Assembly: GCF_016616235.1 (NCBI RefSeq)
Contig: NZ_CP067100.1
Coordinates: 3,717,001 to 3,781,000, forward strand
Source: Bradyrhizobium diazoefficiens
GTDB lineage: Bacteria; Pseudomonadota; Alphaproteobacteria; Rhizobiales; Xanthobacteraceae
DNA: 64,000 nucleotides
Reading direction: 5' to 3'
The position numbers were made by a program, and so were the translations under genes. The notes under the pieces are model-generated. The model was not told the origin of the DNA and did no database searches. It worked only from the letters and a program-made list of their open reading frames with translations. This document shows positions 1-64,000 of this stretch, piece by piece (the stretch's first letter is position 1; every line of letters starts with the position of its first letter).

Positions 1-168
1 GAGGTCGAGCGCACCGGCCCGCATCACGATCCGCAGTTCCGCGTCGCCGTGGACCTGCCGGGACTGGCGCCGGCCGAAGGCGTCGGCGGCAGCAAGCGTG
101 CGGCGGAGAAGGTGGCGGCCTCGGTGATGATCGAACGCGAAGGCGTCGGCGGCGGCAATGACAGCTGA
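1..168 (+). CDS. rnc: Ribonuclease III, C-terminal end (partial)
   Basis: The window opens inside this gene; 55 codons and the stop are visible. They encode the end of a double-stranded-RNA-binding domain: an FRVAV strand, then GGSKRAAEKVAA, the basic N-terminal part of the last dsRBD helix. RNase III cuts double-stranded RNA, processing rRNA precursors and regulating mRNAs. The stop lies 11 bases inside the downstream era gene, and rnc-era overlap with translational coupling is a conserved bacterial arrangement. The catalytic domain is outside the window, so the call rests on the dsRBD remnant plus context. Confidence 0.9.
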   Translation, partial: EVERTGPHHDPQFRVAVDLPGLAPAEGVGGSKRAAEKVAASVMIEREGVGGGNDS

Positions 169-1084
169 AGCAAGCGGCGAGGTGCCCACTGCGACGCGCT
201 GCGGCTTCGTTGCGCTGATCGGCGCGCCGAATGTCGGCAAGTCGACGCTGGTCAACGCGCTGGTCGGCGCCAAGGTCACGATCGTCTCGCGCAAGGTGCA
301 GACCACGCGGGCGCTGATCCGCGGCATCGTCATCGAGAACAGTTCGCAGATCATTCTCGTCGACACGCCCGGCATCTTCCTGCCCAAGCGCAGGCTCGAC
401 CGCGCCATGGTCTCGACCGCGTGGAGCGGGGCGCATGATGCCGACCTCGTCTGCGTGCTGCTCGACGCCAAGACGGGAATCGACGAGGAGGCCGAGGCGA
501 TCCTCGCCAAGGCGGAAAGTGTCAACCACGACAAGATCCTGGTAATCAACAAGGTCGATCTGGTCCAGCGCGAGAAGCTTTTGGCGCTGGCGCAGGCCGC
601 CAATGAGCGCATGAAGTTCGAAAGAACCTTCATGATCTCCGCGATCTCGGGCGACGGCGTCGACGACATCCGCTCAACGCTGGCCAAGATGGTGCCGCCC
701 GGCCCATACCTCTATCCCGAAGACCAGATGTCGGATGCGCCGATGCGGCAGCTGGCGGCCGAGATCACGCGAGAAAAGATCTATCAGAAGCTGCACCAGG
801 AATTGCCCTACCAGTCCACGGTCGAGACCGACAAATGGGAGGAGCGCAAGGACAAGTCGGTGCGGATCGAGCAGACCATCTTCGTCGAGCGCGAAAGCCA
901 GCGCAAGATCGTGCTCGGCAAGGGTGGCGCCACCATCAAGTCGATCGGCGCTGACTCGCGCAAAGAGCTGATGCAGATCCTCGACGTGCCGGTGCACCTG
1001 TTCCTGTTCGTCAAGGTGCGCGAGAACTGGGGCGACGATCCCGATCGCTACCGCGAGATGGGCCTGGACTTTCCCAGGGAATAA
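158..1084 (+). CDS. era: GTPase Era, 30S ribosome assembly
   Basis: Era is a GTPase that binds the 3' end of 16S rRNA and assists 30S maturation. The 308-residue length is normal. The P-loop GAPNVGKST is at residues 22-30, followed by DTPG (G3), NKVD (G4) and a C-terminal KH domain with the RNA-binding loop GKGGATIKSIG. The ATG at 158 lies inside the end of rnc, so the two are probably translationally coupled. All nucleotide-binding motifs are intact. Confidence 0.97.
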   Translation: MTAEASGEVPTATRCGFVALIGAPNVGKSTLVNALVGAKVTIVSRKVQTTRALIRGIVIENSSQIILVDTPGIFLPKRRLDRAMVSTAWSGAHDADLVCVLLDAKTGIDEEAEAILAKAESVNHDKILVINKVDLVQREKLLALAQAANERMKFERTFMISAISGDGVDDIRSTLAKMVPPGPYLYPEDQMSDAPMRQLAAEITREKIYQKLHQELPYQSTVETDKWEERKDKSVRIEQTIFVERESQRKIVLGKGGATIKSIGADSRKELMQILDVPVHLFLFVKVRENWGDDPDRYREMGLDFPRE

Positions 1085-1105
1085 CCAAGAAAAGATCGGT
1101 CATCG

Positions 1106-1486
1106 ATGAGCCTGCCCAGCAACGTCCGGCGCTTCGAAGCGCTGCTCTATGCATCGCTGATGCTGGATGCCGTGTCGGTCGCGGTGCAGGACCGCACGCC
1201 CAATGCCGAGATGACCGAGCAGATGATCATGACGGCGACGCTGCTCGCCGGCGGGATGATCCTGCTCTTGGTCTACTTCGTCTGGCTGGCCGCGCACGGG
1301 CGCAAGAACTGGCCGCGCTGGGTGCTGGGAGCGGCATTGGTGCTGTCACTGATCTCGCTCGCACAGATTATCGGCGAGAAAGGCATGGAGCTCGACAGCG
1401 CCATCGAGATCGTCTCCTGCGTGCTGACGGCAATGGGTCTGTATTTCTCCTTCACCGGCGACGCCCAGGACTGGTTCGACGCGTGA
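1106..1486 (+). CDS. Small membrane protein of unknown function
   Basis: I do not recognise a named family. The 126-residue product has three hydrophobic stretches, at about residues 43-63 (LLAGGMILLLVYFVWLAA), 70-88 and 100-117, so a small inner-membrane protein is likely. It starts 21 bases after era and is probably transcribed with rnc-era. The stop is followed at once by an intergenic palindromic repeat. Coding is supported by position, strand and a sensible membrane topology; function is unknown. Confidence 0.7.
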   Translation: MSLPSNVRRFEALLYASLMLDAVSVAVQDRTPNAEMTEQMIMTATLLAGGMILLLVYFVWLAAHGRKNWPRWVLGAALVLSLISLAQIIGEKGMELDSAIEIVSCVLTAMGLYFSFTGDAQDWFDA

Positions 1487-1492
1487 GGCTGC

Positions 1493-1586
1493 GTAAGGTG
1501 GGCAAGGGCGCGCGCTTGCGCGCCGTGCCCACCATAGTCGCACGGCCGATCAAATTGGTGGGCACGCTTTGCTTTGCCCACCCTAC
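1493..1586. repeat. Palindromic intergenic repeat (GGTGGGCA type)
   Basis: The stretch begins GTAAGGTGGGCA and ends TGCCCACCCTAC, with internal copies TGCCCACC and GGTGGGCA, so it folds into nested hairpins. I recall this type as a frequent intergenic repeat in Bradyrhizobium; copy number cannot be judged from one window. It separates the era group from recO and leaves only about 30 bases before the recO start. Confidence 0.7.
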
Positions 1587-1615
1587 GACACCGCAAATGC
1601 GGTAAGCTTCATCCG

Positions 1616-2368
1616 ATGGAATGGACCGACGAAGGCATCGTGCTGGGTGTGCGGCGGCATGGCGAATCCAGCGCCATTGTCGAGCTGCTGACGCGGGCGC
1701 ATGGCCGGCATCTCGGTCTCGTGCGCGGCGGCGCGGGCTCGCGGATGCGGCCGCTGCTGCAACCCGGTAACAGCGTCAGCGTGGTCTGGCGGGCGCGGCT
1801 CGACGAGCATCTCGGCACCTATGCCATCGAAGGTCTGAAGCTGCGTGCGGCGACACTGCTGGGATCCTCCCATGGGGTCTACGGCGTCACCCATCTGGCC
1901 TCGATCGCGCGGCTGCTTCCCGAACGCGATCCGCACGAAGATATCTTTGCGCTGCTCGAACATTCGCTCGACGATTTCGACGACATCGGCAGCGCCGCCG
2001 TGCACCTCATCCATTTCGAGCTGGCGATGCTGGCCGAACTCGGCTTCGGGCTGGCGCTGGAGAATTGCGCGGTGACCGGCGAAACCTCCGACCTGATTTA
2101 CGTCTCGCCCAAATCCGGCGGCGCGGTCTCGCGCGGCGCGGGCGAGCCGTGGCGTGACCGGTTGCTGCGGCTGCCGCCGTTCCTGCGTCATGGCGAGACC
2201 GCGAGCGAGCTCACCGATCAGGATCTCCAGGATGGCTTTCGTCTGACCGGCCTGTTCCTGCTGCGCCATGTGCTGGAGCCGCGCGGCCAGGGCCATTCTG
2301 ACGCGCGAGCCGGCTTCATCAACGCGCTGACGCGGCAGCAGGCGAAGGTGGCCATTCCGGCGCCATGA
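1616..2368 (+). CDS. recO: DNA repair protein RecO
   Basis: RecO works with RecF and RecR to load RecA onto SSB-coated single-stranded DNA during gap repair. The N-terminus [20 protein letters not shown] is the typical RecO OB-fold start, and 250 residues is normal for alphaproteobacteria. The ATG at 1616 was chosen because the family begins there; the 14 upstream in-frame codons lie within the intergenic repeat. Several alphaproteobacterial RecO proteins lack the zinc-binding cysteines of the C-terminal region, and no clear four-cysteine cluster is visible here either. Confidence 0.95.
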
Positions 2369-2479
2369 GCTAATCGGGACTCTGTCTTGCGGCTGAACAT
2401 GGAGTTCCGCGGAACCAAATCGGTTCGGGCGACTTGGCTTCCAAGTTCCACAATGGGTTCCACAGCGGGGACAGCCCAA

Positions 2480-2770
2480 ATGTTGATCAGGGGATTTGCG
2501 CTCTCGGCGGCGCTGCTTGCCTTCGCGCCGGACGCAACGGCAGGGGAGCCGCAATCGGGTGTGTTTCGTCGGGCCTCCTGCACCGTCGTGCGGTACTATG
2601 TCGCGAAATATTCCGCTGCAGCCGCAGAGACATGGGCCCGGTCCCACGGCGCAACCGAGGCCGAGATCGAGACGGCCCGCCGCTGCCTGACCAACGCACC
2701 GGCCCCTGCCGAGGCCAAGACTCCGCCTATCAAGACTCCACCTATGACGGCGGGCTGGGCGGGACAGTAG
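2480..2770 (+). CDS. Small secreted protein of unknown function
   Basis: A 96-residue product starting at the ATG at 2480. The first 21 residues (MLIRGFALSAALLAFAPDATA) form a clean Sec signal peptide. The mature part is short, has two cysteines (in RASCTVVRYY and ARRCLTN) that could form a disulfide, and ends in a proline-rich tail. An earlier TTG start at 2387 would place the signal peptide internally, so 2480 is preferred. No family recognised. It lies between recO and parC on the same strand. Confidence 0.65.
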   Translation: MLIRGFALSAALLAFAPDATAGEPQSGVFRRASCTVVRYYVAKYSAAAAETWARSHGATEAEIETARRCLTNAPAPAEAKTPPIKTPPMTAGWAGQ

Positions 2771-2830
2771 GCGCGCACAGGGAACCAATCGATCCTTGCC
2801 CGATTCGCTTCCACGGTTTAACGGGGCGGC

Positions 2831-5089
2831 ATGGGTAAACGAATCGTTCCGCCGGAAGAGCCGGCCGAAATCCATGACGTGCCGCTGCGGGAGGCGCTGG
2901 AAGAGCGCTATCTCGCCTATGCGCTCTCCACCATCATGCATCGCGCGCTGCCGGACGCGCGCGACGGACTGAAGCCGGTGCACCGGCGCATCCTCTACGG
3001 CATGCGCCTGCTCAGGCTCGACCCCGGCACGGGATTCAAGAAATCCGCCAAAATCGTCGGTGACGTGATGGGCTCGTTCCATCCGCACGGCGACCAGGCG
3101 ATCTACGACGCCATGGTCCGCCTCGCGCAGGATTTCTCGTCGCGCTATCCGCTGGTCGACGGCCAGGGCAATTTCGGCAATATCGACGGCGATAACCCCG
3201 CCGCCTACCGCTACACCGAAGCGCGCATGACCGACGTCGCGCGGCTTCTGCTCGACGGCATCGACGAGGACGGCGTCGAGTTCCGACCCAATTACGACGG
3301 CCAGTCGAAAGAGCCGGTCGTGCTGCCCGGCGGCTTCCCGAACCTGCTCGCCAACGGCGCGCAGGGGATCGCGGTCGGCATGGCGACCTCGATCCCTCCG
3401 CATAACGCCGCCGAGCTGTGCGATGCCGCGCTGCATCTGATCGAGAAGCCCGACGCGAAATCCAAGGCCCTGCTGAAATGGGTCAAGGGTCCGGACTTCC
3501 CGACCGGCGGCATCATCGTCGATTCCAAGCAGGCGATCGCCGAGGCCTACAGCACCGGCCGCGGCTCGTTCCGCGTCCGCGCCAGGTGGGAGCAGGAAGA
3601 GGGCGCGCGCGGCACCTGGGTCGTCGTGGTCACCGAGATTCCCTTTCTGGTGCAGAAGTCGCGCATGGTCGAGAAGATCGCCGAGCTGCTCGACCAGAAA
3701 AAGCTGCCGCTGGTCGGCGAGGTCCGCGACGAATCCGCGGAGGACGTCCGCCTCGTCATCGAGCCGAAGTCGAAGAACGTCGATCCTGCGCTGATGATGG
3801 AATCGCTGTTCCGGCTGACTGAGCTCGAAAACAAGATTCCGCTGAACCTCAACGTGCTGATCAAGGGCCGCATCCCCAAGGTGGTGGGGCTCGCGGAGTG
3901 CCTGCGCGAATGGCTCGACCATCTGCGCGACGTGCTGATCCGCCGGACGAACTATCGCAAGGCGCAGATCGAGCACCGGCTCGAAGTGCTCGGCGGCTTC
4001 CTGATCGCCTATCTGAACATCGACAAGGTGATCAAGATCATCCGCACCGAGGATGAGCCCAAGCCCGAACTGATGAAGGCGTTCAAGCTCACCGAGGTGC
4101 AGGCCGAAGCCATCCTCAACATGCGCCTGCGCAGCTTGCGCAAGCTCGAAGAGATGGAGATCCGCACCGAGGACAAAAACCTCCGCAACGAGCTCAAGGG
4201 CATCAATGCGGTGCTCGCCTCGGAAGCCGAGCAGTGGAAGAAGGTCAGCGAGCAGGTCGGCAAGGTCCGCGACATGTTCGGACCGAAGACGCCGCTCGGC
4301 AAGCGCCGCACCACTTTTGCCGATGCGCCCGAGCATGATCTCGCCGCGATCGAGGAAGCCTTCGTCGAGCGCGAGCCGGTGACGGTCGTCGTCTCCGACA
4401 AGGGCTGGATCCGCACCATGAAGGGCCATGTCGAGGATCTCTCGGGCCTTGCCTTCAAGCAGGACGACAAGCTCGGATTTGCGTTTTTTGCGGAAACGAC
4501 CTCGAAGCTCTTGCTGTTTGCGACCAACGGAAAATTTTACGCGATCGACGTCGCCAAGCTTCCGGGCGGCCGCGGTCACGGCGAGCCGATCCGCCAGTTC
4601 ATCGACCTCGAGCCCGAGGCCGCGCCGGTCACGCTGTTCGTCCACAAGGGCGGGCGCAAATTCCTGGTCGCGAGCCACGAGGGGCAGGGCTTCGTCGTCA
4701 ATGAGGACGATTGCGTCGGCACCACCAAGAAGGGCAAGCAGGTCCTCAACGTCGACATGCCCAACGAGGCGCGCGCGATCACCGAGGTCACCGGCGACAC
4801 CGTCGCCGTCATCGGCGAGAACCGCAAGATGCTGGTCTTCCCGCTCGAGCAGGTCTCCGAGATGGCACGTGGCCGTGGTACGCGGTTGCAGAAGTACAAG
4901 GACGGCGGCCTGTCCGACGTCGCGGTCTTCGATGCGAAGGCGGGCCTGACCTGGAAGGACTCGGCCGGCCGCGAATTCTCCGCGACCATGAAGGAGCTCG
5001 CCGAGTGGCAAGGCAATCGCGGTGACGCGGGCCGCCTGCCGCCGAAGGGTTTTCCGAAGTCAAACAAGTTCGGACGGGGGATCGGGTAG
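2831..5089 (+). CDS. parC: DNA topoisomerase IV subunit A
   Basis: ParC is the DNA-breaking subunit of topoisomerase IV, which decatenates daughter chromosomes with ParE. The 752-residue protein has the N-terminal breakage-reunion domain with the active-site tyrosine in [10 protein letters not shown] (Tyr128), and a C-terminal beta-pinwheel with the degenerate GyrA-box-like repeats typical of ParC rather than GyrA. The quinolone region reads [13 protein letters not shown] (81-93): Gln89 sits where E. coli ParC has Ser80, and Asp93 where E. coli has Glu84. It converges on the YeeE gene with only 16 bases between stops. Confidence 0.97.
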
Positions 5090-5105
5090 GGACACACGCC
5101 CGGTC

Positions 5106-6344
5106 TTATCGTTTCGCATTGGCCGTCGGTTCTCGCTCGACGGCCAGACCGAACAGCGGCCGGAGCTGCGTTCCCAGGATATTGCCGACGAAGGCCGCCA
5201 CCAGCCAGCACCAGCCGTGCAGGCTTCCGGAGGCGATCCCGCTGAAGTAGGCGCCGATGTTGCAGCCATAGGCGAGGCGCGCGCCATATCCGAGCAGCAG
5301 GCCGCCGACGATGGCGGCGAGCAGCGACCGCGCGGAGATCTGCCAGCTCGGCTGGAATTTTCCCGCGAGGCCCGCCGCCAACAGCGCGCCCAGCATGATG
5401 CCGAAATCCATCACGGAGGTGATGTCGGCGAAGATGCTTTGATGCAGCGAGGCCGCCCGCGCGCCCTGCCAGTACGGCCAGGACGCGACGTCGACACCGA
5501 GCCCCATCAACACCTTCGATCCCCACAGCGCGAAGGCGGAGGTGATGCCCCATGGCCGCCCGGCGAGATAGAGCGTGGCGAAATTGCCGATCGCGAGCAG
5601 GATCGCGCCCCACAAGAGCGGCCATGGGCCCTGCATGAAGCGGCGCGCGCCGCGCAGCTTGGTCCGCGCGCCCGGCTCGAGCGTGCCATGCCGGCCGATC
5701 TCGGCTCTGACCGTTGTGAGATAGACCGCCGCCATTACGATCCAGCCGAGCAGCAGCGCCGGCAACCATCCGAACCTCTCGATCAGCGAGACGGCGCCGA
5801 TGTTCGGCAGCGCGCTCCACCAGGGCAGATGCAGGGCCCCGAGCGTCGACCCGGCAATGAAGGCTGCGAGCGTGACCAGCATGCGGGTGTTGCCGCCGCC
5901 GGCGGTATAGAGCGTTCCGGAGGCGCAGCCGCCGCCGAGCTGCATGCCGAGACCGAACAGGAATGCGCCGGTCAGCATGCCGACACCGACCGCGCCGAGT
6001 TCGCCATGCACGGCTTGGCCGAACAGCGTGCCTTGCGCCAGCGCGGGGAAGAACAGTGCGGTCGCCAGCGCCAGCATGACCATCTGCGCGCGCAAGCCCG
6101 CGCCGCGGCGCGCGACGATGAAGACGCGCCAAGCCGAGGTGAAGCCGAACAGCGCATGATAGAGCGTCAGGCCGAGCGCACCGCCGAGCAGGAACAACAA
6201 TCCCTGATGCCAGGCGATCGTGCCCGACAGGGCCACCGCGCCGACGAGGAGAATGGCCGCAGCGATCGTGACGACCGTCAGATTTGCGCGGTGCCGATCA
6301 TTGTCTGGAGCGAGCAGCCGCGCATCAATGGACAGATCAGTCAT
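5106..6344 (-). CDS. YeeE/YedE family inner-membrane permease
   Basis: A 412-residue polytopic membrane protein of the YeeE/YedE (sulfur transport, DUF395) family, members of which import thiosulfate. Two repeated halves each carry the family pattern: GLGMQLGGGCASGTLYTAGG in the first and GYGARLAYGCNIGAYFSGIA in the second. Both retain the central GC motif whose cysteine relays thiosulfate in characterised YeeE. The ATG at 6344 was chosen because upstream sequence enters the long repeat tract and is not protein-like. No TusA-like partner (YeeD) is next to it. Confidence 0.9.
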   Translation of the reverse strand: MTDLSIDARLLAPDNDRHRANLTVVTIAAAILLVGAVALSGTIAWHQGLLFLLGGALGLTLYHALFGFTSAWRVFIVARRGAGLRAQMVMLALATALFFPALAQGTLFGQAVHGELGAVGVGMLTGAFLFGLGMQLGGGCASGTLYTAGGGNTRMLVTLAAFIAGSTLGALHLPWWSALPNIGAVSLIERFGWLPALLLGWIVMAAVYLTTVRAEIGRHGTLEPGARTKLRGARRFMQGPWPLLWGAILLAIGNFATLYLAGRPWGITSAFALWGSKVLMGLGVDVASWPYWQGARAASLHQSIFADITSVMDFGIMLGALLAAGLAGKFQPSWQISARSLLAAIVGGLLLGYGARLAYGCNIGAYFSGIASGSLHGWCWLVAAFVGNILGTQLRPLFGLAVEREPTANAKR

Positions 6345-6364
6345 GTCATCATCCCGGGGAAAGC

Positions 6365-7030
6365 CGGTCTTTGCAATGGAGCTAACCGTGGCGGACAGCC
6401 AGCGTTCCAATCGTCTCGTGCTTTGCGGCGCGCGAGACCGGCCGAGGAACCGCGCAGAGAGCCGTTCAACGGCAGACGAGACTTCACCTTCTCGCGACGC
6501 ATTTCGCCCGAGTTTTGCTCCGTCGTGTTGCCCTCGCAAAGACAAGGGCGCAGGGAAGGCCGGGCGCCGGCTGGCACTCGCAGGTCCGTGCGCTACGAAA
6601 GATGCACACGGGGTGGACCACAGGTGTTGCCGGTCGCCCGGCCTTCCCTGCGCGAATGGTTTTAACGGTGTCCTTCGTGCTCTCCCCGGGGAGCGATGCA
6701 CTATTGCCCCCGTCGTCTTGCAGATGACTGATGCGCACACCCGGTCGGGCCGCCACATCACTGCAGGACTTGACGCACAGACCCCGGGGGCGTCAGGACC
6801 ACACGACTTCTCCGTCCGCGCACGTCTTCGCTGGGACTTCGAGAGCTGGCGTGTGCTCACGCCCGAAGCCATACCAAGACGCTGTCAGCATCGTGTCGTC
6901 GGCGCGAAGCAATCGCTCACGGCCGAAGCCGCCCTGCAACGCCGCTCGCGCCCGACGCCGTCGCGTCCATCGCAACCCAGCCCGCGGTTCGTGACGATCG
7001 CGATCCGCCCCTTGTCTCGGGCCAGGGTGT
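6365..7030. repeat. Degenerate reiterated intergenic tract without a gene
   Basis: This stretch is open in several frames on both strands at once, with overlapping arginine- and proline-rich frames. That is the signature of GC-rich non-coding DNA. Translated fragments such as GAGKAGRRLALAGPC, FNGVLRALPGERC and VTIAIRP are ones I recall being annotated over and over as hypothetical proteins in Bradyrhizobium genomes, so I read it as a copy of a dispersed repeat. No gene is supported here; 7031-7260 also shows nothing beyond a possible promoter for the small gene at 7261. Confidence 0.6.
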
Positions 7031-7260
7031 CTCGCTTGTACGACAAATCCGAATTTCGGTAAAGTGGAATATTTGCGAGGGCTGGGCTTGACAAGCAATG
7101 ACGCCGCGCTGGTCGCGACTGTTTTGGCCGACGGCAATGGCCGGCGGGGCATAGATGGCGAGCTTTCGCCAGGAGGGCGTGTACTCATCAACGGCAGCTT
7201 CTACCCATAGCGAACCTGTGGTCAGCGCTTTAGATTTAGATCGCACATGGAGCTGATCCG

Positions 7261-7512
7261 ATGGCGGTCTATGTCTGGGCCTTTGGTGTAGCAGTCTTCG
7301 CCGGACTTGAGCTTTATCTTGGAACGCACGCGCTGCGAAACCTGGCTCCTGGTGTCGAACGCAAAGACGTAACGTTCTTCCGTAAGTTTGCGGGGCAGGT
7401 GGACAGAAAATTGTTCAATGAAGAGGGGCAAAAATATCGCGCTTGGATGATGAGAAACGAATTAGCTTACGGTTTTTGGATCTTGGCAATAGGACCGTTC
7501 GCAGTCTCATGA
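7261..7512 (+). CDS. Small two-helix membrane protein, unknown
   Basis: An 83-residue product with a hydrophobic N-terminal helix (YVWAFGVAVFAGLELYLG) and a C-terminal one (YGFWILAIGPFAVS), joined by a charged loop. No family recognised. Codon use is more AT-tolerant than the neighbours, which may point to recent acquisition, as does its position beside a long repeat tract. The ATG at 7261 has only a weak GGAGCTG Shine-Dalgarno candidate. No other frame here gives a plausible protein. Confidence 0.5.
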   Translation: MAVYVWAFGVAVFAGLELYLGTHALRNLAPGVERKDVTFFRKFAGQVDRKLFNEEGQKYRAWMMRNELAYGFWILAIGPFAVS

Positions 7513-7658
7513 GGATGAGTAAGGCCGCCTCTGGTGGCCGCGTTACTTCTGCTCTCGAAGAAAGCGGAGGCCGTTGCCATGCCGCCTATCGGCGGCAGAC
7601 CGGACGCCGCGCCGCGCTTGTCCTGACCGCTGCTTGTGACCCTTTCCTGACCTCCTGA

Positions 7659-8150
7659 TCACTTTGGCGTACTAACCCATGGAAGACGCATTGGAGGCGA
7701 TGCGAGCCAGAGTACTGTTGGTAGTCCGATCAGAAAACCAAACCCGAGTGTCACCCCATTTCCCCAGAACAGGCCCGTCATAAGACTCATTAGTGGAAGT
7801 TCTGCCCACTGCCAAATTCGGTCGGCCATCGTGAGCCCAAACGTATTGGGAGCCAGCAAGATCAAGTGCAGCATAAAGCCAATTCCACCGATCCAAGCGT
7901 AGAACAGATCGCACAAAAGAATGAATGAAAGCAGCGAAGGACGGCGAACTGTTTCGCCCGTATTGAGCGCAATGAAAGATGCCAAAAAGGCGCCAACGAC
8001 GCTCGCGGCATAGAACCAGAAAACGGGAAGGCAGAGGGCTGTGTCAGGGCGGCAGATATGATGCCAGCTATCAACAAAGGGAACGACCGCTGCGCTTAAG
8101 AGCAGCGCCAGGGTAGCCCCAAGAGCTGCGAGCCGTAACCGCCTCCTCAT
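7659..8150 (-). CDS. Four-helix membrane protein, unknown
   Basis: A 163-residue product with four hydrophobic segments, the first starting right after MRRRLRL, and a pair of cysteines in a predicted periplasmic loop (HHICRPDTALCLP). The start at 8150 places basic residues before helix 1; an upstream start at 8213 would add 21 less hydrophobic residues. Base composition is lower in GC than the flanks, as for the 83-residue gene next door. No function can be assigned. Intergenic 8151-8369 holds only a short GCAGCC/GGCTGC hairpin (8313-8328). Confidence 0.6.
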   Translation of the reverse strand: MRRRLRLAALGATLALLLSAAVVPFVDSWHHICRPDTALCLPVFWFYAASVVGAFLASFIALNTGETVRRPSLLSFILLCDLFYAWIGGIGFMLHLILLAPNTFGLTMADRIWQWAELPLMSLMTGLFWGNGVTLGFGFLIGLPTVLWLASPPMRLPWVSTPK

Positions 8151-8369
8151 TGGAATAATATGCCTTGTGCCTTCCACAATACCTGCCGAGTTTATCGCCA
8201 AAGAACGAAGCAATCTATGCTTGTCTAGATGGAATTGCTCGCTCCTAATTCGGTATGGTTGCTATCAAGTTGATCGGTCGCGCGAGGTCCGGTTGTGGCC
8301 CAAGGCCGCCATGCAGCCCATCGGCTGCAATGTCGCCTTCCGATAGCAAACCGGACGCGACGAACCTAG

Positions 8370-9755
8370 CTAGATCACCCCCGCCAGCCGCAGCGCCACG
8401 CCGGCGGCGCAACTTCCCGCCAGCACCGTCAGCATACCCAGCTTGAAGCGGAAGATCGCGGTCGCGGCCGCGATCGAGAGCACCAGCGCAGGGAGATCGA
8501 CGCTGGACACCACCGGGCGGTCGAACGACAGCGGGAACGCATCCACCGGCACGGTCTCGCGGAACAGCGTGTGCAATGCGAACCAGATCGAGAGGTTGAG
8601 GATCACGCCGACGACGGCGGCGGTGATCGCGCCGAGCGCACCGGCCAATCCCGTGTTGCCGCGCAGGCGCTCGATATAGGGGGCGCCCACGAAGATCCAG
8701 AGGAAGCAGGGCGTGAAGGTGACCCAGGTTGCGAGCAGCCCGCCCAGCGTTGCCGCGAGCATTGGCGACAGCCCGCTGGCGTCGCGATACGCCGCCATGA
8801 AGCCCACGAACTGGAGCACCATGATCAGCGGGCCCGGCGTGGTCTCGGCCATGCCGAGGCCGTCGAGCATCTCGTGCGGCTTCAGCCAATGATAATGCTC
8901 CACCGCCTGCTGGGCGACATAGGCCAGCACGGCATAGGCGCCGCCGAAAGTGACCAGCGCCATCTTCGAGAAGAACAGCGCGATCTGGCTGAACACGTTG
9001 GCCTCGCCGAGGACCAGGAGCAGCGCGACCACCGGCACCAGCCAGAGTGCCAGCCACACCGCGCCGATGCGGATCGTCCGACCGGTGTCGGGGCGAATGT
9101 GCTCGGGCACGGCTTCACCGAGCATGCTGTCAATCGCGGCGCCGCTGCCGCCGCTGCCGTGCGCGGCCGGCGCAAATTCGGGCCGGCCGGCTTTCGCGCC
9201 GATATAGCCGATCACGCCGGCAACGACGATGATGATCGAGAAGGGGACCGCGAAGAAGAAGATCGCAACGAAGGCGGCGGCCGCGAGCGCGATCATGATG
9301 CGGTTCTTCAGCGCGCGCTTGCCGACCCGCACCACGGCTTCGACGACGATGGCGAGCACGGCGGCCTTGAGGCCGAAGAACAACGCCTCGACGAAGCTGA
9401 CATTGCCGTAGGCAGCATAGATGTAGCTGAGGCCCATGATCGCGATGATGCCGGGGAGAATGAACAGCCCGCCCGCCATCAGCCCGCCGGCGGTGCGATG
9501 CATCAGCCAGCCGACATAGGTCGCAAGCTGCTGTGCCTCCGGTCCCGGCAGCAGCATGCAGTAATTCAGGGCATGCAGAAAGCGGCCCTCGGAGATCCAG
9601 TTCTTCTCCTCGACCAGGATGCGGTGCATCACCGCGATCTGGCCCGCAGGCCCGCCAAAACTGAGACAGGCAACGCGGAACCAGACGCGGAACGCTTCAC
9701 CGAAGCTGATGCCGTGACCGGCATCAGCTCCTGCTTGATTGGCACGGGTGTCCAT
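8370..9755 (-). CDS. chrA: Chromate transporter ChrA (long, two-domain)
   Basis: ChrA is an inner-membrane chromate efflux protein of the CHR superfamily. The 461-residue product is the long form with two homologous halves. The first has FGEAFRVWFRVACLSFGGPAG and later LPGPEAQQLATY; the second has FFSKMALVTFGGAYAVLAYV and TTPGPLIMVLQFVGF. Both FGG and PGP signatures are therefore present. Its ATG overlaps the stop of chrB by one base (TAATG), so the two are translationally coupled. Confidence 0.95.
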   Translation of the reverse strand: MDTRANQAGADAGHGISFGEAFRVWFRVACLSFGGPAGQIAVMHRILVEEKNWISEGRFLHALNYCMLLPGPEAQQLATYVGWLMHRTAGGLMAGGLFILPGIIAIMGLSYIYAAYGNVSFVEALFFGLKAAVLAIVVEAVVRVGKRALKNRIMIALAAAAFVAIFFFAVPFSIIIVVAGVIGYIGAKAGRPEFAPAAHGSGGSGAAIDSMLGEAVPEHIRPDTGRTIRIGAVWLALWLVPVVALLLVLGEANVFSQIALFFSKMALVTFGGAYAVLAYVAQQAVEHYHWLKPHEMLDGLGMAETTPGPLIMVLQFVGFMAAYRDASGLSPMLAATLGGLLATWVTFTPCFLWIFVGAPYIERLRGNTGLAGALGAITAAVVGVILNLSIWFALHTLFRETVPVDAFPLSFDRPVVSSVDLPALVLSIAAATAIFRFKLGMLTVLAGSCAAGVALRLAGVI

Positions 9756-10573
9756 TACGCCTTGGCTTTGTTGGTCGGCCAGTTGTGAGTCTCGGCGGTG
9801 GCGTCGCGGCACCAGCGGTAGAAGGCATCGTAGAGCGTCATGCCGGCCTCGAGCTGTTCGAGGTCGTCATCGTACATCCGCGACAGCCCGAGCGAGGCGG
9901 CGAGCAGGCCGGGCGCCTCTGGTGCGAGATCCGGACGAGCGGTGTCGGCGCCGCGCACCAGCGTCGCGAGGCGGAGCAAGGGCGGCGTCGCGATCCCGAA
10001 CTCCTCGATCATCACGTCGAAGGTGCAGAGCTCGCCGCGGTGGCTCCAGAACACGTTCTCGATGTCGAACGGGACTGCGTTGAAGCGCTCGCCGACGGCG
10101 ACCACCTCGGACGGCGCCACGTACAGGAACACCGCATTGGGATCGACGAAGCGGCGGACCAGCCAGGGGCAGGCAATACGGTCGACCTTCGGCCGCGCCC
10201 GCGTCACCCAGATCGTGCGTCCCTTGGCATCGCGCGGCGGCAGCTTGCGCGTGTCGAGCAGCGGCAGTTTTGCGGCCTTCCACCCCTCGAAGCCGCCCTC
10301 CAGCGTCTCGGCCTCGACGCCGAGCTGGCGCAGCCAGGCCGCGGTACCCTGCGCGAGCTTCTCGCCGCGGAAGCAGGAGACGATGGCCCGGCGACCGGCA
10401 AATGCGCCGCCCCAGTCCGTCACATTGTCGTGGCTGAGCTTGATGGAACCTGGGATCAGCCGCCGGTCGGCGGCAAAATCCTCTTCTGTCCGCACATCGA
10501 TCAGGACAGGCGCATTCGCCGTGCCGATCAGCCGTGCCAGCTTGTCAGATGATATTGTCGTGTAAGAAGACAT
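9755..10573 (-). CDS. chrB: Rhodanese-fused ChrB-type chromate resistance protein
   Basis: A 272-residue protein with two parts. Residues 1-115 are a rhodanese-like domain (VLIDVRTEEDF, then active-site loop CFRGEK, so the catalytic cysteine is kept). From about residue 130 comes a ChrB C-terminal (chromate resistance) domain with IWVTRARPKVDRIACPWLVR and FLYV. Classical ChrB proteins usually lack the rhodanese part. ChrB proteins are reported as chromate-responsive regulators or accessory factors for ChrA. The start at 10573 follows a GAGGG Shine-Dalgarno. Confidence 0.88.
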   Translation of the reverse strand: MSSYTTISSDKLARLIGTANAPVLIDVRTEEDFAADRRLIPGSIKLSHDNVTDWGGAFAGRRAIVSCFRGEKLAQGTAAWLRQLGVEAETLEGGFEGWKAAKLPLLDTRKLPPRDAKGRTIWVTRARPKVDRIACPWLVRRFVDPNAVFLYVAPSEVVAVGERFNAVPFDIENVFWSHRGELCTFDVMIEEFGIATPPLLRLATLVRGADTARPDLAPEAPGLLAASLGLSRMYDDDLEQLEAGMTLYDAFYRWCRDATAETHNWPTNKAKA

Positions 10574-10624
10574 GATGCGCCCTCGTAAGAACAACGGGAC
10601 GCGATTCTTGGGCTTGTCGCCTCG

Positions 10625-10646
10625 TGGGGAGATCGCTCAATCCCCA
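10625..10646. promoter_or_regulatory. Inverted repeat between chrB and dmeF
   Basis: TGGGG and CCCCA arms separated by 12 bases lie in the 191-base divergent gap between the chrB and dmeF starts, with a further CCCCA at 10651. G/C tracts flanked by AT are seen in sites of the RcnR/DmeR/CsoR metal-sensor class, but no such regulator gene is in the window. Position and symmetry are observed; an operator role is conjecture. Confidence 0.25.
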
Positions 10647-10764
10647 TAAACCCCAATACACCGAAACCGCGGCGGACTGTCAACGGCTTGTTTGGTCGAT
10701 TTCACCCGTGGGCCCACCGGTCTATATTGCGGCCCAACGGATCAGCCCTTTCGGAGACTTACCA

Positions 10765-11727
10765 ATGCATTCCCATTCCATCGAACAGTGGACCCATGAC
10801 CATGCCTTTCTCGGAGAAAAACACGACGAGAACGAGCGGCGCACCTGGCTCGTGGTCGTCCTGACGCTGGTCATGATGGTCGGCGAGATCGTCGCCGGCT
10901 CGCTGTTCGGCTCGATGGCGCTGCTCGCCGACGGCTGGCACATGGGCACGCATGCGGCCGCGCTCGGCATTGCCGCCTTCGCCTACCGCTTCGCGCGCCG
11001 GCACCTCGGCAATGCGCATTTCACTTTCGGCACCGGCAAGTTCGGCGATCTCGCCGCCTTTGCCAGCGCGATCATCCTCGGCCTGATCGCGGTCGAGATT
11101 GCGTATGAGAGCGTGCTGCGGCTGTTCGCGCCGGTGCCGATCGTCTATGGCGAGGCCATTGCGGTGGCCGCACTCGGTCTCTGCGTCAATCTCGCCAGCG
11201 CATGGCTGCTGCGCGGCAGCCATGATCATCATCATCACGGTCATGATCATGGCCACAGCCATGCACATCATGACCACGACGATCATGACCATCACCACCA
11301 TCATCACGACAACAATCTGCGCGCGGCCTATGTCCACGTCATGGCGGATGCCGCGACCTCGGTGCTGGCGATTGGCGCGCTCGTCGTCGCGATGTATTCG
11401 GGCTGGGTCTGGGCCGATCCTGCCGTCGGCCTGATCGGCAGCGCCGTGATCGCGAGCTGGGCGTTCGGCCTGATCAGGACGTCGGGCGCGGTGCTGCTCG
11501 ACGCGCGCGCCGACGAGAAGCTGGAGCGGGTGATCCGCACGCGGATGGAGGTCGGCGAGGACCGTGTCACCGATCTGCATCTCTGGCAGGTCGGCCCCGG
11601 CCATTGCGCGGTGCTGGTGTCGCTGGTGTCTGACAAGCCGAAGCAGCCGGCCGTCTATAAGAAGCGCCTCGCCGGGCTGAAGGGGCTCAGCCACATCACG
11701 GTCGAGGTCGAGACTTGCCCACATTGA
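10765..11727 (+). CDS. dmeF: Cobalt/nickel CDF exporter, DmeF type
   Basis: A cation diffusion facilitator that should export Co2+ and Ni2+ across the inner membrane in exchange for protons. The N-terminus (MHSHSIEQWTHDHAFLGEKH) is characteristic of DmeF. Six hydrophobic helices follow, with metal-site helices containing LLADGWHMGTHAAAL and HVMADAATSVLAIG, and a loop at about residues 152-182 made almost entirely of His and Asp. The 320-residue form from the ATG at 10765 matches the family; an upstream GTG at 10624 would add an unrelated leader. R. leguminosarum dmeF sits next to dmeR, which is absent here. Confidence 0.93.
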   Translation: MHSHSIEQWTHDHAFLGEKHDENERRTWLVVVLTLVMMVGEIVAGSLFGSMALLADGWHMGTHAAALGIAAFAYRFARRHLGNAHFTFGTGKFGDLAAFASAIILGLIAVEIAYESVLRLFAPVPIVYGEAIAVAALGLCVNLASAWLLRGSHDHHHHGHDHGHSHAHHDHDDHDHHHHHHDNNLRAAYVHVMADAATSVLAIGALVVAMYSGWVWADPAVGLIGSAVIASWAFGLIRTSGAVLLDARADEKLERVIRTRMEVGEDRVTDLHLWQVGPGHCAVLVSLVSDKPKQPAVYKKRLAGLKGLSHITVEVETCPH

Positions 11728-11816
11728 CGTGATCCGCGCGAGCGGAATTCGGCGGCGTGGCCGGGGTTGATCCTCGGTCGCAACTGACCCAAGCGCTTGC
11801 CAAGGAGGGACCAAGG

Positions 11817-12647
11817 ATGATGCCCGGGATCAAGCTCGCTCTCGCGGTCGCCGCACTCGCCCTGACCACTCAAGCGGCCGTCGCGCAGTCGGAAAAGACC
11901 GGCGTCGAAAAGCTCTACGTTCTCAATTGCGGCGAGGGCACCGCCGGCGACATCTCGCGCTGGACGCCCGGCCTCAACGAAGGCAAGACGATGGACTTCG
12001 TCGACAGCTGCTATCTCATCAAGCATGCCAAGGGCTGGTTGCTGTGGGACACCGGCATCGCCGATGCCGTCGCCGCGATGCCGAACGGCCTTGCGCCAGC
12101 CGATCCCAAGGCGGTGACCTGGCGGCGGCCCAAGACGCTTGCCGCCCAGCTCGAGCAGCTCGGCGTCAAGCCCGACGACATCAAGGCGATGGCCGTCTCG
12201 CACACCCATCCGGACCATATCGGCAATGTCGAGCTGTTCCCGCAGGCCACGCTCTACGTCCAGAAGGCCGAATATGACTGGCCCGGCGCCAACAACGAGC
12301 CGCGCTTCAAGCCCTCGCACCCGGTCGAGCTGCTCGCGGGCGACAAGGACGTGTTCGGCGACGGCAGCGTGACCATCCTCTCGACGCCCGGCCATACGCC
12401 CGGACACCAGTCGCTGCTGGTGAAGCTGCCGAAAACCGGCGCGGTGGTGCTCTCAGGCGATGCCGTCCACTTCAAGGACAATTGGGACAACCGCCGCGTG
12501 CCCGGCATGAACTTCAACAAGGACCAGAGCGCGGCCTCGATGCGGAAGATCGCCGACACGCTCGCCAAGGAGAAGGCGCAGCTCTGGATCAACCACGACA
12601 AGGCCCAGCGCGACAGCCAGAAGATGGCGCCGGAGTTTTACGACTGA
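11817..12647 (+). CDS. Secreted metallo-beta-lactamase, AHL-lactonase-like
   Basis: A 276-residue metallo-beta-lactamase-fold hydrolase. The signature SHTHPDHIGN supplies the two-zinc site (His129, His131, Asp133, His134), with later ligands in STPGHTPGHQS, LSGDAVH and NHDKAQ. The length and order of motifs resemble N-acyl-homoserine lactonases that open the lactone ring of quorum signals, but substrate is not provable from sequence. The first 23 residues are a Sec signal peptide ending AAVAQ, so it acts in the periplasm. The start at 11817 follows a strong AAGGAGG. Confidence 0.85.
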   Translation: MMPGIKLALAVAALALTTQAAVAQSEKTGVEKLYVLNCGEGTAGDISRWTPGLNEGKTMDFVDSCYLIKHAKGWLLWDTGIADAVAAMPNGLAPADPKAVTWRRPKTLAAQLEQLGVKPDDIKAMAVSHTHPDHIGNVELFPQATLYVQKAEYDWPGANNEPRFKPSHPVELLAGDKDVFGDGSVTILSTPGHTPGHQSLLVKLPKTGAVVLSGDAVHFKDNWDNRRVPGMNFNKDQSAASMRKIADTLAKEKAQLWINHDKAQRDSQKMAPEFYD

Positions 12648-12729
12648 CCCCTCGTGCGCCCCTGATGCCATGACGGTGGCAGCAGGGATGTGCTAGCCGC
12701 TCTCACAGCTCCGGGAGCAGGAGGCGGCC

Positions 12730-13608
12730 GTGGGCGAGTGGCTCGGAGTTGGGATCGCGCTGCTATCGAGCAGCCTCGGCGGCACCGCGGCCGCGATCAC
12801 CCGCTATCTGGTCGGCGGGGCCGATCCGGTCCTGCTGGCGATCCTGCGCTGGGGCATCGGCTTCCTCTGCCTCCTGCCATGTGCGCTGATGCTGAGTGTC
12901 CGCTGGCCGCAGCGCGCCGACTGGCCTTCCGTGGCGCTGCTCGGCATCTGTTTCTTCGGCCTGTTCTTCATCCTCTATAACATCGCGGTGTCCTACACGA
13001 CCGCGGCGCGCGCCAGCCTGGCGCTGGCGACGCTGCCGCTCCACACCATGATGGTCGGCGCGCTGCTCGGCGTCGAACGGCTGAGCGCGCGCAAGATTGC
13101 GGGCGTTGCCATCGCCGTGCTCGGGGTCGCAGCGGCGCTGGCCGCGGGCTTGGCGCAAAGCCCGCCCGGCGCCTGGCGTGGCGAACTGATCATGACCGGC
13201 GCCGTGTTCTGCATGGCGTTCTACAACGTGCTGTCGCGCCCGTTGATGCAACGCTCGAGCGCACTCGGATTTCTCACCGTTGGCATGGGTGCAGGCGCCG
13301 CCGTGCTGGTGGTCGCGGGGCTCGTGAAGGGCAGCTTCGCGGCGCTCGGTCACTTCACGACGGCGCAGTGGATCGCCGGCATCTACCTCGGCATCGGCGG
13401 CGGCGCGCTCGCCTTCATTCTCTGGGTCATGGCGCTGGCGCGGGCAACGCCGACCCGGGTCGCCAATACGATGACGGTCAACCCGATCGCGGCGACCTTG
13501 CTGGCCGCGCTGCTGATCGGCGAGCCGATCACGCCCAATCTTCTGGTCGGCCTGGTCGCCGTGTTCGCCGGCATCTGGATCGCGACCAGCGAGGCGAAGA
13601 AGGCCTAG
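12730..13608 (+). CDS. DMT-superfamily (EamA) transporter
   Basis: A 292-residue inner-membrane protein with ten predicted helices arranged as two EamA repeats. The second starts near ELIMTGAVFCMAFYNVLSRP, and the last helix LLVGLVAVFAGIWIATSE ends in a short basic tail. Such proteins are usually exporters of amino acids or other metabolites; the substrate cannot be told. GTG start with upstream AGGAGGC. Its stop overlaps the stop of the convergent MFS gene by four bases. Confidence 0.9.
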   Translation: MGEWLGVGIALLSSSLGGTAAAITRYLVGGADPVLLAILRWGIGFLCLLPCALMLSVRWPQRADWPSVALLGICFFGLFFILYNIAVSYTTAARASLALATLPLHTMMVGALLGVERLSARKIAGVAIAVLGVAAALAAGLAQSPPGAWRGELIMTGAVFCMAFYNVLSRPLMQRSSALGFLTVGMGAGAAVLVVAGLVKGSFAALGHFTTAQWIAGIYLGIGGGALAFILWVMALARATPTRVANTMTVNPIAATLLAALLIGEPITPNLLVGLVAVFAGIWIATSEAKKA

Positions 13609-14759
13609 CTCCGCGGCTCGGTCCGGATCAGGAACAACGCCGCCAGCGCCGAGAGGCTAAGCGCGGAGGAGACGATCAGCACCTTGGCGCCCATGACGTC
13701 GATCAGCAGACCGAAGGCCAGCGGCGCCACCGCCTGTGCCATGCGCGCCGGTGCGCCGATGATGCCGAGGCGATAGCCGAAATCCTTCGGGCCGAAGATC
13801 GAGAGCGGCAGCGTCCCGCGGGCAATCGTCAGGATGCCGTTGCCGGAGCCGTGAAACAGGGCAAACGCGCTCGCCGCGGCGCCGCCGAAGATCGCCACGA
13901 TCACCGCGCCGATCGGATGGGTGAGGCAGGCGAGCCGTGTCGACCACAGCGGATGGAAGCGACTGAGGAAGCCGGCTTCGAGGACGCGCGCGGCCACCTG
14001 GGCCGGGCCGATCAGAGCGCCGGCCGCGATCGCCTCGACCGGCGTTGCGCCGGTTGCTTCCACGATGCGCGGAAAATGCACGGCCATCGCACCGGTGACG
14101 GTCCAGGCCGCGGCGAAGACGAAGGCGAGCAGGATCATGGTGCGATCGAGCGGCACGTGCGGCTTCTCGGCGGTCGCCGCGGCCTGCTTCGCGCCCTTGA
14201 TCGCTGGCAGCATGAAGAAATTGAGGGGCAGGCCAATCAGGATATTGGCGGCGGCCCAGGCAAAGCAGGTCTCGCGCCAGCCGATGTGCGACAGGCCCCA
14301 GGCGGTGAGGGGCCAGCCGACCGTGGAGGCAAACCCCGCCATCAGCGTGATGCCGGTGATCGAACTGCGTGCCTCCGTGCCGTAGATGCGGCCGAGCGCG
14401 GCGAAGGCGGCATCGTAAAGTCCCATCGCCATGCCGATGCCGAGCACGAGCCAAGCGAACGCCATGACCGCAACGGAGTGAGAGAAGCCGAGCAGGACGA
14501 GGCCGGCGGCGATGATCAGGTTGGAGGCCGACAGCACCTGCCGCCCGCCGAAGAGATCGATCTGCCGCCCGACGCGCGGGCCGAGCATGGCGGAGATCAC
14601 CAGCGAGGCCGAGAAGGCGCCGAAGATCCAGTTGGAGGAGATGCCGAGGTCGTGCGCCATGGGATCGGCGAGCAGCGCGGGCAGATAGTAGCTGGAGGCC
14701 CAAGCCAGGGTCTGCGTGGTGCCGAGCGCCAGGATGATCGGAAGCTGGCGCTGGCTCAT
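13605..14759 (-). CDS. MFS transporter
   Basis: A 384-residue 12-helix major facilitator protein. The loop between helices 2 and 3 reads GPRVGRQIDLFGGRQVLSAS, a form of the MFS GxxxDRxGRR motif. The start at 14759 (MSQRQLPIILALG) places helix 1 right at the N-terminus; in-frame ATGs at 14789 and 14798 would add only a proline-rich leader. Substrate unknown. It converges on the EamA gene and is divergent from the cyclase gene. Confidence 0.9.
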   Translation of the reverse strand: MSQRQLPIILALGTTQTLAWASSYYLPALLADPMAHDLGISSNWIFGAFSASLVISAMLGPRVGRQIDLFGGRQVLSASNLIIAAGLVLLGFSHSVAVMAFAWLVLGIGMAMGLYDAAFAALGRIYGTEARSSITGITLMAGFASTVGWPLTAWGLSHIGWRETCFAWAAANILIGLPLNFFMLPAIKGAKQAAATAEKPHVPLDRTMILLAFVFAAAWTVTGAMAVHFPRIVEATGATPVEAIAAGALIGPAQVAARVLEAGFLSRFHPLWSTRLACLTHPIGAVIVAIFGGAAASAFALFHGSGNGILTIARGTLPLSIFGPKDFGYRLGIIGAPARMAQAVAPLAFGLLIDVMGAKVLIVSSALSLSALAALFLIRTEPRS

Positions 14760-14923
14760 GTCCCTGTCTTTCGGGGGCGGTGGTGTCATCAGTTCCATTT
14801 GCAGCTTGCGGCGCGAGCGCGTCAACGGTGCCTGCAGCATATTCGCCCTGTTGTGGGCGGGAGCCTTGGTTGCAAGGTCGCGGGCGGCCTTTCGCCCGTC
14901 ACGAATGCACGCCATAATGGCGC

Positions 14924-16183
14924 ATGCAATTGACCTCGCGCCTTGCGCTGATGAACTGGGTGGCCGGCCAGGGGCTCACCGGCCTGCCCGAACCCGACCT
15001 GCTCCGTGGTTTCTGCGAGCGCTGCTGCGCCGAAGGGCTGGAACTGTCGCGCGGGCTCGTCGTGATCGATACGCTGCACCCGATCTACGAGGGCCGCGCC
15101 TTCCGCTGGAGCGATACGCCGACCAACGAGAGCGAGGTCGTCGAATACGGCTCGACCGCGGAAGGCGATGCGGCCAAGAACTGGCGGCGCTCCGTGTTCT
15201 ATCATCTGCTCGAGCACGGCGAAGACGAAATGGTGATCGATCTCGCCGACGCGCCCTCGCTGGATTTCTCGCAGATCGGCGAGCTCGCCGAAAACGGCCA
15301 CCGCCATTATCTCGCCTTCGTGCACCGCTTCGGCGAGACCGGCGCGCTCGGACAGATGGATTGCCTCTATTCCTGCTGGACGACGCGGCGGGAGGAGGGG
15401 TTTCGCGACGCCGAGCTCGCCGCGATGCGCGATCTCGTGCCGGTGCTGGGGCTCGCGATCAAATCGGCGCAGCAGGTCGACATCGCGCGCACGCTCGGCC
15501 GCGTCTATCTCGGCCGCGATGCCTCGGAGCAGGTGTTGCGCGGGCGGATATCGCGCGGCGTCACCGAGCGCATCAAGGCCGTGCTGTGGTACTCTGATTT
15601 GCGCGGCTCGACCGGGATCAGCGAGAGCATCGGCCCGGACGAGATCATCCCGTTTCTCAACGACTATGCCCAGGCCGTGATCGACGCGATCCACGATGCC
15701 GGCGGCGACGTTCTGAAGCTGATCGGCGACGGCGTGTTGGCGATGTTCACCGGCGAGGACATGGCGCATGCCCGCCGCGCGGCGCTGCGCGCCGAGCACC
15801 TGTTCCGCCAGAACGTCGCGAAGCTGAACGCGCAACGGGCGGCCGACGGTCGTCCCATCACGTCGGCCTATATCGGCTTGCATGTCGGCGAGGTCTTTTA
15901 CGGGAATATCGGCAGCGAGGACCGGCTGGATTTCACGGTGGTCGGCCCGACCGTCAACGAGGTCAGCCGCATCGCCTCGATGAGCCGCTCGGTCGACCGC
16001 GAGCTGCTGGCGTCCGCCGAGTTCTACAAAGGCCTCGATGCGGCCGGCCGCCGCTATCTCGTCTCCACCGGCCGCTACGCCTTGCGTGGCATTGGCCATG
16101 CGCAGGATCTCTACACGCTCGACCCTGATGTCGACGCGAGCGAGCCGGTGACGGGAAGCTACGAGCGGTATCTGGCGAATTAG
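14924..16183 (+). CDS. Class III adenylate/guanylate cyclase
   Basis: A 419-residue cytoplasmic cyclase making cAMP (or cGMP). The catalytic domain covers about residues 215-345: metal-binding Asp in WYSDLRGSTGIS, the GGDVLKLIGDGVLAMF core with the second metal Asp, and the transition-state region TVVGPTVNEVSRIASMSR. The N-terminal 200 residues have no transmembrane segment and look like a sensor region of a type found on many rhizobial cyclases. Bradyrhizobium genomes encode many such cyclases. The ligand is unknown. Confidence 0.92.
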   Translation: MQLTSRLALMNWVAGQGLTGLPEPDLLRGFCERCCAEGLELSRGLVVIDTLHPIYEGRAFRWSDTPTNESEVVEYGSTAEGDAAKNWRRSVFYHLLEHGEDEMVIDLADAPSLDFSQIGELAENGHRHYLAFVHRFGETGALGQMDCLYSCWTTRREEGFRDAELAAMRDLVPVLGLAIKSAQQVDIARTLGRVYLGRDASEQVLRGRISRGVTERIKAVLWYSDLRGSTGISESIGPDEIIPFLNDYAQAVIDAIHDAGGDVLKLIGDGVLAMFTGEDMAHARRAALRAEHLFRQNVAKLNAQRAADGRPITSAYIGLHVGEVFYGNIGSEDRLDFTVVGPTVNEVSRIASMSRSVDRELLASAEFYKGLDAAGRRYLVSTGRYALRGIGHAQDLYTLDPDVDASEPVTGSYERYLAN

Positions 16184-16221
16184 CCGGGCTGTTCCCACAC
16201 CCTCCGCAATGACGATTGTGG

Positions 16222-17466
16222 CTAGCAGCTCGCCGCGGCTTCGTCGCCGACCATGCTGGGCTGGCGATCCAGCGCCACCGCGGGCGAGAGCCAAATGATG
16301 AGCGCCTGCACGCCGAACACGGCGGCGGCGAGATACAGGCACGCTTCCGCGCTCCACAGGCCGCCGACGACGGCGCCCAGCGCCGAGCCGAGCGGACGGG
16401 CGCCATAGCTCATGATGTTGATGGCGGAGACGCGGCCCAAGAGGCGTGGCGGCGTCACCGACTGGCGCAGCGTCGTGGTCGAGATCACCCACAGGATCGG
16501 CCCGACGCCGAGCAGGAAGAAGCTCAAGGCCGCAAGCCAGGGCGAGGGGACCAGCACAGTCAGCGCCATCACCACCGCCGCAACGAAGCCCGTGATCGGA
16601 CCGAGGCCGACCACGGTGCCGAACGCGATGCGCTGCATCACGCGCGTAGCAAACAGCGCGCCGATCACCATGCCGACGCCGTACATCGTGAGCACGGTAC
16701 CGACGCCCGCGGCGGTCAGGCCGAGATGGCGTACGGCGTAGGGCACGAACACGGCGATCTGCAGGAACCAGCCGGTGTTGAAGATGAACTGGGTGATGAA
16801 CACCGGCCGCAGCAGGGGATGGTGAAACACGAAGGCCGCGCCCTCGCGGATATCCTGCAATGGATGCCGCCGTGGCGAGGGGGCGCGCGAAGGCTCGTAG
16901 ATGCCGGAGAGCAATACGACCGCGATCGCCGAGAGCGCCGCGGCAAAGCCGAAGGCCGGGCTCGCGCCCCACCATCCTACCAGCGCGCCGCCGAGCGCAG
17001 GGCCGCTGGCGAAGGCGACGGTGCGCGCAAGCTCGATGCGCGCGTTGGCCGCCGGCAACAGTTCCGCGCCGACCAGCGACGGCACCAGCGCCGGCGCGGC
17101 CACGCTGTAGACGACGGTGCCGCACACCGCCGCAAAGCCGAGCAGCGCCAGCAGCGGCAGATTGAGCGCGCCGAGCGCGAGCAGCAGCACGATCGCCGCA
17201 AGCGCCACCGCGCGGAGTGCCTCGGCACCCGCCATCAGCGAGCGGCGCGAGATGCGGTCGGCGAGCAGCCCGGCCGGAATGGCGAACAGGACGAAGGGCA
17301 AAGTCAGGGCGGTCTGGAGCAGGCCGGTCCGGCCTTCGGCGACGCCCAGCGTCAGCACCGCGACGATCGGGGCCGCCGCCAGCGCGATCTGCTCGGCCGA
17401 CTGCGCGGCGAGGTTGGACCAGGCAAGGCGATTGAAGGTATCGGGGAGGCGAGGTGAATTTGGCAT
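16222..17466 (-). CDS. MFS transporter, EntS-like
   Basis: A 414-residue 12-helix transporter of the EntS/MFS_3 branch: N-terminus FNRLAWSNLAAQSAEQIALA, the helix 2-3 loop PAGLLADRISRRSLMAGAEA, and a second-half ILWVISTTTLRQSVTPPRLLGR motif typical of that branch. Characterised members export siderophores or drugs, but no siderophore genes are nearby. It is divergent from mntH with 167 bases between starts. Confidence 0.9.
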   Translation of the reverse strand: MPNSPRLPDTFNRLAWSNLAAQSAEQIALAAAPIVAVLTLGVAEGRTGLLQTALTLPFVLFAIPAGLLADRISRRSLMAGAEALRAVALAAIVLLLALGALNLPLLALLGFAAVCGTVVYSVAAPALVPSLVGAELLPAANARIELARTVAFASGPALGGALVGWWGASPAFGFAAALSAIAVVLLSGIYEPSRAPSPRRHPLQDIREGAAFVFHHPLLRPVFITQFIFNTGWFLQIAVFVPYAVRHLGLTAAGVGTVLTMYGVGMVIGALFATRVMQRIAFGTVVGLGPITGFVAAVVMALTVLVPSPWLAALSFFLLGVGPILWVISTTTLRQSVTPPRLLGRVSAINIMSYGARPLGSALGAVVGGLWSAEACLYLAAAVFGVQALIIWLSPAVALDRQPSMVGDEAAASC

Positions 17467-17588
17467 GGCTCATGTCCTGCACAGACGATCTGCGTCAGTA
17501 TCGACTCCGAGGACCGACTAACCCACCCGCTTCCCGACAGAGCGGAGGCAAACGCGGCCAGACCGGGAACCGGCGCGGCTAGATGCAG

Positions 17589-17605
17589 TTGCAAATGAGT
17601 TGCAA
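17589..17605. promoter_or_regulatory. Mur-box-like palindrome upstream of mntH
   Basis: The 17-mer TTGCAAATGAGTTGCAA is a near-perfect palindrome (7 of 8 arm positions match) ending 28 bases before the mntH start. Manganese-responsive Fur-family Mur proteins of alphaproteobacteria bind TGCAA-type palindromes, and Bradyrhizobium mntH is known to be Mn-regulated through its Fur/Mur protein. The sequence and position are seen; the identity of the binding protein is inferred. Confidence 0.65.
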
Positions 17606-17633
17606 TAAGCTCTGACTTCGGTATTGTGCCAGC

Positions 17634-18986
17634 ATGGATGCCCGATCGCCCGACATGACCTCCGAGGCCACCGGCTGGCGCGCTGATGCGCCCACCACGA
17701 AGAGCCTCGCCGAGGTGAATGCCACGGTCGCCATCCCCACGGCGGGAGTGTGGTGGCGGCGGCTGCTCGCCTTCGTCGGCCCGGGCTACCTGGTCTCGGT
17801 CGGCTACATGGACCCCGGCAATTGGGCGACCGACCTCGCCGGCGGGTCGAAGTTCGGCTACACGCTGCTCTCGGTCATCCTGCTCTCCAACTTGATGGCG
17901 ATCCTGCTGCAATCGCTGGCAGCACGGCTCGGCATCGTCACCGACCGCGACCTCGCGCAGGCCTGCCGCGCGACCTATTCGCCGGCGGTGAATTTCCTGC
18001 TCTGGCTCGCCTGTGAAGCTGCAATCATCGCCTGCGATCTCGCCGAGGTCATCGGCACCGCGATCGCACTAAAGCTGCTGTTCGGCATTCCCCTGATCGG
18101 CGGCGCGCTGCTCGCCGCGCTCGATGCCTTCCTGCTGCTGCTCCTGATGAACCGCGGCTTCCGTTTCCTCGAAGCTTTCGTCATGGCGCTGCTCGCGGTG
18201 ATCGCGGTGTGCTTCGCGGTGCAGATCGTGGCCGCTGCGCCGCCGGTCGCGGAGGTGCTGCGCGGCTTCGTGCCGAAGACCGAGATCTTCACCAATCCGG
18301 AAATGCTCTACATCGCGATCGGCATCATCGGCGCGACCGTGATGCCGCACAATCTCTATCTGCACTCCTCGATCGTGCAGACGCGCGCCTATGAGCGCAA
18401 CGATGAGGGCCGGCGCGAAGCGATCAAATGGGCGACGACGGACTCGACCGTCGCCCTGATGCTGGCGCTGTTCATCAATGCCGCGATCCTCGTTGTTGCT
18501 GCGGCGACGTTCCACAAGAGTGGCCATTCGGATGTCGCCGAGATCGGCCAGGCCTTCGAGCTGCTCTCGCCGTTGCTGGGTCTCGGCATCGCCTCGACGC
18601 TGTTCGCAGTGGCGCTGCTCGCCTCCGGCCTCAATTCGACGGTGACGGCAACACTCGCCGGCCAGATCGTGATGGAAGGCTTTCTTGATCTACGCCTGCC
18701 GAGCTGGGCGCGCCGCCTGCTCACGCGCGGCATCGCCATCGTTCCGGTGATCGTCGTCACCGCGATCTATGGCGAGCGCGGCACGGCCGACCTTCTGGTG
18801 TTCAGCCAGGTCGTACTCTCGATGCAGCTGCCTTTCGCCGTGATCCCGCTGGTCCGCTTCGTCTCCGACCGCCGCAAGATGGGCAAGTTTGCAATCCCGC
18901 CCTACGTTGCCGCGACTGCATGGATCGTCGCGGGCATCATCGTGATTTTGAACGTGAAGCTGCTGGTGGATACGCTGGTCGGGTGA
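17634..18986 (+). CDS. mntH: Nramp manganese transporter MntH
   Basis: Proton-coupled divalent metal importer of the inner membrane. The 450-residue protein has the Nramp metal-site motifs DPGN (60-63) in helix 1 and MPHN (237-240) in helix 6, with 11 hydrophobic helices. In B. japonicum MntH is the major Mn2+ importer. The upstream Mur-box-like palindrome supports manganese as substrate. The stop shares bases with the edge of the convergent small gene at 18987. Confidence 0.95.
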
Positions 18987-19376
18987 TCAGCGCAGACGCC
19001 GAGGCTTCTGACGAGTTGTTGGAGGCCCGTCTGGTTGGGATACCCGACGCCGCGGTTCGTATGGACTGGATGGATTCACGTCGAGGTCGACGACCTTCAC
19101 ACATCTCTGGCGCTCGCGATGGCTCGAGCCAGCATGCCATTTGCCGGTGCGGAGTTCGACATTGCTCATGCCTGCCACATCGAGGCACTTCCACTCCCCT
19201 TCGGGCGGCAGGCCTGTGCGGGAGCTACCGGCGAACTGAAAGGCCAGCGTGCGTTCCTGGCCGTTGGTATGGCCCAAGATTGCCGGACAAATCGCGCGCG
19301 GGTGCCCTTGATAGAAACAGAGCACCTGTTGGCGCTCGATCATGGCCTGCGCGATCAAATCATAGTTGCTCGACAA
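18987..19376 (-). CDS. Small conserved protein of unknown function
   Basis: A 129-residue product from a TTG start at 19376 with an AGAGG Shine-Dalgarno about 6 bases upstream. It contains VLCFYQGHPRAICPAILGHT, a compact beta-rich segment, then CVKVVDLDVNPSSPY near the end. I recall very similar short proteins in Bradyrhizobium annotated as hypothetical; the fold faintly recalls a WYL-like sensor domain, which is only a suggestion. It converges on mntH with adjoining stops. The overlapping plus-strand frame looks like a shadow. Confidence 0.65.
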   Translation of the reverse strand: MSSNYDLIAQAMIERQQVLCFYQGHPRAICPAILGHTNGQERTLAFQFAGSSRTGLPPEGEWKCLDVAGMSNVELRTGKWHAGSSHRERQRCVKVVDLDVNPSSPYEPRRRVSQPDGPPTTRQKPRRLR

Positions 19377-19442
19377 GGAAGCCTCTACCGCCCGTCCATT
19401 TTCCTAGGGACAATTGCCAGCTTATGACCCTTTGCGCATCGA

Positions 19443-20219
19443 TCAGTCCTGTGGCTCGGACGCGGCATCGCCCTGCGCGTCGACACGCAGCCAGCCCGAC
19501 GGCGCGAGGCGCTGCTGCGGCAGGAAGCGGGCCTTGTAGTCCATCTTCTTGGAGCCCTCGATCCAGTAGCCGAGATAGACGTAGGGCAGGCCCTGGCGGC
19601 GGGCGCGGGCGATGTGATCGAGGATCATGAAAGTGCCCATCGAGCGGCTGACCTGGCTCGGCTCGAAGAACGAATAGACCATCGACAGGCCGTCGCTGAG
19701 CACGTCGGTGAGCGCCACCGCGATCAGCTCCTCGCCGCGGCCGGTGAGGCCGCTGTCGGGGCCGCGCTTGCGGTACTCGATGATGCGGGTCTCGACATGG
19801 CTGTCCTCGACCATCATGGCGTAGTCGAGCACGGTCATGTCGGCCATGCCGCCATGGCGGTGACGGGCGTCGAGATAGGCGCGGAACACCGAATATTGCT
19901 CGGAGGTCGGCATTGCGCTGCGCTGCTCGCCGATGATGTCGGCGTTGCGCGCGAGCACCTTGCGGAAGTTGCGGGAGGGACGGAACTCGTTGGCAACGAC
20001 CCGGACCGAGACGCAGGCGCGGCACTGGTCGCAGGCCGGACGGTAGGCGATCGACTGGCTGCGGCGGAACCCGCCATGGGTCAGGAGGTCGTTGAGGTCG
20101 CCGGCGCGGTCACCCACGAGGTGCGTGAACACCTTGCGCTCGTGCCGGCCGGGCAGATAGGGGCAGGGCGAAGGCGCCGTAAGGTAGAATTGCGGGGTAT
20201 CGCGCGAGTGCTGGGTCAA
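19443..20219 (-). CDS. bpt: Aspartate/glutamate leucyltransferase (N-end rule)
   Basis: Bpt transfers leucine from Leu-tRNA to proteins with N-terminal Asp or Glu, marking them for ClpS/ClpAP degradation. The 258-residue length is normal. The N-terminus has [21 protein letters not shown], then [15 protein letters not shown], which together form the cysteine cluster of the ATE/Bpt family. The C-terminal half has the GNAT-like [20 protein letters not shown]. Fungal-type ATE is much longer. Confidence 0.93.
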
Positions 20220-20338
20220 GGGACGTCGTGGGCCTCCGAACTGAATATGAGCATCGCGCTACGGAAGCTCCCGGTCAATTGGCCTGCGCGGCAGGTCAGA
20301 TCAGACAGCTTAATGGGTCCGGGTTGATAGGTCCTTGA

Positions 20339-20884
20339 TCACCAGGTTCTGGCGCTGGCCTGCGGCAGAGGGGCGCGGACGGAATTGTTGATCACGACCG
20401 TTCCCAGCACGAAATCATGCAGCAGGCGACGGCGGCAGTTGAACAGGCCGACCAGCACCACGAAGGGCGTCAAGAACGAGACCGTCACCCAAAACAGCAC
20501 GGCATGAGTGGCGCCAAGCACGAAATAGCCCGGCGCGCCGTACCAGGTGCGCAGCTCCAGATCCATCAGGCGCATGCCGATGGTCGCCGAGGAGGGACCG
20601 CCGATACAGGCGCCGTAATAGACGATGGCCCAGACCACGGAAGCCGGCCAGGCGATCCCGAACAACAGAAAGCCGACGCCGAGCGTGACCACGCCGAATA
20701 CGAAAATGAAGACATAGCCGAGGATCACCGGCACCGAGATGATGACGAGGTCGATCAGGAAGGCGAACGCCCGCCGCGTTGCAACGCCGCGGAACAGTTC
20801 CGGATGCAGGTCAGGGTCGTAGGCGTGCGGCTGCACCGCGCCGTCATTGCGCCAGGTGCCTGAACTACCCGAGTCATACGACAT
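20339..20884 (-). CDS. RDD family membrane protein
   Basis: A 181-residue inner-membrane protein. It carries the RDD signature in TRRAFAFLIDLVIISVPVIL (first helix) and GMRLMDLELRT, plus the late RRRLLHDFVLGTVVI segment. The family's role is unclear; some members are linked to ion transport or cell-envelope functions. The start at 20884 follows a strong GGGAGGA; upstream codons run into the repeat region. It lies after hemB on the same strand, separated by a large inverted repeat. Confidence 0.9.
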   Translation of the reverse strand: MSYDSGSSGTWRNDGAVQPHAYDPDLHPELFRGVATRRAFAFLIDLVIISVPVILGYVFIFVFGVVTLGVGFLLFGIAWPASVVWAIVYYGACIGGPSSATIGMRLMDLELRTWYGAPGYFVLGATHAVLFWVTVSFLTPFVVLVGLFNCRRRLLHDFVLGTVVINNSVRAPLPQASARTW

Positions 20885-21030
20885 GGTCCGTCCTCCCAAG
20901 GGCTCAAGGCAGGACATGGGAACAGGCCATCTCCGTGCCAAGGGCGCGGGGATTAACAAGCGGAAATATTCCGGCGATTCGGGGGCGGAGAATGCTTGGC
21001 GGTGAGCGCCTAGCGCCGCGCAAACTCCCA

Positions 21031-21168
21031 TGTCGTCCCGGCGAACGCCGGGACCCGTAACCCCAGGGAGAGGTTTGGCGAAGACTGGCGTGCTTCCTTC
21101 GCCGGTGCTCATACCATGCACCATCGAGAGATTACGCGGTATGGGTCCCGGCGTTCGCCGGGACGACA
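21031..21168. repeat. Perfect 26-bp inverted repeat pair
   Basis: Bases 21031-21056 and 21143-21168 are perfect reverse complements over 26 bases. Each arm also contains the inner palindrome GTCCCGGCGAACGCCGGGAC. The 86-base middle is not protein-like. It lies between hemB and the RDD gene, 17 bases from the hemB stop, so it may act as a hairpin terminator as well as being a dispersed repeat of the kind common in Bradyrhizobium. Confidence 0.85.
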
Positions 21169-21184
21169 TCGAAGCAGTGCGGGC

Positions 21185-22861
<1,677 letters not shown>

Positions 22862-22883
22862 CACACAGGCGACATAACGCTCT

Positions 22884-23012
22884 CTCGTGCCCAGGACGCA
22901 GCGCAGCACGCAGTGATGCGTTGTAGAGCCGGGGCCATCTCTCTGCGATCTCGCCTTGGCTTCTGGGTCCCGGCTCCGCGCTCCGCTTCGCTGCGCTTGT
23001 CCGGGACACGAG
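22884..23012. repeat. Dispersed repeat with CTCGTGYCC/GGACACGAG ends
   Basis: The stretch begins CTCGTGCCCAGGACGC and ends GTCCGGGACACGAG, so its ends are imperfect inverted repeats. The interior contains the palindrome-rich CTCCGCGCTCCGCTTCGCTG. I recall it as a dispersed intergenic element in Bradyrhizobium. The rest of the gap (23013-23359) is AT-richer and probably carries the ldtR promoter; no gene is visible in it. Confidence 0.6.
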
Positions 23013-23328
23013 CGTTGCTCGTGGTTGACCGCTGGTTGCGTCAAATTTGCCCTAAGTTTTCGCTAACCCGGCCGTTTCGCCACAGCTGTTACGCGGCCGT
23101 TTCGAAACAGGGCGGGGCTGTTCTGGAATGCGACAGATGTGGCGGACGGAGGGTGAACAGGACCTTGCGAAGGTCAACAGAGGGTTGCGAAAAGTGCTTG
23201 TGGCACAGGCTTAATCCGCAATTCACTGTCTTAAATTCATGATCTCTTTATTCTCTTATTTAAGCCGATGTTCAAACGGCCCCCTTAAGTTGCACCTATC
23301 AGGCGGGACACAAGTTTCGTCGAATAAG

Positions 23329-23345
23329 TGTCGATAAAAACGACA
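23329..23345. promoter_or_regulatory. Possible operator before ldtR
   Basis: TGTCG-N7-CGACA forms a 17-base palindrome ending 14 bases upstream of the ldtR ATG, next to the Shine-Dalgarno AGGGGAAG. MarR-family repressors bind palindromes of about this size and often autoregulate. No second copy was found nearby. Confidence 0.3.
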
Positions 23346-23359
23346 ACAGGGGAAGTGTC

Positions 23360-23878
23360 ATGATGAAAGCCGTCGCAACTGCGGCAGATACCGCAGAGCG
23401 CGTCTCCGGCCAGCAGGGTTCGGTGCAGTCGCTCTATCTGGAAGCTTTGACTCTGGTGGAGCGGCTGCATCGCCGGCTCCTCGACGTCATCAAGGACGAG
23501 TTCGATCGCCGCGGCCGCGCCGACATTAATTCGGTGCAGGCGCTGCTGCTCTACAACATCGGCGACAAGGAGCTGACTGCGGGCGAACTGCGCACGCGCG
23601 GCTACTATCTCGGCTCCAACGTCTCCTACAATCTGAAGAAGCTCGTCGAGCTCGGCTTCCTCGATCATCAGCGCTCGCGCGTCGATCGCCGCTCGGTGCG
23701 CATCCGTCTGACCCCGCAGGGCCAGGAAGTCCGCCGCATCGTCGATGCGCTCTATCAGAAGCACGTCAAGACGGTCGAGCAGGTCGGTGGCATCTCGGGC
23801 GAGGAGTTCTCCACGCTCAACAAGTCGCTGCACCGTCTCGAGCGGTTTTGGACCGATCAGATCCTGTACCGCCTCTGA
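23360..23878 (+). CDS. ldtR: MarR-family regulator, LdtR type
   Basis: A 172-residue winged-helix regulator. The DNA-binding part includes KELTAGELRTRGYYLGSNVS followed by the wing with DHQRSRVDRRSVRIRLT. The sequence, especially RTRGYYLGSNVSYNLKKLVE, resembles LdtR of Liberibacter and rhizobia, which controls L,D-transpeptidase and stress genes. It is preceded by about 350 bases of AT-rich, gene-free DNA and followed by two very small genes on the same strand. No L,D-transpeptidase gene is in the window. Confidence 0.88.
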   Translation: MMKAVATAADTAERVSGQQGSVQSLYLEALTLVERLHRRLLDVIKDEFDRRGRADINSVQALLLYNIGDKELTAGELRTRGYYLGSNVSYNLKKLVELGFLDHQRSRVDRRSVRIRLTPQGQEVRRIVDALYQKHVKTVEQVGGISGEEFSTLNKSLHRLERFWTDQILYRL

Positions 23879-24073
23879 TTTTCTGGAAGGGATCAAGGCC
23901 AAGCCGGCCCGCAACAAGACCGGCAAGCCTTTCCGAACGTGCCGAACTTCCCCAATCGCGCCAGCCCGGCTTTGCCTGGACCGGTGCGTTTTGCCTTTTT
24001 GCACCTGCGAAAAAAAAGACGGCACCGCGGAACCAGTTTCCGGCTCGGCGCTTATCTCCTTCGGATCGGAGAC

Positions 24074-24316
24074 ATGTCGATGCTGGTTGAGCGCGGGCTT
24101 CAGGCGATGAACGTGGAACTCGTGAGCGAAGCCTACGCCATTGCCGCGAATTACCTCCGCCGTTCCGGTGTGATCCCCGATTCCCTCGTCACCGACGAAT
24201 GCCTGCTCGGAATCATCGTCAAGCTGTTTCAGCATGGCGAATTCAACAAGATCAGGCTCGCCAACAAGGCGATCGCCCGGTTTGAGGCCGAGCCTGAGGC
24301 CCGCGCGGTTGCCTGA
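24074..24316 (+). CDS. Small conserved protein of unknown function
   Basis: An 80-residue, mostly helical soluble protein (LVERGLQAMNVELVSEAYA, then SLVTDECLLGIIVKLFQHGE). Start at the ATG 24074; a second ATG at 24080 is possible. It sits between ldtR and another small gene, 195 bases after ldtR and 37 bases before the next start. No known motif. The compact helical pattern and consistent codon use support coding. Confidence 0.7.
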   Translation: MSMLVERGLQAMNVELVSEAYAIAANYLRRSGVIPDSLVTDECLLGIIVKLFQHGEFNKIRLANKAIARFEAEPEARAVA

Positions 24317-24353
24317 TCAAAACTGCCAAAAATTGAGAGAACCAGAGGGTGCC

Positions 24354-24575
24354 ATGGAAGCTGCCATCGACCGCATCATGCAGACCTATGACCTGCTCGC
24401 CAACCGCACCGCGGCGGCGAGCGAGGAGGCGCGCGTGAAGGTGACGAACTACCTCAACACCTTGATGGAAGCTGGCGAAAAGGACCCCCACAGGTTGACC
24501 GTCTGCGGCCTGACGTACTTGCGCCAGCTCGACGGTAGCGTGGATCCCGTGAAGGCGGGGTATACCGGGCTTTAG
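24354..24575 (+). CDS. Small helical protein of unknown function
   Basis: A 73-residue product beginning MEAAIDRIMQTYDLLANRTA, largely helical, with one cysteine. Shine-Dalgarno AGAGGG lies 5 bases before the ATG. It follows the 80-residue gene by 37 bases and is probably cotranscribed. Its last codons overlap a CCGGGC/GCCCGG hairpin (24565-24581) that could act in termination but lacks a T tract. Function unknown. Confidence 0.7.
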   Translation: MEAAIDRIMQTYDLLANRTAAASEEARVKVTNYLNTLMEAGEKDPHRLTVCGLTYLRQLDGSVDPVKAGYTGL

Positions 24576-24802
24576 GCCCGGATCGGACCTTCCCTCGACC
24601 ATCCGCACGCGGGCCATTCCCATCCGGAGGCCCGCGGGCCAAATCCCCTGATCCCCACCATATCTTGCACAAATCTTGCCCTTGACCCGCAAATGCTTGG
24701 CCGGGGGCGGGCGATGTGGTAGATCGCGCTCGCCGCTTCCGATCGCCACACCAGACCGCCCGCAGCCCGCCAAAAGGCTGCGGCGGTGGAGATATTCGCA
24801 AG

Positions 24803-26101
<1,299 letters not shown>

Positions 26102-26130
26102 AGTCCAAGAAAACCGGCCAAGGCAAACGG

Positions 26131-26613
26131 ATGCGCTGCCCGAACTGCAACAGTCTCGATACGCAGGTGAAGGACTCGCGTCCGACCGAGGACTCTTCCG
26201 TGATCCGCAGGCGGCGCGTCTGCGTCGCCTGCGAATTCCGCTTCACGACTTTTGAGCGCGTGCAGCTGCGCGAGCTCACGGTGATCAAACGCAACGGCCG
26301 CCGCGTGCCGTTCGATCGCGACAAGCTGATGCGCTCGGTGCAGATTTCGCTGCGCAAGCGCCAGGTCGAGCCTGAAAGGGTGGAGAAGATGGTCTCCACC
26401 ATCGTGCGCGAGCTCGAGACCGGGGGCGAGGCCGAAATCTCCTCCGAGGTGATCGGCGAGACCGTGATGGAGCATCTGCGCACGCTCGACGATGTCGCCT
26501 ATGTGCGCTTCGCCTCGGTCTATCGCAATTTCCGCGAGGCCAAGGATTTCGCCGACGTGCTTGGCGAACTCTCCGGTGAGGAGGAAGCGCGGCTCGCCGC
26601 GATCCGCAAATGA
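26131..26613 (+). CDS. nrdR: Ribonucleotide reductase repressor NrdR
   Basis: NrdR represses ribonucleotide reductase genes when dATP/ATP ratios are high. The 160-residue protein begins with the zinc ribbon [10 protein letters not shown] and [12 protein letters not shown] (four cysteines), followed by an ATP-cone domain ([16 protein letters not shown]). The stop overlaps the ribD start by four bases (ATGA), a conserved arrangement in alphaproteobacteria. Confidence 0.97.
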
Positions 26614-27758
26614 TCTTCCGCATCCTGGAAGATCAGTTTGCGGAGAAGGCCCGCGAGGCCAGGGACGCCGATCGTCGCTTCATGCAGCTCGCACTGGCGC
26701 TCGGTCGCCGTGGGCAGGGGCGCACCTGGCCCAATCCGGCCGTCGGCGCCGTCATCGTCAAGAACGGCGTCATCGTCGGCCGCGGCTGGACCCAGCCGGG
26801 CGGACGGCCGCATGGCGAACCCGAGGCGCTGCGGCGCGCGGGCGAGGCCGCGCGCGGCGCCACGCTCTATGTCACGCTGGAGCCGTGCTCGCATTTCGGC
26901 AAGTCGCCGCCATGTGCCGATGCGGTGATCGCGGCCGGCATCACGCGCGTGGTCGCCGCGATCGAGGATCCCAATCCTGAGGTCGCCGGCCAGGGCCACG
27001 CACGGCTGCGCGCCGCCGGCATCACGGTGGACGTCGGCCTGTGCGCGGCAGAGGCCGCGTTCGATCACGCCGGTCATTTCCGCCGCATCTGCGACCACCG
27101 CCCGCATGTGATCCTGAAGCTCGCGGTCTCGCCCGATGGCAAGATTGGCGCTGCCGGCGGCAAGCCGCTCGCGATCACCGGCGAGGCCGTGCGCGATCGC
27201 GTGCATCTCTTGCGCGCGCAGTGCGATGCCATCCTGGTCGGCATCGGCACGGTGCTGGCGGACGATCCGCAGCTCAACTGCCGCCTGCCGGGCATGGCGG
27301 CGCGCTCGCCGGTGCGCGTGGTGCTGGACCAGAGCCTGCGGACTCCCGCATCGAGCCAGCTCATGCGCTCCGCGCGCGAGACGCCGCTTTGGGTGGTGGG
27401 CTCGGAGCTTGCCGAGGCGGCGGCAGCGACGCGGCTTGGCGCAGCCGGCGCGCAGATCATTCGTGTAGCCCCGGGCAGTGCGTCCGGGCTCGATCTTGCA
27501 GCCCTGCTGCATGCGCTGGCCGGGAAAGGCATCTCGCGGCTGATGGTCGAGGGCGGCAGCCGCGTGGCAGCGTCCTTTGTGGCGGCCGACCTGGTCGACG
27601 AGATCTGGCTGTTCCGCGGCGCCGAAGCGGTCGGCACCGACGGCGTGGCTGCGCTCGATGCAATGCCCCTGTCGAAAATCACGCAGTCGCCGGCCTACAA
27701 GGTTCATGCTAGCGAGACCTTCGACCGGGATACTCTCACCATCTACGAGCGCACCTAA
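26610..27758 (+). CDS. ribD: Riboflavin biosynthesis deaminase/reductase RibD
   Basis: Bifunctional enzyme for the second and third steps of the GTP branch of riboflavin synthesis. The deaminase domain (about 1-150) has zinc ligands in HGEPEAL (His68, with Glu70) and [11 protein letters not shown] (Cys93, Cys102); the usual HAE is HGE here, with both catalytic residues kept. The reductase domain begins near [13 protein letters not shown] and includes [13 protein letters not shown]. Coupled to nrdR upstream; one base separates its stop from the ribE start. Confidence 0.96.
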
Positions 27759-27759
27759 C

Positions 27760-28386
27760 ATGTTCACCGGCATTGTCACCGATATCGGCGAGATCGTCGG
27801 CTTCACGCCGACGGCGCAGGGCCAGTTGCACCGGCTGCGCATCGCCTGCAGTTATGACCAGACCACCATCGCCGACGGCGCCTCGATCGCCTGCAACGGC
27901 GTTTGTTTGACGGTGGTCGCTTCCGGCGTCACCGGCGACAAAGACTCTCCTCAAAGGACCTGGTTCGACGTCGATGCCGCTGCCGAAACGCTGGCGCTGA
28001 CGACGGCGAAGCACTGGAAGGCCGGCACACGGCTCAACCTCGAGCGCGCGCTCAAGATCGGCGACGAGCTCGGCGGCCACATCGTCGCCGGCCATGCCGA
28101 CGGCATTGCGACCCTGGTCAGCCGCGAGGACCTGCCCGACATGGCGCGGTTCGAGCTCTCGACCATGCGCGAGCTGGCGCGCTTCATCGCCACCAAGGGC
28201 TCCATCACGCTCGACGGCGTCTCGCTGACGGTCAATACGGTGACGGACGTGACCTTTTCGGTGCTGATCATCCCGCACACGCTTGACGTCACGACGATCG
28301 GCGGCTGGAAGGCGGGCGACGAGGTCAACATCGAGGTCGATCTGATGGCCCGCTACGCGGCGCGGCTGACGGAAATGACGGTTTAA
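27760..28386 (+). CDS. ribE: Riboflavin synthase alpha subunit
   Basis: Dismutates two lumazine molecules to riboflavin. The 208-residue protein starts MFTGIVTDIGEI, the invariant family start, and has two similar beta-barrel halves (ACNGVCLTV in the first, SLTVNTV in the second). ATG at 27760 follows ribD by one base. The symbol ribC is used in some organisms. The 63-base gap to ribH contains no riboswitch. Confidence 0.96.
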   Translation: MFTGIVTDIGEIVGFTPTAQGQLHRLRIACSYDQTTIADGASIACNGVCLTVVASGVTGDKDSPQRTWFDVDAAAETLALTTAKHWKAGTRLNLERALKIGDELGGHIVAGHADGIATLVSREDLPDMARFELSTMRELARFIATKGSITLDGVSLTVNTVTDVTFSVLIIPHTLDVTTIGGWKAGDEVNIEVDLMARYAARLTEMTV

Positions 28387-28449
28387 AACTTGGCTTACTT
28401 GCCTGCGGCGACTACATAACGCGCCGACCCCAGTAGAACGGATTGAACG

Positions 28450-28941
28450 ATGGCAGACGCGCGGCGCGCACCCCTGAAGGATCAGACCGACATTTCCGGC
28501 GCCCGCGCGCTGATTGTCGAGGCGCGGTTCTATGACGATCTCCAGGACGCACTTCTGGACGGCGCGGTCGCCGAGCTGAAAGCGGCCGGCCTGACGCATG
28601 ATGTGATCACGGTTCCCGGCGCGCTGGAGATCCCGGCGGCGGTGGCCATTGCAGTCGACGCCGCTGCGGCGAACGGCAAGCCGTATGACGCGGTGATCGC
28701 GCTCGGCTGCGTGATCCGCGGCGACACCATCCATTTCGAGATCGTCTCGCAGGAATCTTCGCGCGCGCTGATGGATCTTGCGGTGGCGCGCAAGCTGCCG
28801 CTCGGCAACGGCATTCTCACCGTCAACAACGAGGACCAGGCCTGGGCGCGGGCGCGCGCCAGCGAGCTCAACAAGGGCGGTGACGCCGCGCGCGCCGCGC
28901 TGGCGATGCTGCGGATCAAGCGCCGCCTGGCGCGGGCCTGA
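28450..28941 (+). CDS. ribH: 6,7-dimethyl-8-ribityllumazine synthase
   Basis: RibH makes lumazine from the pyrimidine and the four-carbon precursors. The 163-residue protein shows [26 protein letters not shown] and [17 protein letters not shown], all core motifs of the icosahedral family. Only three bases separate it from nusB. Confidence 0.96.
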
Positions 28942-28944
28942 GCC

Positions 28945-29439
28945 ATGGCTGACATCAAGAAACCAGCGGGCCCGGCGGAGAAGAAGGCGAACCGGCGCGG
29001 TGCGGCGCGGCTCGCCGCCGTGCAGGCGCTGTACCAGATGGACATTGCCGGTGCCGGCATCAACGACATCTTTGCCGAGTTCGAGAGCCACTGGCTCGGC
29101 AACGAGGTCGAGGGCGACACTTACCTGCCCGCGGAAGCCGCGTTCTTCCGCGACGTTGTCTCCGGCGTCGTGCGCGACCAGAAGAAGCTCGATCCGCTGA
29201 TCGACGAGGCACTGTCCAAGGGCTGGCCCTTGAAGCGGATCGAGGCGATCCTGCGCGCAGTGCTGCGGGCAGGGGCCTATGAATTGGAGCATCGCAAGGA
29301 CGTGCCGGGCCGCGTCGTGATCTCCGAATATGTCGACGTCGCCAACGCCTTCGTCGACCGCGAGGAGACCGGCATGGTCAACGCCGTGCTCGACCAGATC
29401 GGCCGGCAGTTTCGCGGTGATGAATTCGGGCGAGGGTAG
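28945..29439 (+). CDS. nusB: Transcription antitermination factor NusB
   Basis: NusB binds boxA RNA with NusE (S10) to prevent early termination in rRNA operons. The 164-residue protein has RRGAARLAAVQALYQMDIAG at the N-terminus and RVVISEYVDVANAFVDREET near the end. The ribH-nusB pairing is conserved in alphaproteobacteria. Confidence 0.96.
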   Translation: MADIKKPAGPAEKKANRRGAARLAAVQALYQMDIAGAGINDIFAEFESHWLGNEVEGDTYLPAEAAFFRDVVSGVVRDQKKLDPLIDEALSKGWPLKRIEAILRAVLRAGAYELEHRKDVPGRVVISEYVDVANAFVDREETGMVNAVLDQIGRQFRGDEFGRG

Positions 29440-29468
29440 GGCGGCGACGGAGGTTGGGACCGACATCG

Positions 29469-30467
29469 ATGGCGACCTCGAGCAATCCTTCCGCGGAAGA
29501 CTCCCTCATCGCGCGCTATTTCAAGCCGCTGGCGACGGATCCAGGCGCGTTCGGACTGGTCGATGATGCCGCGGTCCTGTCCTCATCCGGCGACGACATC
29601 GTCGTCACCACCGACGCCGTCGTCGAAGGCGTGCATTATCTTGTCACCGATCCGCCTGATACCATCGCGCGCAAGGCGCTGCGGGTGAACCTCTCCGACC
29701 TCGCCGCCAAGGGCGCTGTGCCCGCCGGCTTCGTGCTGACGCTGGCGCTACGCAGCAAGGAGGACGCCTGGCTGCGGCCGTTCGCGGATGCGCTGGGCGA
29801 GGATGCGAAAACCTTCGCATGCCCGCTGCTCGGCGGCGACACGGTCTCGACGCCGGGGCCGCAGATGATCTCGATCACCGCCTTTGGCCGCGTGCCGAAG
29901 GGCCGCATGGTCGGCCGCGCGGGCGCAAGGCCCGGCGACCGCATCCTGGTGACGGGGACGATCGGCGATGCCGCGCTTGGCCTCGACGTGCTCACCGGCG
30001 GCGCCGTGGCCGCCGCGCTCGCCTCCAATGCTGCCGCAAGCCAAGCGCTGATCTCGCGCTACCGCGTGCCGCAGCCGCGCAATGCATTGGCGCTGGCCGT
30101 CCGTGATCATGCGTCGGCTGCAATGGACGTCTCTGATGGCCTCGCCGGCGATCTCACAAAACTCTGTGCCGCGTCCGGCGTCTCGGCCACCGTCAACGTG
30201 GCGGGCGTCCCCCTCTCAGCCGCGGCGGCAGGCCTGACGGCGCGCAACGTCGTCGGCATCGAGGCGCTGCTTGCCGGTGGTGACGATTACGAGGTGCTGT
30301 GCACGGCGCCGCCGGCGCGGAGCGATGCGTTGGTGGCCGCGGGCCGGGCAGCGGGCGTGGCTGTCACCGTGATCGGCACGATCGTCGCAGGCCATGAGCG
30401 GCCGCGCTTTTGGGACGGGCAGGGCCGGGAACTGGCCCTGACGCGCCTGTCGTACAGCCACTTCTGA
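29469..30467 (+). CDS. thiL: Thiamine-monophosphate kinase
   Basis: ThiL phosphorylates thiamine monophosphate to thiamine pyrophosphate. The 332-residue protein contains GLVDDAAVL, VVTTDAVVEGVHY, NLSDLAAKGA and AMDVSDGLAGDLTKL, the Mg-ATP-binding motifs of the PurM-like fold. ATG at 29469; an in-frame TTG at 29454 is less likely. It ends the rib-nus-thi run; the following 117 bases show no feature. Confidence 0.95.
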   Translation: MATSSNPSAEDSLIARYFKPLATDPGAFGLVDDAAVLSSSGDDIVVTTDAVVEGVHYLVTDPPDTIARKALRVNLSDLAAKGAVPAGFVLTLALRSKEDAWLRPFADALGEDAKTFACPLLGGDTVSTPGPQMISITAFGRVPKGRMVGRAGARPGDRILVTGTIGDAALGLDVLTGGAVAAALASNAAASQALISRYRVPQPRNALALAVRDHASAAMDVSDGLAGDLTKLCAASGVSATVNVAGVPLSAAAAGLTARNVVGIEALLAGGDDYEVLCTAPPARSDALVAAGRAAGVAVTVIGTIVAGHERPRFWDGQGRELALTRLSYSHF

Positions 30468-30584
30468 ATTCAAGTCCGCCTTGAATCCCATCGGCCCGCC
30501 GGCTTTTCCGGTGCCGCAACCCCGGCGACAGCATGCGGATGTATCAGGCCCTCCGATGCAAAAGCAGCCAATGGACATGATTCG

Positions 30585-31193
30585 ATGACGGCGGCCGTTT
30601 CGAATGTGGGCGAGGCGCGGGTTGTTCCCGGCAGGGAGTGCGGAAGCTGCACGCTCTGCTGCAAGGTCTACAATGTGGTCGAGCTCGGCAAGGCCGCCGG
30701 CAAATGGTGCTCGCATTGCAAGCCGGGCCGGGGCTGCACCATCCATGACAATCTGCCGCGCGAGTGTGCGGCGTTCAATTGCCTCTGGAAAACCATGCCG
30801 GCGCTGTCCGTGCAATGGAAGCCCGACCAGTCGAAGATGGTGCTCACCTTGCACCCTGAAACCAACAACATCCAGGTCGTGGTCGATCCCGGCCAGCCAT
30901 CGGCCTGGACCCGGCAGCCCTATCACGGCCAGCTGCGCGCATTGTCGAAGAACAACATGCCGAAGGGCCGTCTTGTGGTGGTGTTCGTCAACGACCTGGG
31001 GAGGCTCATCCTGCCCGACCAGGATGTCCAGCTCGGCGTCCTCACCCGCGAGCAGGTCGTTTCGGTGACGCAGGAGGCCGGTCCCAGCGGCGCTGTCTAC
31101 GAGATCAAGATCTTCAACCGGCGCACGACGGCCGACGGGCAAACGCTGGAAATCGCCTCGGCGTCCCGTCATCCCGCAAGGTCCGCCGCCTGA
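30585..31193 (+). CDS. Cysteine-cluster (YkgJ-like) protein
   Basis: A 202-residue protein whose N-terminal part carries ECGSCTLCCKVYNV, WCSHCKPGRGC and CAAFNC. This nine-cysteine arrangement resembles the YkgJ/UPF0153 zinc- or iron-binding family. The C-terminal half has no motif. Family members are poorly characterised. It lies between thiL and hppA on the same strand, 272 bases before hppA. Confidence 0.75.
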   Translation: MTAAVSNVGEARVVPGRECGSCTLCCKVYNVVELGKAAGKWCSHCKPGRGCTIHDNLPRECAAFNCLWKTMPALSVQWKPDQSKMVLTLHPETNNIQVVVDPGQPSAWTRQPYHGQLRALSKNNMPKGRLVVVFVNDLGRLILPDQDVQLGVLTREQVVSVTQEAGPSGAVYEIKIFNRRTTADGQTLEIASASRHPARSAA

Positions 31194-31323
31194 GGCGGCA
31201 GGGACCAATCCTCCTTGCCGTATCGAAGCACAGCTTGCAGGCATTTCCGCACGGCGGGCGTCTTCGACCTAAATACCTGCCCGGATCGACGTTTTCCGTC
31301 GCTTCCGGCGTTGCACCCTCAAT

Positions 31324-31393
31324 TTGATTTTGGCAAGCTTGGCGCCGACTGGGGCCGTCCCTTCGGGCGAGGGACGGCCTTGTTCAAAATCAA
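31324..31393 (+). promoter_or_regulatory. Long bulged stem-loop in the hppA leader
   Basis: TTGATTTTG (31324-31332) pairs with CAAAATCAA (31385-31393). CAAG (31334-31337) pairs with CTTG (31379-31382), and GCCGTCCC (31354-31361) with GGGACGGC (31371-31378). Together these give about 21 base pairs with small bulges and one asymmetric internal loop holding GGCGCC. GGCGCC recurs at 31394 and near 31423. It lies 72 bases before hppA, so it may be a 5'UTR structure; a decayed repeat is the alternative. Confidence 0.5.
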
Positions 31394-31465
31394 GGCGCCG
31401 CACCGCACGACGGACAACAAAAGGCGCCGGGGGTACGTTCATCAAGGATCTGAGGCAAAAATCAC

Positions 31466-33586
<2,121 letters not shown>

Positions 33587-33604
33587 GCAGCGCAGATGCG
33601 ACAA

Positions 33605-33632
33605 CACAAAACCCCGCGGTGCGAGCCGCGGG
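33605..33632 (-). terminator. Rho-independent terminator for the TctC gene
   Basis: CCCGCGG (33613-33619) and CCGCGGG (33626-33632) make a perfect seven-pair stem with a six-base loop. Read on the minus strand, the stem is followed by GTTTTGTGTTG, a T-rich tail, and it lies 40 bases after the TctC gene stop. It may also act on hppA transcripts from the other side. Confidence 0.7.
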
Positions 33633-33671
33633 AATTCGATGCTGCGCATCGCCCCGGAATGACGCTACGCC

Positions 33672-34673
33672 TCACTGCACATCCATCTGCAGCCCTTCCT
33701 TCTGGATGATGCCGGCGAACTTCTTCGTCTCGGCGTCCACGAAGGCGGCGAATTGCTCGGGCGTGCCGTAGTCGGCGCGGGCGCCCATGGCGACGATCTG
33801 CTTCTTGATGTCGTCGCGCTCGAGCATCGCCTTGATCTGGAGATTGAGCGCTTCGAGCACAGGTGCCGGGACGCCTTTCGGCAGGAACACCGAGAACCAC
33901 GACGACACGTCGAAACTGGCAAGCTCCGGCGCGCTCTCGCGCATGGTCGGCAGGTTCGGCGCGAGCTCGCTGCGCTCGGGCGTGGTGACGCACAGGCCGT
34001 TGAGCGTGCCGTTCTGCACTTGCGGCAGGCTCGGATAGAGATTGTCGAACAGGATCTGGATGTCGCCGGCGAGCGCAGCCTGCAGCGCGGGGCCGGCGCC
34101 GCGGAACGGGATATGCGTCATCTTCAGGCCGGTGAGCTGCAGGAACCAGGCACCGGTGAGATGAGGGCTCTGGCCGACGCCGGAGGAGGCGTAGCTGAGC
34201 TTGTCCGGGTTGGCCTTCAAATACGCGACCAATTCGGCAATCGATTTGATGCCGGTCTTCGGATGTGCCGAGACGATGTTCGGGATCCGGATCATGTTGG
34301 TAACAGGCTGGAGCTGGTCCGGCTTGTAGGTGAGGTTCTTGAAGATGCTGTAGGCGATCGCGTTCGGTCCGGGATTGCCGATCAGGATGGTGTGGCCATC
34401 GGGCCTGGCGCGGACCACCTCGGCGGTGCCGATCGTGCCGCCGCCGCCGGAGCGGTTTTCGACCACGGCCGACTGGCCCCAGGCGGTTTGCAGATGCGCG
34501 GCCAGAAGCCGGCCCATGACGTCGGTGGAACCGCCGGCCGCGGCCGGCACGATGATGCGGACGTTCTCGGTGGGCTTCCAGTCGGCCAGGCTCGATCGCG
34601 GCAGGATCGCCGCGGCCGAGAGGCCGGCAGCGGCGGTCAGCACGCGACGGCGGGACAACAAACTATTGGGCAC
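33672..34673 (-). CDS. Tripartite tricarboxylate-type solute-binding protein
   Basis: A 333-residue periplasmic binding protein of the TctC/Bug family, which delivers carboxylates and related solutes to TctAB-like transporters. Core motifs are VRIIVPAAAGGSTDVMGRLL, ENRSGGGGTIG and SYASSGVGQSPHL. The N-terminus SLLSRRRVLTAAAGLSAAA is a twin-arginine-like signal peptide. GTG start at 34673 follows GGGAG. No transporter partner is nearby, which is usual for these expanded orphan proteins. Confidence 0.92.
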   Translation of the reverse strand: MPNSLLSRRRVLTAAAGLSAAAILPRSSLADWKPTENVRIIVPAAAGGSTDVMGRLLAAHLQTAWGQSAVVENRSGGGGTIGTAEVVRARPDGHTILIGNPGPNAIAYSIFKNLTYKPDQLQPVTNMIRIPNIVSAHPKTGIKSIAELVAYLKANPDKLSYASSGVGQSPHLTGAWFLQLTGLKMTHIPFRGAGPALQAALAGDIQILFDNLYPSLPQVQNGTLNGLCVTTPERSELAPNLPTMRESAPELASFDVSSWFSVFLPKGVPAPVLEALNLQIKAMLERDDIKKQIVAMGARADYGTPEQFAAFVDAETKKFAGIIQKEGLQMDVQ

Positions 34674-34790
34674 GAATCCACTCCCTGCTTCTTGTTTTGC
34701 AGGGAGCGTAGGGAAGGCCGCGCGCAACGGCAAGCCGCGCGCGGCGGCAAGCGCCGAACGGACAGCGGCAGGACGCCGCAGGCTGAAAGA

Positions 34791-35276
34791 TCAGTTGAAG
34801 CTCAGCAGCTTGAACAGCGGCGCAAGGTAGCTCATCTCCTGGCCCGACGTCGCCGTGGTGCGGCTGATGAAGTCGAAGATCTTGCCGTCTTGCAGGCCGT
34901 AATTCGCCAGCCGGCGCACGCGCCGGTTCTTGTCGAAATAGATCGCGATCACGCGCTGATCGACCACCTTCTGGTTCATGAAGGCGACCGGACGCTCCGA
35001 GCGCTGCGAGATGTAGTAGAACACTTCGCCGTCGAGGGTCGCGACCGTGGAGGGCGTCCCCATCACGATCAGCACCTGATCCTGGCTCGCGCCGATCGGG
35101 ATTTGCTCGAGCGCGCCGGGCGGCAGGATGTAACCCTTCTGGAACTGCTCGCCGGTGCAGCCCGCAAGCGCGCCACCGACCAGAGCCACGGCCGCGAGCA
35201 TGCGCAGGCCGCGCCAGCGTGCAAAAAGGCTGCGCTGCTTGTCGGCGCGCAGGCTGGTCTGGTTCGTTATCGTCAT
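34791..35276 (-). CDS. bamE: Outer membrane assembly lipoprotein BamE
   Basis: BamE is a small lipoprotein of the BAM complex that folds outer-membrane proteins. The 161-residue product has a signal peptide ending in the lipobox LAGC, then the SmpA/OmlA fold with GYILPPGALEQIPIGASQDQ and MGTPSTVATLDGEVFYYIS. The start at 35276 is chosen because upstream in-frame codons lie in the divergent promoter region. It is divergent from the cytochrome chaperone gene. Confidence 0.93.
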   Translation of the reverse strand: MTITNQTSLRADKQRSLFARWRGLRMLAAVALVGGALAGCTGEQFQKGYILPPGALEQIPIGASQDQVLIVMGTPSTVATLDGEVFYYISQRSERPVAFMNQKVVDQRVIAIYFDKNRRVRRLANYGLQDGKIFDFISRTTATSGQEMSYLAPLFKLLSFN

Positions 35277-35374
35277 AGCGGAACTGATTCCGTCCCCTTG
35301 CGTCGCGCGAGGCGCTGAAGTACCGGGCGGAGGCTCTGAATGCAACACGCGCGCGCCCGCTTGCGGAAACCACA

Positions 35375-35938
35375 ATGCTTTGGCCGTTCAATCACTTCAG
35401 GAAACCCCGGCTAGCCCCGGCCGGCACCATTGAAGCCATCTATGGCATGATCGTGACGCAGGCGCGAGAACCCATATTTTACCGCGACTTGGGGGTGCCC
35501 GATACGGTTAACGGGCGTTTCGACCTGTTGCTGCTGCATCTCTGGCTGCTGCTCCGCCGCCTGCGCACGGTCCAAGGTTCGCCCTACGGCGCCACCGCAC
35601 TGTCGCAGGCGCTGTTCGACCGCTTCTGCGAGGACATGGACGACAATCTGCGCGAGATGGGGGTGGGCGACCAGACCGTGCCGAAGCGGATGCGGGCCTT
35701 TGGCGAGGCATTTTACGGCCGGGCGCAGGCCTATGACCAAGCCATGGCTAGCGATGGCGAGGCGCTGGCAGCGGCGATCTGCAAGAATATCTTGAATGGG
35801 ATCGGTATGGACCATGCCCGGCAGCTCGCGGCCTACGCCAAGGCCAGCGAGGCCGATCTGGGCCGGACCGGCGAGGCCGCGCTTCTCGGTGCCGCCTTCA
35901 AGTTTCCCCCGGTGCTGCCTAAGGATGTCGCGCCATGA
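35375..35938 (+). CDS. Ubiquinol-cytochrome c chaperone (Cbp3-like)
   Basis: A 187-residue protein of the ubiquinol-cytochrome c chaperone family, relatives of mitochondrial Cbp3 that help cytochrome bc1 assembly. Recognisable parts are FYRDLGVPDTVNGRFDLLLL, ALFDRFCEDMDDNLREMGVG and FGEAFYGRAQAYDQA. It overlaps the following YceD gene by four bases (ATGA). Confidence 0.9.
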   Translation: MLWPFNHFRKPRLAPAGTIEAIYGMIVTQAREPIFYRDLGVPDTVNGRFDLLLLHLWLLLRRLRTVQGSPYGATALSQALFDRFCEDMDDNLREMGVGDQTVPKRMRAFGEAFYGRAQAYDQAMASDGEALAAAICKNILNGIGMDHARQLAAYAKASEADLGRTGEAALLGAAFKFPPVLPKDVAP

Positions 35939-36504
35939 ACCGACCGAAGACCGGATCCGAGCCCGATCCCTGGCGGGCGCCCGTGATCGTTGCCCAGATT
36001 CCCGACACGGGCGTGCATCGCGAACTCGAGGCGTCAGCCGCCGAGCGGCAGGCCATGGCGGATCTGGCCAGCCTTCGCGAGATCCTGTCCGCCCAGGCCA
36101 GCTTCGAGGTCGTGCCGAAGAGCGGCGGCCGCTACCAGGTCACGGGACATGTCCGTGCCCGGATCGGCCAGACTTGTGTGGTCACGCTCGATCCGATCGA
36201 AAGCGAGATCGACGAGGAGGTGGACCTGATGTTCGCACCCGAGGCCGAAGCGCGCCGCCTCGCCGACCTGATCGAGGAAGGCCAGGACGACCGGGAGCCG
36301 CCGGAGGTCGTTGATCTGCCGGAGGCGATCGTTGGCGGCATCATCGATCTCGGCCGGCTTGCCACCGACGCACTGTTCCTGGCGGTCGATCCGTATCCCC
36401 GCAAGCCGGGGGCAGTGTTCGAGGCGGAGATTGCCGCGCCCGATCCCGAGGACCATCCGTTCGCGGCGCTGAAGGCGCTCCAGGACAAGAAGAAGGGCCA
36501 ATAG
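35935..36504 (+). CDS. YceD family (DUF177) protein
   Basis: A 189-residue protein of the YceD/DUF177 family, members of which are implicated in 23S rRNA accumulation. It contains GHVRARIGQTCVVTLDPIES (with the conserved cysteine) and a late ALFLAVDPYPRKPGAVFE; the second canonical cysteine motif is absent. YceD often precedes rpmF-plsX; here plsX follows but rpmF is missing. The 297-base gap 36505-36801 shows no gene. Confidence 0.9.
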   Translation: MNRPKTGSEPDPWRAPVIVAQIPDTGVHRELEASAAERQAMADLASLREILSAQASFEVVPKSGGRYQVTGHVRARIGQTCVVTLDPIESEIDEEVDLMFAPEAEARRLADLIEEGQDDREPPEVVDLPEAIVGGIIDLGRLATDALFLAVDPYPRKPGAVFEAEIAAPDPEDHPFAALKALQDKKKGQ

Positions 36505-36801
36505 CTGCCGATTTGCGTAAGACCGCTTGCCAGCGAACGCGAGGCGTTTGCGGCAGTGGTTTGAAAGGCAGGCTCATCTATTTGATTTTCTGGAAATTTC
36601 TTGTGATTTCGCCGGTCCGTGGCCGGATCGCCCCGAATGCAAAAGGCTGGGGGCAAGAGGTTGTTTCGGGATAACAAAACGCTATTGTCGCGCCCCGGTT
36701 CGGGTGCGACGTGGCACTTGACCGGTCGCCCCGTTCATGGCGAACCCATTATGCGGTCCCGCTCGTTCAGGACCGCACCAGACCAGGTTTCCAGGACTTC
36801 T

Positions 36802-37863
36802 ATGTCAAGCAAGGTTCGCATCGCGCTCGACGCCATGGGGGGCGACGCCGGCGCCGCCGTGGTCATTCCTGGCGCCGCCATCTCGCTTGGCCGGCATCGC
36901 GACACCGAATTCTTGCTGGTTGGTGACCGCGCCAAGATCGAGCCTGAGCTCGAGAAGCACCCTCAGCTCAAGGCCGCCTCGAGGATCATCCATACAGAAA
37001 TTGCCGTCAGCGGCTCGGACAAGCCCAGTCAGGCGCTACGGCGCGGCCGCAAGACTTCGTCGATGTGGCTGGCCATCGACGCCGTGAAGAAGGGCGAGGC
37101 GGACGTCGCGGTCTCCGCCGGCAATACCGGCGCGTTGATGGCGATGGCCCGGTTCCACCTGCGCACGCTGCCCGGCATCGACCGCCCGGCCATCAGCGCA
37201 ATATGGCCGACCAGGCGTGGCGAGTCGGTCGTGCTCGATCTCGGCGCCACGATTGGCGGCGATGCGCGCCATCTGGTGTCGCTCGCGATCATGGGCGCGG
37301 CCATGGTGAGCGTGGTGTTCGACAAGAAGCGCCCCACGGTCGGCCTGCTCAATATCGGGACCGAGGAGATCAAGGGGCACGAGGAGATCCGCGAGGCCGG
37401 CGAGATCCTGCGCGCGATGAACCTGCCGGAACTCGATTATGTCGGCTTCGTCGAAGGTGACGGCATCGGCAAGGGGGTCGCCGATGTGATCGTGACCGAG
37501 GGCTATAGCGGCAACATTGCGCTCAAGGCTGCCGAGGGAACCGCGCGCCAGATGGCGGACTTACTCCGCAACGAGATTCAGCGGAGCTGGCTGTCCAGGC
37601 TCGGTTACCTGTTTGCCCGCAATGCCTTCCAGGCGCTGCGCGACAAGATGGATCCGAACAAGTCGAACGGTGGCGTGCTGCTCGGGCTGAACGGGCTTGT
37701 GGTCAAGAGCCATGGCGGAATCAACGCCGAAGGCTTTGCCTACGCGATCGATGTTGGCTATGAGATGGCTCACTACGATCTCCTGAACAAGATCAATCAG
37801 ATGCTCAACCGCGAGGGTGGTGCACTCAATTCGGTGCAGACCGCGCAGGAGGCTGTTTCGTGA
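36802..37863 (+). CDS. plsX: Phosphate acyltransferase PlsX
   Basis: PlsX converts acyl-ACP to acyl-phosphate for phospholipid synthesis. The 353-residue protein begins with the typical [14 protein letters not shown] and has [13 protein letters not shown] and [19 protein letters not shown] at 36802 was chosen; the 61 upstream in-frame codons do not resemble the family. The stop overlaps the GTG start of fabH (GTGA). Confidence 0.97.
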
Positions 37864-38840
37864 CTCAAATTCGTTCGGTCGTGCTCGGCTGCGGCTCTTA
37901 TCTGCCGGAGCAGGTGGTGACCAACGCCCAATTGGCGGCGCGCATCGACACGTCCGACGAGTGGATCGTGCAGCGCACCGGCATTCGCGAACGGCACGTC
38001 GCGGCCGAGGGCGAATTCACCTCGCATTTGGCGACGAAGGCGGCCCAGGCCGCGCTCGCTGATGCCGGCGTGGACGCCCAGTCGATCGAGCTGATCGTGC
38101 TGGCGACCTCGACGCCGGACAATACGTTTCCTGCGACCGCCGTCGCCGTGCAGCATGGGCTCGGCATCAACCATGGCGCGGCCTTCGACCTCCAGGCGGT
38201 GTGTTCCGGCTTCGTGTTCGCGCTCGCCACTGCCGATAATTTCCTGCGCACCGGCGCCTACAAGCGCGCGCTGGTGATTGGCGCGGAGACCTTCTCGCGC
38301 ATCCTCGACTGGAACGACCGCGGTACCTGCGTGCTGTTCGGCGACGGCGCCGGCGCAGTTGTGCTGGAGGCGCAGGAGCAGCCGGGCAAGGCTGCGACCG
38401 ACCGCGGCATCGTCACCACTCACTTGCGCTCCGACGGCCGCCACAAGGCAAAGCTGTTCGTCGACGGCGGACCGTCCTCGACCCAGACCGTCGGCCATCT
38501 GCGCATGGAGGGCCGCGAGGTCTTCAAGCATGCGGTCGGCATGATCACCGACGTGATCGTCGATGCCTTTGAGGCGACGGGGCTCAATGCCGACAGCATC
38601 GACTGGTTCGTGCCGCACCAGGCCAACAAGCGAATCATCGACGCCTCCGCGCATAAGCTGCATATCGCTCCGGAGAAGGTGGTGCTGACGGTCGACCGTC
38701 ACGGCAACACCTCGGCGGCCTCGATCCCGCTGGCGCTGTCGGTGGCCCGCAAGGACGGCCGCATCAAGCGCGGCGACCTGGTTCTGCTGGAAGCGATGGG
38801 CGGCGGCTTCACCTGGGGCTCCGCGCTGGTGCGCTGGTAG
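37860..38840 (+). CDS. fabH: 3-oxoacyl-ACP synthase III
   Basis: FabH starts fatty acid chains by condensing acetyl-CoA with malonyl-ACP. The 326-residue protein has the catalytic Cys115 in [12 protein letters not shown], the active-site His in [10 protein letters not shown] and the Asn in [16 protein letters not shown] start overlapping plsX implies translational coupling. Confidence 0.97.
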
Positions 38841-38864
38841 CAACAGTCGATAAAATTTTGCCGG

Positions 38865-38878
38865 AATCCGCGCGGATT
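38865..38878. promoter_or_regulatory. Perfect palindrome upstream of ihfA
   Basis: AATCCGCGCGGATT is a perfect 14-base palindrome, enclosed by a weaker TCGATAA (38847-38853) and TTATCGA (38877-38883) pair. A second palindrome, AACAATTGTT, is at 38941-38950, 22 bases before the ihfA start. There is no T tract, so a protein-binding role is as likely as termination of fabH. Confidence 0.3.
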
Positions 38879-38972
38879 ATCGATGCGCCTGCATTGATGA
38901 GCGCTGTTGACCGCTGTATCGTAACCTCATAATTTCAGACAACAATTGTTCGCCGTGATGTGGGGCAGGGCG

Positions 38973-39314
38973 ATGACCGATCAAAGTAAAACCGTAACGC
39001 GTGTCGATCTCTGCGAAGCCGTCTACCAGAAGGTGGGCCTGTCGCGCACGGAATCGTCCGCCTTCGTGGAACTCGTGCTGAAGGAGATCACCGACTGCCT
39101 TGAGAAGGGCGAGACGGTGAAACTGTCCTCGTTCGGCTCCTTCATGGTGCGCAAGAAGGGCCAGCGCATCGGCCGCAATCCGAAGACCGGCACCGAGGTG
39201 CCGATCTCGCCGCGCCGGGTGATGGTGTTCAAGCCGTCGGCGATCCTGAAGCAGCGGATCAACGCCCAGCACCGCACCAATGGCGATGCCAGCAAGGCGC
39301 AACCCGAGGCGTAA
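38973..39314 (+). CDS. ihfA: Integration host factor alpha subunit
   Basis: IHF is a DNA-bending heterodimer needed for sigma-54 promoters and many other processes. The 113-residue subunit has the HU/IHF signature in [20 protein letters not shown] and the beta-arm [23 protein letters not shown] at 38973 gives [20 protein letters not shown], the usual start. ihfA followed by a MerR gene is the standard order. Confidence 0.96.
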
Positions 39315-39339
39315 TCGCCTTTCGGAAAGGATCTAGCAT

Positions 39340-39915
39340 TTGGACAAGGCGCCGGATGCGTTCCGAACCATCAGCGAAGTAGCGCAGGAACTCGACATTC
39401 CGCAGCACGTGCTGCGGTTCTGGGAGACGCGATTCTCCCAGATCAAGCCGATGAAGCGCAGCGGCGGCCGCCGCTACTACCGCCCCGACGACGTCGACCT
39501 GCTCAAAGGCATCCGCCGGCTGCTCTATGGCGAGGGCTACACCATCCGCGGCGTGCAGCGGATCCTGAAAGAGCACGGCGTCAAGTCGGTACAGGGCCTC
39601 GCCGACAGCGCGGCCGCGGTCTCGTTTGGCGCCATCGAGGACGCCATCGGCCAGAGCCTGATGGAGCCGGACGATGAGGCGCCGATCAAGGGGGTCGCGG
39701 ATACCGACGATGACGACTACCAGGGCGATGAAGAGGAAGGCATCGACTTCCGCTTCGCCGAGATCGACGACGAGGAAATCCTCACCACCTTCCGCAAGGG
39801 CGGCACTGCGGCGCCGTCCGGTCCGAGCGCGCTGGACCGCGAGCGGCTGGGCCGGGCGCTCGCCGACCTCGTCGCCTGCCGGGAGATGCTGGACCAGGCG
39901 CTGAAGGACGGCTGA
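39340..39915 (+). CDS. MerR-family transcriptional regulator
   Basis: A 191-residue protein with a MerR helix-turn-helix ([20 protein letters not shown], then [20 protein letters not shown]). The C-terminal half is acidic ([20 protein letters not shown]), without metal-binding cysteines. This is the conserved companion of ihfA in many alphaproteobacteria; target unknown. The start is TTG at 39340 behind GAAAGGA, and that Shine-Dalgarno lies in the hairpin CCTTTCGGAAAGG (39318-39330). Confidence 0.9.
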
Positions 39916-40039
39916 GGCGGTTTTCGCCGGCTTTGCGGCCGGTTCCTCGGACGTCGGCCTCCGCCCGGTAGAGAGAGCCAGCAAAATGGTGTGACCTCGC
40001 CTTGCGCAAAGCGGCGATCCTAGCTAATGGAACGGCATT

Positions 40040-40117
40040 CGGAGCGTGGCGCAGCCCGGTTAGCGCACTAGTCTGGGAGACTAGGGGTCGGAGGTTCAAA
40101 TCCTCTCGCTCCGACCA
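40040..40117 (+). tRNA. tRNA-Pro (GGG)
   Basis: A complete cloverleaf. The acceptor CGGAGCG (40040-40046) pairs with CGCTCCG (40107-40113), followed by A and an encoded CCA. The D-loop contains AGCCCGGTTAGC. The anticodon stem is CTAGT/ACTAG with loop CTGGGAG, giving anticodon GGG. The T-arm is GGAGGTTCAAATCCTC. It lies after the ihfA-merR pair as in other Rhizobiales. No duplicate of its 3' end, which would suggest an island attachment site, was seen elsewhere in the window. Confidence 0.97.
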
Positions 40118-40388
40118 TTTTCTTCTCAAATGGACCAAAGCTTTGCGCGATTGCGGCGTTGTGCGGGCACTGCTGCTCGGGCGGCGCTTTGCCGCGCGCC
40201 CAAGTCCGGACGACGAATGTGATCTGACGCGGCCCCATCGCGTCCGCGATGGAAGCCTGCGCGCTCTCCAGCCGTTTGGCCAATCCGCTGGCGCTCAGGT
40301 CCAGCACCGCATCGGCGGCCAAAAGGGAGATCGACAGGACCGCGATCGCCGCAGCGACGGCCATCGCCTTCCATTCTGGTGACTGCAT
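40068..40388 (-). CDS. Doubtful small ORF running into the tRNA
   Basis: A 106-residue frame with a plausible hydrophobic N-terminus (MAVAAAIAVLSISLLAADA) that could be a membrane anchor or signal peptide. Its last residues, ARGFEPPTPSLPD, are antisense translation of the tRNA-Pro gene, a well-known annotation artefact. Either the real gene has lost its natural stop or this is not a gene. Otherwise the stretch 40118-40516 shows no supported feature. Confidence 0.3.
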   Translation of the reverse strand: MQSPEWKAMAVAAAIAVLSISLLAADAVLDLSASGLAKRLESAQASIADAMGPRQITFVVRTWARGKAPPEQQCPHNAAIAQSFGPFEKKMVGARGFEPPTPSLPD

Positions 40389-40516
40389 TAGTTGACTTTC
40401 TCAGGTACTTGTCCGCCTGCACGGATAGGTGGGGCGTTTTCGCCAGGTTCAAGCCCCGGGGCACGCTCGCGCACGCGTTCTTGAAGTGCGACAGATCTGT
40501 AACAAGGCGGCGCGTG

Positions 40517-41149
40517 TTACGCCGACGGCCGCAGATATCCGACAACCATCCTAGTTGTCTCGTCCACCAGCGTCTTCACCGTCTTCTCCGACAGCATCCC
40601 GGCCTGGTGCAGCACCGTGTTGTGCGCGACCGCCTCGATGGCACTGGCGCAGATGAAGGTCGCGATGTCGAGGTCGATCTTGCGCATCTCCTTGCGGCGG
40701 CTTTCGAAATAGGCGCGCACGAGGGCGTGGACCTCGTGATTGAAGGCTTCGACTTCGGCAAGCCGCCCCGAGCGCGGGATCTGCTCGGCGAGGACGCGAT
40801 GCAGTTCGGGATCGATGTGATGGGCCCCGATCGCGACGGTGACGAGCCGGCGCACCGCTTTCTCGACCGGCATGTCCGCGACCTCGACGAAAGCGGCGCG
40901 GACGATTGTCATGATCTCGCCGTTGTGACGGTCGATCACGGCGGCGACCAGCGCCTCCTTGCCCGGAAAATACTGGTAGAGCGAGCCGACGCTGACGCCG
41001 GCGATCTCGGCGATGCGGTTGGTGCTGGTCTTCTCAAAACCTTCGCGGACCAGAATGCGAGCGGTCGCCTCGACCAGCGCCTCGACGGTGGCGCGCGAGC
41101 GCGACTGCGAGGCATTTTTCCGGGGCTTTGTCGGCGGCTTGCGCGCCAT
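40517..41149 (-). CDS. TetR-family transcriptional regulator
   Basis: A 210-residue repressor with the TetR helix-turn-helix near the N-terminus (TSTNRIAEIAGVSVGSLYQY, FPGKEALVAAVIDRH). The ligand-binding half is unremarkable. It is divergent from an HSL-type esterase, with a palindrome and a TATAAT box between them, so it probably represses itself and perhaps the esterase. Ligand unknown. Confidence 0.92.
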   Translation of the reverse strand: MARKPPTKPRKNASQSRSRATVEALVEATARILVREGFEKTSTNRIAEIAGVSVGSLYQYFPGKEALVAAVIDRHNGEIMTIVRAAFVEVADMPVEKAVRRLVTVAIGAHHIDPELHRVLAEQIPRSGRLAEVEAFNHEVHALVRAYFESRRKEMRKIDLDIATFICASAIEAVAHNTVLHQAGMLSEKTVKTLVDETTRMVVGYLRPSA

Positions 41150-41164
41150 AAGCTTGCGATCCCG

Positions 41165-41198
41165 AATGCGAGTGGAAAAAGCGAGTGATCGCTCGCAT
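41165..41198. promoter_or_regulatory. Likely TetR operator
   Basis: GCGAGTGATCGCTCGC (41181-41196) is symmetric at 14 of 16 positions. A further ATGCGAG half-site lies at 41165-41171 and CTCGCAT closes the other end at 41192-41198. On the minus strand TATAAT (41202-41197) adjoins it, as expected of a -10 box for the TetR gene overlapping its own operator. The size is typical of TetR-family sites. Confidence 0.55.
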
Positions 41199-41271
41199 TA
41201 TATCCGCGAGCGGCGGCCTTTCGGCAAGCCGCTTTGTCGCCATATGGATGCTGAACCAGGCGGAGTGGACC

Positions 41272-42246
41272 ATGAGCGTTGCAAGACTTGTGTCAGCCTT
41301 TCAGTTCTGCCCTGATACCTGCGTGTTCGGTGCGCGGGCGTCGCGCGATCCCGCGCCGAGCCTGCAAAGCCGCGCCTTCAACCTGCTGCTGCGACAGCTT
41401 CCGTACAAGGAGCGGCTCGCATCCGCCGAGGCGGTGCAGGCTCATGTACAGAAGCTCGCGCTGCAGCCGGCCTCGTTCGAGCCGACGGGGCTTGGCCGCG
41501 GCGTCGAGGCGACGCTGACCAAGATGGGCGGCTGGCCGGTCTATTACACCGCGCCGTCCTCCGGCCATGAGGGCTGCAACTTCGTCATGTTCCTGCATGG
41601 CGGCGGCTACATCAACGAGATCGTGCCGGCGCATTGGCGCTTCGTCGGCGAGATGACGCGCAAGGCGGGCGTCGTTTGCGTCGTGCCGATCTATCCGCTG
41701 GCGCCGCGCGCCACGGCAAAAGACGTCGTGCCGGGAACGGCCGAGCTGTTGCGGATGCTGTTGGAGGACGCAGGGCCGGCAAAGGTCACGGTGGTCGGCA
41801 ACTCGGCCGGCGCCGGGCTTGCGCTCGCCGCATGCCAATGGCTGCGCGATCGCCGTCATCGACAACCGGACCGGCTGATGTTGATCTCGCCTGCGGCCGA
41901 TGCGTCTGTGAGCCGCCCCGAGCACGCCCAGATCGCCGCGCGCGATCCGATCCAGGACATTCCGGGGATCATCGAGGCGGCGCGGCTCTATGCCGGCGAG
42001 GTCGATGTCGGCCATCCCTTTGTCAGCCCGCTCAACGGTGCCTTTCGTTCGCTGCCGCCGATGACGATTTTTTCCGGGACGCGCGATCTGCTCTACCCCG
42101 ACAGCGTCGATCTCGCCGAGCGGGCGCGGGCGGCGGGCGTGCCAGTCGAGCTGCATCTGCTCGGTGACCAGCCGCATAATTATGCGCTGATGCCGACGCC
42201 GGAAGGGCGGCAGGCGCGGTCGATCATCTTGCGGGCGGTGGCTTGA
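41272..42246 (+). CDS. Alpha/beta hydrolase, hormone-sensitive-lipase type
   Basis: A 324-residue esterase of the HSL group. The oxyanion motif HGGG is at 109-112 (FLHGGGYINEIVPA), the nucleophile Ser178 is in GNSAG, Asp is in GTRDLLYPD and His in DQPHNYALM. Start at 41272 follows GGCGGAG. Natural substrate unknown; divergent from a TetR regulator that probably controls it. Confidence 0.9.
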   Translation: MSVARLVSAFQFCPDTCVFGARASRDPAPSLQSRAFNLLLRQLPYKERLASAEAVQAHVQKLALQPASFEPTGLGRGVEATLTKMGGWPVYYTAPSSGHEGCNFVMFLHGGGYINEIVPAHWRFVGEMTRKAGVVCVVPIYPLAPRATAKDVVPGTAELLRMLLEDAGPAKVTVVGNSAGAGLALAACQWLRDRRHRQPDRLMLISPAADASVSRPEHAQIAARDPIQDIPGIIEAARLYAGEVDVGHPFVSPLNGAFRSLPPMTIFSGTRDLLYPDSVDLAERARAAGVPVELHLLGDQPHNYALMPTPEGRQARSIILRAVA

Positions 42247-42354
42247 GGGAAAGCGTGATCATTGTCACGCAAGGCTCGATCAGTCTGGCGCTGGCGCTGT
42301 CCGCTCGGAGGGCAGCCCCGGGCGCTTCCTTGATGGACGTCGTATTGCAGGGTC

Positions 42355-42594
42355 TTAGGCGTGACTCTTGATCTCGTAACGGCCCGGCACGCATTTGTAA
42401 CGCTCAAGGCGCCAATTGACGTGATAGATCGGATGCTCGCCCATCCATTTCGCCAGCGGTGCTTGTGCGCCGATCGCACACTGCATCATCGACATCTCGG
42501 GCGTCATGTTGCTGTCGGTCACGATTTCCTCGACGCAACTGCCTGAGCTGGCTGCGCTAAGCCGGCAGAGCACGGCTACCACGGTCACGAACAT
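42355..42594 (-). CDS. Small protein of unknown function
   Basis: A 79-residue product starting MFVTVVAVLCRLSAASSGSC, a short hydrophobic N-terminus that could be a signal peptide. It continues with CVEEIVTDSN, MMQCAIGAQAPLAKWM and HVNWRLERYKCVPGRYEIK. Four cysteines and a basic end suggest an exported disulfide protein. I recall similar short hypothetical proteins in Bradyrhizobium. The gap 42595-42923 shows no other gene. Confidence 0.6.
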   Translation of the reverse strand: MFVTVVAVLCRLSAASSGSCVEEIVTDSNMTPEMSMMQCAIGAQAPLAKWMGEHPIYHVNWRLERYKCVPGRYEIKSHA

Positions 42595-42923
42595 TCCAGT
42601 CACCTCATTCGGTCGTTTCTGACCACGAAGAGTATGCAAGCGGAGTGCCAGAGCCTGTGACGCCAACAACACGCTGGCCTGGCCGAATCGACCCAGCGTC
42701 CACCGTCATTTGACGATTCGGATTGTAAAAAATGCCCCTAAACCGAAGCCGGAGAACTACGGGGAACCCCCAGGAATAAGTGCAGGAATGAGCGATTGTG
42801 GGGGCAGCGCCGCGCTAGCCGCGCTTCACAACGAGCGTGCGGCCGATAGGCTTCGATGGCGTTGCGGAAACCCGTCAAAAGAGCGGGACCGCCGCGGGAC
42901 CAAACGAAACGCGAGGGCAGAGC

Positions 42924-43832
42924 ATGAAAGTACGACCGACAGGCGTGATCCCGCCGATGACGACGCCGTTCCGCAAGGACGGCGAGATCGACTTTGAGCT
43001 TGTAGCGCCGCAGGTCGACTGGATGATCGGTGCCGGCGCGCATGGCGTCGCCGCCGGCGGCTCGACCGGCGAGGGCCACACGCTCGATCACGAGGAATAC
43101 CGCGACCTGATGGCGGCGACGGTCGCAGCGGTGCGGGGACGTATTCCCGTCATCGCCGGCATCATCGTCGATTCCACGCGCGATGCGATCCGCCGCGGCA
43201 AGCTCGTGCGCGACATGAATGTCGCGGCGCTCCAGGTCACGCCGGTGCACTATCTGTTCAAGCCGGACGACGAAGCGATGGTCTCGCATTTCCGCGCCAT
43301 GGCCGATGAGACCGGCATGCCCATCATCATCTACAACGTCGTGCCGTGGTCGTATCTGTCGCCGGCGCTGCTGACGCGGATCATGACCGAGGTGCCGCTG
43401 GTGGTCGGCGTCAAGCAGAGCGCGGGCGACCTCAAGCTGTTTGCGGACCTCATGATGATGGCCCCGGACAAGCTGATCTACAGCGCGGTCGATGCCCTGA
43501 TGTATCCGTCCTACACGCTGGGGGCCCACGGCTCGATCGCCGCGATCCTGAGCGCGGCGCCGCATGCCTCCGTCGCGCTGTGGGATGCGGTGAAGGCGGG
43601 CGACCATCCGCGCGCGCTCGACCTGCACGGGAAGCTGCTGACGCTGTGGAACGCGATCATTGCCGACAACCTGCCGGCCTGCACACGCTACGCGCAGATG
43701 CTCCAGGGCTTGCCGCAGACGTATCCGCGTGCGCCGATGCCGGAGGCCTCGCCGGCGCAGCAGGCCGCGATCCGCAAGGCGCTGGAGGCGCTCGGCGCGC
43801 TGAAGGGGCCACAAGTCGAAGCGGCCGAATAG
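42924..43832 (+). CDS. Dihydrodipicolinate synthase family aldolase
   Basis: A 302-residue TIM-barrel lyase of the DapA/NAL family. The Schiff-base lysine is Lys164 (VVGVKQSAGD), the catalytic Tyr137 is in IIIYNVV, and the GGSTGE substrate loop is at 45-50. True DapA is usually elsewhere in the genome, and the SDR gene downstream suggests a catabolic aldolase, so the exact substrate is uncertain. ATG at 42924. Confidence 0.88.
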   Translation: MKVRPTGVIPPMTTPFRKDGEIDFELVAPQVDWMIGAGAHGVAAGGSTGEGHTLDHEEYRDLMAATVAAVRGRIPVIAGIIVDSTRDAIRRGKLVRDMNVAALQVTPVHYLFKPDDEAMVSHFRAMADETGMPIIIYNVVPWSYLSPALLTRIMTEVPLVVGVKQSAGDLKLFADLMMMAPDKLIYSAVDALMYPSYTLGAHGSIAAILSAAPHASVALWDAVKAGDHPRALDLHGKLLTLWNAIIADNLPACTRYAQMLQGLPQTYPRAPMPEASPAQQAAIRKALEALGALKGPQVEAAE

Positions 43833-43968
43833 TCCGCGGGCCGAAATAACTGGCATCGAACAGCCGCGCCGATCCGCTTTAACAGCGGATGCGGCGCTGC
43901 TACATTTTTTGCCAGCGCCCCGATGCTTGGCGCAGCCAAAGAAACATAAGGGGAGGGGCCGAGGTCCC

Positions 43969-44940
43969 ATGAAGGATTTTGCAGGAAAGATCGCCGTGAT
44001 CACCGGCGGCGGCACGGGAATGGGACGCGAGCTCGCGCGGCAGCTCGTTGCCGAGGGTTGCAATGTCGCGATGTGCGACGTCTCGGAGGCCGCGATGGCC
44101 GAGACGAGGCGGCTCTGTGAGGTCGAGAAGCTGCCGCAGGGCCTGCGCGTCACGACGCATGTCGCCGACGTCTCGATCGAGGATCACCTCAAGCGGTTTC
44201 GCGACGAGCTTGCCGAGCAGCAGAAGACGGACCGCATCCATCTCTTGTTCAACAATGCCGGCATCGGTGGCGGCGGCAGCCTGTTCACCAACACGCGCGA
44301 GCAGTGGGAGCGCACCTTCAACATCTGCTGGGGCGGCGTCTATCTCGGCGTGCGCACCTTCTTGCCGATGCTGGTGGCGGCGGACGAGGCCCACATCGTC
44401 AACACCGCAAGCGTCAACGGCTTCTGGGCCTCGATCGGCATGAACCAGGCGCACACCGCCTACAACTCGGCCAAGTTCGCGGTGAAGGGGTTTACCGAGG
44501 CGCTGATCAACGATTTGCGCCTGCACGCGCCACACGTCAAATGTTCGGTGGTGATGCCCGGCCACATCGGCACGTCGATCGTCTCCAATTCGCGCAAGGT
44601 GCAGAGCGGGGACGGCTCGGAGCGGCTCAACGCCGACGAGATCGCGCTGACCCGTAAGCGCATGGCCGCCGCCGGCGTGCCAGACGCAGACAAAATGTCG
44701 GATGAGGACATCCAGGCGGCCTTCGCCGAGCGCGCCCGCAGCTTTCTCGAGGATGCACCGACGACCGCCGCGCAGGCCGCGAAGATCATCCTCGACGGGG
44801 TCAAGGCGGAGCGCTGGCGCATTCTTGTGGGCGAGGACGCAAAGCGCCTTGACGAGCGCGTGCGCGCAGCGCCCGAGCAGGCCTATGACCGCGCCTTCTA
44901 CGAAAGCTTGATCCAGGAGGTCGGCTGGCGCCTCGGCTGA
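43969..44940 (+). CDS. Short-chain dehydrogenase/reductase
   Basis: A 323-residue SDR. The cofactor loop TGGGTGMGR is at 12-20, NNAG at 95-98, and the catalytic Ser148, Tyr165 and Lys169 (YNSAK) are all present. The acidic residue after beta-2 (CDVSE) suggests NAD preference. The C-terminus is extended relative to the 250-residue core. It follows the DapA-family gene on the same strand and may share a pathway. Confidence 0.9.
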   Translation: MKDFAGKIAVITGGGTGMGRELARQLVAEGCNVAMCDVSEAAMAETRRLCEVEKLPQGLRVTTHVADVSIEDHLKRFRDELAEQQKTDRIHLLFNNAGIGGGGSLFTNTREQWERTFNICWGGVYLGVRTFLPMLVAADEAHIVNTASVNGFWASIGMNQAHTAYNSAKFAVKGFTEALINDLRLHAPHVKCSVVMPGHIGTSIVSNSRKVQSGDGSERLNADEIALTRKRMAAAGVPDADKMSDEDIQAAFAERARSFLEDAPTTAAQAAKIILDGVKAERWRILVGEDAKRLDERVRAAPEQAYDRAFYESLIQEVGWRLG

Positions 44941-45093
44941 GTCGCTTTGGCCGCTGCTGTCGACGAGCGCGCCTATGTAGGTATGATGGTTATCATGGCA
45001 AGGGACGCGCGGATTATTTTGCGTGCCACCTCTTGCCAGTTTGCTTGCCGGTTCGCCGCCTTATGACGAATTGGAATATCACGCATGCGGCAT

Positions 45094-45129
45094 AGCCCAT
45101 CGTTCAAGCGATGGTGATCTTGATGGGCT
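45094..45129 (+). other. Mutually exclusive hairpins in a leader
   Basis: AGCCCATC (45094-45101) can pair with GATGGGCT (45122-45129). Alternatively CCATCG (45097-45102) can pair with CGATGG (45109-45114). The two cannot form together. The element lies 86 bases before the FrsA-like gene, in a 274-base gap with no convincing gene. It could be a regulatory leader or chance. Confidence 0.25.
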
Positions 45130-45214
45130 CTCAATTGACGCGCGGCAGCTTGGTCACGGAAGCAAAATAGTTTAGTCAATCAAGCGTAACGCGATGATTA
45201 GAGCGTAGCTCCCG

Positions 45215-46327
45215 ATGATACCCGCATGCCTCTCCGACGAGTGGACCCTTTGCCCGGAGAGAGAGGACATCTCCGCTGAATTCACGAGGCTGCTCACCGC
45301 AGCCCAGGAGGGCGGCGCCACGATCGCAGAATGTCTGATGATCGCGCGGCAGCTCAAGCGGGGCGACGAGCAGTCCTGGCATCGCGAGTGGAAGAAGCTC
45401 GCACGCGTGAACCGGCAGCGCGCCGAGGCTGCGTTCGCGGAAGGCCACATGGCGACGGCGCAGCGCAACTGGCTGCGGGCCTTGAATTACTATGGTGCGG
45501 CGGCGATGCCGCTGGATCCGGCCGACGAGCGCCGCTGGGTTGCGGTGCTCGCGATGCAGGAATGCGCCCGTCGCTATCTTTCTGCGCGCGGCCCGGCCGG
45601 TGAAGTCGTGACGATCCCCTGGCTCGGCGGTCATTCCCTGCAAGGCTACTTGCTGCCCGCGCCGGCGGCGAGTGAGCGGGCTCCGACCGTGATCTGCATC
45701 GGCGAGCCCGGCCACCGCAAGGAGGAATTCCTGTTCAAGCTGGCGCCGCATGCGCGCGAGCGCGGATTCTCGATGCTGGCGCTGGACCTGTTCGGCGACC
45801 AGCGCGACGATTATCTCGACGCGCTGTTGCGGCGGCGGGATCTCGAGAGCGCGATTCCCGCCGTGATGGATTATCTGGAGACCCGCCGTGACGTCGATTT
45901 CGATCGCGTCGCGATCCTCGCCGACGGCTGGGGCTCTTCCTTCGTGGCGCGCGCGGTGTTGCAGGAGCCGCGGCTTGCGGCCGCCGTCTGCGACGGCGGC
46001 CTCTGGGACCTGCACGAGCGGGCCTTCTTCGCCAGCCGGTTCGCAATGAACGACGTCAGCATCGTCCCGGTGCCGCATGCGCCGCTGATGGCATCCGGCG
46101 CCGATTGTCCGGTGCTGATCACGCTGGGTGAGGACGGCTGGCTCAAGGCCGATCGGGCCCGTCAGATCGTCCAGACGTCCCGGCTCGGCAGCAGGTCGGA
46201 TGTCATGCTCAAGGTGTTCACGGCGGCGGAGACCGGCGCAGCGCAAGCCCATGCGGACAATCCGAGCCTTGCCAACGAATACATCTTCGACTGGTTGGAA
46301 TCGCGGCTCGGCATGGCGCGCGTCTAA
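45215..46327 (+). CDS. FrsA-like alpha/beta hydrolase, probably inactive
   Basis: A 370-residue protein resembling the FrsA / 2,6-dihydroxypseudooxynicotine-hydrolase group: a helical N-terminal half, then VICIGEPGHRKEEFL and an alpha/beta hydrolase core. Where the nucleophile elbow GxSxG is expected it reads ILADGWGSS, so Gly238 replaces the serine. The acid region DCPVLITLGEDGWL is recognisable. It may be catalytically dead, use another mechanism, or be a binding protein. Confidence 0.8.
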   Translation: MIPACLSDEWTLCPEREDISAEFTRLLTAAQEGGATIAECLMIARQLKRGDEQSWHREWKKLARVNRQRAEAAFAEGHMATAQRNWLRALNYYGAAAMPLDPADERRWVAVLAMQECARRYLSARGPAGEVVTIPWLGGHSLQGYLLPAPAASERAPTVICIGEPGHRKEEFLFKLAPHARERGFSMLALDLFGDQRDDYLDALLRRRDLESAIPAVMDYLETRRDVDFDRVAILADGWGSSFVARAVLQEPRLAAAVCDGGLWDLHERAFFASRFAMNDVSIVPVPHAPLMASGADCPVLITLGEDGWLKADRARQIVQTSRLGSRSDVMLKVFTAAETGAAQAHADNPSLANEYIFDWLESRLGMARV

Positions 46328-46334
46328 AACGCGA

Positions 46335-46428
46335 TGAGATTGGAATGAAACGTCATCGCGCTTAGCTTATGTCTGAGCATGATCTTTTCGGAACACCGCT
46401 TCGCACTTTTCCGGATCGTGCTTTAGCG
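46335..46428. repeat. Dispersed repeat (GAAACGTCATCGCGC type)
   Basis: Contains TTGGAATGAAACGTCATCGC, GAGCATGATCTTTTCGGAA and ACTTTTCCGGATCGTGCTTT. I recall this stretch as a very common intergenic repeat in Bradyrhizobium and Rhodopseudomonas. It fills almost all of the gap between two convergent genes. Confidence 0.6.
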
Positions 46429-46438
46429 GCGGCCCGCG

Positions 46439-46945
46439 TCAGAAGTCGAGGCTGAGGCGGACGCAGGCCTTCTCGAGACGGGTTTTCAGCATCGCGAGCT
46501 TGGTGGTGAATTCGGTGAGCTCGTTCTCGTCGAATTCCTGGAAGACGAATTCCTTGATGGTTTTGTACTGCTCGTTGAGGCTCGCCAGGTGCTTCTGTGT
46601 CTTCTCGGTCAGGGAGAGCCGGACCACCCTGGCGTCGGTCGGGGACGGACGCCGGCGCAGCAGGCCCTTCTTTTCGAGCAGCTTGGACTGGGTGGTGACG
46701 AAGGACGGATCGACGTGGAGCAGCTTGGAGACCACGTTGACCGGGATGCCGTCGTCCTTGTCGAGGTCGGAGATCGCCATCAGGATCAGCCATTGCGGGC
46801 CGCTGATGCCGAGCGTTCTGGCCCAGAACTGACGCAGCTCCTCCAGATACATGTTGATCGACGATATCTCCCAGGTGAAGCGCCTGATGATATCGAGATT
46901 TCCGATGGAGCGCAGGCGCGCTCCTTCCTTCCTCGTTGCGGACAC
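46439..46945 (-). CDS. MarR-family transcriptional regulator
   Basis: A 168-residue winged-helix protein: GPQWLILMAISDL, then the recognition region VNVVSKLLHVDPSFVTTQSK and the wing RRRPSPTDARVVRLSLT. GTG start at 46945 behind GGGAG. It is divergent from the porin gene across 405 bases that hold a large AT-rich palindrome. Ligand and targets unknown. Confidence 0.9.
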   Translation of the reverse strand: MSATRKEGARLRSIGNLDIIRRFTWEISSINMYLEELRQFWARTLGISGPQWLILMAISDLDKDDGIPVNVVSKLLHVDPSFVTTQSKLLEKKGLLRRRPSPTDARVVRLSLTEKTQKHLASLNEQYKTIKEFVFQEFDENELTEFTTKLAMLKTRLEKACVRLSLDF

Positions 46946-47128
46946 AGCGTCACTCCCGTGATCTGATTCTTCTGGCTGGTGTCATGGAAGGCCATAGTCC
47001 ACGCAAGCCTGCCCTGACGCAAGTGCAGAGCAGGGTAATTTGGTCACTAAAACTACAAAGATGACCGACTCAGCATACCGGTGCGGCGGAGTGTTGCTCG
47101 CGAGGCACAGGCTTAGTGAAACCACAAA

Positions 47129-47156
47129 GCTTATCAAATAAACTATTTTGATTAGC
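47129..47156. promoter_or_regulatory. AT-rich palindrome between marR and porin
   Basis: A 28-base imperfect palindrome whose arms are GCTTATCAAATA and TATTTTGATTAGC (47129-47140 and 47144-47156). It lies 184 bases upstream of the MarR start and 195 before the porin start, near the middle of the 405-base divergent region. The rest of that region shows no gene. MarR proteins bind such palindromes. Confidence 0.4.
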
Positions 47157-47350
47157 AGAATGACCCATGCATATTGATCCGTGACGGTGGGGGTACTCGA
47201 TCGTCCCGTTGCAGGTGGTTCGCTCACGTCCCGCGCGTCGAATGCGGGTGTGTCCGAAAGCGCGAAGCGGCCGAGCGGATTTGAAGAGACGGAGATCTGG
47301 GGGGCCTCACGGTCCGGTCTTCGCAAAATGAGCAACTTGGAGGTTTTTAA

Positions 47351-48874
47351 ATGAAAGTGGTGAAGAGCCTTTTGCTCGGCACTGCGGCGGGTCTGATCGC
47401 CGTCGGTGGAGCCCAGGCGGCCGATCTTCCGGTCAAGGCCAAGGCGGTCGAGTACGTGAAGATCTGCACGCTGTACGGCGCGGGATTCTACTACATTCCG
47501 GGCAGCGACACCTGCATCAAGCTCGGCGGCTATCTGCGTGCTGAAGTGGCGCTCAATGCCGGCGGCAACTACAACGCCCAGTACAACGGCGTGTTTGCGG
47601 CGAACAACCGCCTGACCAACTACTACTCGATGCGCGCTCGTGAAGATCTCAACATCGACACGCGCACCGCGACCGAGTACGGCGTGGTCCGCACCTACTT
47701 CGATGCGGTCTTCACCTGGACGACCGGCAGCTATATCGGCACCGGCTCTGCCACAGGTACCACCGCCTACAGTGGCACGGTGGCCGGCACGACCAGCATC
47801 AACCCGACGGACGGCGGCATCTCGGGCGGCGCGCTCGGCGTCTACTACGCCTTCATCCAGTTCGCCGGCTTCACCATGGGCAAGGCGGTATCGCAGTTCG
47901 ACGCGCCCTGGATCAACTATCCCGGCAACAACTTCGACCAGCTGGTCGGCGGCAGCGGCTCGACCAACGGCGTCGCCCAGTTCACCTACACGGCTGATTT
48001 CGGCCAGGGCGTGACGGCCGCGATTTCGGCGCAGGACCAGACTCAGTTCTTCACGACCAACATCTGGAACACCGCCGGTATGAGCACTTCGGGCGTGCTC
48101 GGTGGCGCCTACGGCTCGAACGACATCGGTGGCACCCGATCTCCCGACCTCGTCGGCATGGTCCGCGTCGACCAGGCCTGGGGCATGTTCCAGGCGTCGG
48201 TTGCCGCGCACGACAACCACGCCGCCTACTATGGTGCGACCGAAGTCACCGGTCACCCCGAAGACAAGTGGGGCTGGGCCGTTCAGCTCGCACTGTCGAT
48301 CAAGAACATCCCGACCGGTGCAGGCGATGTGATCAACGTCTCGGGCGTCTACACCGATGGCGCGAGCCGCTACAACTTCCAGTCGCTGGCTGCGACCAGC
48401 TACTCGATGTTCGGCAGCTCGAACGCGGCCTATCAGAGCATCGGCTTTGCCGGCGTGTCTGACGCGGTGTTCGGCCCCGGCGGCGGCATGGAGCTGACCA
48501 AGACCTACGGCTTCCGTGGTGCCTTCACCCACAACTGGAGCCCGTACTGGAACACGGCGCTGTACGGCGCGTGGGCTGCGGTCAACTACAGCGGCACGGC
48601 CAAGGGCCTGATCTGCGGCAGCGCCGCGTTCGCCACCCTGACCGGCACCTGCAACCCGGATTTCAATATCGGCCAGGTGGGTGTCATCACCCGCTGGACG
48701 CCGGTGAAGAACCTGACCTTCTCGGCTGACTTCACCTACAGCCATCTCGACCAGAAGTACTCGGGCGTGATCACGACCCCGGCACTGACGTCGGTTGCCA
48801 AGCCGGCGGCCACGTACGAGCTGAAGGACCAGGACACCTACAGCCTGCTGCTGCGCGCCCAGCGCAACTGGTAA
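47351..48874 (+). CDS. Outer-membrane porin (Porin_2 family)
   Basis: A 507-residue outer-membrane beta-barrel porin. It has a Sec signal peptide ending GGAQAAD, the family start YVKICTLYGAGFYYIPGSDT with a cysteine pair (Cys39, Cys55), and CIKLGGYLRAEV. The many aromatic-rich alternating strands end in a terminal LLLRAQRNW, whose last residues fit the outer-membrane sorting signal. The Shine-Dalgarno TTGGAGG is strong. A strong terminator follows directly. High, abundant expression is typical of this family. Confidence 0.95.
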   Translation: MKVVKSLLLGTAAGLIAVGGAQAADLPVKAKAVEYVKICTLYGAGFYYIPGSDTCIKLGGYLRAEVALNAGGNYNAQYNGVFAANNRLTNYYSMRAREDLNIDTRTATEYGVVRTYFDAVFTWTTGSYIGTGSATGTTAYSGTVAGTTSINPTDGGISGGALGVYYAFIQFAGFTMGKAVSQFDAPWINYPGNNFDQLVGGSGSTNGVAQFTYTADFGQGVTAAISAQDQTQFFTTNIWNTAGMSTSGVLGGAYGSNDIGGTRSPDLVGMVRVDQAWGMFQASVAAHDNHAAYYGATEVTGHPEDKWGWAVQLALSIKNIPTGAGDVINVSGVYTDGASRYNFQSLAATSYSMFGSSNAAYQSIGFAGVSDAVFGPGGGMELTKTYGFRGAFTHNWSPYWNTALYGAWAAVNYSGTAKGLICGSAAFATLTGTCNPDFNIGQVGVITRWTPVKNLTFSADFTYSHLDQKYSGVITTPALTSVAKPAATYELKDQDTYSLLLRAQRNW

Positions 48875-48900
48875 GCTCAAGGTCGCTCCGATCCGATGAA

Positions 48901-48929
48901 GCCCTGGCGGGACACCGCCGGGGCTTTTT
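48901..48929 (+). terminator. Rho-independent terminator of the porin gene
   Basis: GCCCTGGCGG and CCGCCGGGGC form a ten-pair stem (one G-T) with a GACA loop, followed by TTTTT, 27 bases after the porin stop. Confidence 0.9.
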
Positions 48930-49011
48930 CCGGATGCGGCACGATTTCGGAAAAACGATGTGCCCGCGGCCGATGAAGACGAGCCATGCGATTCGATCGG
49001 CTTCAAACTTA

Positions 49012-49040
49012 TTTACTTACCTGAGTTAATCAGCTATATA
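49012..49040 (+). promoter_or_regulatory. Promoter candidate for the small RNA
   Basis: TTTACT (49012-49017) and TATATA (49035-49040) are spaced 17 bases apart, a reasonable sigma-70 layout in locally AT-rich DNA. It would start transcription at about 49047, exactly where the first hairpin of the candidate RNA begins. Confidence 0.5.
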
Positions 49041-49046
49041 GTCTTC

Positions 49047-49132
49047 AGCCGATTACGAAAGTCACGGCTCTTAGCTTCACGCTAAGCCTCCAGAAACCTC
49101 CGGCGATGCCCCGCCGGAGGTTTTCGTTTTTT
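49047..49132 (+). ncRNA. Candidate trans-acting small RNA
   Basis: About 86 bases with no reading frame. Hairpin 1: AGCCG (49047-49051) with CGGCT (49065-49069). Hairpin 2: CTTAGC (49070-49075) with GCTAAG (49081-49086). Then an unpaired CCTCCAGA linker and a strong terminator. It has its own promoter candidate and lies between the porin terminator and a gene on the other strand, so neither neighbour explains it. The exposed CCUCC can pair with Shine-Dalgarno sequences. I do not recognise a named family. Confidence 0.6.
49094..49132 (+). terminator. Strong rho-independent terminator
   Basis: AAACCTCCGGCG (49094-49105) pairs perfectly with CGCCGGAGGTTT (49112-49123), with a six-base loop, then TTTTCGTTTTTT. 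Read on the other strand the T tail is short, so it serves plus-strand transcription. It is separate from the porin terminator 165 bases upstream. Confidence 0.88.
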
Positions 49133-49195
49133 GGGCAGAGCGTTTCAAGCGAAGTGGATACCGGTCCGCGCAAAGAAAACGCGTCAGACAAGAAG

Positions 49196-49693
49196 CTAGC
49201 CGCGCATCGTGCGGACGCGTGAGTTCGGCCGGTAGGCGAGGCGGCTGTGACCGACGCAATAGGGCTGACCGTCGGGCGCAGTATTGCCGCAGAAACAGAA
49301 GTCCTCTTCGCCCGGGCTCGAGATCGGCCAACGGCAGTGGTTCTCGGACAATTCCAGCAGCGAGCAGCGATTGGCGTCGTCGATCGGCCCGGTCGTCACG
49401 GGTACATCGCTCTCGCCATAGATCGTGGCCAGCATCTCGTATTGCAGTCGCGGCACGGCGCGCCTCGCGCGGGCCGGCGCAAGCTCTCGCTCGAGCTTGC
49501 GGTCATCCCCCGATCTGCCGCGCGTCAGATTGAGCCGGGACAGCTTGCCGATCACGGCATTGCGGCTGACGCCGATGTCGGCGGCGATCTCGCGGCAGGA
49601 CAGGCCGGCCTCGAAGTGCCGCTTCAGAAGTTCAATTCGTTCGTCAGTCCAAGTCGGTGAAGTCGGTGAAGAAGTTGGTGAGAGAACAGGCAT
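49196..49693 (-). CDS. GcrA-family cell cycle regulator homologue
   Basis: A 165-residue protein. The N-terminal helix-turn-helix is WTDERIELLKRHFEAGLSCR, then EIAADIGVSRNAVIGKLSRL, the conserved GcrA DNA-binding region. The C-terminus has CRWPISSPGEEDFCFCG and PYCVGHSRLAY, the family cysteine/histidine cluster. GcrA binds sigma-70 at methylated GANTC promoters to control cell-cycle genes. The canonical core starts near residue 14, and the ATG at 49693 is the nearest upstream. Whether this is the primary GcrA or a paralogue is unclear. Confidence 0.85.
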   Translation of the reverse strand: MPVLSPTSSPTSPTWTDERIELLKRHFEAGLSCREIAADIGVSRNAVIGKLSRLNLTRGRSGDDRKLERELAPARARRAVPRLQYEMLATIYGESDVPVTTGPIDDANRCSLLELSENHCRWPISSPGEEDFCFCGNTAPDGQPYCVGHSRLAYRPNSRVRTMRG

Positions 49694-49766
49694 TGTAACG
49701 GTCCCAGGTTTGCAGATGTCGGCCATCCGCATCGCAAGATCCGTCCGCCTCACGTCCGGCGCGCGC

Positions 49767-49964
49767 TCACGTCCTGCCATTGTCGCGAATCGACAAAAGC
49801 CCGTCCTTGATGGCGAGACGGATGCCTTCCTCGATCAAGGTACGTGCGACGCCGGGAACGCTGGTGCCGTGGGTGCCCTGTCTCACCAATTTCTCCAGAT
49901 AGGTGATGGTCGAGAGCGCCAAGGTTACGGGAATGCGGTCAGTCTCGGCTTTTTCGGTGGCCAT
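49767..49964 (-). CDS. Small possible DNA-binding protein
   Basis: A 65-residue product (RIPVTLALSTITYLEKLVRQ, then SVPGVARTLIEEGIRLAIKD). The strand-then-two-helices pattern resembles ribbon-helix-helix repressors, though no family is certain. ATG at 49964 behind AAGAGG. It lies upstream of the GcrA-like gene on the same strand, so the two may be cotranscribed. The 50046-50068 hairpin in the following gap is unexplained. Confidence 0.6.
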   Translation of the reverse strand: MATEKAETDRIPVTLALSTITYLEKLVRQGTHGTSVPGVARTLIEEGIRLAIKDGLLSIRDNGRT

Positions 49965-50165
49965 GGCCGAACGCTAGCCTCTTACTCAGGTACATAAAAG
50001 TAACGATTAAGACTCTATTTAGGTTCGGGGGTGGAAGTCAAATGCGGGTTGAGCGCAATGCTCAGCCCGTTGGAATCGCAGATGAAATTGGACATGACTC
50101 AGCGCGCCGCGCGGCAGGCCGGGCGACGGCGCGGCATCAACGGGTCAGGGAGCGCAGGCTTTGGC

Positions 50166-51107
50166 TCAGCCGTGCACGATCGCTTTTTCGATCATGCAGT
50201 GGATGCCCTTGGCGCCGTTGACGGTCTGGGTCACCCGCAGATCGGCCGCCAGGCTGCACAGCGTATAGGCGTCCTCGCGCGACAGGCCTCGCGTCTCGCC
50301 GAGCAGCGCGATCATGTCGCGCAGCGCCCGCACCACGCACTGGTCGAGATCAGGGTCCATCGCCATGGTCATGTAGTGCGTCGCCGTCTCGGCGCGGGGA
50401 TAGTCGAGCCTGAGGTCCTTGCGCAGCGTCAGGCGGAAGCGGCCCCGGAGCGCGGTCTCGATCGCGGTGACGCAGACCTCGCCGTCGCCCTGCACGCCAT
50501 GGCCATCGCCGCAGGAGAATAGCGCGCCCGGAACGAACACGGGCAGATACAATGTCGCGCCGGCGCCAAGCTCCTTGTTGTCGAGATTGCCGCCCATCGC
50601 GCGCGGAATCAGGGAGGAGATGCGGCCCCAGCTAGGTGGCGGCGACACGCCCATCACGCCGAAGAACGGCTTGAGCGGCAGGTCGAGACCCCACGGCATG
50701 CGCGCGACCATCCGCGATCGGTCCAGCGGGATGTTGAGGATGCGCGTCTCGTGGAAATCGTCGGGTAGGGTGCCCGACAGGGGCTTGATCATGTTCCAGC
50801 CCCAGTCCTGCCGGAGCTGGACGTCGAGGATCTCGACCGCGAGCACGTCGCCGGGTTCGGCGCCCACGACCGCGATCGGGCCGGTGAGGATGTGGCCGGG
50901 CAGCATGCGTTCGTTCCTGGCGTGAACCTCGTGCATCTCCGGCGGAATGTGAAATGTGTCGCGCTCAGGCAGCATGTCGGGACCGCCGCTGATGGTGTCG
51001 ACCGTCACCTCGTCGCCGCTCGCGACCGTGAGGACCGGCTTGAGCTTGGCTTCGAAAAAGCCCCAATGGCAGGTCTCGGGGCTGGAATGCAGGTGATGAT
51101 GGGTCAT
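50166..51107 (-). CDS. Acetamidase/formamidase family protein
   Basis: A 313-residue FmdA/AmdA-type amidase, which hydrolyses short amides to ammonia and carboxylates. Motifs include HHHLHSSPETCHWGFFEA, GHILTGPIAVVGAEPGDVL, PFFGVMGVSPP and SCGDGHGVQGDGEVC. The start at 51107 was chosen; upstream codons belong to a repeat remnant. Exact amide substrate unknown. Confidence 0.9.
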   Translation of the reverse strand: MTHHHLHSSPETCHWGFFEAKLKPVLTVASGDEVTVDTISGGPDMLPERDTFHIPPEMHEVHARNERMLPGHILTGPIAVVGAEPGDVLAVEILDVQLRQDWGWNMIKPLSGTLPDDFHETRILNIPLDRSRMVARMPWGLDLPLKPFFGVMGVSPPPSWGRISSLIPRAMGGNLDNKELGAGATLYLPVFVPGALFSCGDGHGVQGDGEVCVTAIETALRGRFRLTLRKDLRLDYPRAETATHYMTMAMDPDLDQCVVRALRDMIALLGETRGLSREDAYTLCSLAADLRVTQTVNGAKGIHCMIEKAIVHG

Positions 51108-51141
51108 TTGCCGCGTCCAATCGGTATTGCTCGTTACGCCC

Positions 51142-51227
51142 GGGCTTGACCCGGCGATCGATCCTCTTTCAAGAAGCTTTCTGTAGATGGCCGGGCCGGT
51201 CAAGCCCGCGCATGGCACGATCATTCC
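51142..51227. repeat. Remnant of a GGGCTTGACC-type repeat
   Basis: CCCGGGCTTGACCCGGCGATC at one end and GGCCGGGCCGGTCAAGCCCG at the other resemble arms of the repeats at 54091 and 57296. It fills the gap between divergent genes and includes the region just before the YdcF start. Confidence 0.4.
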
Positions 51228-51239
51228 AGCGAGGCTCCC

Positions 51240-52043
51240 CTGTATTTCGTTCTTTCCAAGACGCTCGGCACCGCGCTGCTGCCGATCAATCTGCTGGTCG
51301 AGCTCGGAATCCTGTCGCTGCTGCTCATGGCGACGCGCTTTGCGGCGCTCGGCCGCAAGCTGGCCGCGACCACGCTGATCCTGCTGGCGTTGGCTGCGTT
51401 CTCGCCGCTTGGCAATCTCCTGCTGTATCCGCTCGAGTCGCGATTTCCGGCGTGGGACTCCTCGCGCGGCGCGCCTGATGGCATCATCGTGCTCGGCGGC
51501 TCCGTCGACACCGATTTGTCGGCAGCGCATCGCACGCCGGTGGTCCCGCGCGCGGCGGATCGCTTGTTTGCGCCGGCCGAGCTGGCGCGCCGCTATCCGA
51601 ATGCGCGCATCGTCTTCACCGGAGGCACGGCAAGCCTGATCCCGACTGAGGCGAGGGAAGCCGATTACTCTGCGCCGATCCTGGAGAGCATCGGCATAGC
51701 GAAGGAGCGACTGATCCTCGAGCGCGACTCCCGCAATACCTGGGAGAATGCGATCTTCACCAAGAAACTGGTGGCGCCGAAACCCGGCGAGCGGTGGCTT
51801 CTGGTCACGTCCGCCTTCCACATGCCGCGCGCGATGGGCATCTTTCGCAAGGCCGGATTTGACGTCGAAGCTTATCCGGTGGACTGGCGTATGGGCGGGC
51901 GTGACGAGCTCTTCGCCTTTACCCGCAATGGCGCCGACGGGCTCGGCAAGACCGACGTCGCAGTGCGCGAATGGATCGGCCTTTTGGCGTACCGCCTCAT
52001 GGGACGGACCGGCGAGTTGCTTCCGGGACCCGGCACGGACTAG
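51240..52043 (+). CDS. YdcF family protein, possible CTG start
   Basis: A YdcF/SanA-type (DUF218) envelope protein: two N-terminal hydrophobic helices, then the catalytic-fold motifs GIIVLGGSVD, IVFTGGTAS, ESRNTWENA-like RDSRNTWENA and VTSAFHMPRAMGIF. The first conventional start is ATG 51327, but the conserved N-terminus YFVLSKTLGTALLPINLLVE lies in frame upstream. No ATG, GTG or TTG precedes it, so the likely start is CTG at 51240, five bases after GAGG. Confidence 0.78.
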   Translation: MYFVLSKTLGTALLPINLLVELGILSLLLMATRFAALGRKLAATTLILLALAAFSPLGNLLLYPLESRFPAWDSSRGAPDGIIVLGGSVDTDLSAAHRTPVVPRAADRLFAPAELARRYPNARIVFTGGTASLIPTEAREADYSAPILESIGIAKERLILERDSRNTWENAIFTKKLVAPKPGERWLLVTSAFHMPRAMGIFRKAGFDVEAYPVDWRMGGRDELFAFTRNGADGLGKTDVAVREWIGLLAYRLMGRTGELLPGPGTD

Positions 52044-52098
52044 AACGGGGGCTGCCAAACAAGAACACACGGCGCGCGAGCGCCGCCCGGAGGACGCC

Positions 52099-52881
52099 AT
52101 GCAGCAGCAGAGCGCAGACAGGATCGATCTGGCCGGCCTCGTTGCCGATCTCAACAGCCTGTTGCGGCTGAAGACGACGGTGATCGGCATGAAGCTGTTC
52201 GCGCAAGCCGCGGAGATGGAGGCGATTCCAAAAATCCGGCGGCCGAACGCGATCCATACCACCGACCAGATCGTCAGCATGGCCGCACGGCTGGGCTGGA
52301 CCGTCGGCATCACCGGCGACGATCTGGTCGGCGCACAGTGCCGCGCGGTGATTGGCCTCAGCCCCCAGGACGAAAAATGGCTCGCCGGCGAAAACTATGT
52401 CGGCGTCTGGCACGGCACCGCGGAGGACGCGCGCAAGCGCCAGGAGGCGCTGGACGTGGTTCCTTTCGGGCAGTATCAGGCGCTCGCGGTCAGCCCGCTC
52501 GCCAGCGGCAGGCTCGATCCGCCCGACATCTGCCTCGTCTACGCGACGCCCGGGCAGATGATCATCCTGATCAACGGGCTGCAATATACCGGTTACAAGA
52601 AGTTCGAATGGGGTGTGGTCGGCGAGACGGCTTGCGCTGATTCCTGGGGCAGGGCGCTCAAGACCGGCGAGCCCAGCCTGTCCTTGCCATGCTATGCCGA
52701 ACGGCGCTATGGCGGCGTGCCGGATGAGGAGATGCTGATGGCCTTGAAGCCTCATCATCTCGCCAAGGCGGTTCTGGGCATGAAGGCGCTGGCGAAGAAC
52801 GGCCTGCGCTATCCGATCCCGCCCTATGGCATTCAAAGCGACGTCCGTGCCGGCATGGGCGTGAGCTACGCAAAAAAGTAA
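52099..52881 (+). CDS. DUF169 domain protein
   Basis: A 260-residue protein of the DUF169 (ArCR) family: IGMKLF near the N-terminus, AQCRAVIGL, then GETACADSWGRAL, LPCYAERRYGGVPDEEMLMA and GIQSDVRAGMGVSY. Function is not known; four cysteines including CYAERR suggest metal or cofactor binding. ATG at 52099 behind CGGAGGA. Nine bases separate it from the next gene, implying an operon. Confidence 0.88.
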   Translation: MQQQSADRIDLAGLVADLNSLLRLKTTVIGMKLFAQAAEMEAIPKIRRPNAIHTTDQIVSMAARLGWTVGITGDDLVGAQCRAVIGLSPQDEKWLAGENYVGVWHGTAEDARKRQEALDVVPFGQYQALAVSPLASGRLDPPDICLVYATPGQMIILINGLQYTGYKKFEWGVVGETACADSWGRALKTGEPSLSLPCYAERRYGGVPDEEMLMALKPHHLAKAVLGMKALAKNGLRYPIPPYGIQSDVRAGMGVSYAKK

Positions 52882-52890
52882 AGGCCGACC

Positions 52891-54069
52891 ATGAGCTCAG
52901 CGAAATTCGACATCGTCGTCTACGGCGCGACCGGTTTCACCGGCCAGCTCGTCGCCGAATATCTGGCTGCGCATTACAAGCACGACAAAGCGTTCAAATG
53001 GGCGATGGCGGGCCGCAGCCTCGACAAGCTCAAATCGGTGCGCGAGGCGATCGGCGCGCCCGCCGATACGCCGCTGATCGTGGCGGACGCTTCCGATGCC
53101 GCCTCGCTGAAGGCGATGGTGGCGCAGACGAAGTCGGTGATCACGACCGTCGGTCCGTATCAATTCTATGGTGAGGACCTGCTCGCGGCCTGCGTCGCAG
53201 GCGGTACGGATTATTTCGATCTCTGCGGCGAGCCGGTCTGGATGCGGCAGATGATCGACAAATACGAGGCCGCCGCCAAGGCGAGCGGCGCACGCATCGT
53301 GTTCTCCTGCGGTTATGATTCCGTGCCGTTCGAACTCGGCACGTTCTTCGTGCAGGAAGAGGCGAAGCGCGTGTTCGGCGCGCCGGCGTCGCGCGTGAAG
53401 GGGCGCGTGCGCGACATGCGCGGTGCGCTCTCGGGCGGCACCGCGGCGAGCGCGAAAGCGACCTTCGATGCGGTCGCCAAGGATCTCAGCCTCGTCGCCA
53501 TCCTCAACGACCATTTTGCGCTGACGCCGGGGTTCACCGGCGTGAAGCAGCCCAAGGGCAACAGGGCGGCCTTCGAGGAGGATCTGCAATCCTGGAGTGC
53601 GCCGTTCACAATGGCGCTGATCAACACGCGCAACGTCCATCGCTCCAACATGCTGATGGGCTTTCCCTATGGCCGCGAGTTCGTCTACGACGAGATGGTC
53701 CTGACCGGCCCCGGCGAGCAGGGCGAGGCCAACGCGAAACGCGTGATGGCTGCCAACGCCGAGAAGACTGGCCCGAATGCGCCGAAACCGGGCGAGGGGC
53801 CCTCGAAGGAAGAGCGGGAGAGCGGCCTCTTCAATCTGCTTTATGTCGCGATCGCGCCTGATGGCCGCATGGTCCGCGCCGGCGTCACCGGCGACCGCGA
53901 TCCCGGCTATGGCTCGACCTCGAAGATGATCGCCGAATGCGCAGTTTGCCTGCTGCGCGATGCGACGGACGTCGCCGGAGGAATCTGGACGCCGGGCGCA
54001 GCGATGCAGCACAAGCTGATCAAGCGGCTGCAGGACAATGCGGGGTTGAAGTTTGGGGTGGAGGGGTAG
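52891..54069 (+). CDS. Saccharopine-dehydrogenase-like enoyl reductase
   Basis: A 392-residue NAD(P)-binding protein of the saccharopine dehydrogenase / trans-acting enoyl reductase family: IVVYGATGFTGQLVAEYLAA (Rossmann), TTVGPYQFYGEDLLAACV, GTDYFDLCGEPVWM and SCGYDSVPFELGTFF. Homologues reduce double bonds in lipid or polyketide pathways. It follows the DUF169 gene in the same transcription unit. Confidence 0.9.
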   Translation: MSSAKFDIVVYGATGFTGQLVAEYLAAHYKHDKAFKWAMAGRSLDKLKSVREAIGAPADTPLIVADASDAASLKAMVAQTKSVITTVGPYQFYGEDLLAACVAGGTDYFDLCGEPVWMRQMIDKYEAAAKASGARIVFSCGYDSVPFELGTFFVQEEAKRVFGAPASRVKGRVRDMRGALSGGTAASAKATFDAVAKDLSLVAILNDHFALTPGFTGVKQPKGNRAAFEEDLQSWSAPFTMALINTRNVHRSNMLMGFPYGREFVYDEMVLTGPGEQGEANAKRVMAANAEKTGPNAPKPGEGPSKEERESGLFNLLYVAIAPDGRMVRAGVTGDRDPGYGSTSKMIAECAVCLLRDATDVAGGIWTPGAAMQHKLIKRLQDNAGLKFGVEG

Positions 54070-54090
54070 ACGGCGTGCATCACGGACGCT

Positions 54091-54194
54091 GTCATGCCCC
54101 GCGAAGGCGGGGCATCCAGTACGCCGCGGCCTCTCGGCTCAATCACTGCAGTCTCTGGAATACTGGATCGCCCGGTCAAGGCCGGGCGATGACA
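54091..54194. repeat. Dispersed repeat (ATGCCCCG...CGGGGCAT type)
   Basis: Contains ATGCCCCGCGAAGGCGGGGCAT and, 60 bases on, the inverted-sense partner ATCGCCCGGTCAAGGCCGGGCGAT, with CCAGTA and TACTGG between them. It closely matches the copy at 57296-57400. It sits between convergent genes and may serve as a terminator. Confidence 0.75.
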
Positions 54195-54206
54195 CTGAGA
54201 TGCTAG

Positions 54207-55403
54207 CTACACCGCTCGCGCATCATACGCGTACATGAAATCCATGCTCTTTGCTCCCAGCGGCAGCAGCCACTTCACCATCTGATTGCGCATCCAGGCG
54301 CCGGTGGCGCTGAATTCGCGCTTGTTGTTGCCGTTGCGGCGGGCAATGGCGACGATCTTCTCGGTGCGGGGGCGCCGCTCGGCCTCGAAGGCCTGGAAGG
54401 TGGCGGTTAGCTCCTGGCCCTCCTGCATCAGTCGGGCGAGCCGCATCGCATCCTCCAGCGCGAGTGAGGCGCCCTGGCCGGCATGGGGGCTGGTCGCATG
54501 CGCGGCATCGCCGATCAGCAGCGAGCGCTTGCGCGACCAGGTCGGCAGCGTCGCGACATCCAGCGTGTCGGTGACCACGATGTTCTCGGCGGCTTCGATG
54601 ATGTCGGGAATCGGGGCGTGCCAGCCGCGATGGAAGCCGCGTAGATGCTGCTTCAGCGTCGCCTGGTCGAGCGCGCGGAACATCGCCGCGTCCATGCCGT
54701 GCGCGGGCTGCGTGCTCCACCACATCACGCCGTCGTTCGGATCCGGGCTGCAATAGCCGTAGCCGAAGAAGCCGCTCTGGCCAAACGTGGTCTCGACGTG
54801 TCGTCCGATCGGCCTGCCATCGAGCACCGCATGCGGCACGAAGCCGCCGAAGCCGATCAGGCCGGTGTTGAACGGTTGCGGCCCGTCCGGCACCACCTGG
54901 CGTCGCGTGATCGAATGCACGCCGTCGGCGCCGATCAGGAAGTCGCCTTCGGCGGTGGTGCCATCGGCGAAATAGGCGATAACAGGCTGGTCGCCGCGGT
55001 CCTCGATCTTGACCAGGCGCTTCTCGAAATAGAGCGAGACGCAGGCGCACCAAGCCTTGTCGATCAGCATCTCGTTCAGCGTGGCGCGGCAGACATTGAC
55101 CGCCGGCTGGCCGAAGCGCTGTTCCATGTCGCGATTGATCGAGCCGAGCCGCTCGCCTTCTTGCGAATAGAAATCGAAGGATTCGGCAATCGAGCCGCGG
55201 CTGATCAGCTCGTTCGCAAGCCCGATCTCGTCCATCACATGCATGCCGTTCGGCGCGATCTGAAGCCCGCCGCCGATGCCTTTCGAATAGGGCCAGGCCT
55301 CGTAGATCGCTGATTCGATGCCGGCGCGGCGCAGCAGGATCGCGGCGACAGGGCCGGCGATGCCGGCACCGATGATCAAGGCCTTGCGGGGACGGTTGGA
55401 CAT
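54207..55403 (-). CDS. FAD-dependent aromatic-type monooxygenase
   Basis: A 398-residue class A flavin monooxygenase. FAD motif IIGAGIAGPVAAILLRRAGI at 10-29, second FAD motif LLIGDAAHATSPHAGQGASL, and DFLIGADGVHS. Such enzymes hydroxylate aromatic or similar substrates with NAD(P)H. It is divergent from a MarR regulator across an obvious operator, so it is probably the controlled gene. Confidence 0.92.
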   Translation of the reverse strand: MSNRPRKALIIGAGIAGPVAAILLRRAGIESAIYEAWPYSKGIGGGLQIAPNGMHVMDEIGLANELISRGSIAESFDFYSQEGERLGSINRDMEQRFGQPAVNVCRATLNEMLIDKAWCACVSLYFEKRLVKIEDRGDQPVIAYFADGTTAEGDFLIGADGVHSITRRQVVPDGPQPFNTGLIGFGGFVPHAVLDGRPIGRHVETTFGQSGFFGYGYCSPDPNDGVMWWSTQPAHGMDAAMFRALDQATLKQHLRGFHRGWHAPIPDIIEAAENIVVTDTLDVATLPTWSRKRSLLIGDAAHATSPHAGQGASLALEDAMRLARLMQEGQELTATFQAFEAERRPRTEKIVAIARRNGNNKREFSATGAWMRNQMVKWLLPLGAKSMDFMYAYDARAV

Positions 55404-55453
55404 GGCTTGCTCCTGACGTTTCCGTGGTGCTAGGAGAAATCACGGCTGCTAAC

Positions 55454-55488
55454 TATCTTAGCGGCTAAGATATATATCGACTAAGATA
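55454..55488. promoter_or_regulatory. MarR operator with tripled half-site
   Basis: TATCTTAGCGGCTAAGATA (55454-55472) has perfect eight-base arms with a three-base spacer. CTAAGATA occurs again at 55481-55488, preceded by the degenerate arm TATATCGA. So three good half-sites and one poor one lie within 35 bases, between the starts of the divergent monooxygenase (55403) and marR (55500). Confidence 0.75.
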
Positions 55489-55499
55489 TGAGGTAGGCC

Positions 55500-56027
55500 T
55501 TGTCAAGGACGAAAGCGCGCGCGGCGTTGTTGGAAGAGCTCGAAGAAGCGATGCGCAGGTCGTCTGCGCAGGGCGTGCTCTATGGCCAGACCGTTGCGAA
55601 CGTTGCCGGAATTGCCAATTCCGACCTCGAATGCATGGACATTCTTTATCTCGAGGGTCGTGTCACGGCCGGCCGGCTCGCCGAGGTAACGGGGCTGACG
55701 ACGGGTGCGATCACCGGCGTGGTCGACCGGCTCGAGAAGGCTGGCCTCGTGCGCCGCGAACGCGACGAGAAGGACCGTCGCAAGGTCTTCATCTCGGTCG
55801 TGCCGGAGCAGGCCATGAAGATCGGCCAGCTCTACGTGCCGATGCAGCAGGCGATGGAGAAGATTTGCAGCGGCTATTCCGACGAGGAGCTGCGTCTGCT
55901 GCTGCGCTTCGCAACGGACGGCTACAAGGGCGTGCTCGCGGCCACCGAGGCGCTCAAGAGCCTCATCGACACGCCGCCGGAGCAGCGTCCCGATCTCAAA
56001 CTGAAGAAGCTTCGTCCGAAACGTTGA
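55500..56027 (+). CDS. MarR-family transcriptional regulator
   Basis: A 175-residue winged-helix regulator: LEGRVTAGRLAEVTGLTTGA, then ITGVVDRLEKAGLVRRERDE and the wing KDRRKVFISVV. TTG start at 55500 next to its operator. Its last 32 bases overlap the convergent polysaccharide gene. Ligand unknown; the monooxygenase is the likely target. Confidence 0.9.
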   Translation: MSRTKARAALLEELEEAMRRSSAQGVLYGQTVANVAGIANSDLECMDILYLEGRVTAGRLAEVTGLTTGAITGVVDRLEKAGLVRRERDEKDRRKVFISVVPEQAMKIGQLYVPMQQAMEKICSGYSDEELRLLLRFATDGYKGVLAATEALKSLIDTPPEQRPDLKLKKLRPKR

Positions 56028-57252
56028 TTTTGTAGATTTGCGCGGCCGCGATCATGCCCCACATCGCCCCCAGCATCATCCAGAAGTGCCGCCAGTGGTC
56101 GGTGTCGATCACGAAGCTCTCGCCGACGGTGCCGACGAAGGCGGAGAAGATGGCGAGATAAGCGCGCTGCCAGGGCACGCGGACGAAGATGTGCCGGAAG
56201 CCCATGATGACGGTGGTGAAGACCAGCGCCGGGTAGCACACGCCGGAGAGCCAGCCGCCGGACATGAAGGCATTGAGGTAGGAGTTGTGGGTGTCTTCGG
56301 GGAAGAAGCGGTGGAACTGCAGCGGGCCGATGCCGAACGGCAGGTCGAGCGCCATCTCCGCGCCGAGAATGTGGCGGCCGAACCGGCCGAAGCGGCCTTC
56401 GTCATAGCTCTGGTCGAAGCTCGCACGCTGCTTGAACATCTCGGCGATGGAGTCGAATGACAGCAGCACCGCGATCAAAGCGAGGCCCAGCACCGCGGCG
56501 ACGATCGCCATGACGATGATGCGGGAGCGCTGCGCGTTGGTGCGGCTGGTCAGCACCATCAGCGCCAGCATGAAGGCGGAGGTCAGCACCAGTCCGCCCC
56601 AGGCCGCGCGGGAGAATGCGAGCAGGATCGCCAGCGACATGATGCCGAAGGCGATGACGTTGCGGAAGGCCTTGAGGAGCTTGTCGGAGACCACGCTCTG
56701 GAGCGCGAACAGCGCCGGCAGGATCAGGAAGGCGCCGAGAACGTTGGGGTCCTTGAACGTGCCGCGCGCGCGTCCGTAGAGCGTGAGGAGATCATCCCCG
56801 CCCGGAACCAGGTGGAAATAGCCGGCGATTGCCGAGAGCGAGGCCACCATCGCGCCGACCACGAGGCCGCGCCGCAGCATGTCGAGCCGAGCGGCCGTGT
56901 CCTCCGAGACGATCATGGCGAAGAACACCACGGTCACCGCCATGTACCACGAGGTCGCGATCCAGCTCGCCACCTCGGGCTGTTCGAACAGCGGGACCGC
57001 GCTGATGGTGTAGCCGACATTGAGCAAGACCAGCAGCGCTACCAGCGGCATCAGCGCGAGCCGTAGGCGCAGGCCGGTAGCGAAGAAGATGACGGTCGCG
57101 AGCAGCGTCGCGATCTCGTAGGGGCTCGGCTCGATGAAGACGATGGCGCCGGTGGCGCCGACCAGCCACACCAGCGTGCGCTGGAGCGCCAGCACGCCGG
57201 GCGCAGCGCGAACCGCTGCATTCATCTCCCCGGCTGTCGCCGCATATGCCAT
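55996..57252 (-). CDS. O-antigen ligase / Wzy-type membrane protein
   Basis: A 418-residue polytopic protein of the O-antigen ligase/Wzy family, with about 12 hydrophobic helices and the large periplasmic loop near LPFGIGPLQFHRFFPEDTHN, typical of the Wzy_C domain (the final HN is the conserved His). It should polymerise or ligate polysaccharide repeats. It opens the exopolysaccharide cluster. Start ATG 57252, with GTG 57255 directly before it. Confidence 0.85.
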   Translation of the reverse strand: MAYAATAGEMNAAVRAAPGVLALQRTLVWLVGATGAIVFIEPSPYEIATLLATVIFFATGLRLRLALMPLVALLVLLNVGYTISAVPLFEQPEVASWIATSWYMAVTVVFFAMIVSEDTAARLDMLRRGLVVGAMVASLSAIAGYFHLVPGGDDLLTLYGRARGTFKDPNVLGAFLILPALFALQSVVSDKLLKAFRNVIAFGIMSLAILLAFSRAAWGGLVLTSAFMLALMVLTSRTNAQRSRIIVMAIVAAVLGLALIAVLLSFDSIAEMFKQRASFDQSYDEGRFGRFGRHILGAEMALDLPFGIGPLQFHRFFPEDTHNSYLNAFMSGGWLSGVCYPALVFTTVIMGFRHIFVRVPWQRAYLAIFSAFVGTVGESFVIDTDHWRHFWMMLGAMWGMIAAAQIYKINVSDEASSV

Positions 57253-57295
57253 CACACGCTCATACGCTTACGCAACTCATACGCCACAAGCACCG

Positions 57296-57400
57296 CTGTC
57301 ATGCCCCGGCTTGACCGGGGCATCCAGTACGCCGAGCCGTTCGTGGCAGTTTCCGCTGCCGGCGATTACTGGATCGCCCGGTCAAGCCGGGCGATGACAG
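57296..57400. repeat. Dispersed repeat (ATGCCCCG...CGGGGCAT type)
   Basis: ATGCCCCGGCTTGACCGGGGCAT, then CCAGTA, about 45 bases, TACTGG and ATCGCCCGGTCAAGCCGGGCGAT. The outer ends CTGTCAT and ATGACAG are inverted. It matches the copy at 54091 closely and lies between two polysaccharide genes. Confidence 0.78.
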
Positions 57401-57422
57401 TGGGGCTCGGGCACGACAAAAC

Positions 57423-58970
57423 TCAATACGCGTTCTCGTTCTTGGTCAGCAGCGAGACCGGCGTTTTCAGCAGGATGTAAAGGTCGAACAGCACCGACCA
57501 GTTCTCGATGTAATAAAGGTCGAACTCGACGCGCTTCTGGATCTTCTCTTCGTTGTCGATCTCGCCGCGCCAGCCGTTGATCTGGGCCCAGCCGGTGATC
57601 CCGGGCTTGACGCGATGGCGGGCGAAATAGCCGTCGACGGCCTCGTCGAACAGGCGGCTCTGGAGCTTGCCCTGCACCGCATGCGGGCGCGGACCGACCA
57701 GGGAGAGATTGCCGGAGAACACCACGTTGAAGAGCTGCGGCAGCTCGTCGAGGCTGGTCTTGCGGATGAAGCGGCCGACGCGGGTGACACGCGGATCGTT
57801 CTTGGTCACGACCTTGGAGGCGGTCGGGTCGGCCTGATGGTGGTACATCGAGCGGAATTTGTAGACGTCGATGCGCTCGTTGTTGAAGCCGAAGCGCTTC
57901 TGGCGGAACAGCACCGGGCCGGGGCTGTCGAGTTTCACCGCCAGCGCGACGAGGCCCATCACCGGCAGCGCCGCGAGCAGCGCAAGGCTGCCGACGACGC
58001 GGTCGAACAGCCATTTCATCACCAGATCCCAATCGGTGATCGGTGCCTCGAACACGTCCAGCGTCGGCACCTCGCCGAGATAGGAATAGGAGCGGGGCCG
58101 GAAGCGCAGCTTGTTGGTGTGGGCGGAGAGGCGGATGTCGACCGGCAGCACCCAGAGCTTCTTCAGCATCTCAAGGATGCGCGTCTCGGCCGAGATCGGC
58201 AGCGCGAACAGCACGAGGTCGACGCGGGTGCGGCGGGCGAACTCGACGATGTCGTCGACTTTGCCGAGCTTGCGTGCGCCGGCGCAGGTGTCGAGCGCGC
58301 GGCTGTCGTTGCGGTCGTCGAACACGCCGAGCACGTGGATGTCGGAGTCGTCCTGCGCCTTCAGCGCCTCGACCAGCTCCTCGCCATTGCGATCGGAGCC
58401 GACGATGATGGTGCGGCGGTCGAGCCGGCCCTGACGGGCCCAGTTGCGCACCAGCGAGCGCAGCACGAGACGTTCGCCGATCAGCGCGGCGAGGCCGAGA
58501 AAGAAGAAGGCGGCGAGCCAGAGCCGCGACATGTCGCTGCCGAACTTGGCGAAGAAGGAGACGCCGATGAACAGCAGGAAGACGAACGACCAGGACGAGA
58601 TCATCCGCCTCATCTGCCGCAGCTGCCCTCGGAACAGTTGCACCTGGTAGATGTCGGCGGCCTGGAAACAGACCACCGCTGCCATCGCGACGGCCACGAT
58701 CTGCGCAGGATAAACCCAGCTGAAGCCCGACATCGGCATGACATAGCCGGCATAGAGCGCGGCCCCGACGAGGCTCAGCAGCGTGAAGTCCGCCGCGCGC
58801 ACGAAGCCTGTGATCACGATCGGCGAATAGGCGCGGGCGACCTTCTGATTGACGACCTCGAGCGCAGCCGGCGTCAGCCGGCGCCGTCGTTCGACGAAGG
58901 GTTTATCAACCGGGCCGGCCGCGGCGCTGGTCGCGGCATCGAGCATCGAGCGTGCGTTGAGCGGTTCCAC
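57423..58970 (-). CDS. Undecaprenyl-phosphate glucose phosphotransferase
   Basis: A polyisoprenyl-phosphate hexose-1-phosphate transferase of the WcaJ/ExoY type, which starts repeat units on the lipid carrier. About five hydrophobic helices, a Rossmann-like middle ([20 protein letters not shown]) and the catalytic domain with [38 protein letters not shown] and [18 protein letters not shown]. Start uncertain: GTG 58970 gives 515 residues; TTG 59009 and ATG 58946 are alternatives. Confidence 0.92.
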
Positions 58971-59089
58971 GGGCGTCCACGTCCATTCCGAAAAACCCGG
59001 GGGCAGCAATCTTGCGCCCGGGCGAGCATCCCCTGGCAGCTCGATTATCGAACAAATCGGAAGATTTTCTAAAGCGGCCTTGAGGATGG

Positions 59090-60223
59090 TTAATGATTGG
59101 CAAATGCGTGGCGATAGCCCGCGAGCACGCCGTCGACCATCGCCTGCTGGGAGAAATGTGCGGAGATGCGCTGGCGGAGGGACACCGCGCGCTCTGCCGT
59201 TGCCTCGGGATCGTCGAGCGCAGCGGCGATCGCCTCAGCCATCGCCTCGGCGTTGCTTGCCGCGAACAGGGCGGGACTCTCGGGCCCGAAAATCTCGGGG
59301 ATGCCGCCGACCCGGGCCGCGATCATGGGAATGCCGGCGGCTCCCGCTTCAATCACGACATAGGGCATGGAATCGCCGCGCGAGGGCACGACCAGCAGGT
59401 GCCCTTTGGAGAAGCCGTAGCGCGCCTTGACGTGACCGATGAAGCGGATGGCCTTCGCGAGGCCGAGCTTCTCGACCTGCGCTTTCAAGGCCGCCATTTC
59501 CTCGCCGTCGCCGCCGAGGGTCAGCGTGACCTTCCTGCCACTTGCGTGCAGGCGCGCCACCGCATCGACCAGCAAATCCGCGCCCTTGATGTGCCTGAAC
59601 TCGCCGACATAGCAGAGATCGGTCGCATCCTCGGCGGTGATGACAGGCTCGAATTCTTCCGGTGTCACGCCGTTGAAAACGCAATGCACCACGCCCTTGG
59701 GCGTGCCGACGATGCGCTGATAGGTGTCGCGGGCGAACGCGCTCTCGAACAGGAACAGATCGGTCGCATCCATCAGCGTGCGTTCGAGCCGGGCGTAGAA
59801 CTCGCCCTTGAAGGTGTTGAGAGGATAATGCAGCGAGCCGCCGTGCGGGGTGTAGATGCGGATGGTGTCGTCCGAGCGCCGCCGCATCCGGACGAAGGCG
59901 CCGGCCTTGGCGCCATGGCCGTGCATGACGTCGGGCTTGAGGCTGGCGATCAGGCGCCGCATCCGCAGCCATACCAGGACATCATCGGGCGACGGTTCAC
60001 GGCGGATCGCGAGGCGATGCACGCCGAGCTTCAGCCGCGGCGCGAGCTCGGCCAGCGCCTTGTCGGCGCGCTCCCCGCCGGTGAGGCTGTCGGCGAGGAT
60101 GCCGACATAATGGCCGCGGTCGACTTGGCCGTTGGCGAGGTCGAGGATGTGGCGGAAGATGCCGCCGACGGGAGCGCGCACGGCGTGGAGGATGCGGAGC
60201 GGCCGGTCGGGAGAGGGGGGCAT
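59090..60223 (-). CDS. Glycosyltransferase family 4
   Basis: A 377-residue GT-B fold sugar transferase. N-terminal RILHAVRAPVGGIFRHILDL, a middle LCYVGEFRHIKGADLLVDAV, and the C-terminal donor site PSRGDSMPYVVIEAGAAGIP with the GT4 EX7E motif (degenerate). It should add a sugar to the exopolysaccharide repeat. Start ATG at 60223. Divergent from the Wzc-like gene. Confidence 0.9.
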   Translation of the reverse strand: MPPSPDRPLRILHAVRAPVGGIFRHILDLANGQVDRGHYVGILADSLTGGERADKALAELAPRLKLGVHRLAIRREPSPDDVLVWLRMRRLIASLKPDVMHGHGAKAGAFVRMRRRSDDTIRIYTPHGGSLHYPLNTFKGEFYARLERTLMDATDLFLFESAFARDTYQRIVGTPKGVVHCVFNGVTPEEFEPVITAEDATDLCYVGEFRHIKGADLLVDAVARLHASGRKVTLTLGGDGEEMAALKAQVEKLGLAKAIRFIGHVKARYGFSKGHLLVVPSRGDSMPYVVIEAGAAGIPMIAARVGGIPEIFGPESPALFAASNAEAMAEAIAAALDDPEATAERAVSLRQRISAHFSQQAMVDGVLAGYRHAFANH

Positions 60224-60426
60224 GATCAGAACCAGCGCGGCGTCCGGCGAATGCTCGAACAATCTTCGAAATATCGAGATGGATTAAGAGCCCTCGTGGT
60301 TAACAAACGGTGACGAGTGCGAGTTTGCCGGTCGCCGCGCGGCACGATTAACGCAGCGGCAACCTTAATGGAGTGTAATCGCCCCGGTTGAGGTAGAGTC
60401 GCAGCATTGCCCTGCGGGAGTGTTCG

Positions 60427-62703
60427 ATGCGTTTAGCGTTCTGGCGTGCCGGCAAGGACAAGGCTGTGATCGAGCGGGCCGTGTCGAAGTCCAAAGCTGA
60501 GCCCAAGGTCGCCGAGGCCATGTTGGCCGAAGCCGCGCCCAAGGTTGAAGCCAAGCCTGCGCCCGCTGCTCCGAAGCAGGCTCCTGTTGAATCCGGCGAC
60601 ATCGACCTGCACGCGCTTGGCGCGGTGCTGGCGCGCAAGCGCGGCTGGATCATCGTGCCGACGGTGCTCGCGCTCGTCGCGTCCATTGCTGCCGTCAATC
60701 TCGTCACACCGCGCTACAAGTCCGAGGCGCGCATCCTGATCGACGGCCGAGAGAACGTGTTCCTGCGGCCGAACAGCGACCGCACCGAGGAACGGCAGGC
60801 GCTGGACGCCGAGGCCGTCACGAGCCAGGTGCAGCTCGTGCTGTCGCGCGATCTCGCGCGCGAGATCATCAGGAAGAACAAGCTTGCGGAACGGCCCGAA
60901 TTCGATCCGGTGCTGCAAGGCATCTCGCCGCTGAAATCGCTGGCGGCCATGGTCGGCATCGGCCGCGATCCGTTCTCGATGACGCCGGAAGAGCGCGTGC
61001 TCGACGCCTATTACGAGCGCCTCCAGGCTTACGCCGTCGACAAGTCGCGGGTGATCGTGATCGAATTCCAATCCGCCGATCCGGATCTCGCCGCGCGCGT
61101 CGCCAACTCGATCGCCGACGGCTATCTCGTGCTCCAGCAGGATGCGCGCCAGGAGCAGGCCAAGAACGCCAGCCAGTGGTATGCCGGCCGGATCGACGAG
61201 CTGCGGCGGAACGTTTCCGAGGCCGAGGCCAAGGCCGAGGATTTCCGCTCCAAGTCGAGCCTGTTCGTTGGCACCAACAACACCACGCTGTCGAACCAGC
61301 AGATGGGCGAGGTCAACACCCAGCTCAACAACGCGCGTGCGCTGAAGGCCGATGCCGAAGCCAAGGCGCGGCTGATCCGCGAGATGCTCCAGAGCGGCAA
61401 GCCGATCGAGGCCTCCGAGGTGCTGAACTCGGAATCGATTCGCGGGCCGTCCCAGCAGCGCGTGCAGCTGCGGGCACAATTGGCCGAGCAATCCTCGACG
61501 CTGCTCGGCAATCATCCGCGCATCAAGGAGCTGAAGGCGCAGCTTGCCGATCTCGACAACCAGATCCGCGATGAAGCCGCCAAGATCGCCCGTTCGCTGG
61601 AAAACGATGCACGCTTCGCCAGCGGCCGGGTGCAGGAATTATCGGCGAGCCTCGAGCAGCTCAAGAAGCAGGCGACGTCGACCAACGGTCAGGACGTGCA
61701 GCTGCGCGCGCTCGAGCGCGAGGCCAAGGCGCAGCGCGACCTGCTCGAGACCTATCTCGCCAAATATCGCGAGGCCAACACCCGCGAGACCATCGACACC
61801 GCGCCGACCGATGGCCGCATCATCTCGCGCGCCATGGTCTCGAACACGCCGGCCTATCCCAAGAAGCTGCCGATCGTGCTGATCGCGACGATCGCGACGC
61901 TGCTGCTCTCGTCCGGCGTCGTCGTCACCGGCGAGCTGCTCCGCCAGACCGCGCCGCGCGCGGTGGCTGTGTTCGCTCCGGTGCAGGCGCCGGTGCGGCA
62001 AGAGCGGGTGGTCCAGCCGTTCGTCGAACCAATTGTCGCTCCGGTCGTGGAAGAGCCCGCACCGCTCCAGCCGGAGCTGACGGCCGATGGCGACGTCAGC
62101 GAATTCTCCGAGATCGAACGTCTGGCCGATTCCTTGCGTGCCGCGGGTCCAGCAGCGAAGAAGGTCACGGTTCTGGGCACTGCGTCCGGCGAAGCCATTA
62201 CGCTCTCGGCGCTGACACTCGCGCGCCATTTGGCGCGCGACGCACGCGTCATCGTGGTCGATCTCGCCGGGTCCTCGCTGACGATCGCCGCGGTGTCCGT
62301 CGATGCCACGGCGCCCGGCCTTGCCGAGCTGATGCAGGGTGAGGCCTCGTTCGCGCAAATCATCACCCGGGATAAGCTCTCGCGGCTGCACCTGGCCATG
62401 GCCGGCCGTCCCGGTTTCGAGCGCAGCCTGCTGCAATCGCCTCGGGTGACGCTCGCGATCGACGCGCTGCTTCGTGCCTACGATCACGTGCTGCTTGATG
62501 CGGGAAGCGCATCCGACCTGCCGGCGGAGCTGCTGACGGCGCATGCCCGCGCCGTCGTGGTGCCGGATGCGTCGATGACCCAGGACGCGCGCACGCTGAT
62601 GTGCGAGCAGCTGACGGCCGTCGGCTTCAGCGAGGTGACGATGCTGAGCAGGCCTGTGCAGCCGTCGAATGCGCTGGAAACACCAAGCGTGGTGGCGGCA
62701 TAG
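60427..62703 (+). CDS. Wzc-like polysaccharide chain-length protein, decayed kinase
   Basis: A 758-residue polysaccharide co-polymerase of the GumC/Wzc kind: helix at about 73-93 (GWIIVPTVLALVASIAAVNL), a long coiled-coil periplasmic region with the Wzz-like start, a second helix at about 480-505 (LPIVLIATIATLLLSSG), and a cytoplasmic ATPase-like domain. In that domain the P-loop reads VLGTASGEAITLSAL, lacking GK(S/T), and Walker A' reads VIVVDLAGSS. No tyrosine-rich tail. It probably controls chain length without kinase activity. Confidence 0.9.
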   Translation: MRLAFWRAGKDKAVIERAVSKSKAEPKVAEAMLAEAAPKVEAKPAPAAPKQAPVESGDIDLHALGAVLARKRGWIIVPTVLALVASIAAVNLVTPRYKSEARILIDGRENVFLRPNSDRTEERQALDAEAVTSQVQLVLSRDLAREIIRKNKLAERPEFDPVLQGISPLKSLAAMVGIGRDPFSMTPEERVLDAYYERLQAYAVDKSRVIVIEFQSADPDLAARVANSIADGYLVLQQDARQEQAKNASQWYAGRIDELRRNVSEAEAKAEDFRSKSSLFVGTNNTTLSNQQMGEVNTQLNNARALKADAEAKARLIREMLQSGKPIEASEVLNSESIRGPSQQRVQLRAQLAEQSSTLLGNHPRIKELKAQLADLDNQIRDEAAKIARSLENDARFASGRVQELSASLEQLKKQATSTNGQDVQLRALEREAKAQRDLLETYLAKYREANTRETIDTAPTDGRIISRAMVSNTPAYPKKLPIVLIATIATLLLSSGVVVTGELLRQTAPRAVAVFAPVQAPVRQERVVQPFVEPIVAPVVEEPAPLQPELTADGDVSEFSEIERLADSLRAAGPAAKKVTVLGTASGEAITLSALTLARHLARDARVIVVDLAGSSLTIAAVSVDATAPGLAELMQGEASFAQIITRDKLSRLHLAMAGRPGFERSLLQSPRVTLAIDALLRAYDHVLLDAGSASDLPAELLTAHARAVVVPDASMTQDARTLMCEQLTAVGFSEVTMLSRPVQPSNALETPSVVAA

Positions 62704-62753
62704 GCGAGGGACGTCGTCGTCGTTTATCGGCCAGTTTAGCAACGGCCGCACTG

Positions 62754-62921
62754 CCTCTTACCCTTCCCTGGAGGGGGAGGGGTCGGCTTACATTGAGCGA
62801 AGCGAAATGTGAGACGGGGTGGGGTGACAGTCTCTCCGCGGACGCGCTGCCCGAGTGGAGAGATCACCCCACCCCGCTCGCGCTTCGCGCGATCGACCCT
62901 GCCCTCCAGGGGAGGGTAAGG
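62754..62921. repeat. Dispersed repeat with CTTACCCT ends
   Basis: Begins CTCTTACCCTTCCCTGGAGG and ends CCTCCAGGGGAGGGTAAG, so the ends are inverted repeats of about 18 bases with few mismatches. The interior contains GGGGTGGGGTGA and CACCCCACCCC. It lies between convergent polysaccharide genes and may act as a terminator. Confidence 0.7.
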
Positions 62922-62965
62922 GCGGCAGCCCGCGAGTGAATAGATTATCGGCGAAGCCTCGGAGC

Positions 62966-64000
62966 CTACCCGAACGCCTGCCGCAGCTTGCGCGCCAGAT
63001 CAAACAGCATCTGGTTCTGCTTCACCAGCCGCTTGCCATGGCTCAGCGAGGACATCGCCATGGCCGCGAGCTTGCCGCGCGAGGTCAGGGGGACGAAGCT
63101 GTCGAAAATGTCGTCGTCGTCCTTGCAGAACATGCGCTTGTACTCGTCCGAGCCGATGCCGAGGTCGAGCGAGCGGTAGCCGCGCTCGGCGTAGCGGTCG
63201 ATGATGTAGCGCATCAGGATCAGCCCGGGGCTGTAGCGGGCGTGCTCGGACATCGTGTAAGTGTTGAACATCATCGAGAAGCGCTGGCCATCGGCGACGC
63301 CGGCAAAGATCGCGATCACCTCGTCGTCGCATTCGAGCGCGTGGATGTCGATAACGCGGCCCTCGCCGCGCGGCGACAGGCAGGCGCTGCGGACGAACTG
63401 TTCGACGCCCGGCTCGGCGAAGACGTTGGGCAGCTTTTGTTCCGCCATCCGCGCCGGCTTGACGCGGAAGAACCAGTCGAGCAGGCGGGTGACGTCCGCA
63501 TCGGTGGTAGCGAGGTGATAGCGATAGCCGGGAAGCGCCTGGAGCTTCTTTTCCTTGCTCTTGAGGCGGCGGCGGAAGGAGTTGCTGATCCGCGATGCGG
63601 GTGGCCCGCCTGGCTCCATGAGCAGCAGCGGGCAACCGTTGATGGAGCTCTGCCGCGACAGAAGTGCAAACGGGTTCTGCTGGTCGTGCCAGCGCAGCGG
63701 CTGCTGGGTTAGTGCGAGCACGTCGACATGTTCGCGCACCGGCGCAAGCAGCGCGTCGAGATCGGCGATGGTAGCCTGCGCTGCGAACTCGGCGTTCCAC
63801 AGGCCCATGTTGAAAGTCGTGTGCTTGCCCCCCATGAAGCAGGCGGTGCGCACGCCATGGCTCTGGCGCAGGGAGAGCGGCAGCAGCAGGAGCGGCTGGC
63901 GCTCGGCGTCGCGGGCGATGACGATGAAGGGGCGGGCGCCTTCGTGGCTGCCGACGAGCCGCTGCCACGGGCTCAGCAGGTCGAAGCGCTGGTAGGGCGT
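62966..64000 (-). CDS. CelD/GNAT-like acetyltransferase (partial)
   Basis: The gene runs off the right edge; 344 codons plus stop are visible. It resembles the CelD/BcsL-type GNAT acetyltransferases of exopolysaccharide loci: FDLLSPWQRLVGSH near the start of the visible part, a middle PLLLMEPGGPPASRISNSFR, and the GNAT core LSPRGEGRVIDIHALECDDE, SPGLILMRYIIDRYAERGYR and SLDLGIGSDEYKRMFC. It may acetylate sugar residues. The N-terminus is outside the window. Confidence 0.82.
   Translation of the reverse strand, partial: TPYQRFDLLSPWQRLVGSHEGARPFIVIARDAERQPLLLLPLSLRQSHGVRTACFMGGKHTTFNMGLWNAEFAAQATIADLDALLAPVREHVDVLALTQQPLRWHDQQNPFALLSRQSSINGCPLLLMEPGGPPASRISNSFRRRLKSKEKKLQALPGYRYHLATTDADVTRLLDWFFRVKPARMAEQKLPNVFAEPGVEQFVRSACLSPRGEGRVIDIHALECDDEVIAIFAGVADGQRFSMMFNTYTMSEHARYSPGLILMRYIIDRYAERGYRSLDLGIGSDEYKRMFCKDDDDIFDSFVPLTSRGKLAAMAMSSLSHGKRLVKQNQMLFDLARKLRQAFG

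Follow-up and report, generated by a model that had tools for sequence, protein, structure and literature searches.

A predicted anti-Shine-Dalgarno small RNA adjoining a porin gene in Bradyrhizobium

Between a porin gene and a convergent gcrA-like gene of Bradyrhizobium diazoefficiens, a promoter-like sequence is followed by two hairpins, a CCTCC and a terminator. Does this stretch form a small RNA (sRNA) gene, and if so, on which mRNA would its product act? We followed up both questions in the window, the whole 64,000-nt stretch of DNA that was analysed, and in related genomes.

Gene structure, predicted fold and conservation

The features of the candidate gene and its upstream flank are as follows.

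48900..48929, plus strand: the porin's own terminator-like hairpin, from sequence and conservation; not listed by the scanner, separate from the sRNA
48975..48989, plus strand: upstream box GAAGACGAGCCATGC, conserved (identity 0.94, 45 loci)
49009..49032, no strand assigned: operator-like motif of 24 bp, roughly palindromic, with two 11-bp units spaced 13 bp apart; overlaps the -35 element and the spacer
49012..49017, plus strand: -35 element TTTACT, from the sequence; TTGACT in homologue L063
49035..49040, plus strand: -10 element TATATA, from the sequence; small changes only across loci
49047..49131, plus strand: predicted sRNA of ~85 nt, from fold, conservation, covariation and reading frames that are not kept
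49047..49069, plus strand: hairpin SL1 (AGCCG...CGGCT), from fold and covariation
49070..49086, plus strand: hairpin SL2 (CTTAGC...GCTAAG), from fold and covariation
49083..49092, plus strand: proposed pairing region TAAGCCTCCA, around the unpaired CCTCC at 49087-49091, its 5' part within SL2
49093..49132, plus strand: intrinsic terminator and T tract, from the scanner and covariation; ACCTCC is repeated in the 5' arm

The two promoter hexamers are separated by 17 nt, which places the expected start near 49047. The terminator/promoter scanner picked up the sRNA terminator (one such site, with 0.9 expected by chance in that region) and missed the promoter, as its hexamers are weak under the E. 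coli rule; what supports the promoter is its conservation, together with the TTGACT of L063. The predicted transcript 49047-49131 has a minimum free energy of -36.6 kcal/mol and folds into SL1, SL2, an unpaired linker at 49087-49092 and a terminator stem of 12-13 pairs that begins at 49093. Each base of the CCTCC has a predicted unpaired probability of 0.7 to >0.9, and the linker is predicted to be unpaired across copies as well (median 0.87, n=117, among the matches listed). The fold of 49047-49140 is 4.0 sd better than dinucleotide shuffles, with none of 200 as good. In this 94-nt fold a longer SL2 absorbs part of the CCTCC, a pairing that is lost when the fold is trimmed to the predicted transcript.

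Identity to the window was profiled over 45 loci of the genus (L007-L035 and L063-L078), which also served for the reading-frame profile. Between 48975 and 49124 it stays at 0.78-0.98, falling to 0.18-0.63 on either side, with the exception of the separately conserved hairpin that follows the porin gene (0.85-0.97). Of 265 genomes of the genus searched at the DNA level, 240 gave a match at E <= 1; the 150 matches listed, taken to be one per genome, reach E <= 3.8e-16 throughout. The conserved block runs from the upstream box, 5' of the sRNA promoter, to the terminator.

Covariation was counted on an alignment of 52 loci, with the structure named beforehand, and compared with 500 shuffles. Across the three helices 97.3% of cells are paired. 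One G-C pair of SL1 is replaced by A-U in 15 of the 52 loci; in SL2, U-A becomes C-G in five and A-U becomes G-C in two; in the terminator, A-U becomes G-C in 18, all these counts being of sequences and not of independent events. The percentage paired, the cells with double changes and the covariation score lie above all 500 shuffles, a comparison in which counting on a named structure leans towards that structure and in which related sequences can beat shuffles without any structure. The number of pairs with a double change is not unusual (127/500 shuffles as high), and further pair types are fewer than usual (494/500 as high). RNAalifold called the terminator and no other helix on the genus alignment, probably as a result of gaps that put SL1 out of register. 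L060 and L064-L067 have a damaged SL2, and in L072, L073 and L076 its base is altered.

Three reading frames were considered as coding and rejected. The plus-strand frame 48960-49085 has internal stops in 32/45 homologues, with lengths modulo 3 of 11/17/17, and the minus-strand frame 49045-49191 has them in 36/45. The minus-strand frame 49077-49331, which overlaps gcrA, is open in 29/45 but has lost its start in 41/45 (CTG); its lengths modulo 3 are 10/16/19.

What the preliminary description had read from the window alone is borne out by these comparisons. The promoter TTTACT-17-TATATA is present and lies within the conserved block, despite the scanner; the predicted 85-nt transcript folds into the two hairpins, unpaired CCUCC and terminator that had been described, with 12-13 pairs in the terminator stem; and the claimed separation from the porin terminator holds, the porin having its own conserved hairpin. 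The compensatory changes in hairpin arms, named there as a check, occur in SL1, SL2 and the terminator across the 52 loci, and, as stated, no reading frame uses the stretch, none of the tested frames being kept across homologues. The sequence thus contains what is looked for in a trans-encoded base-pairing sRNA: a promoter (by conservation), a terminator and a conserved non-coding structure.

Genomic setting and linkage to porins

The element lies among the following features of the window and, for the last line, of the same genome.

46439..46945, minus strand: MarR-family gene (PF12802, PF01047; Pfam), divergent, candidate regulator
47131..47154, no strand assigned: the same operator-like motif in the porin promoter, from the matrix; among the best sites of the window
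47335..47346, plus strand: porin Shine-Dalgarno (SD) region ACTTGGAGGTTT, proposed target, from complementarity and start-site comparison
47351..48874, plus strand: porin (Porin_2, PF02530; Pfam)
49196..49780, minus strand: GcrA-family gene (PF07750; Pfam), convergent
49767-49964, minus strand: gene for a 65-aa protein with no Pfam match above cut-off and no NCBIfam or PDB match
~6,697,657-6,697,743 of the genome, minus strand: second sRNA-like element (L002 / L314), 5' of the third porin

The order porin, element, gcrA-like gene and 65-aa gene is found in 30/30 loci (the window's own included), and in another set a porin lies upstream of the element in 40/40. All 20 longer stretches hold the MarR gene, porin, element, gcrA and the 65-aa gene, with gcrA 1.5-3.2 kb from the element in 11 of them. 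Of the 67 loci with room to see it, 66 have a divergent MarR gene ahead of the porin.

Two observations concern the far side of the element. The 65-aa protein shows 95-100% identity wherever it is seen in loci of the genus, with ~55 nt of upstream region nearly invariant in 30 loci, and by eye may be a ribbon-helix-helix protein. Positions 49137-49199, adjoining the sRNA, match four Bradyrhizobium plasmid records and one Xanthobacter record at 84.6-87.9% and probably represent a dispersed repeat.

With a covariance model, matches were found in 156/391 genomes of the family, representing 15/47 genera (E <= 0.001), and at the order level in 12/297 genomes, ten of them in the family (E <= 1e-4). 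In 20 medium-scoring loci (eight of the genus, 12 of other genera) the linker and terminator are recognisable and the preceding hairpins differ; 18 of these lie within 600 nt of a porin end, and two have a porin piece ~2.3 kb off. Weak model matches outside the family occur in G643 and G732; the one in G643 (L293) has a terminator that lacks CCTCC, and no neighbouring porin was found.

To scan named genomes for the linkage, we used a pattern restricted to linker and terminator; it gave 118 stretches among the matches listed, not a census. In 111 of these a Porin_2 gene lies upstream on the same strand; the porins reach the C-terminus, and the CCUCC follows 22-639 nt past their end. Six of the seven copies without a porin have <700 nt of upstream sequence. 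L197, from a Hyphomicrobiales MAG, combines promoter, operator-like motif and element, and no neighbouring porin was found, an arrangement compatible with an RNA that acts in trans. In ten of the 111 loci, nine from Rhodopseudomonas and one from Bradyrhizobium sp. U87765, the CCTCC comes only 22-41 nt after the porin end, and there the element lies where the 3' end of the porin mRNA must be. Among the matches listed, then, the 3'UTR position of a 3'UTR-derived sRNA is seen in these ten loci, and in the window the element has its own promoter. The preliminary description had proposed a separate sRNA gene with its own promoter and did not mention a porin association: comparison strongly supports the gene and promoter, but the element is not independent of the porin.

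The second element is a weaker model match in the same genome (29.5 bits, E 0.007), and its T tract ends 250 nt upstream of the third porin's start codon, on the same strand. It occupies the same place in this and eight other genomes. Relatives were found in 21/146 genomes of the genus (E <= 0.001), several via the main sRNA; the porin starts 286-369 nt downstream of the match start in nine of 12 loci, and the other matches are L325, which is the main sRNA, L323, which follows a porin, and L322.

Complementarity to porin start sites and a common operator-like motif

Among the matches listed, porin starts are readable in 85/118 loci, and 67 of these 85 carry ACTTGGAGGTT, which is complementary to the sRNA linker; the linkers, mostly AAR-CCUCC-A/C/G, are complementary to the porin start in turn. 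The ACTT part of the porin start site is not known to be needed by the ribosome. For two of the three porins in the window's genome the predicted duplex with the SD site has -14.2 and -16.0 kcal/mol. As background we took 359 genes that a simple ORF rule yields in the window plus 400 kb of that genome, the window porin possibly among them: seven and none equal these energies at the first ATG, 25 and three with the best of up to eight starts. For the third porin the predicted duplex with the main sRNA is poor (-8.3), 298/359 genes being at least as good at their best start. The pattern TGGAGGYTT-N2-8-ATG has eight sites in the 7.67-Mb genome, two of them porins, and its reversed control two. 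TGGAGGYTT also stands at the start of three proteins, in L079, L082 and L085, that begin signal-peptide-like by eye and may be further targets.

At the second element, seven of nine porins carry ACTTGGAGGT at the start site, the exceptions being the third porin of the window's own genome (CAGAGG) and that of L320. Linkers such as AAACCUCCAAGU face ACUUGGAGGUU and match ACTTGGAGGT past the SD core; the energies here also count part of the terminator arm and cannot be set against those of the main linker.

Several results count against a specific pair that co-evolves. Cognate linker-SD pairs do not outperform permuted ones (mean -14.59 vs -14.63 kcal/mol; 308/500 permutations as good). Among the matches listed, 49/466 control genes from these loci equal or exceed the porin's pairing, which ranks first in 52/85 loci. 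The porins of L104, L106 and L159 carry GGAGATTG with no matching change in the sRNA, and L157 and L161 pair over 6 bp only. On these sequences linker and target show no cognate covariation, and the CCUCC would be expected to pair with many SD sites. The missing covariation, the neighbours that pair as well and the unanswered SD changes together make the pairing a family-wide constant, which fits porin repression and does not prove it. The earlier anti-Shine-Dalgarno guess gains a likely target by complementarity, the adjacent porin.

The operator-like motif at 49009..49032 is the best operator-matrix site in the window over both strands, at 28.9 and 24.4 bits, where promoters of its own type trained the matrix. 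In the porin promoter, we identify by eye a -35 element TTGATT at 47148-47153 and a -10 element CATATT at 47170-47175. A first operator consensus, judged by block shuffles, was superseded by a matrix with dinucleotide shuffles and then by a cleaned matrix built from sRNA promoters only (15 clustered sites), with column permutation as control. Applied to the MarR-porin intergenic regions, the cleaned matrix puts 39 of 47 non-redundant regions above 95% of the column-permuted matrices, and no permuted matrix of 300 reaches the real mean. The earlier matrix, noisier in that its training set held ~10 junk sites from 3'UTR-type loci, placed 37 of 47 regions above 95% of their own dinucleotide shuffles and 24 above all 40.

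Another of the best sites of the window lies at 40380. A further one, operator-like and at 45159-45182 (minus strand, 14.0 bits), precedes an FrsA-like gene (45215-46327), which is perhaps a third member of the same regulon. In 400 kb of the same genome one site reaches 13.0 bits and the next 10.8, and the regions of the other two porins hold no good site (best 0.7 and 7.4 bits). An operator shared with the promoter of the 65-aa gene (TACCTGAGTNA, three sites in the genome) was dropped, because that promoter is not among the window's top ten operator-matrix matches.

Proposed function, alternatives and relation to known sRNAs

We hypothesize, as the probable reading, that the element encodes a trans-acting anti-SD sRNA which is made from its own promoter and represses porin translation under a common regulator. 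Transcription, pairing in the cell, repression and the identity of the regulator are what we infer; they build on gene structure, predicted fold, covariation, porin linkage, complementarity and the common motif. A sigma-70-type promoter would yield an RNA of ~85 nt whose exposed linker, AAG-CCUCC-A, would pair with the SD site ACUUGGAGGUUU of the adjacent porin mRNA, and with that of a second porin mRNA. Since the exposed CCUCC matches the porin ribosome-binding site, the sRNA probably lowers porin translation, by blocking ribosome entry. The operator-like motif common to both promoters points to one regulator for the porin and its brake, for which the divergent MarR protein is the natural and most likely candidate. 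With MarR or another regulator on both promoters, porin mRNA and antisense brake would be made together and porin synthesis would be capped; in the 3'UTR form, the same cap could arise through processing or through pairing of the two ends of the mRNA.

The main targets of a genuine trans-acting anti-SD sRNA could instead be other mRNAs, the porin linkage then reflecting descent from a porin 3'UTR together with shared control. The CCUCC fits any strong SD, the permutation test shows no cognate covariation, six of the eight extended-complement sites are not porins (three with signal-peptide-like starts by eye), and L197 has no porin found beside it. We hold this unlikely, though the most serious of the alternatives: two porins fall within the top 0-7% of the 359 genes, ACTTGGAGGTT is kept in most porins whose start was readable among the matches listed, and the linkers of the second element match ACTTGGAGGTT past the SD core. 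That the linker and terminator act purely in cis, carried by read-through transcripts and serving 3' stability or 5'-3' pairing within the porin mRNA, seems improbable. Such a role would suit the ten listed copies close behind a porin, and also L167, where the predicted duplex between the element and the SD region of the porin beside it spans 9 plus 4 bp (-19.3 kcal/mol). Yet in the window the porin is followed by a conserved terminator-like hairpin of its own, the element carries a separate promoter and operator-like motif that are also conserved, and SL1 and SL2 covary.

The same covariation, in the form of compensatory changes in SL1 and SL2, makes it very unlikely that only a terminator is kept, possibly a bidirectional one serving the convergent gcrA-like gene, with fortuitous hairpins and promoter. 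The terminator is indeed the best-kept part, and SL1 and SL2 are not recognisable in medium-scoring loci, but promoter, upstream box and hairpins are nearly as conserved, and gcrA ends 1.5-3.2 kb away in over half of the longer stretches. We give least credence to a decoy, in which the GGAGGUUU terminator arm would mimic the porin SD and titrate another anti-SD sRNA: the 3' arm GGAGGTTT equals the porin SD core, but in the predicted fold it is locked in the 12-13 pair stem.

The preliminary description had suggested a search of Rfam, and no family was reached at the gathering threshold: the best scores for the window sequence were 22.0 of 55 bits (rnk_pseudo, RF01772) and 17.4 of 80 (FsrA, RF02273), and nine further loci gave two tRNAs and nothing else. 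Genome G027 (9,105,828 bp), which we take to be that of B. japonicum USDA 110, carries a copy at 5,527,003-5,527,090 on the minus strand. Further sRNAs, named BjrC, are reported from the Bradyrhizobium/Rhodopseudomonas lineage (Madhugiri 2012). For BjsR1-BjsR10 of B. japonicum USDA 110, Table 1 of PMC5082802 has no entry at the G027 copy (nearest 5,605,382), and the copy's position is absent from the main text of a Bradyrhizobium paper on transcription start sites (PMC4842269). By sequence, fold and position, the element is not SmelA075/SmelA099 as described, any Rfam family or BjsR1-BjsR10. Among the papers listed, no title or abstract opening named sRNA control of a porin in Bradyrhizobium.

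In enterobacteria, sRNA control of porins is textbook knowledge, and CyaR is an enterobacterial sRNA that is controlled by CRP and is not known to be linked to its target. The element resembles CyaR acting on ompX, a pair named with anti-SD loops in PMC3927594, in its (here predicted) pairing with the SD of an outer-membrane protein mRNA, but unlike CyaR it adjoins the proposed target. The Rhizobiales anti-SD sRNAs SmelA075/SmelA099, as described in the same paper, have three or four hairpins whose loops are all of the CCUCCUCCC type; they likewise expose a CCUCC-type anti-SD sequence by means of hairpins, whereas the present element has a single CCUCC, placed in the linker ahead of the terminator, adjoins a porin and lacks a series of hairpins with CCUCCUCCC loops. 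The Caulobacter sibling sRNAs SisA-D, which repress many targets via a 10-mer with an anti-SD signature (PMC12559287), are alike in being alphaproteobacterial and in that signature, a likeness by description; the word 'porin' is absent from the text of that paper. As with OppZ and CarZ, which repress their own gene or operon from its end (PMC9438474, PMC7398697), some copies here lie in a porin 3'UTR, but in the window the element is preceded by a promoter and the porin followed by a separate terminator-like hairpin. MalH, whose targets are given as OmpA and OmpC (PMC9438474), and MicX offer a parallel, again by description: the same genomic place gives a 3'UTR RNA in one host and an own-promoter RNA in the other (PMC9438474), although theirs is a maltose operon setting in other bacteria. 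On sequence, the element thus apparently forms a conserved, undescribed sRNA family that would work like described anti-SD and 3'UTR-derived sRNAs.

More tentatively, at somewhat less than even confidence, MarR gene, porin and anti-SD RNA may form a module whose RNA family moves between the porin 3'UTR (mostly in Rhodopseudomonas) and a free-standing gene with the porin operator (in Bradyrhizobium), with a second element before another porin. It would be a traceable passage, in either direction, between a regulatory 3'UTR and an sRNA gene that autoregulates the parent. If this is true, the module would offer a compact, testable case of outer-membrane control in soil and nodule bacteria, and its 3'UTR form, own-promoter form and second element would provide a natural series for the origin of sRNA genes.
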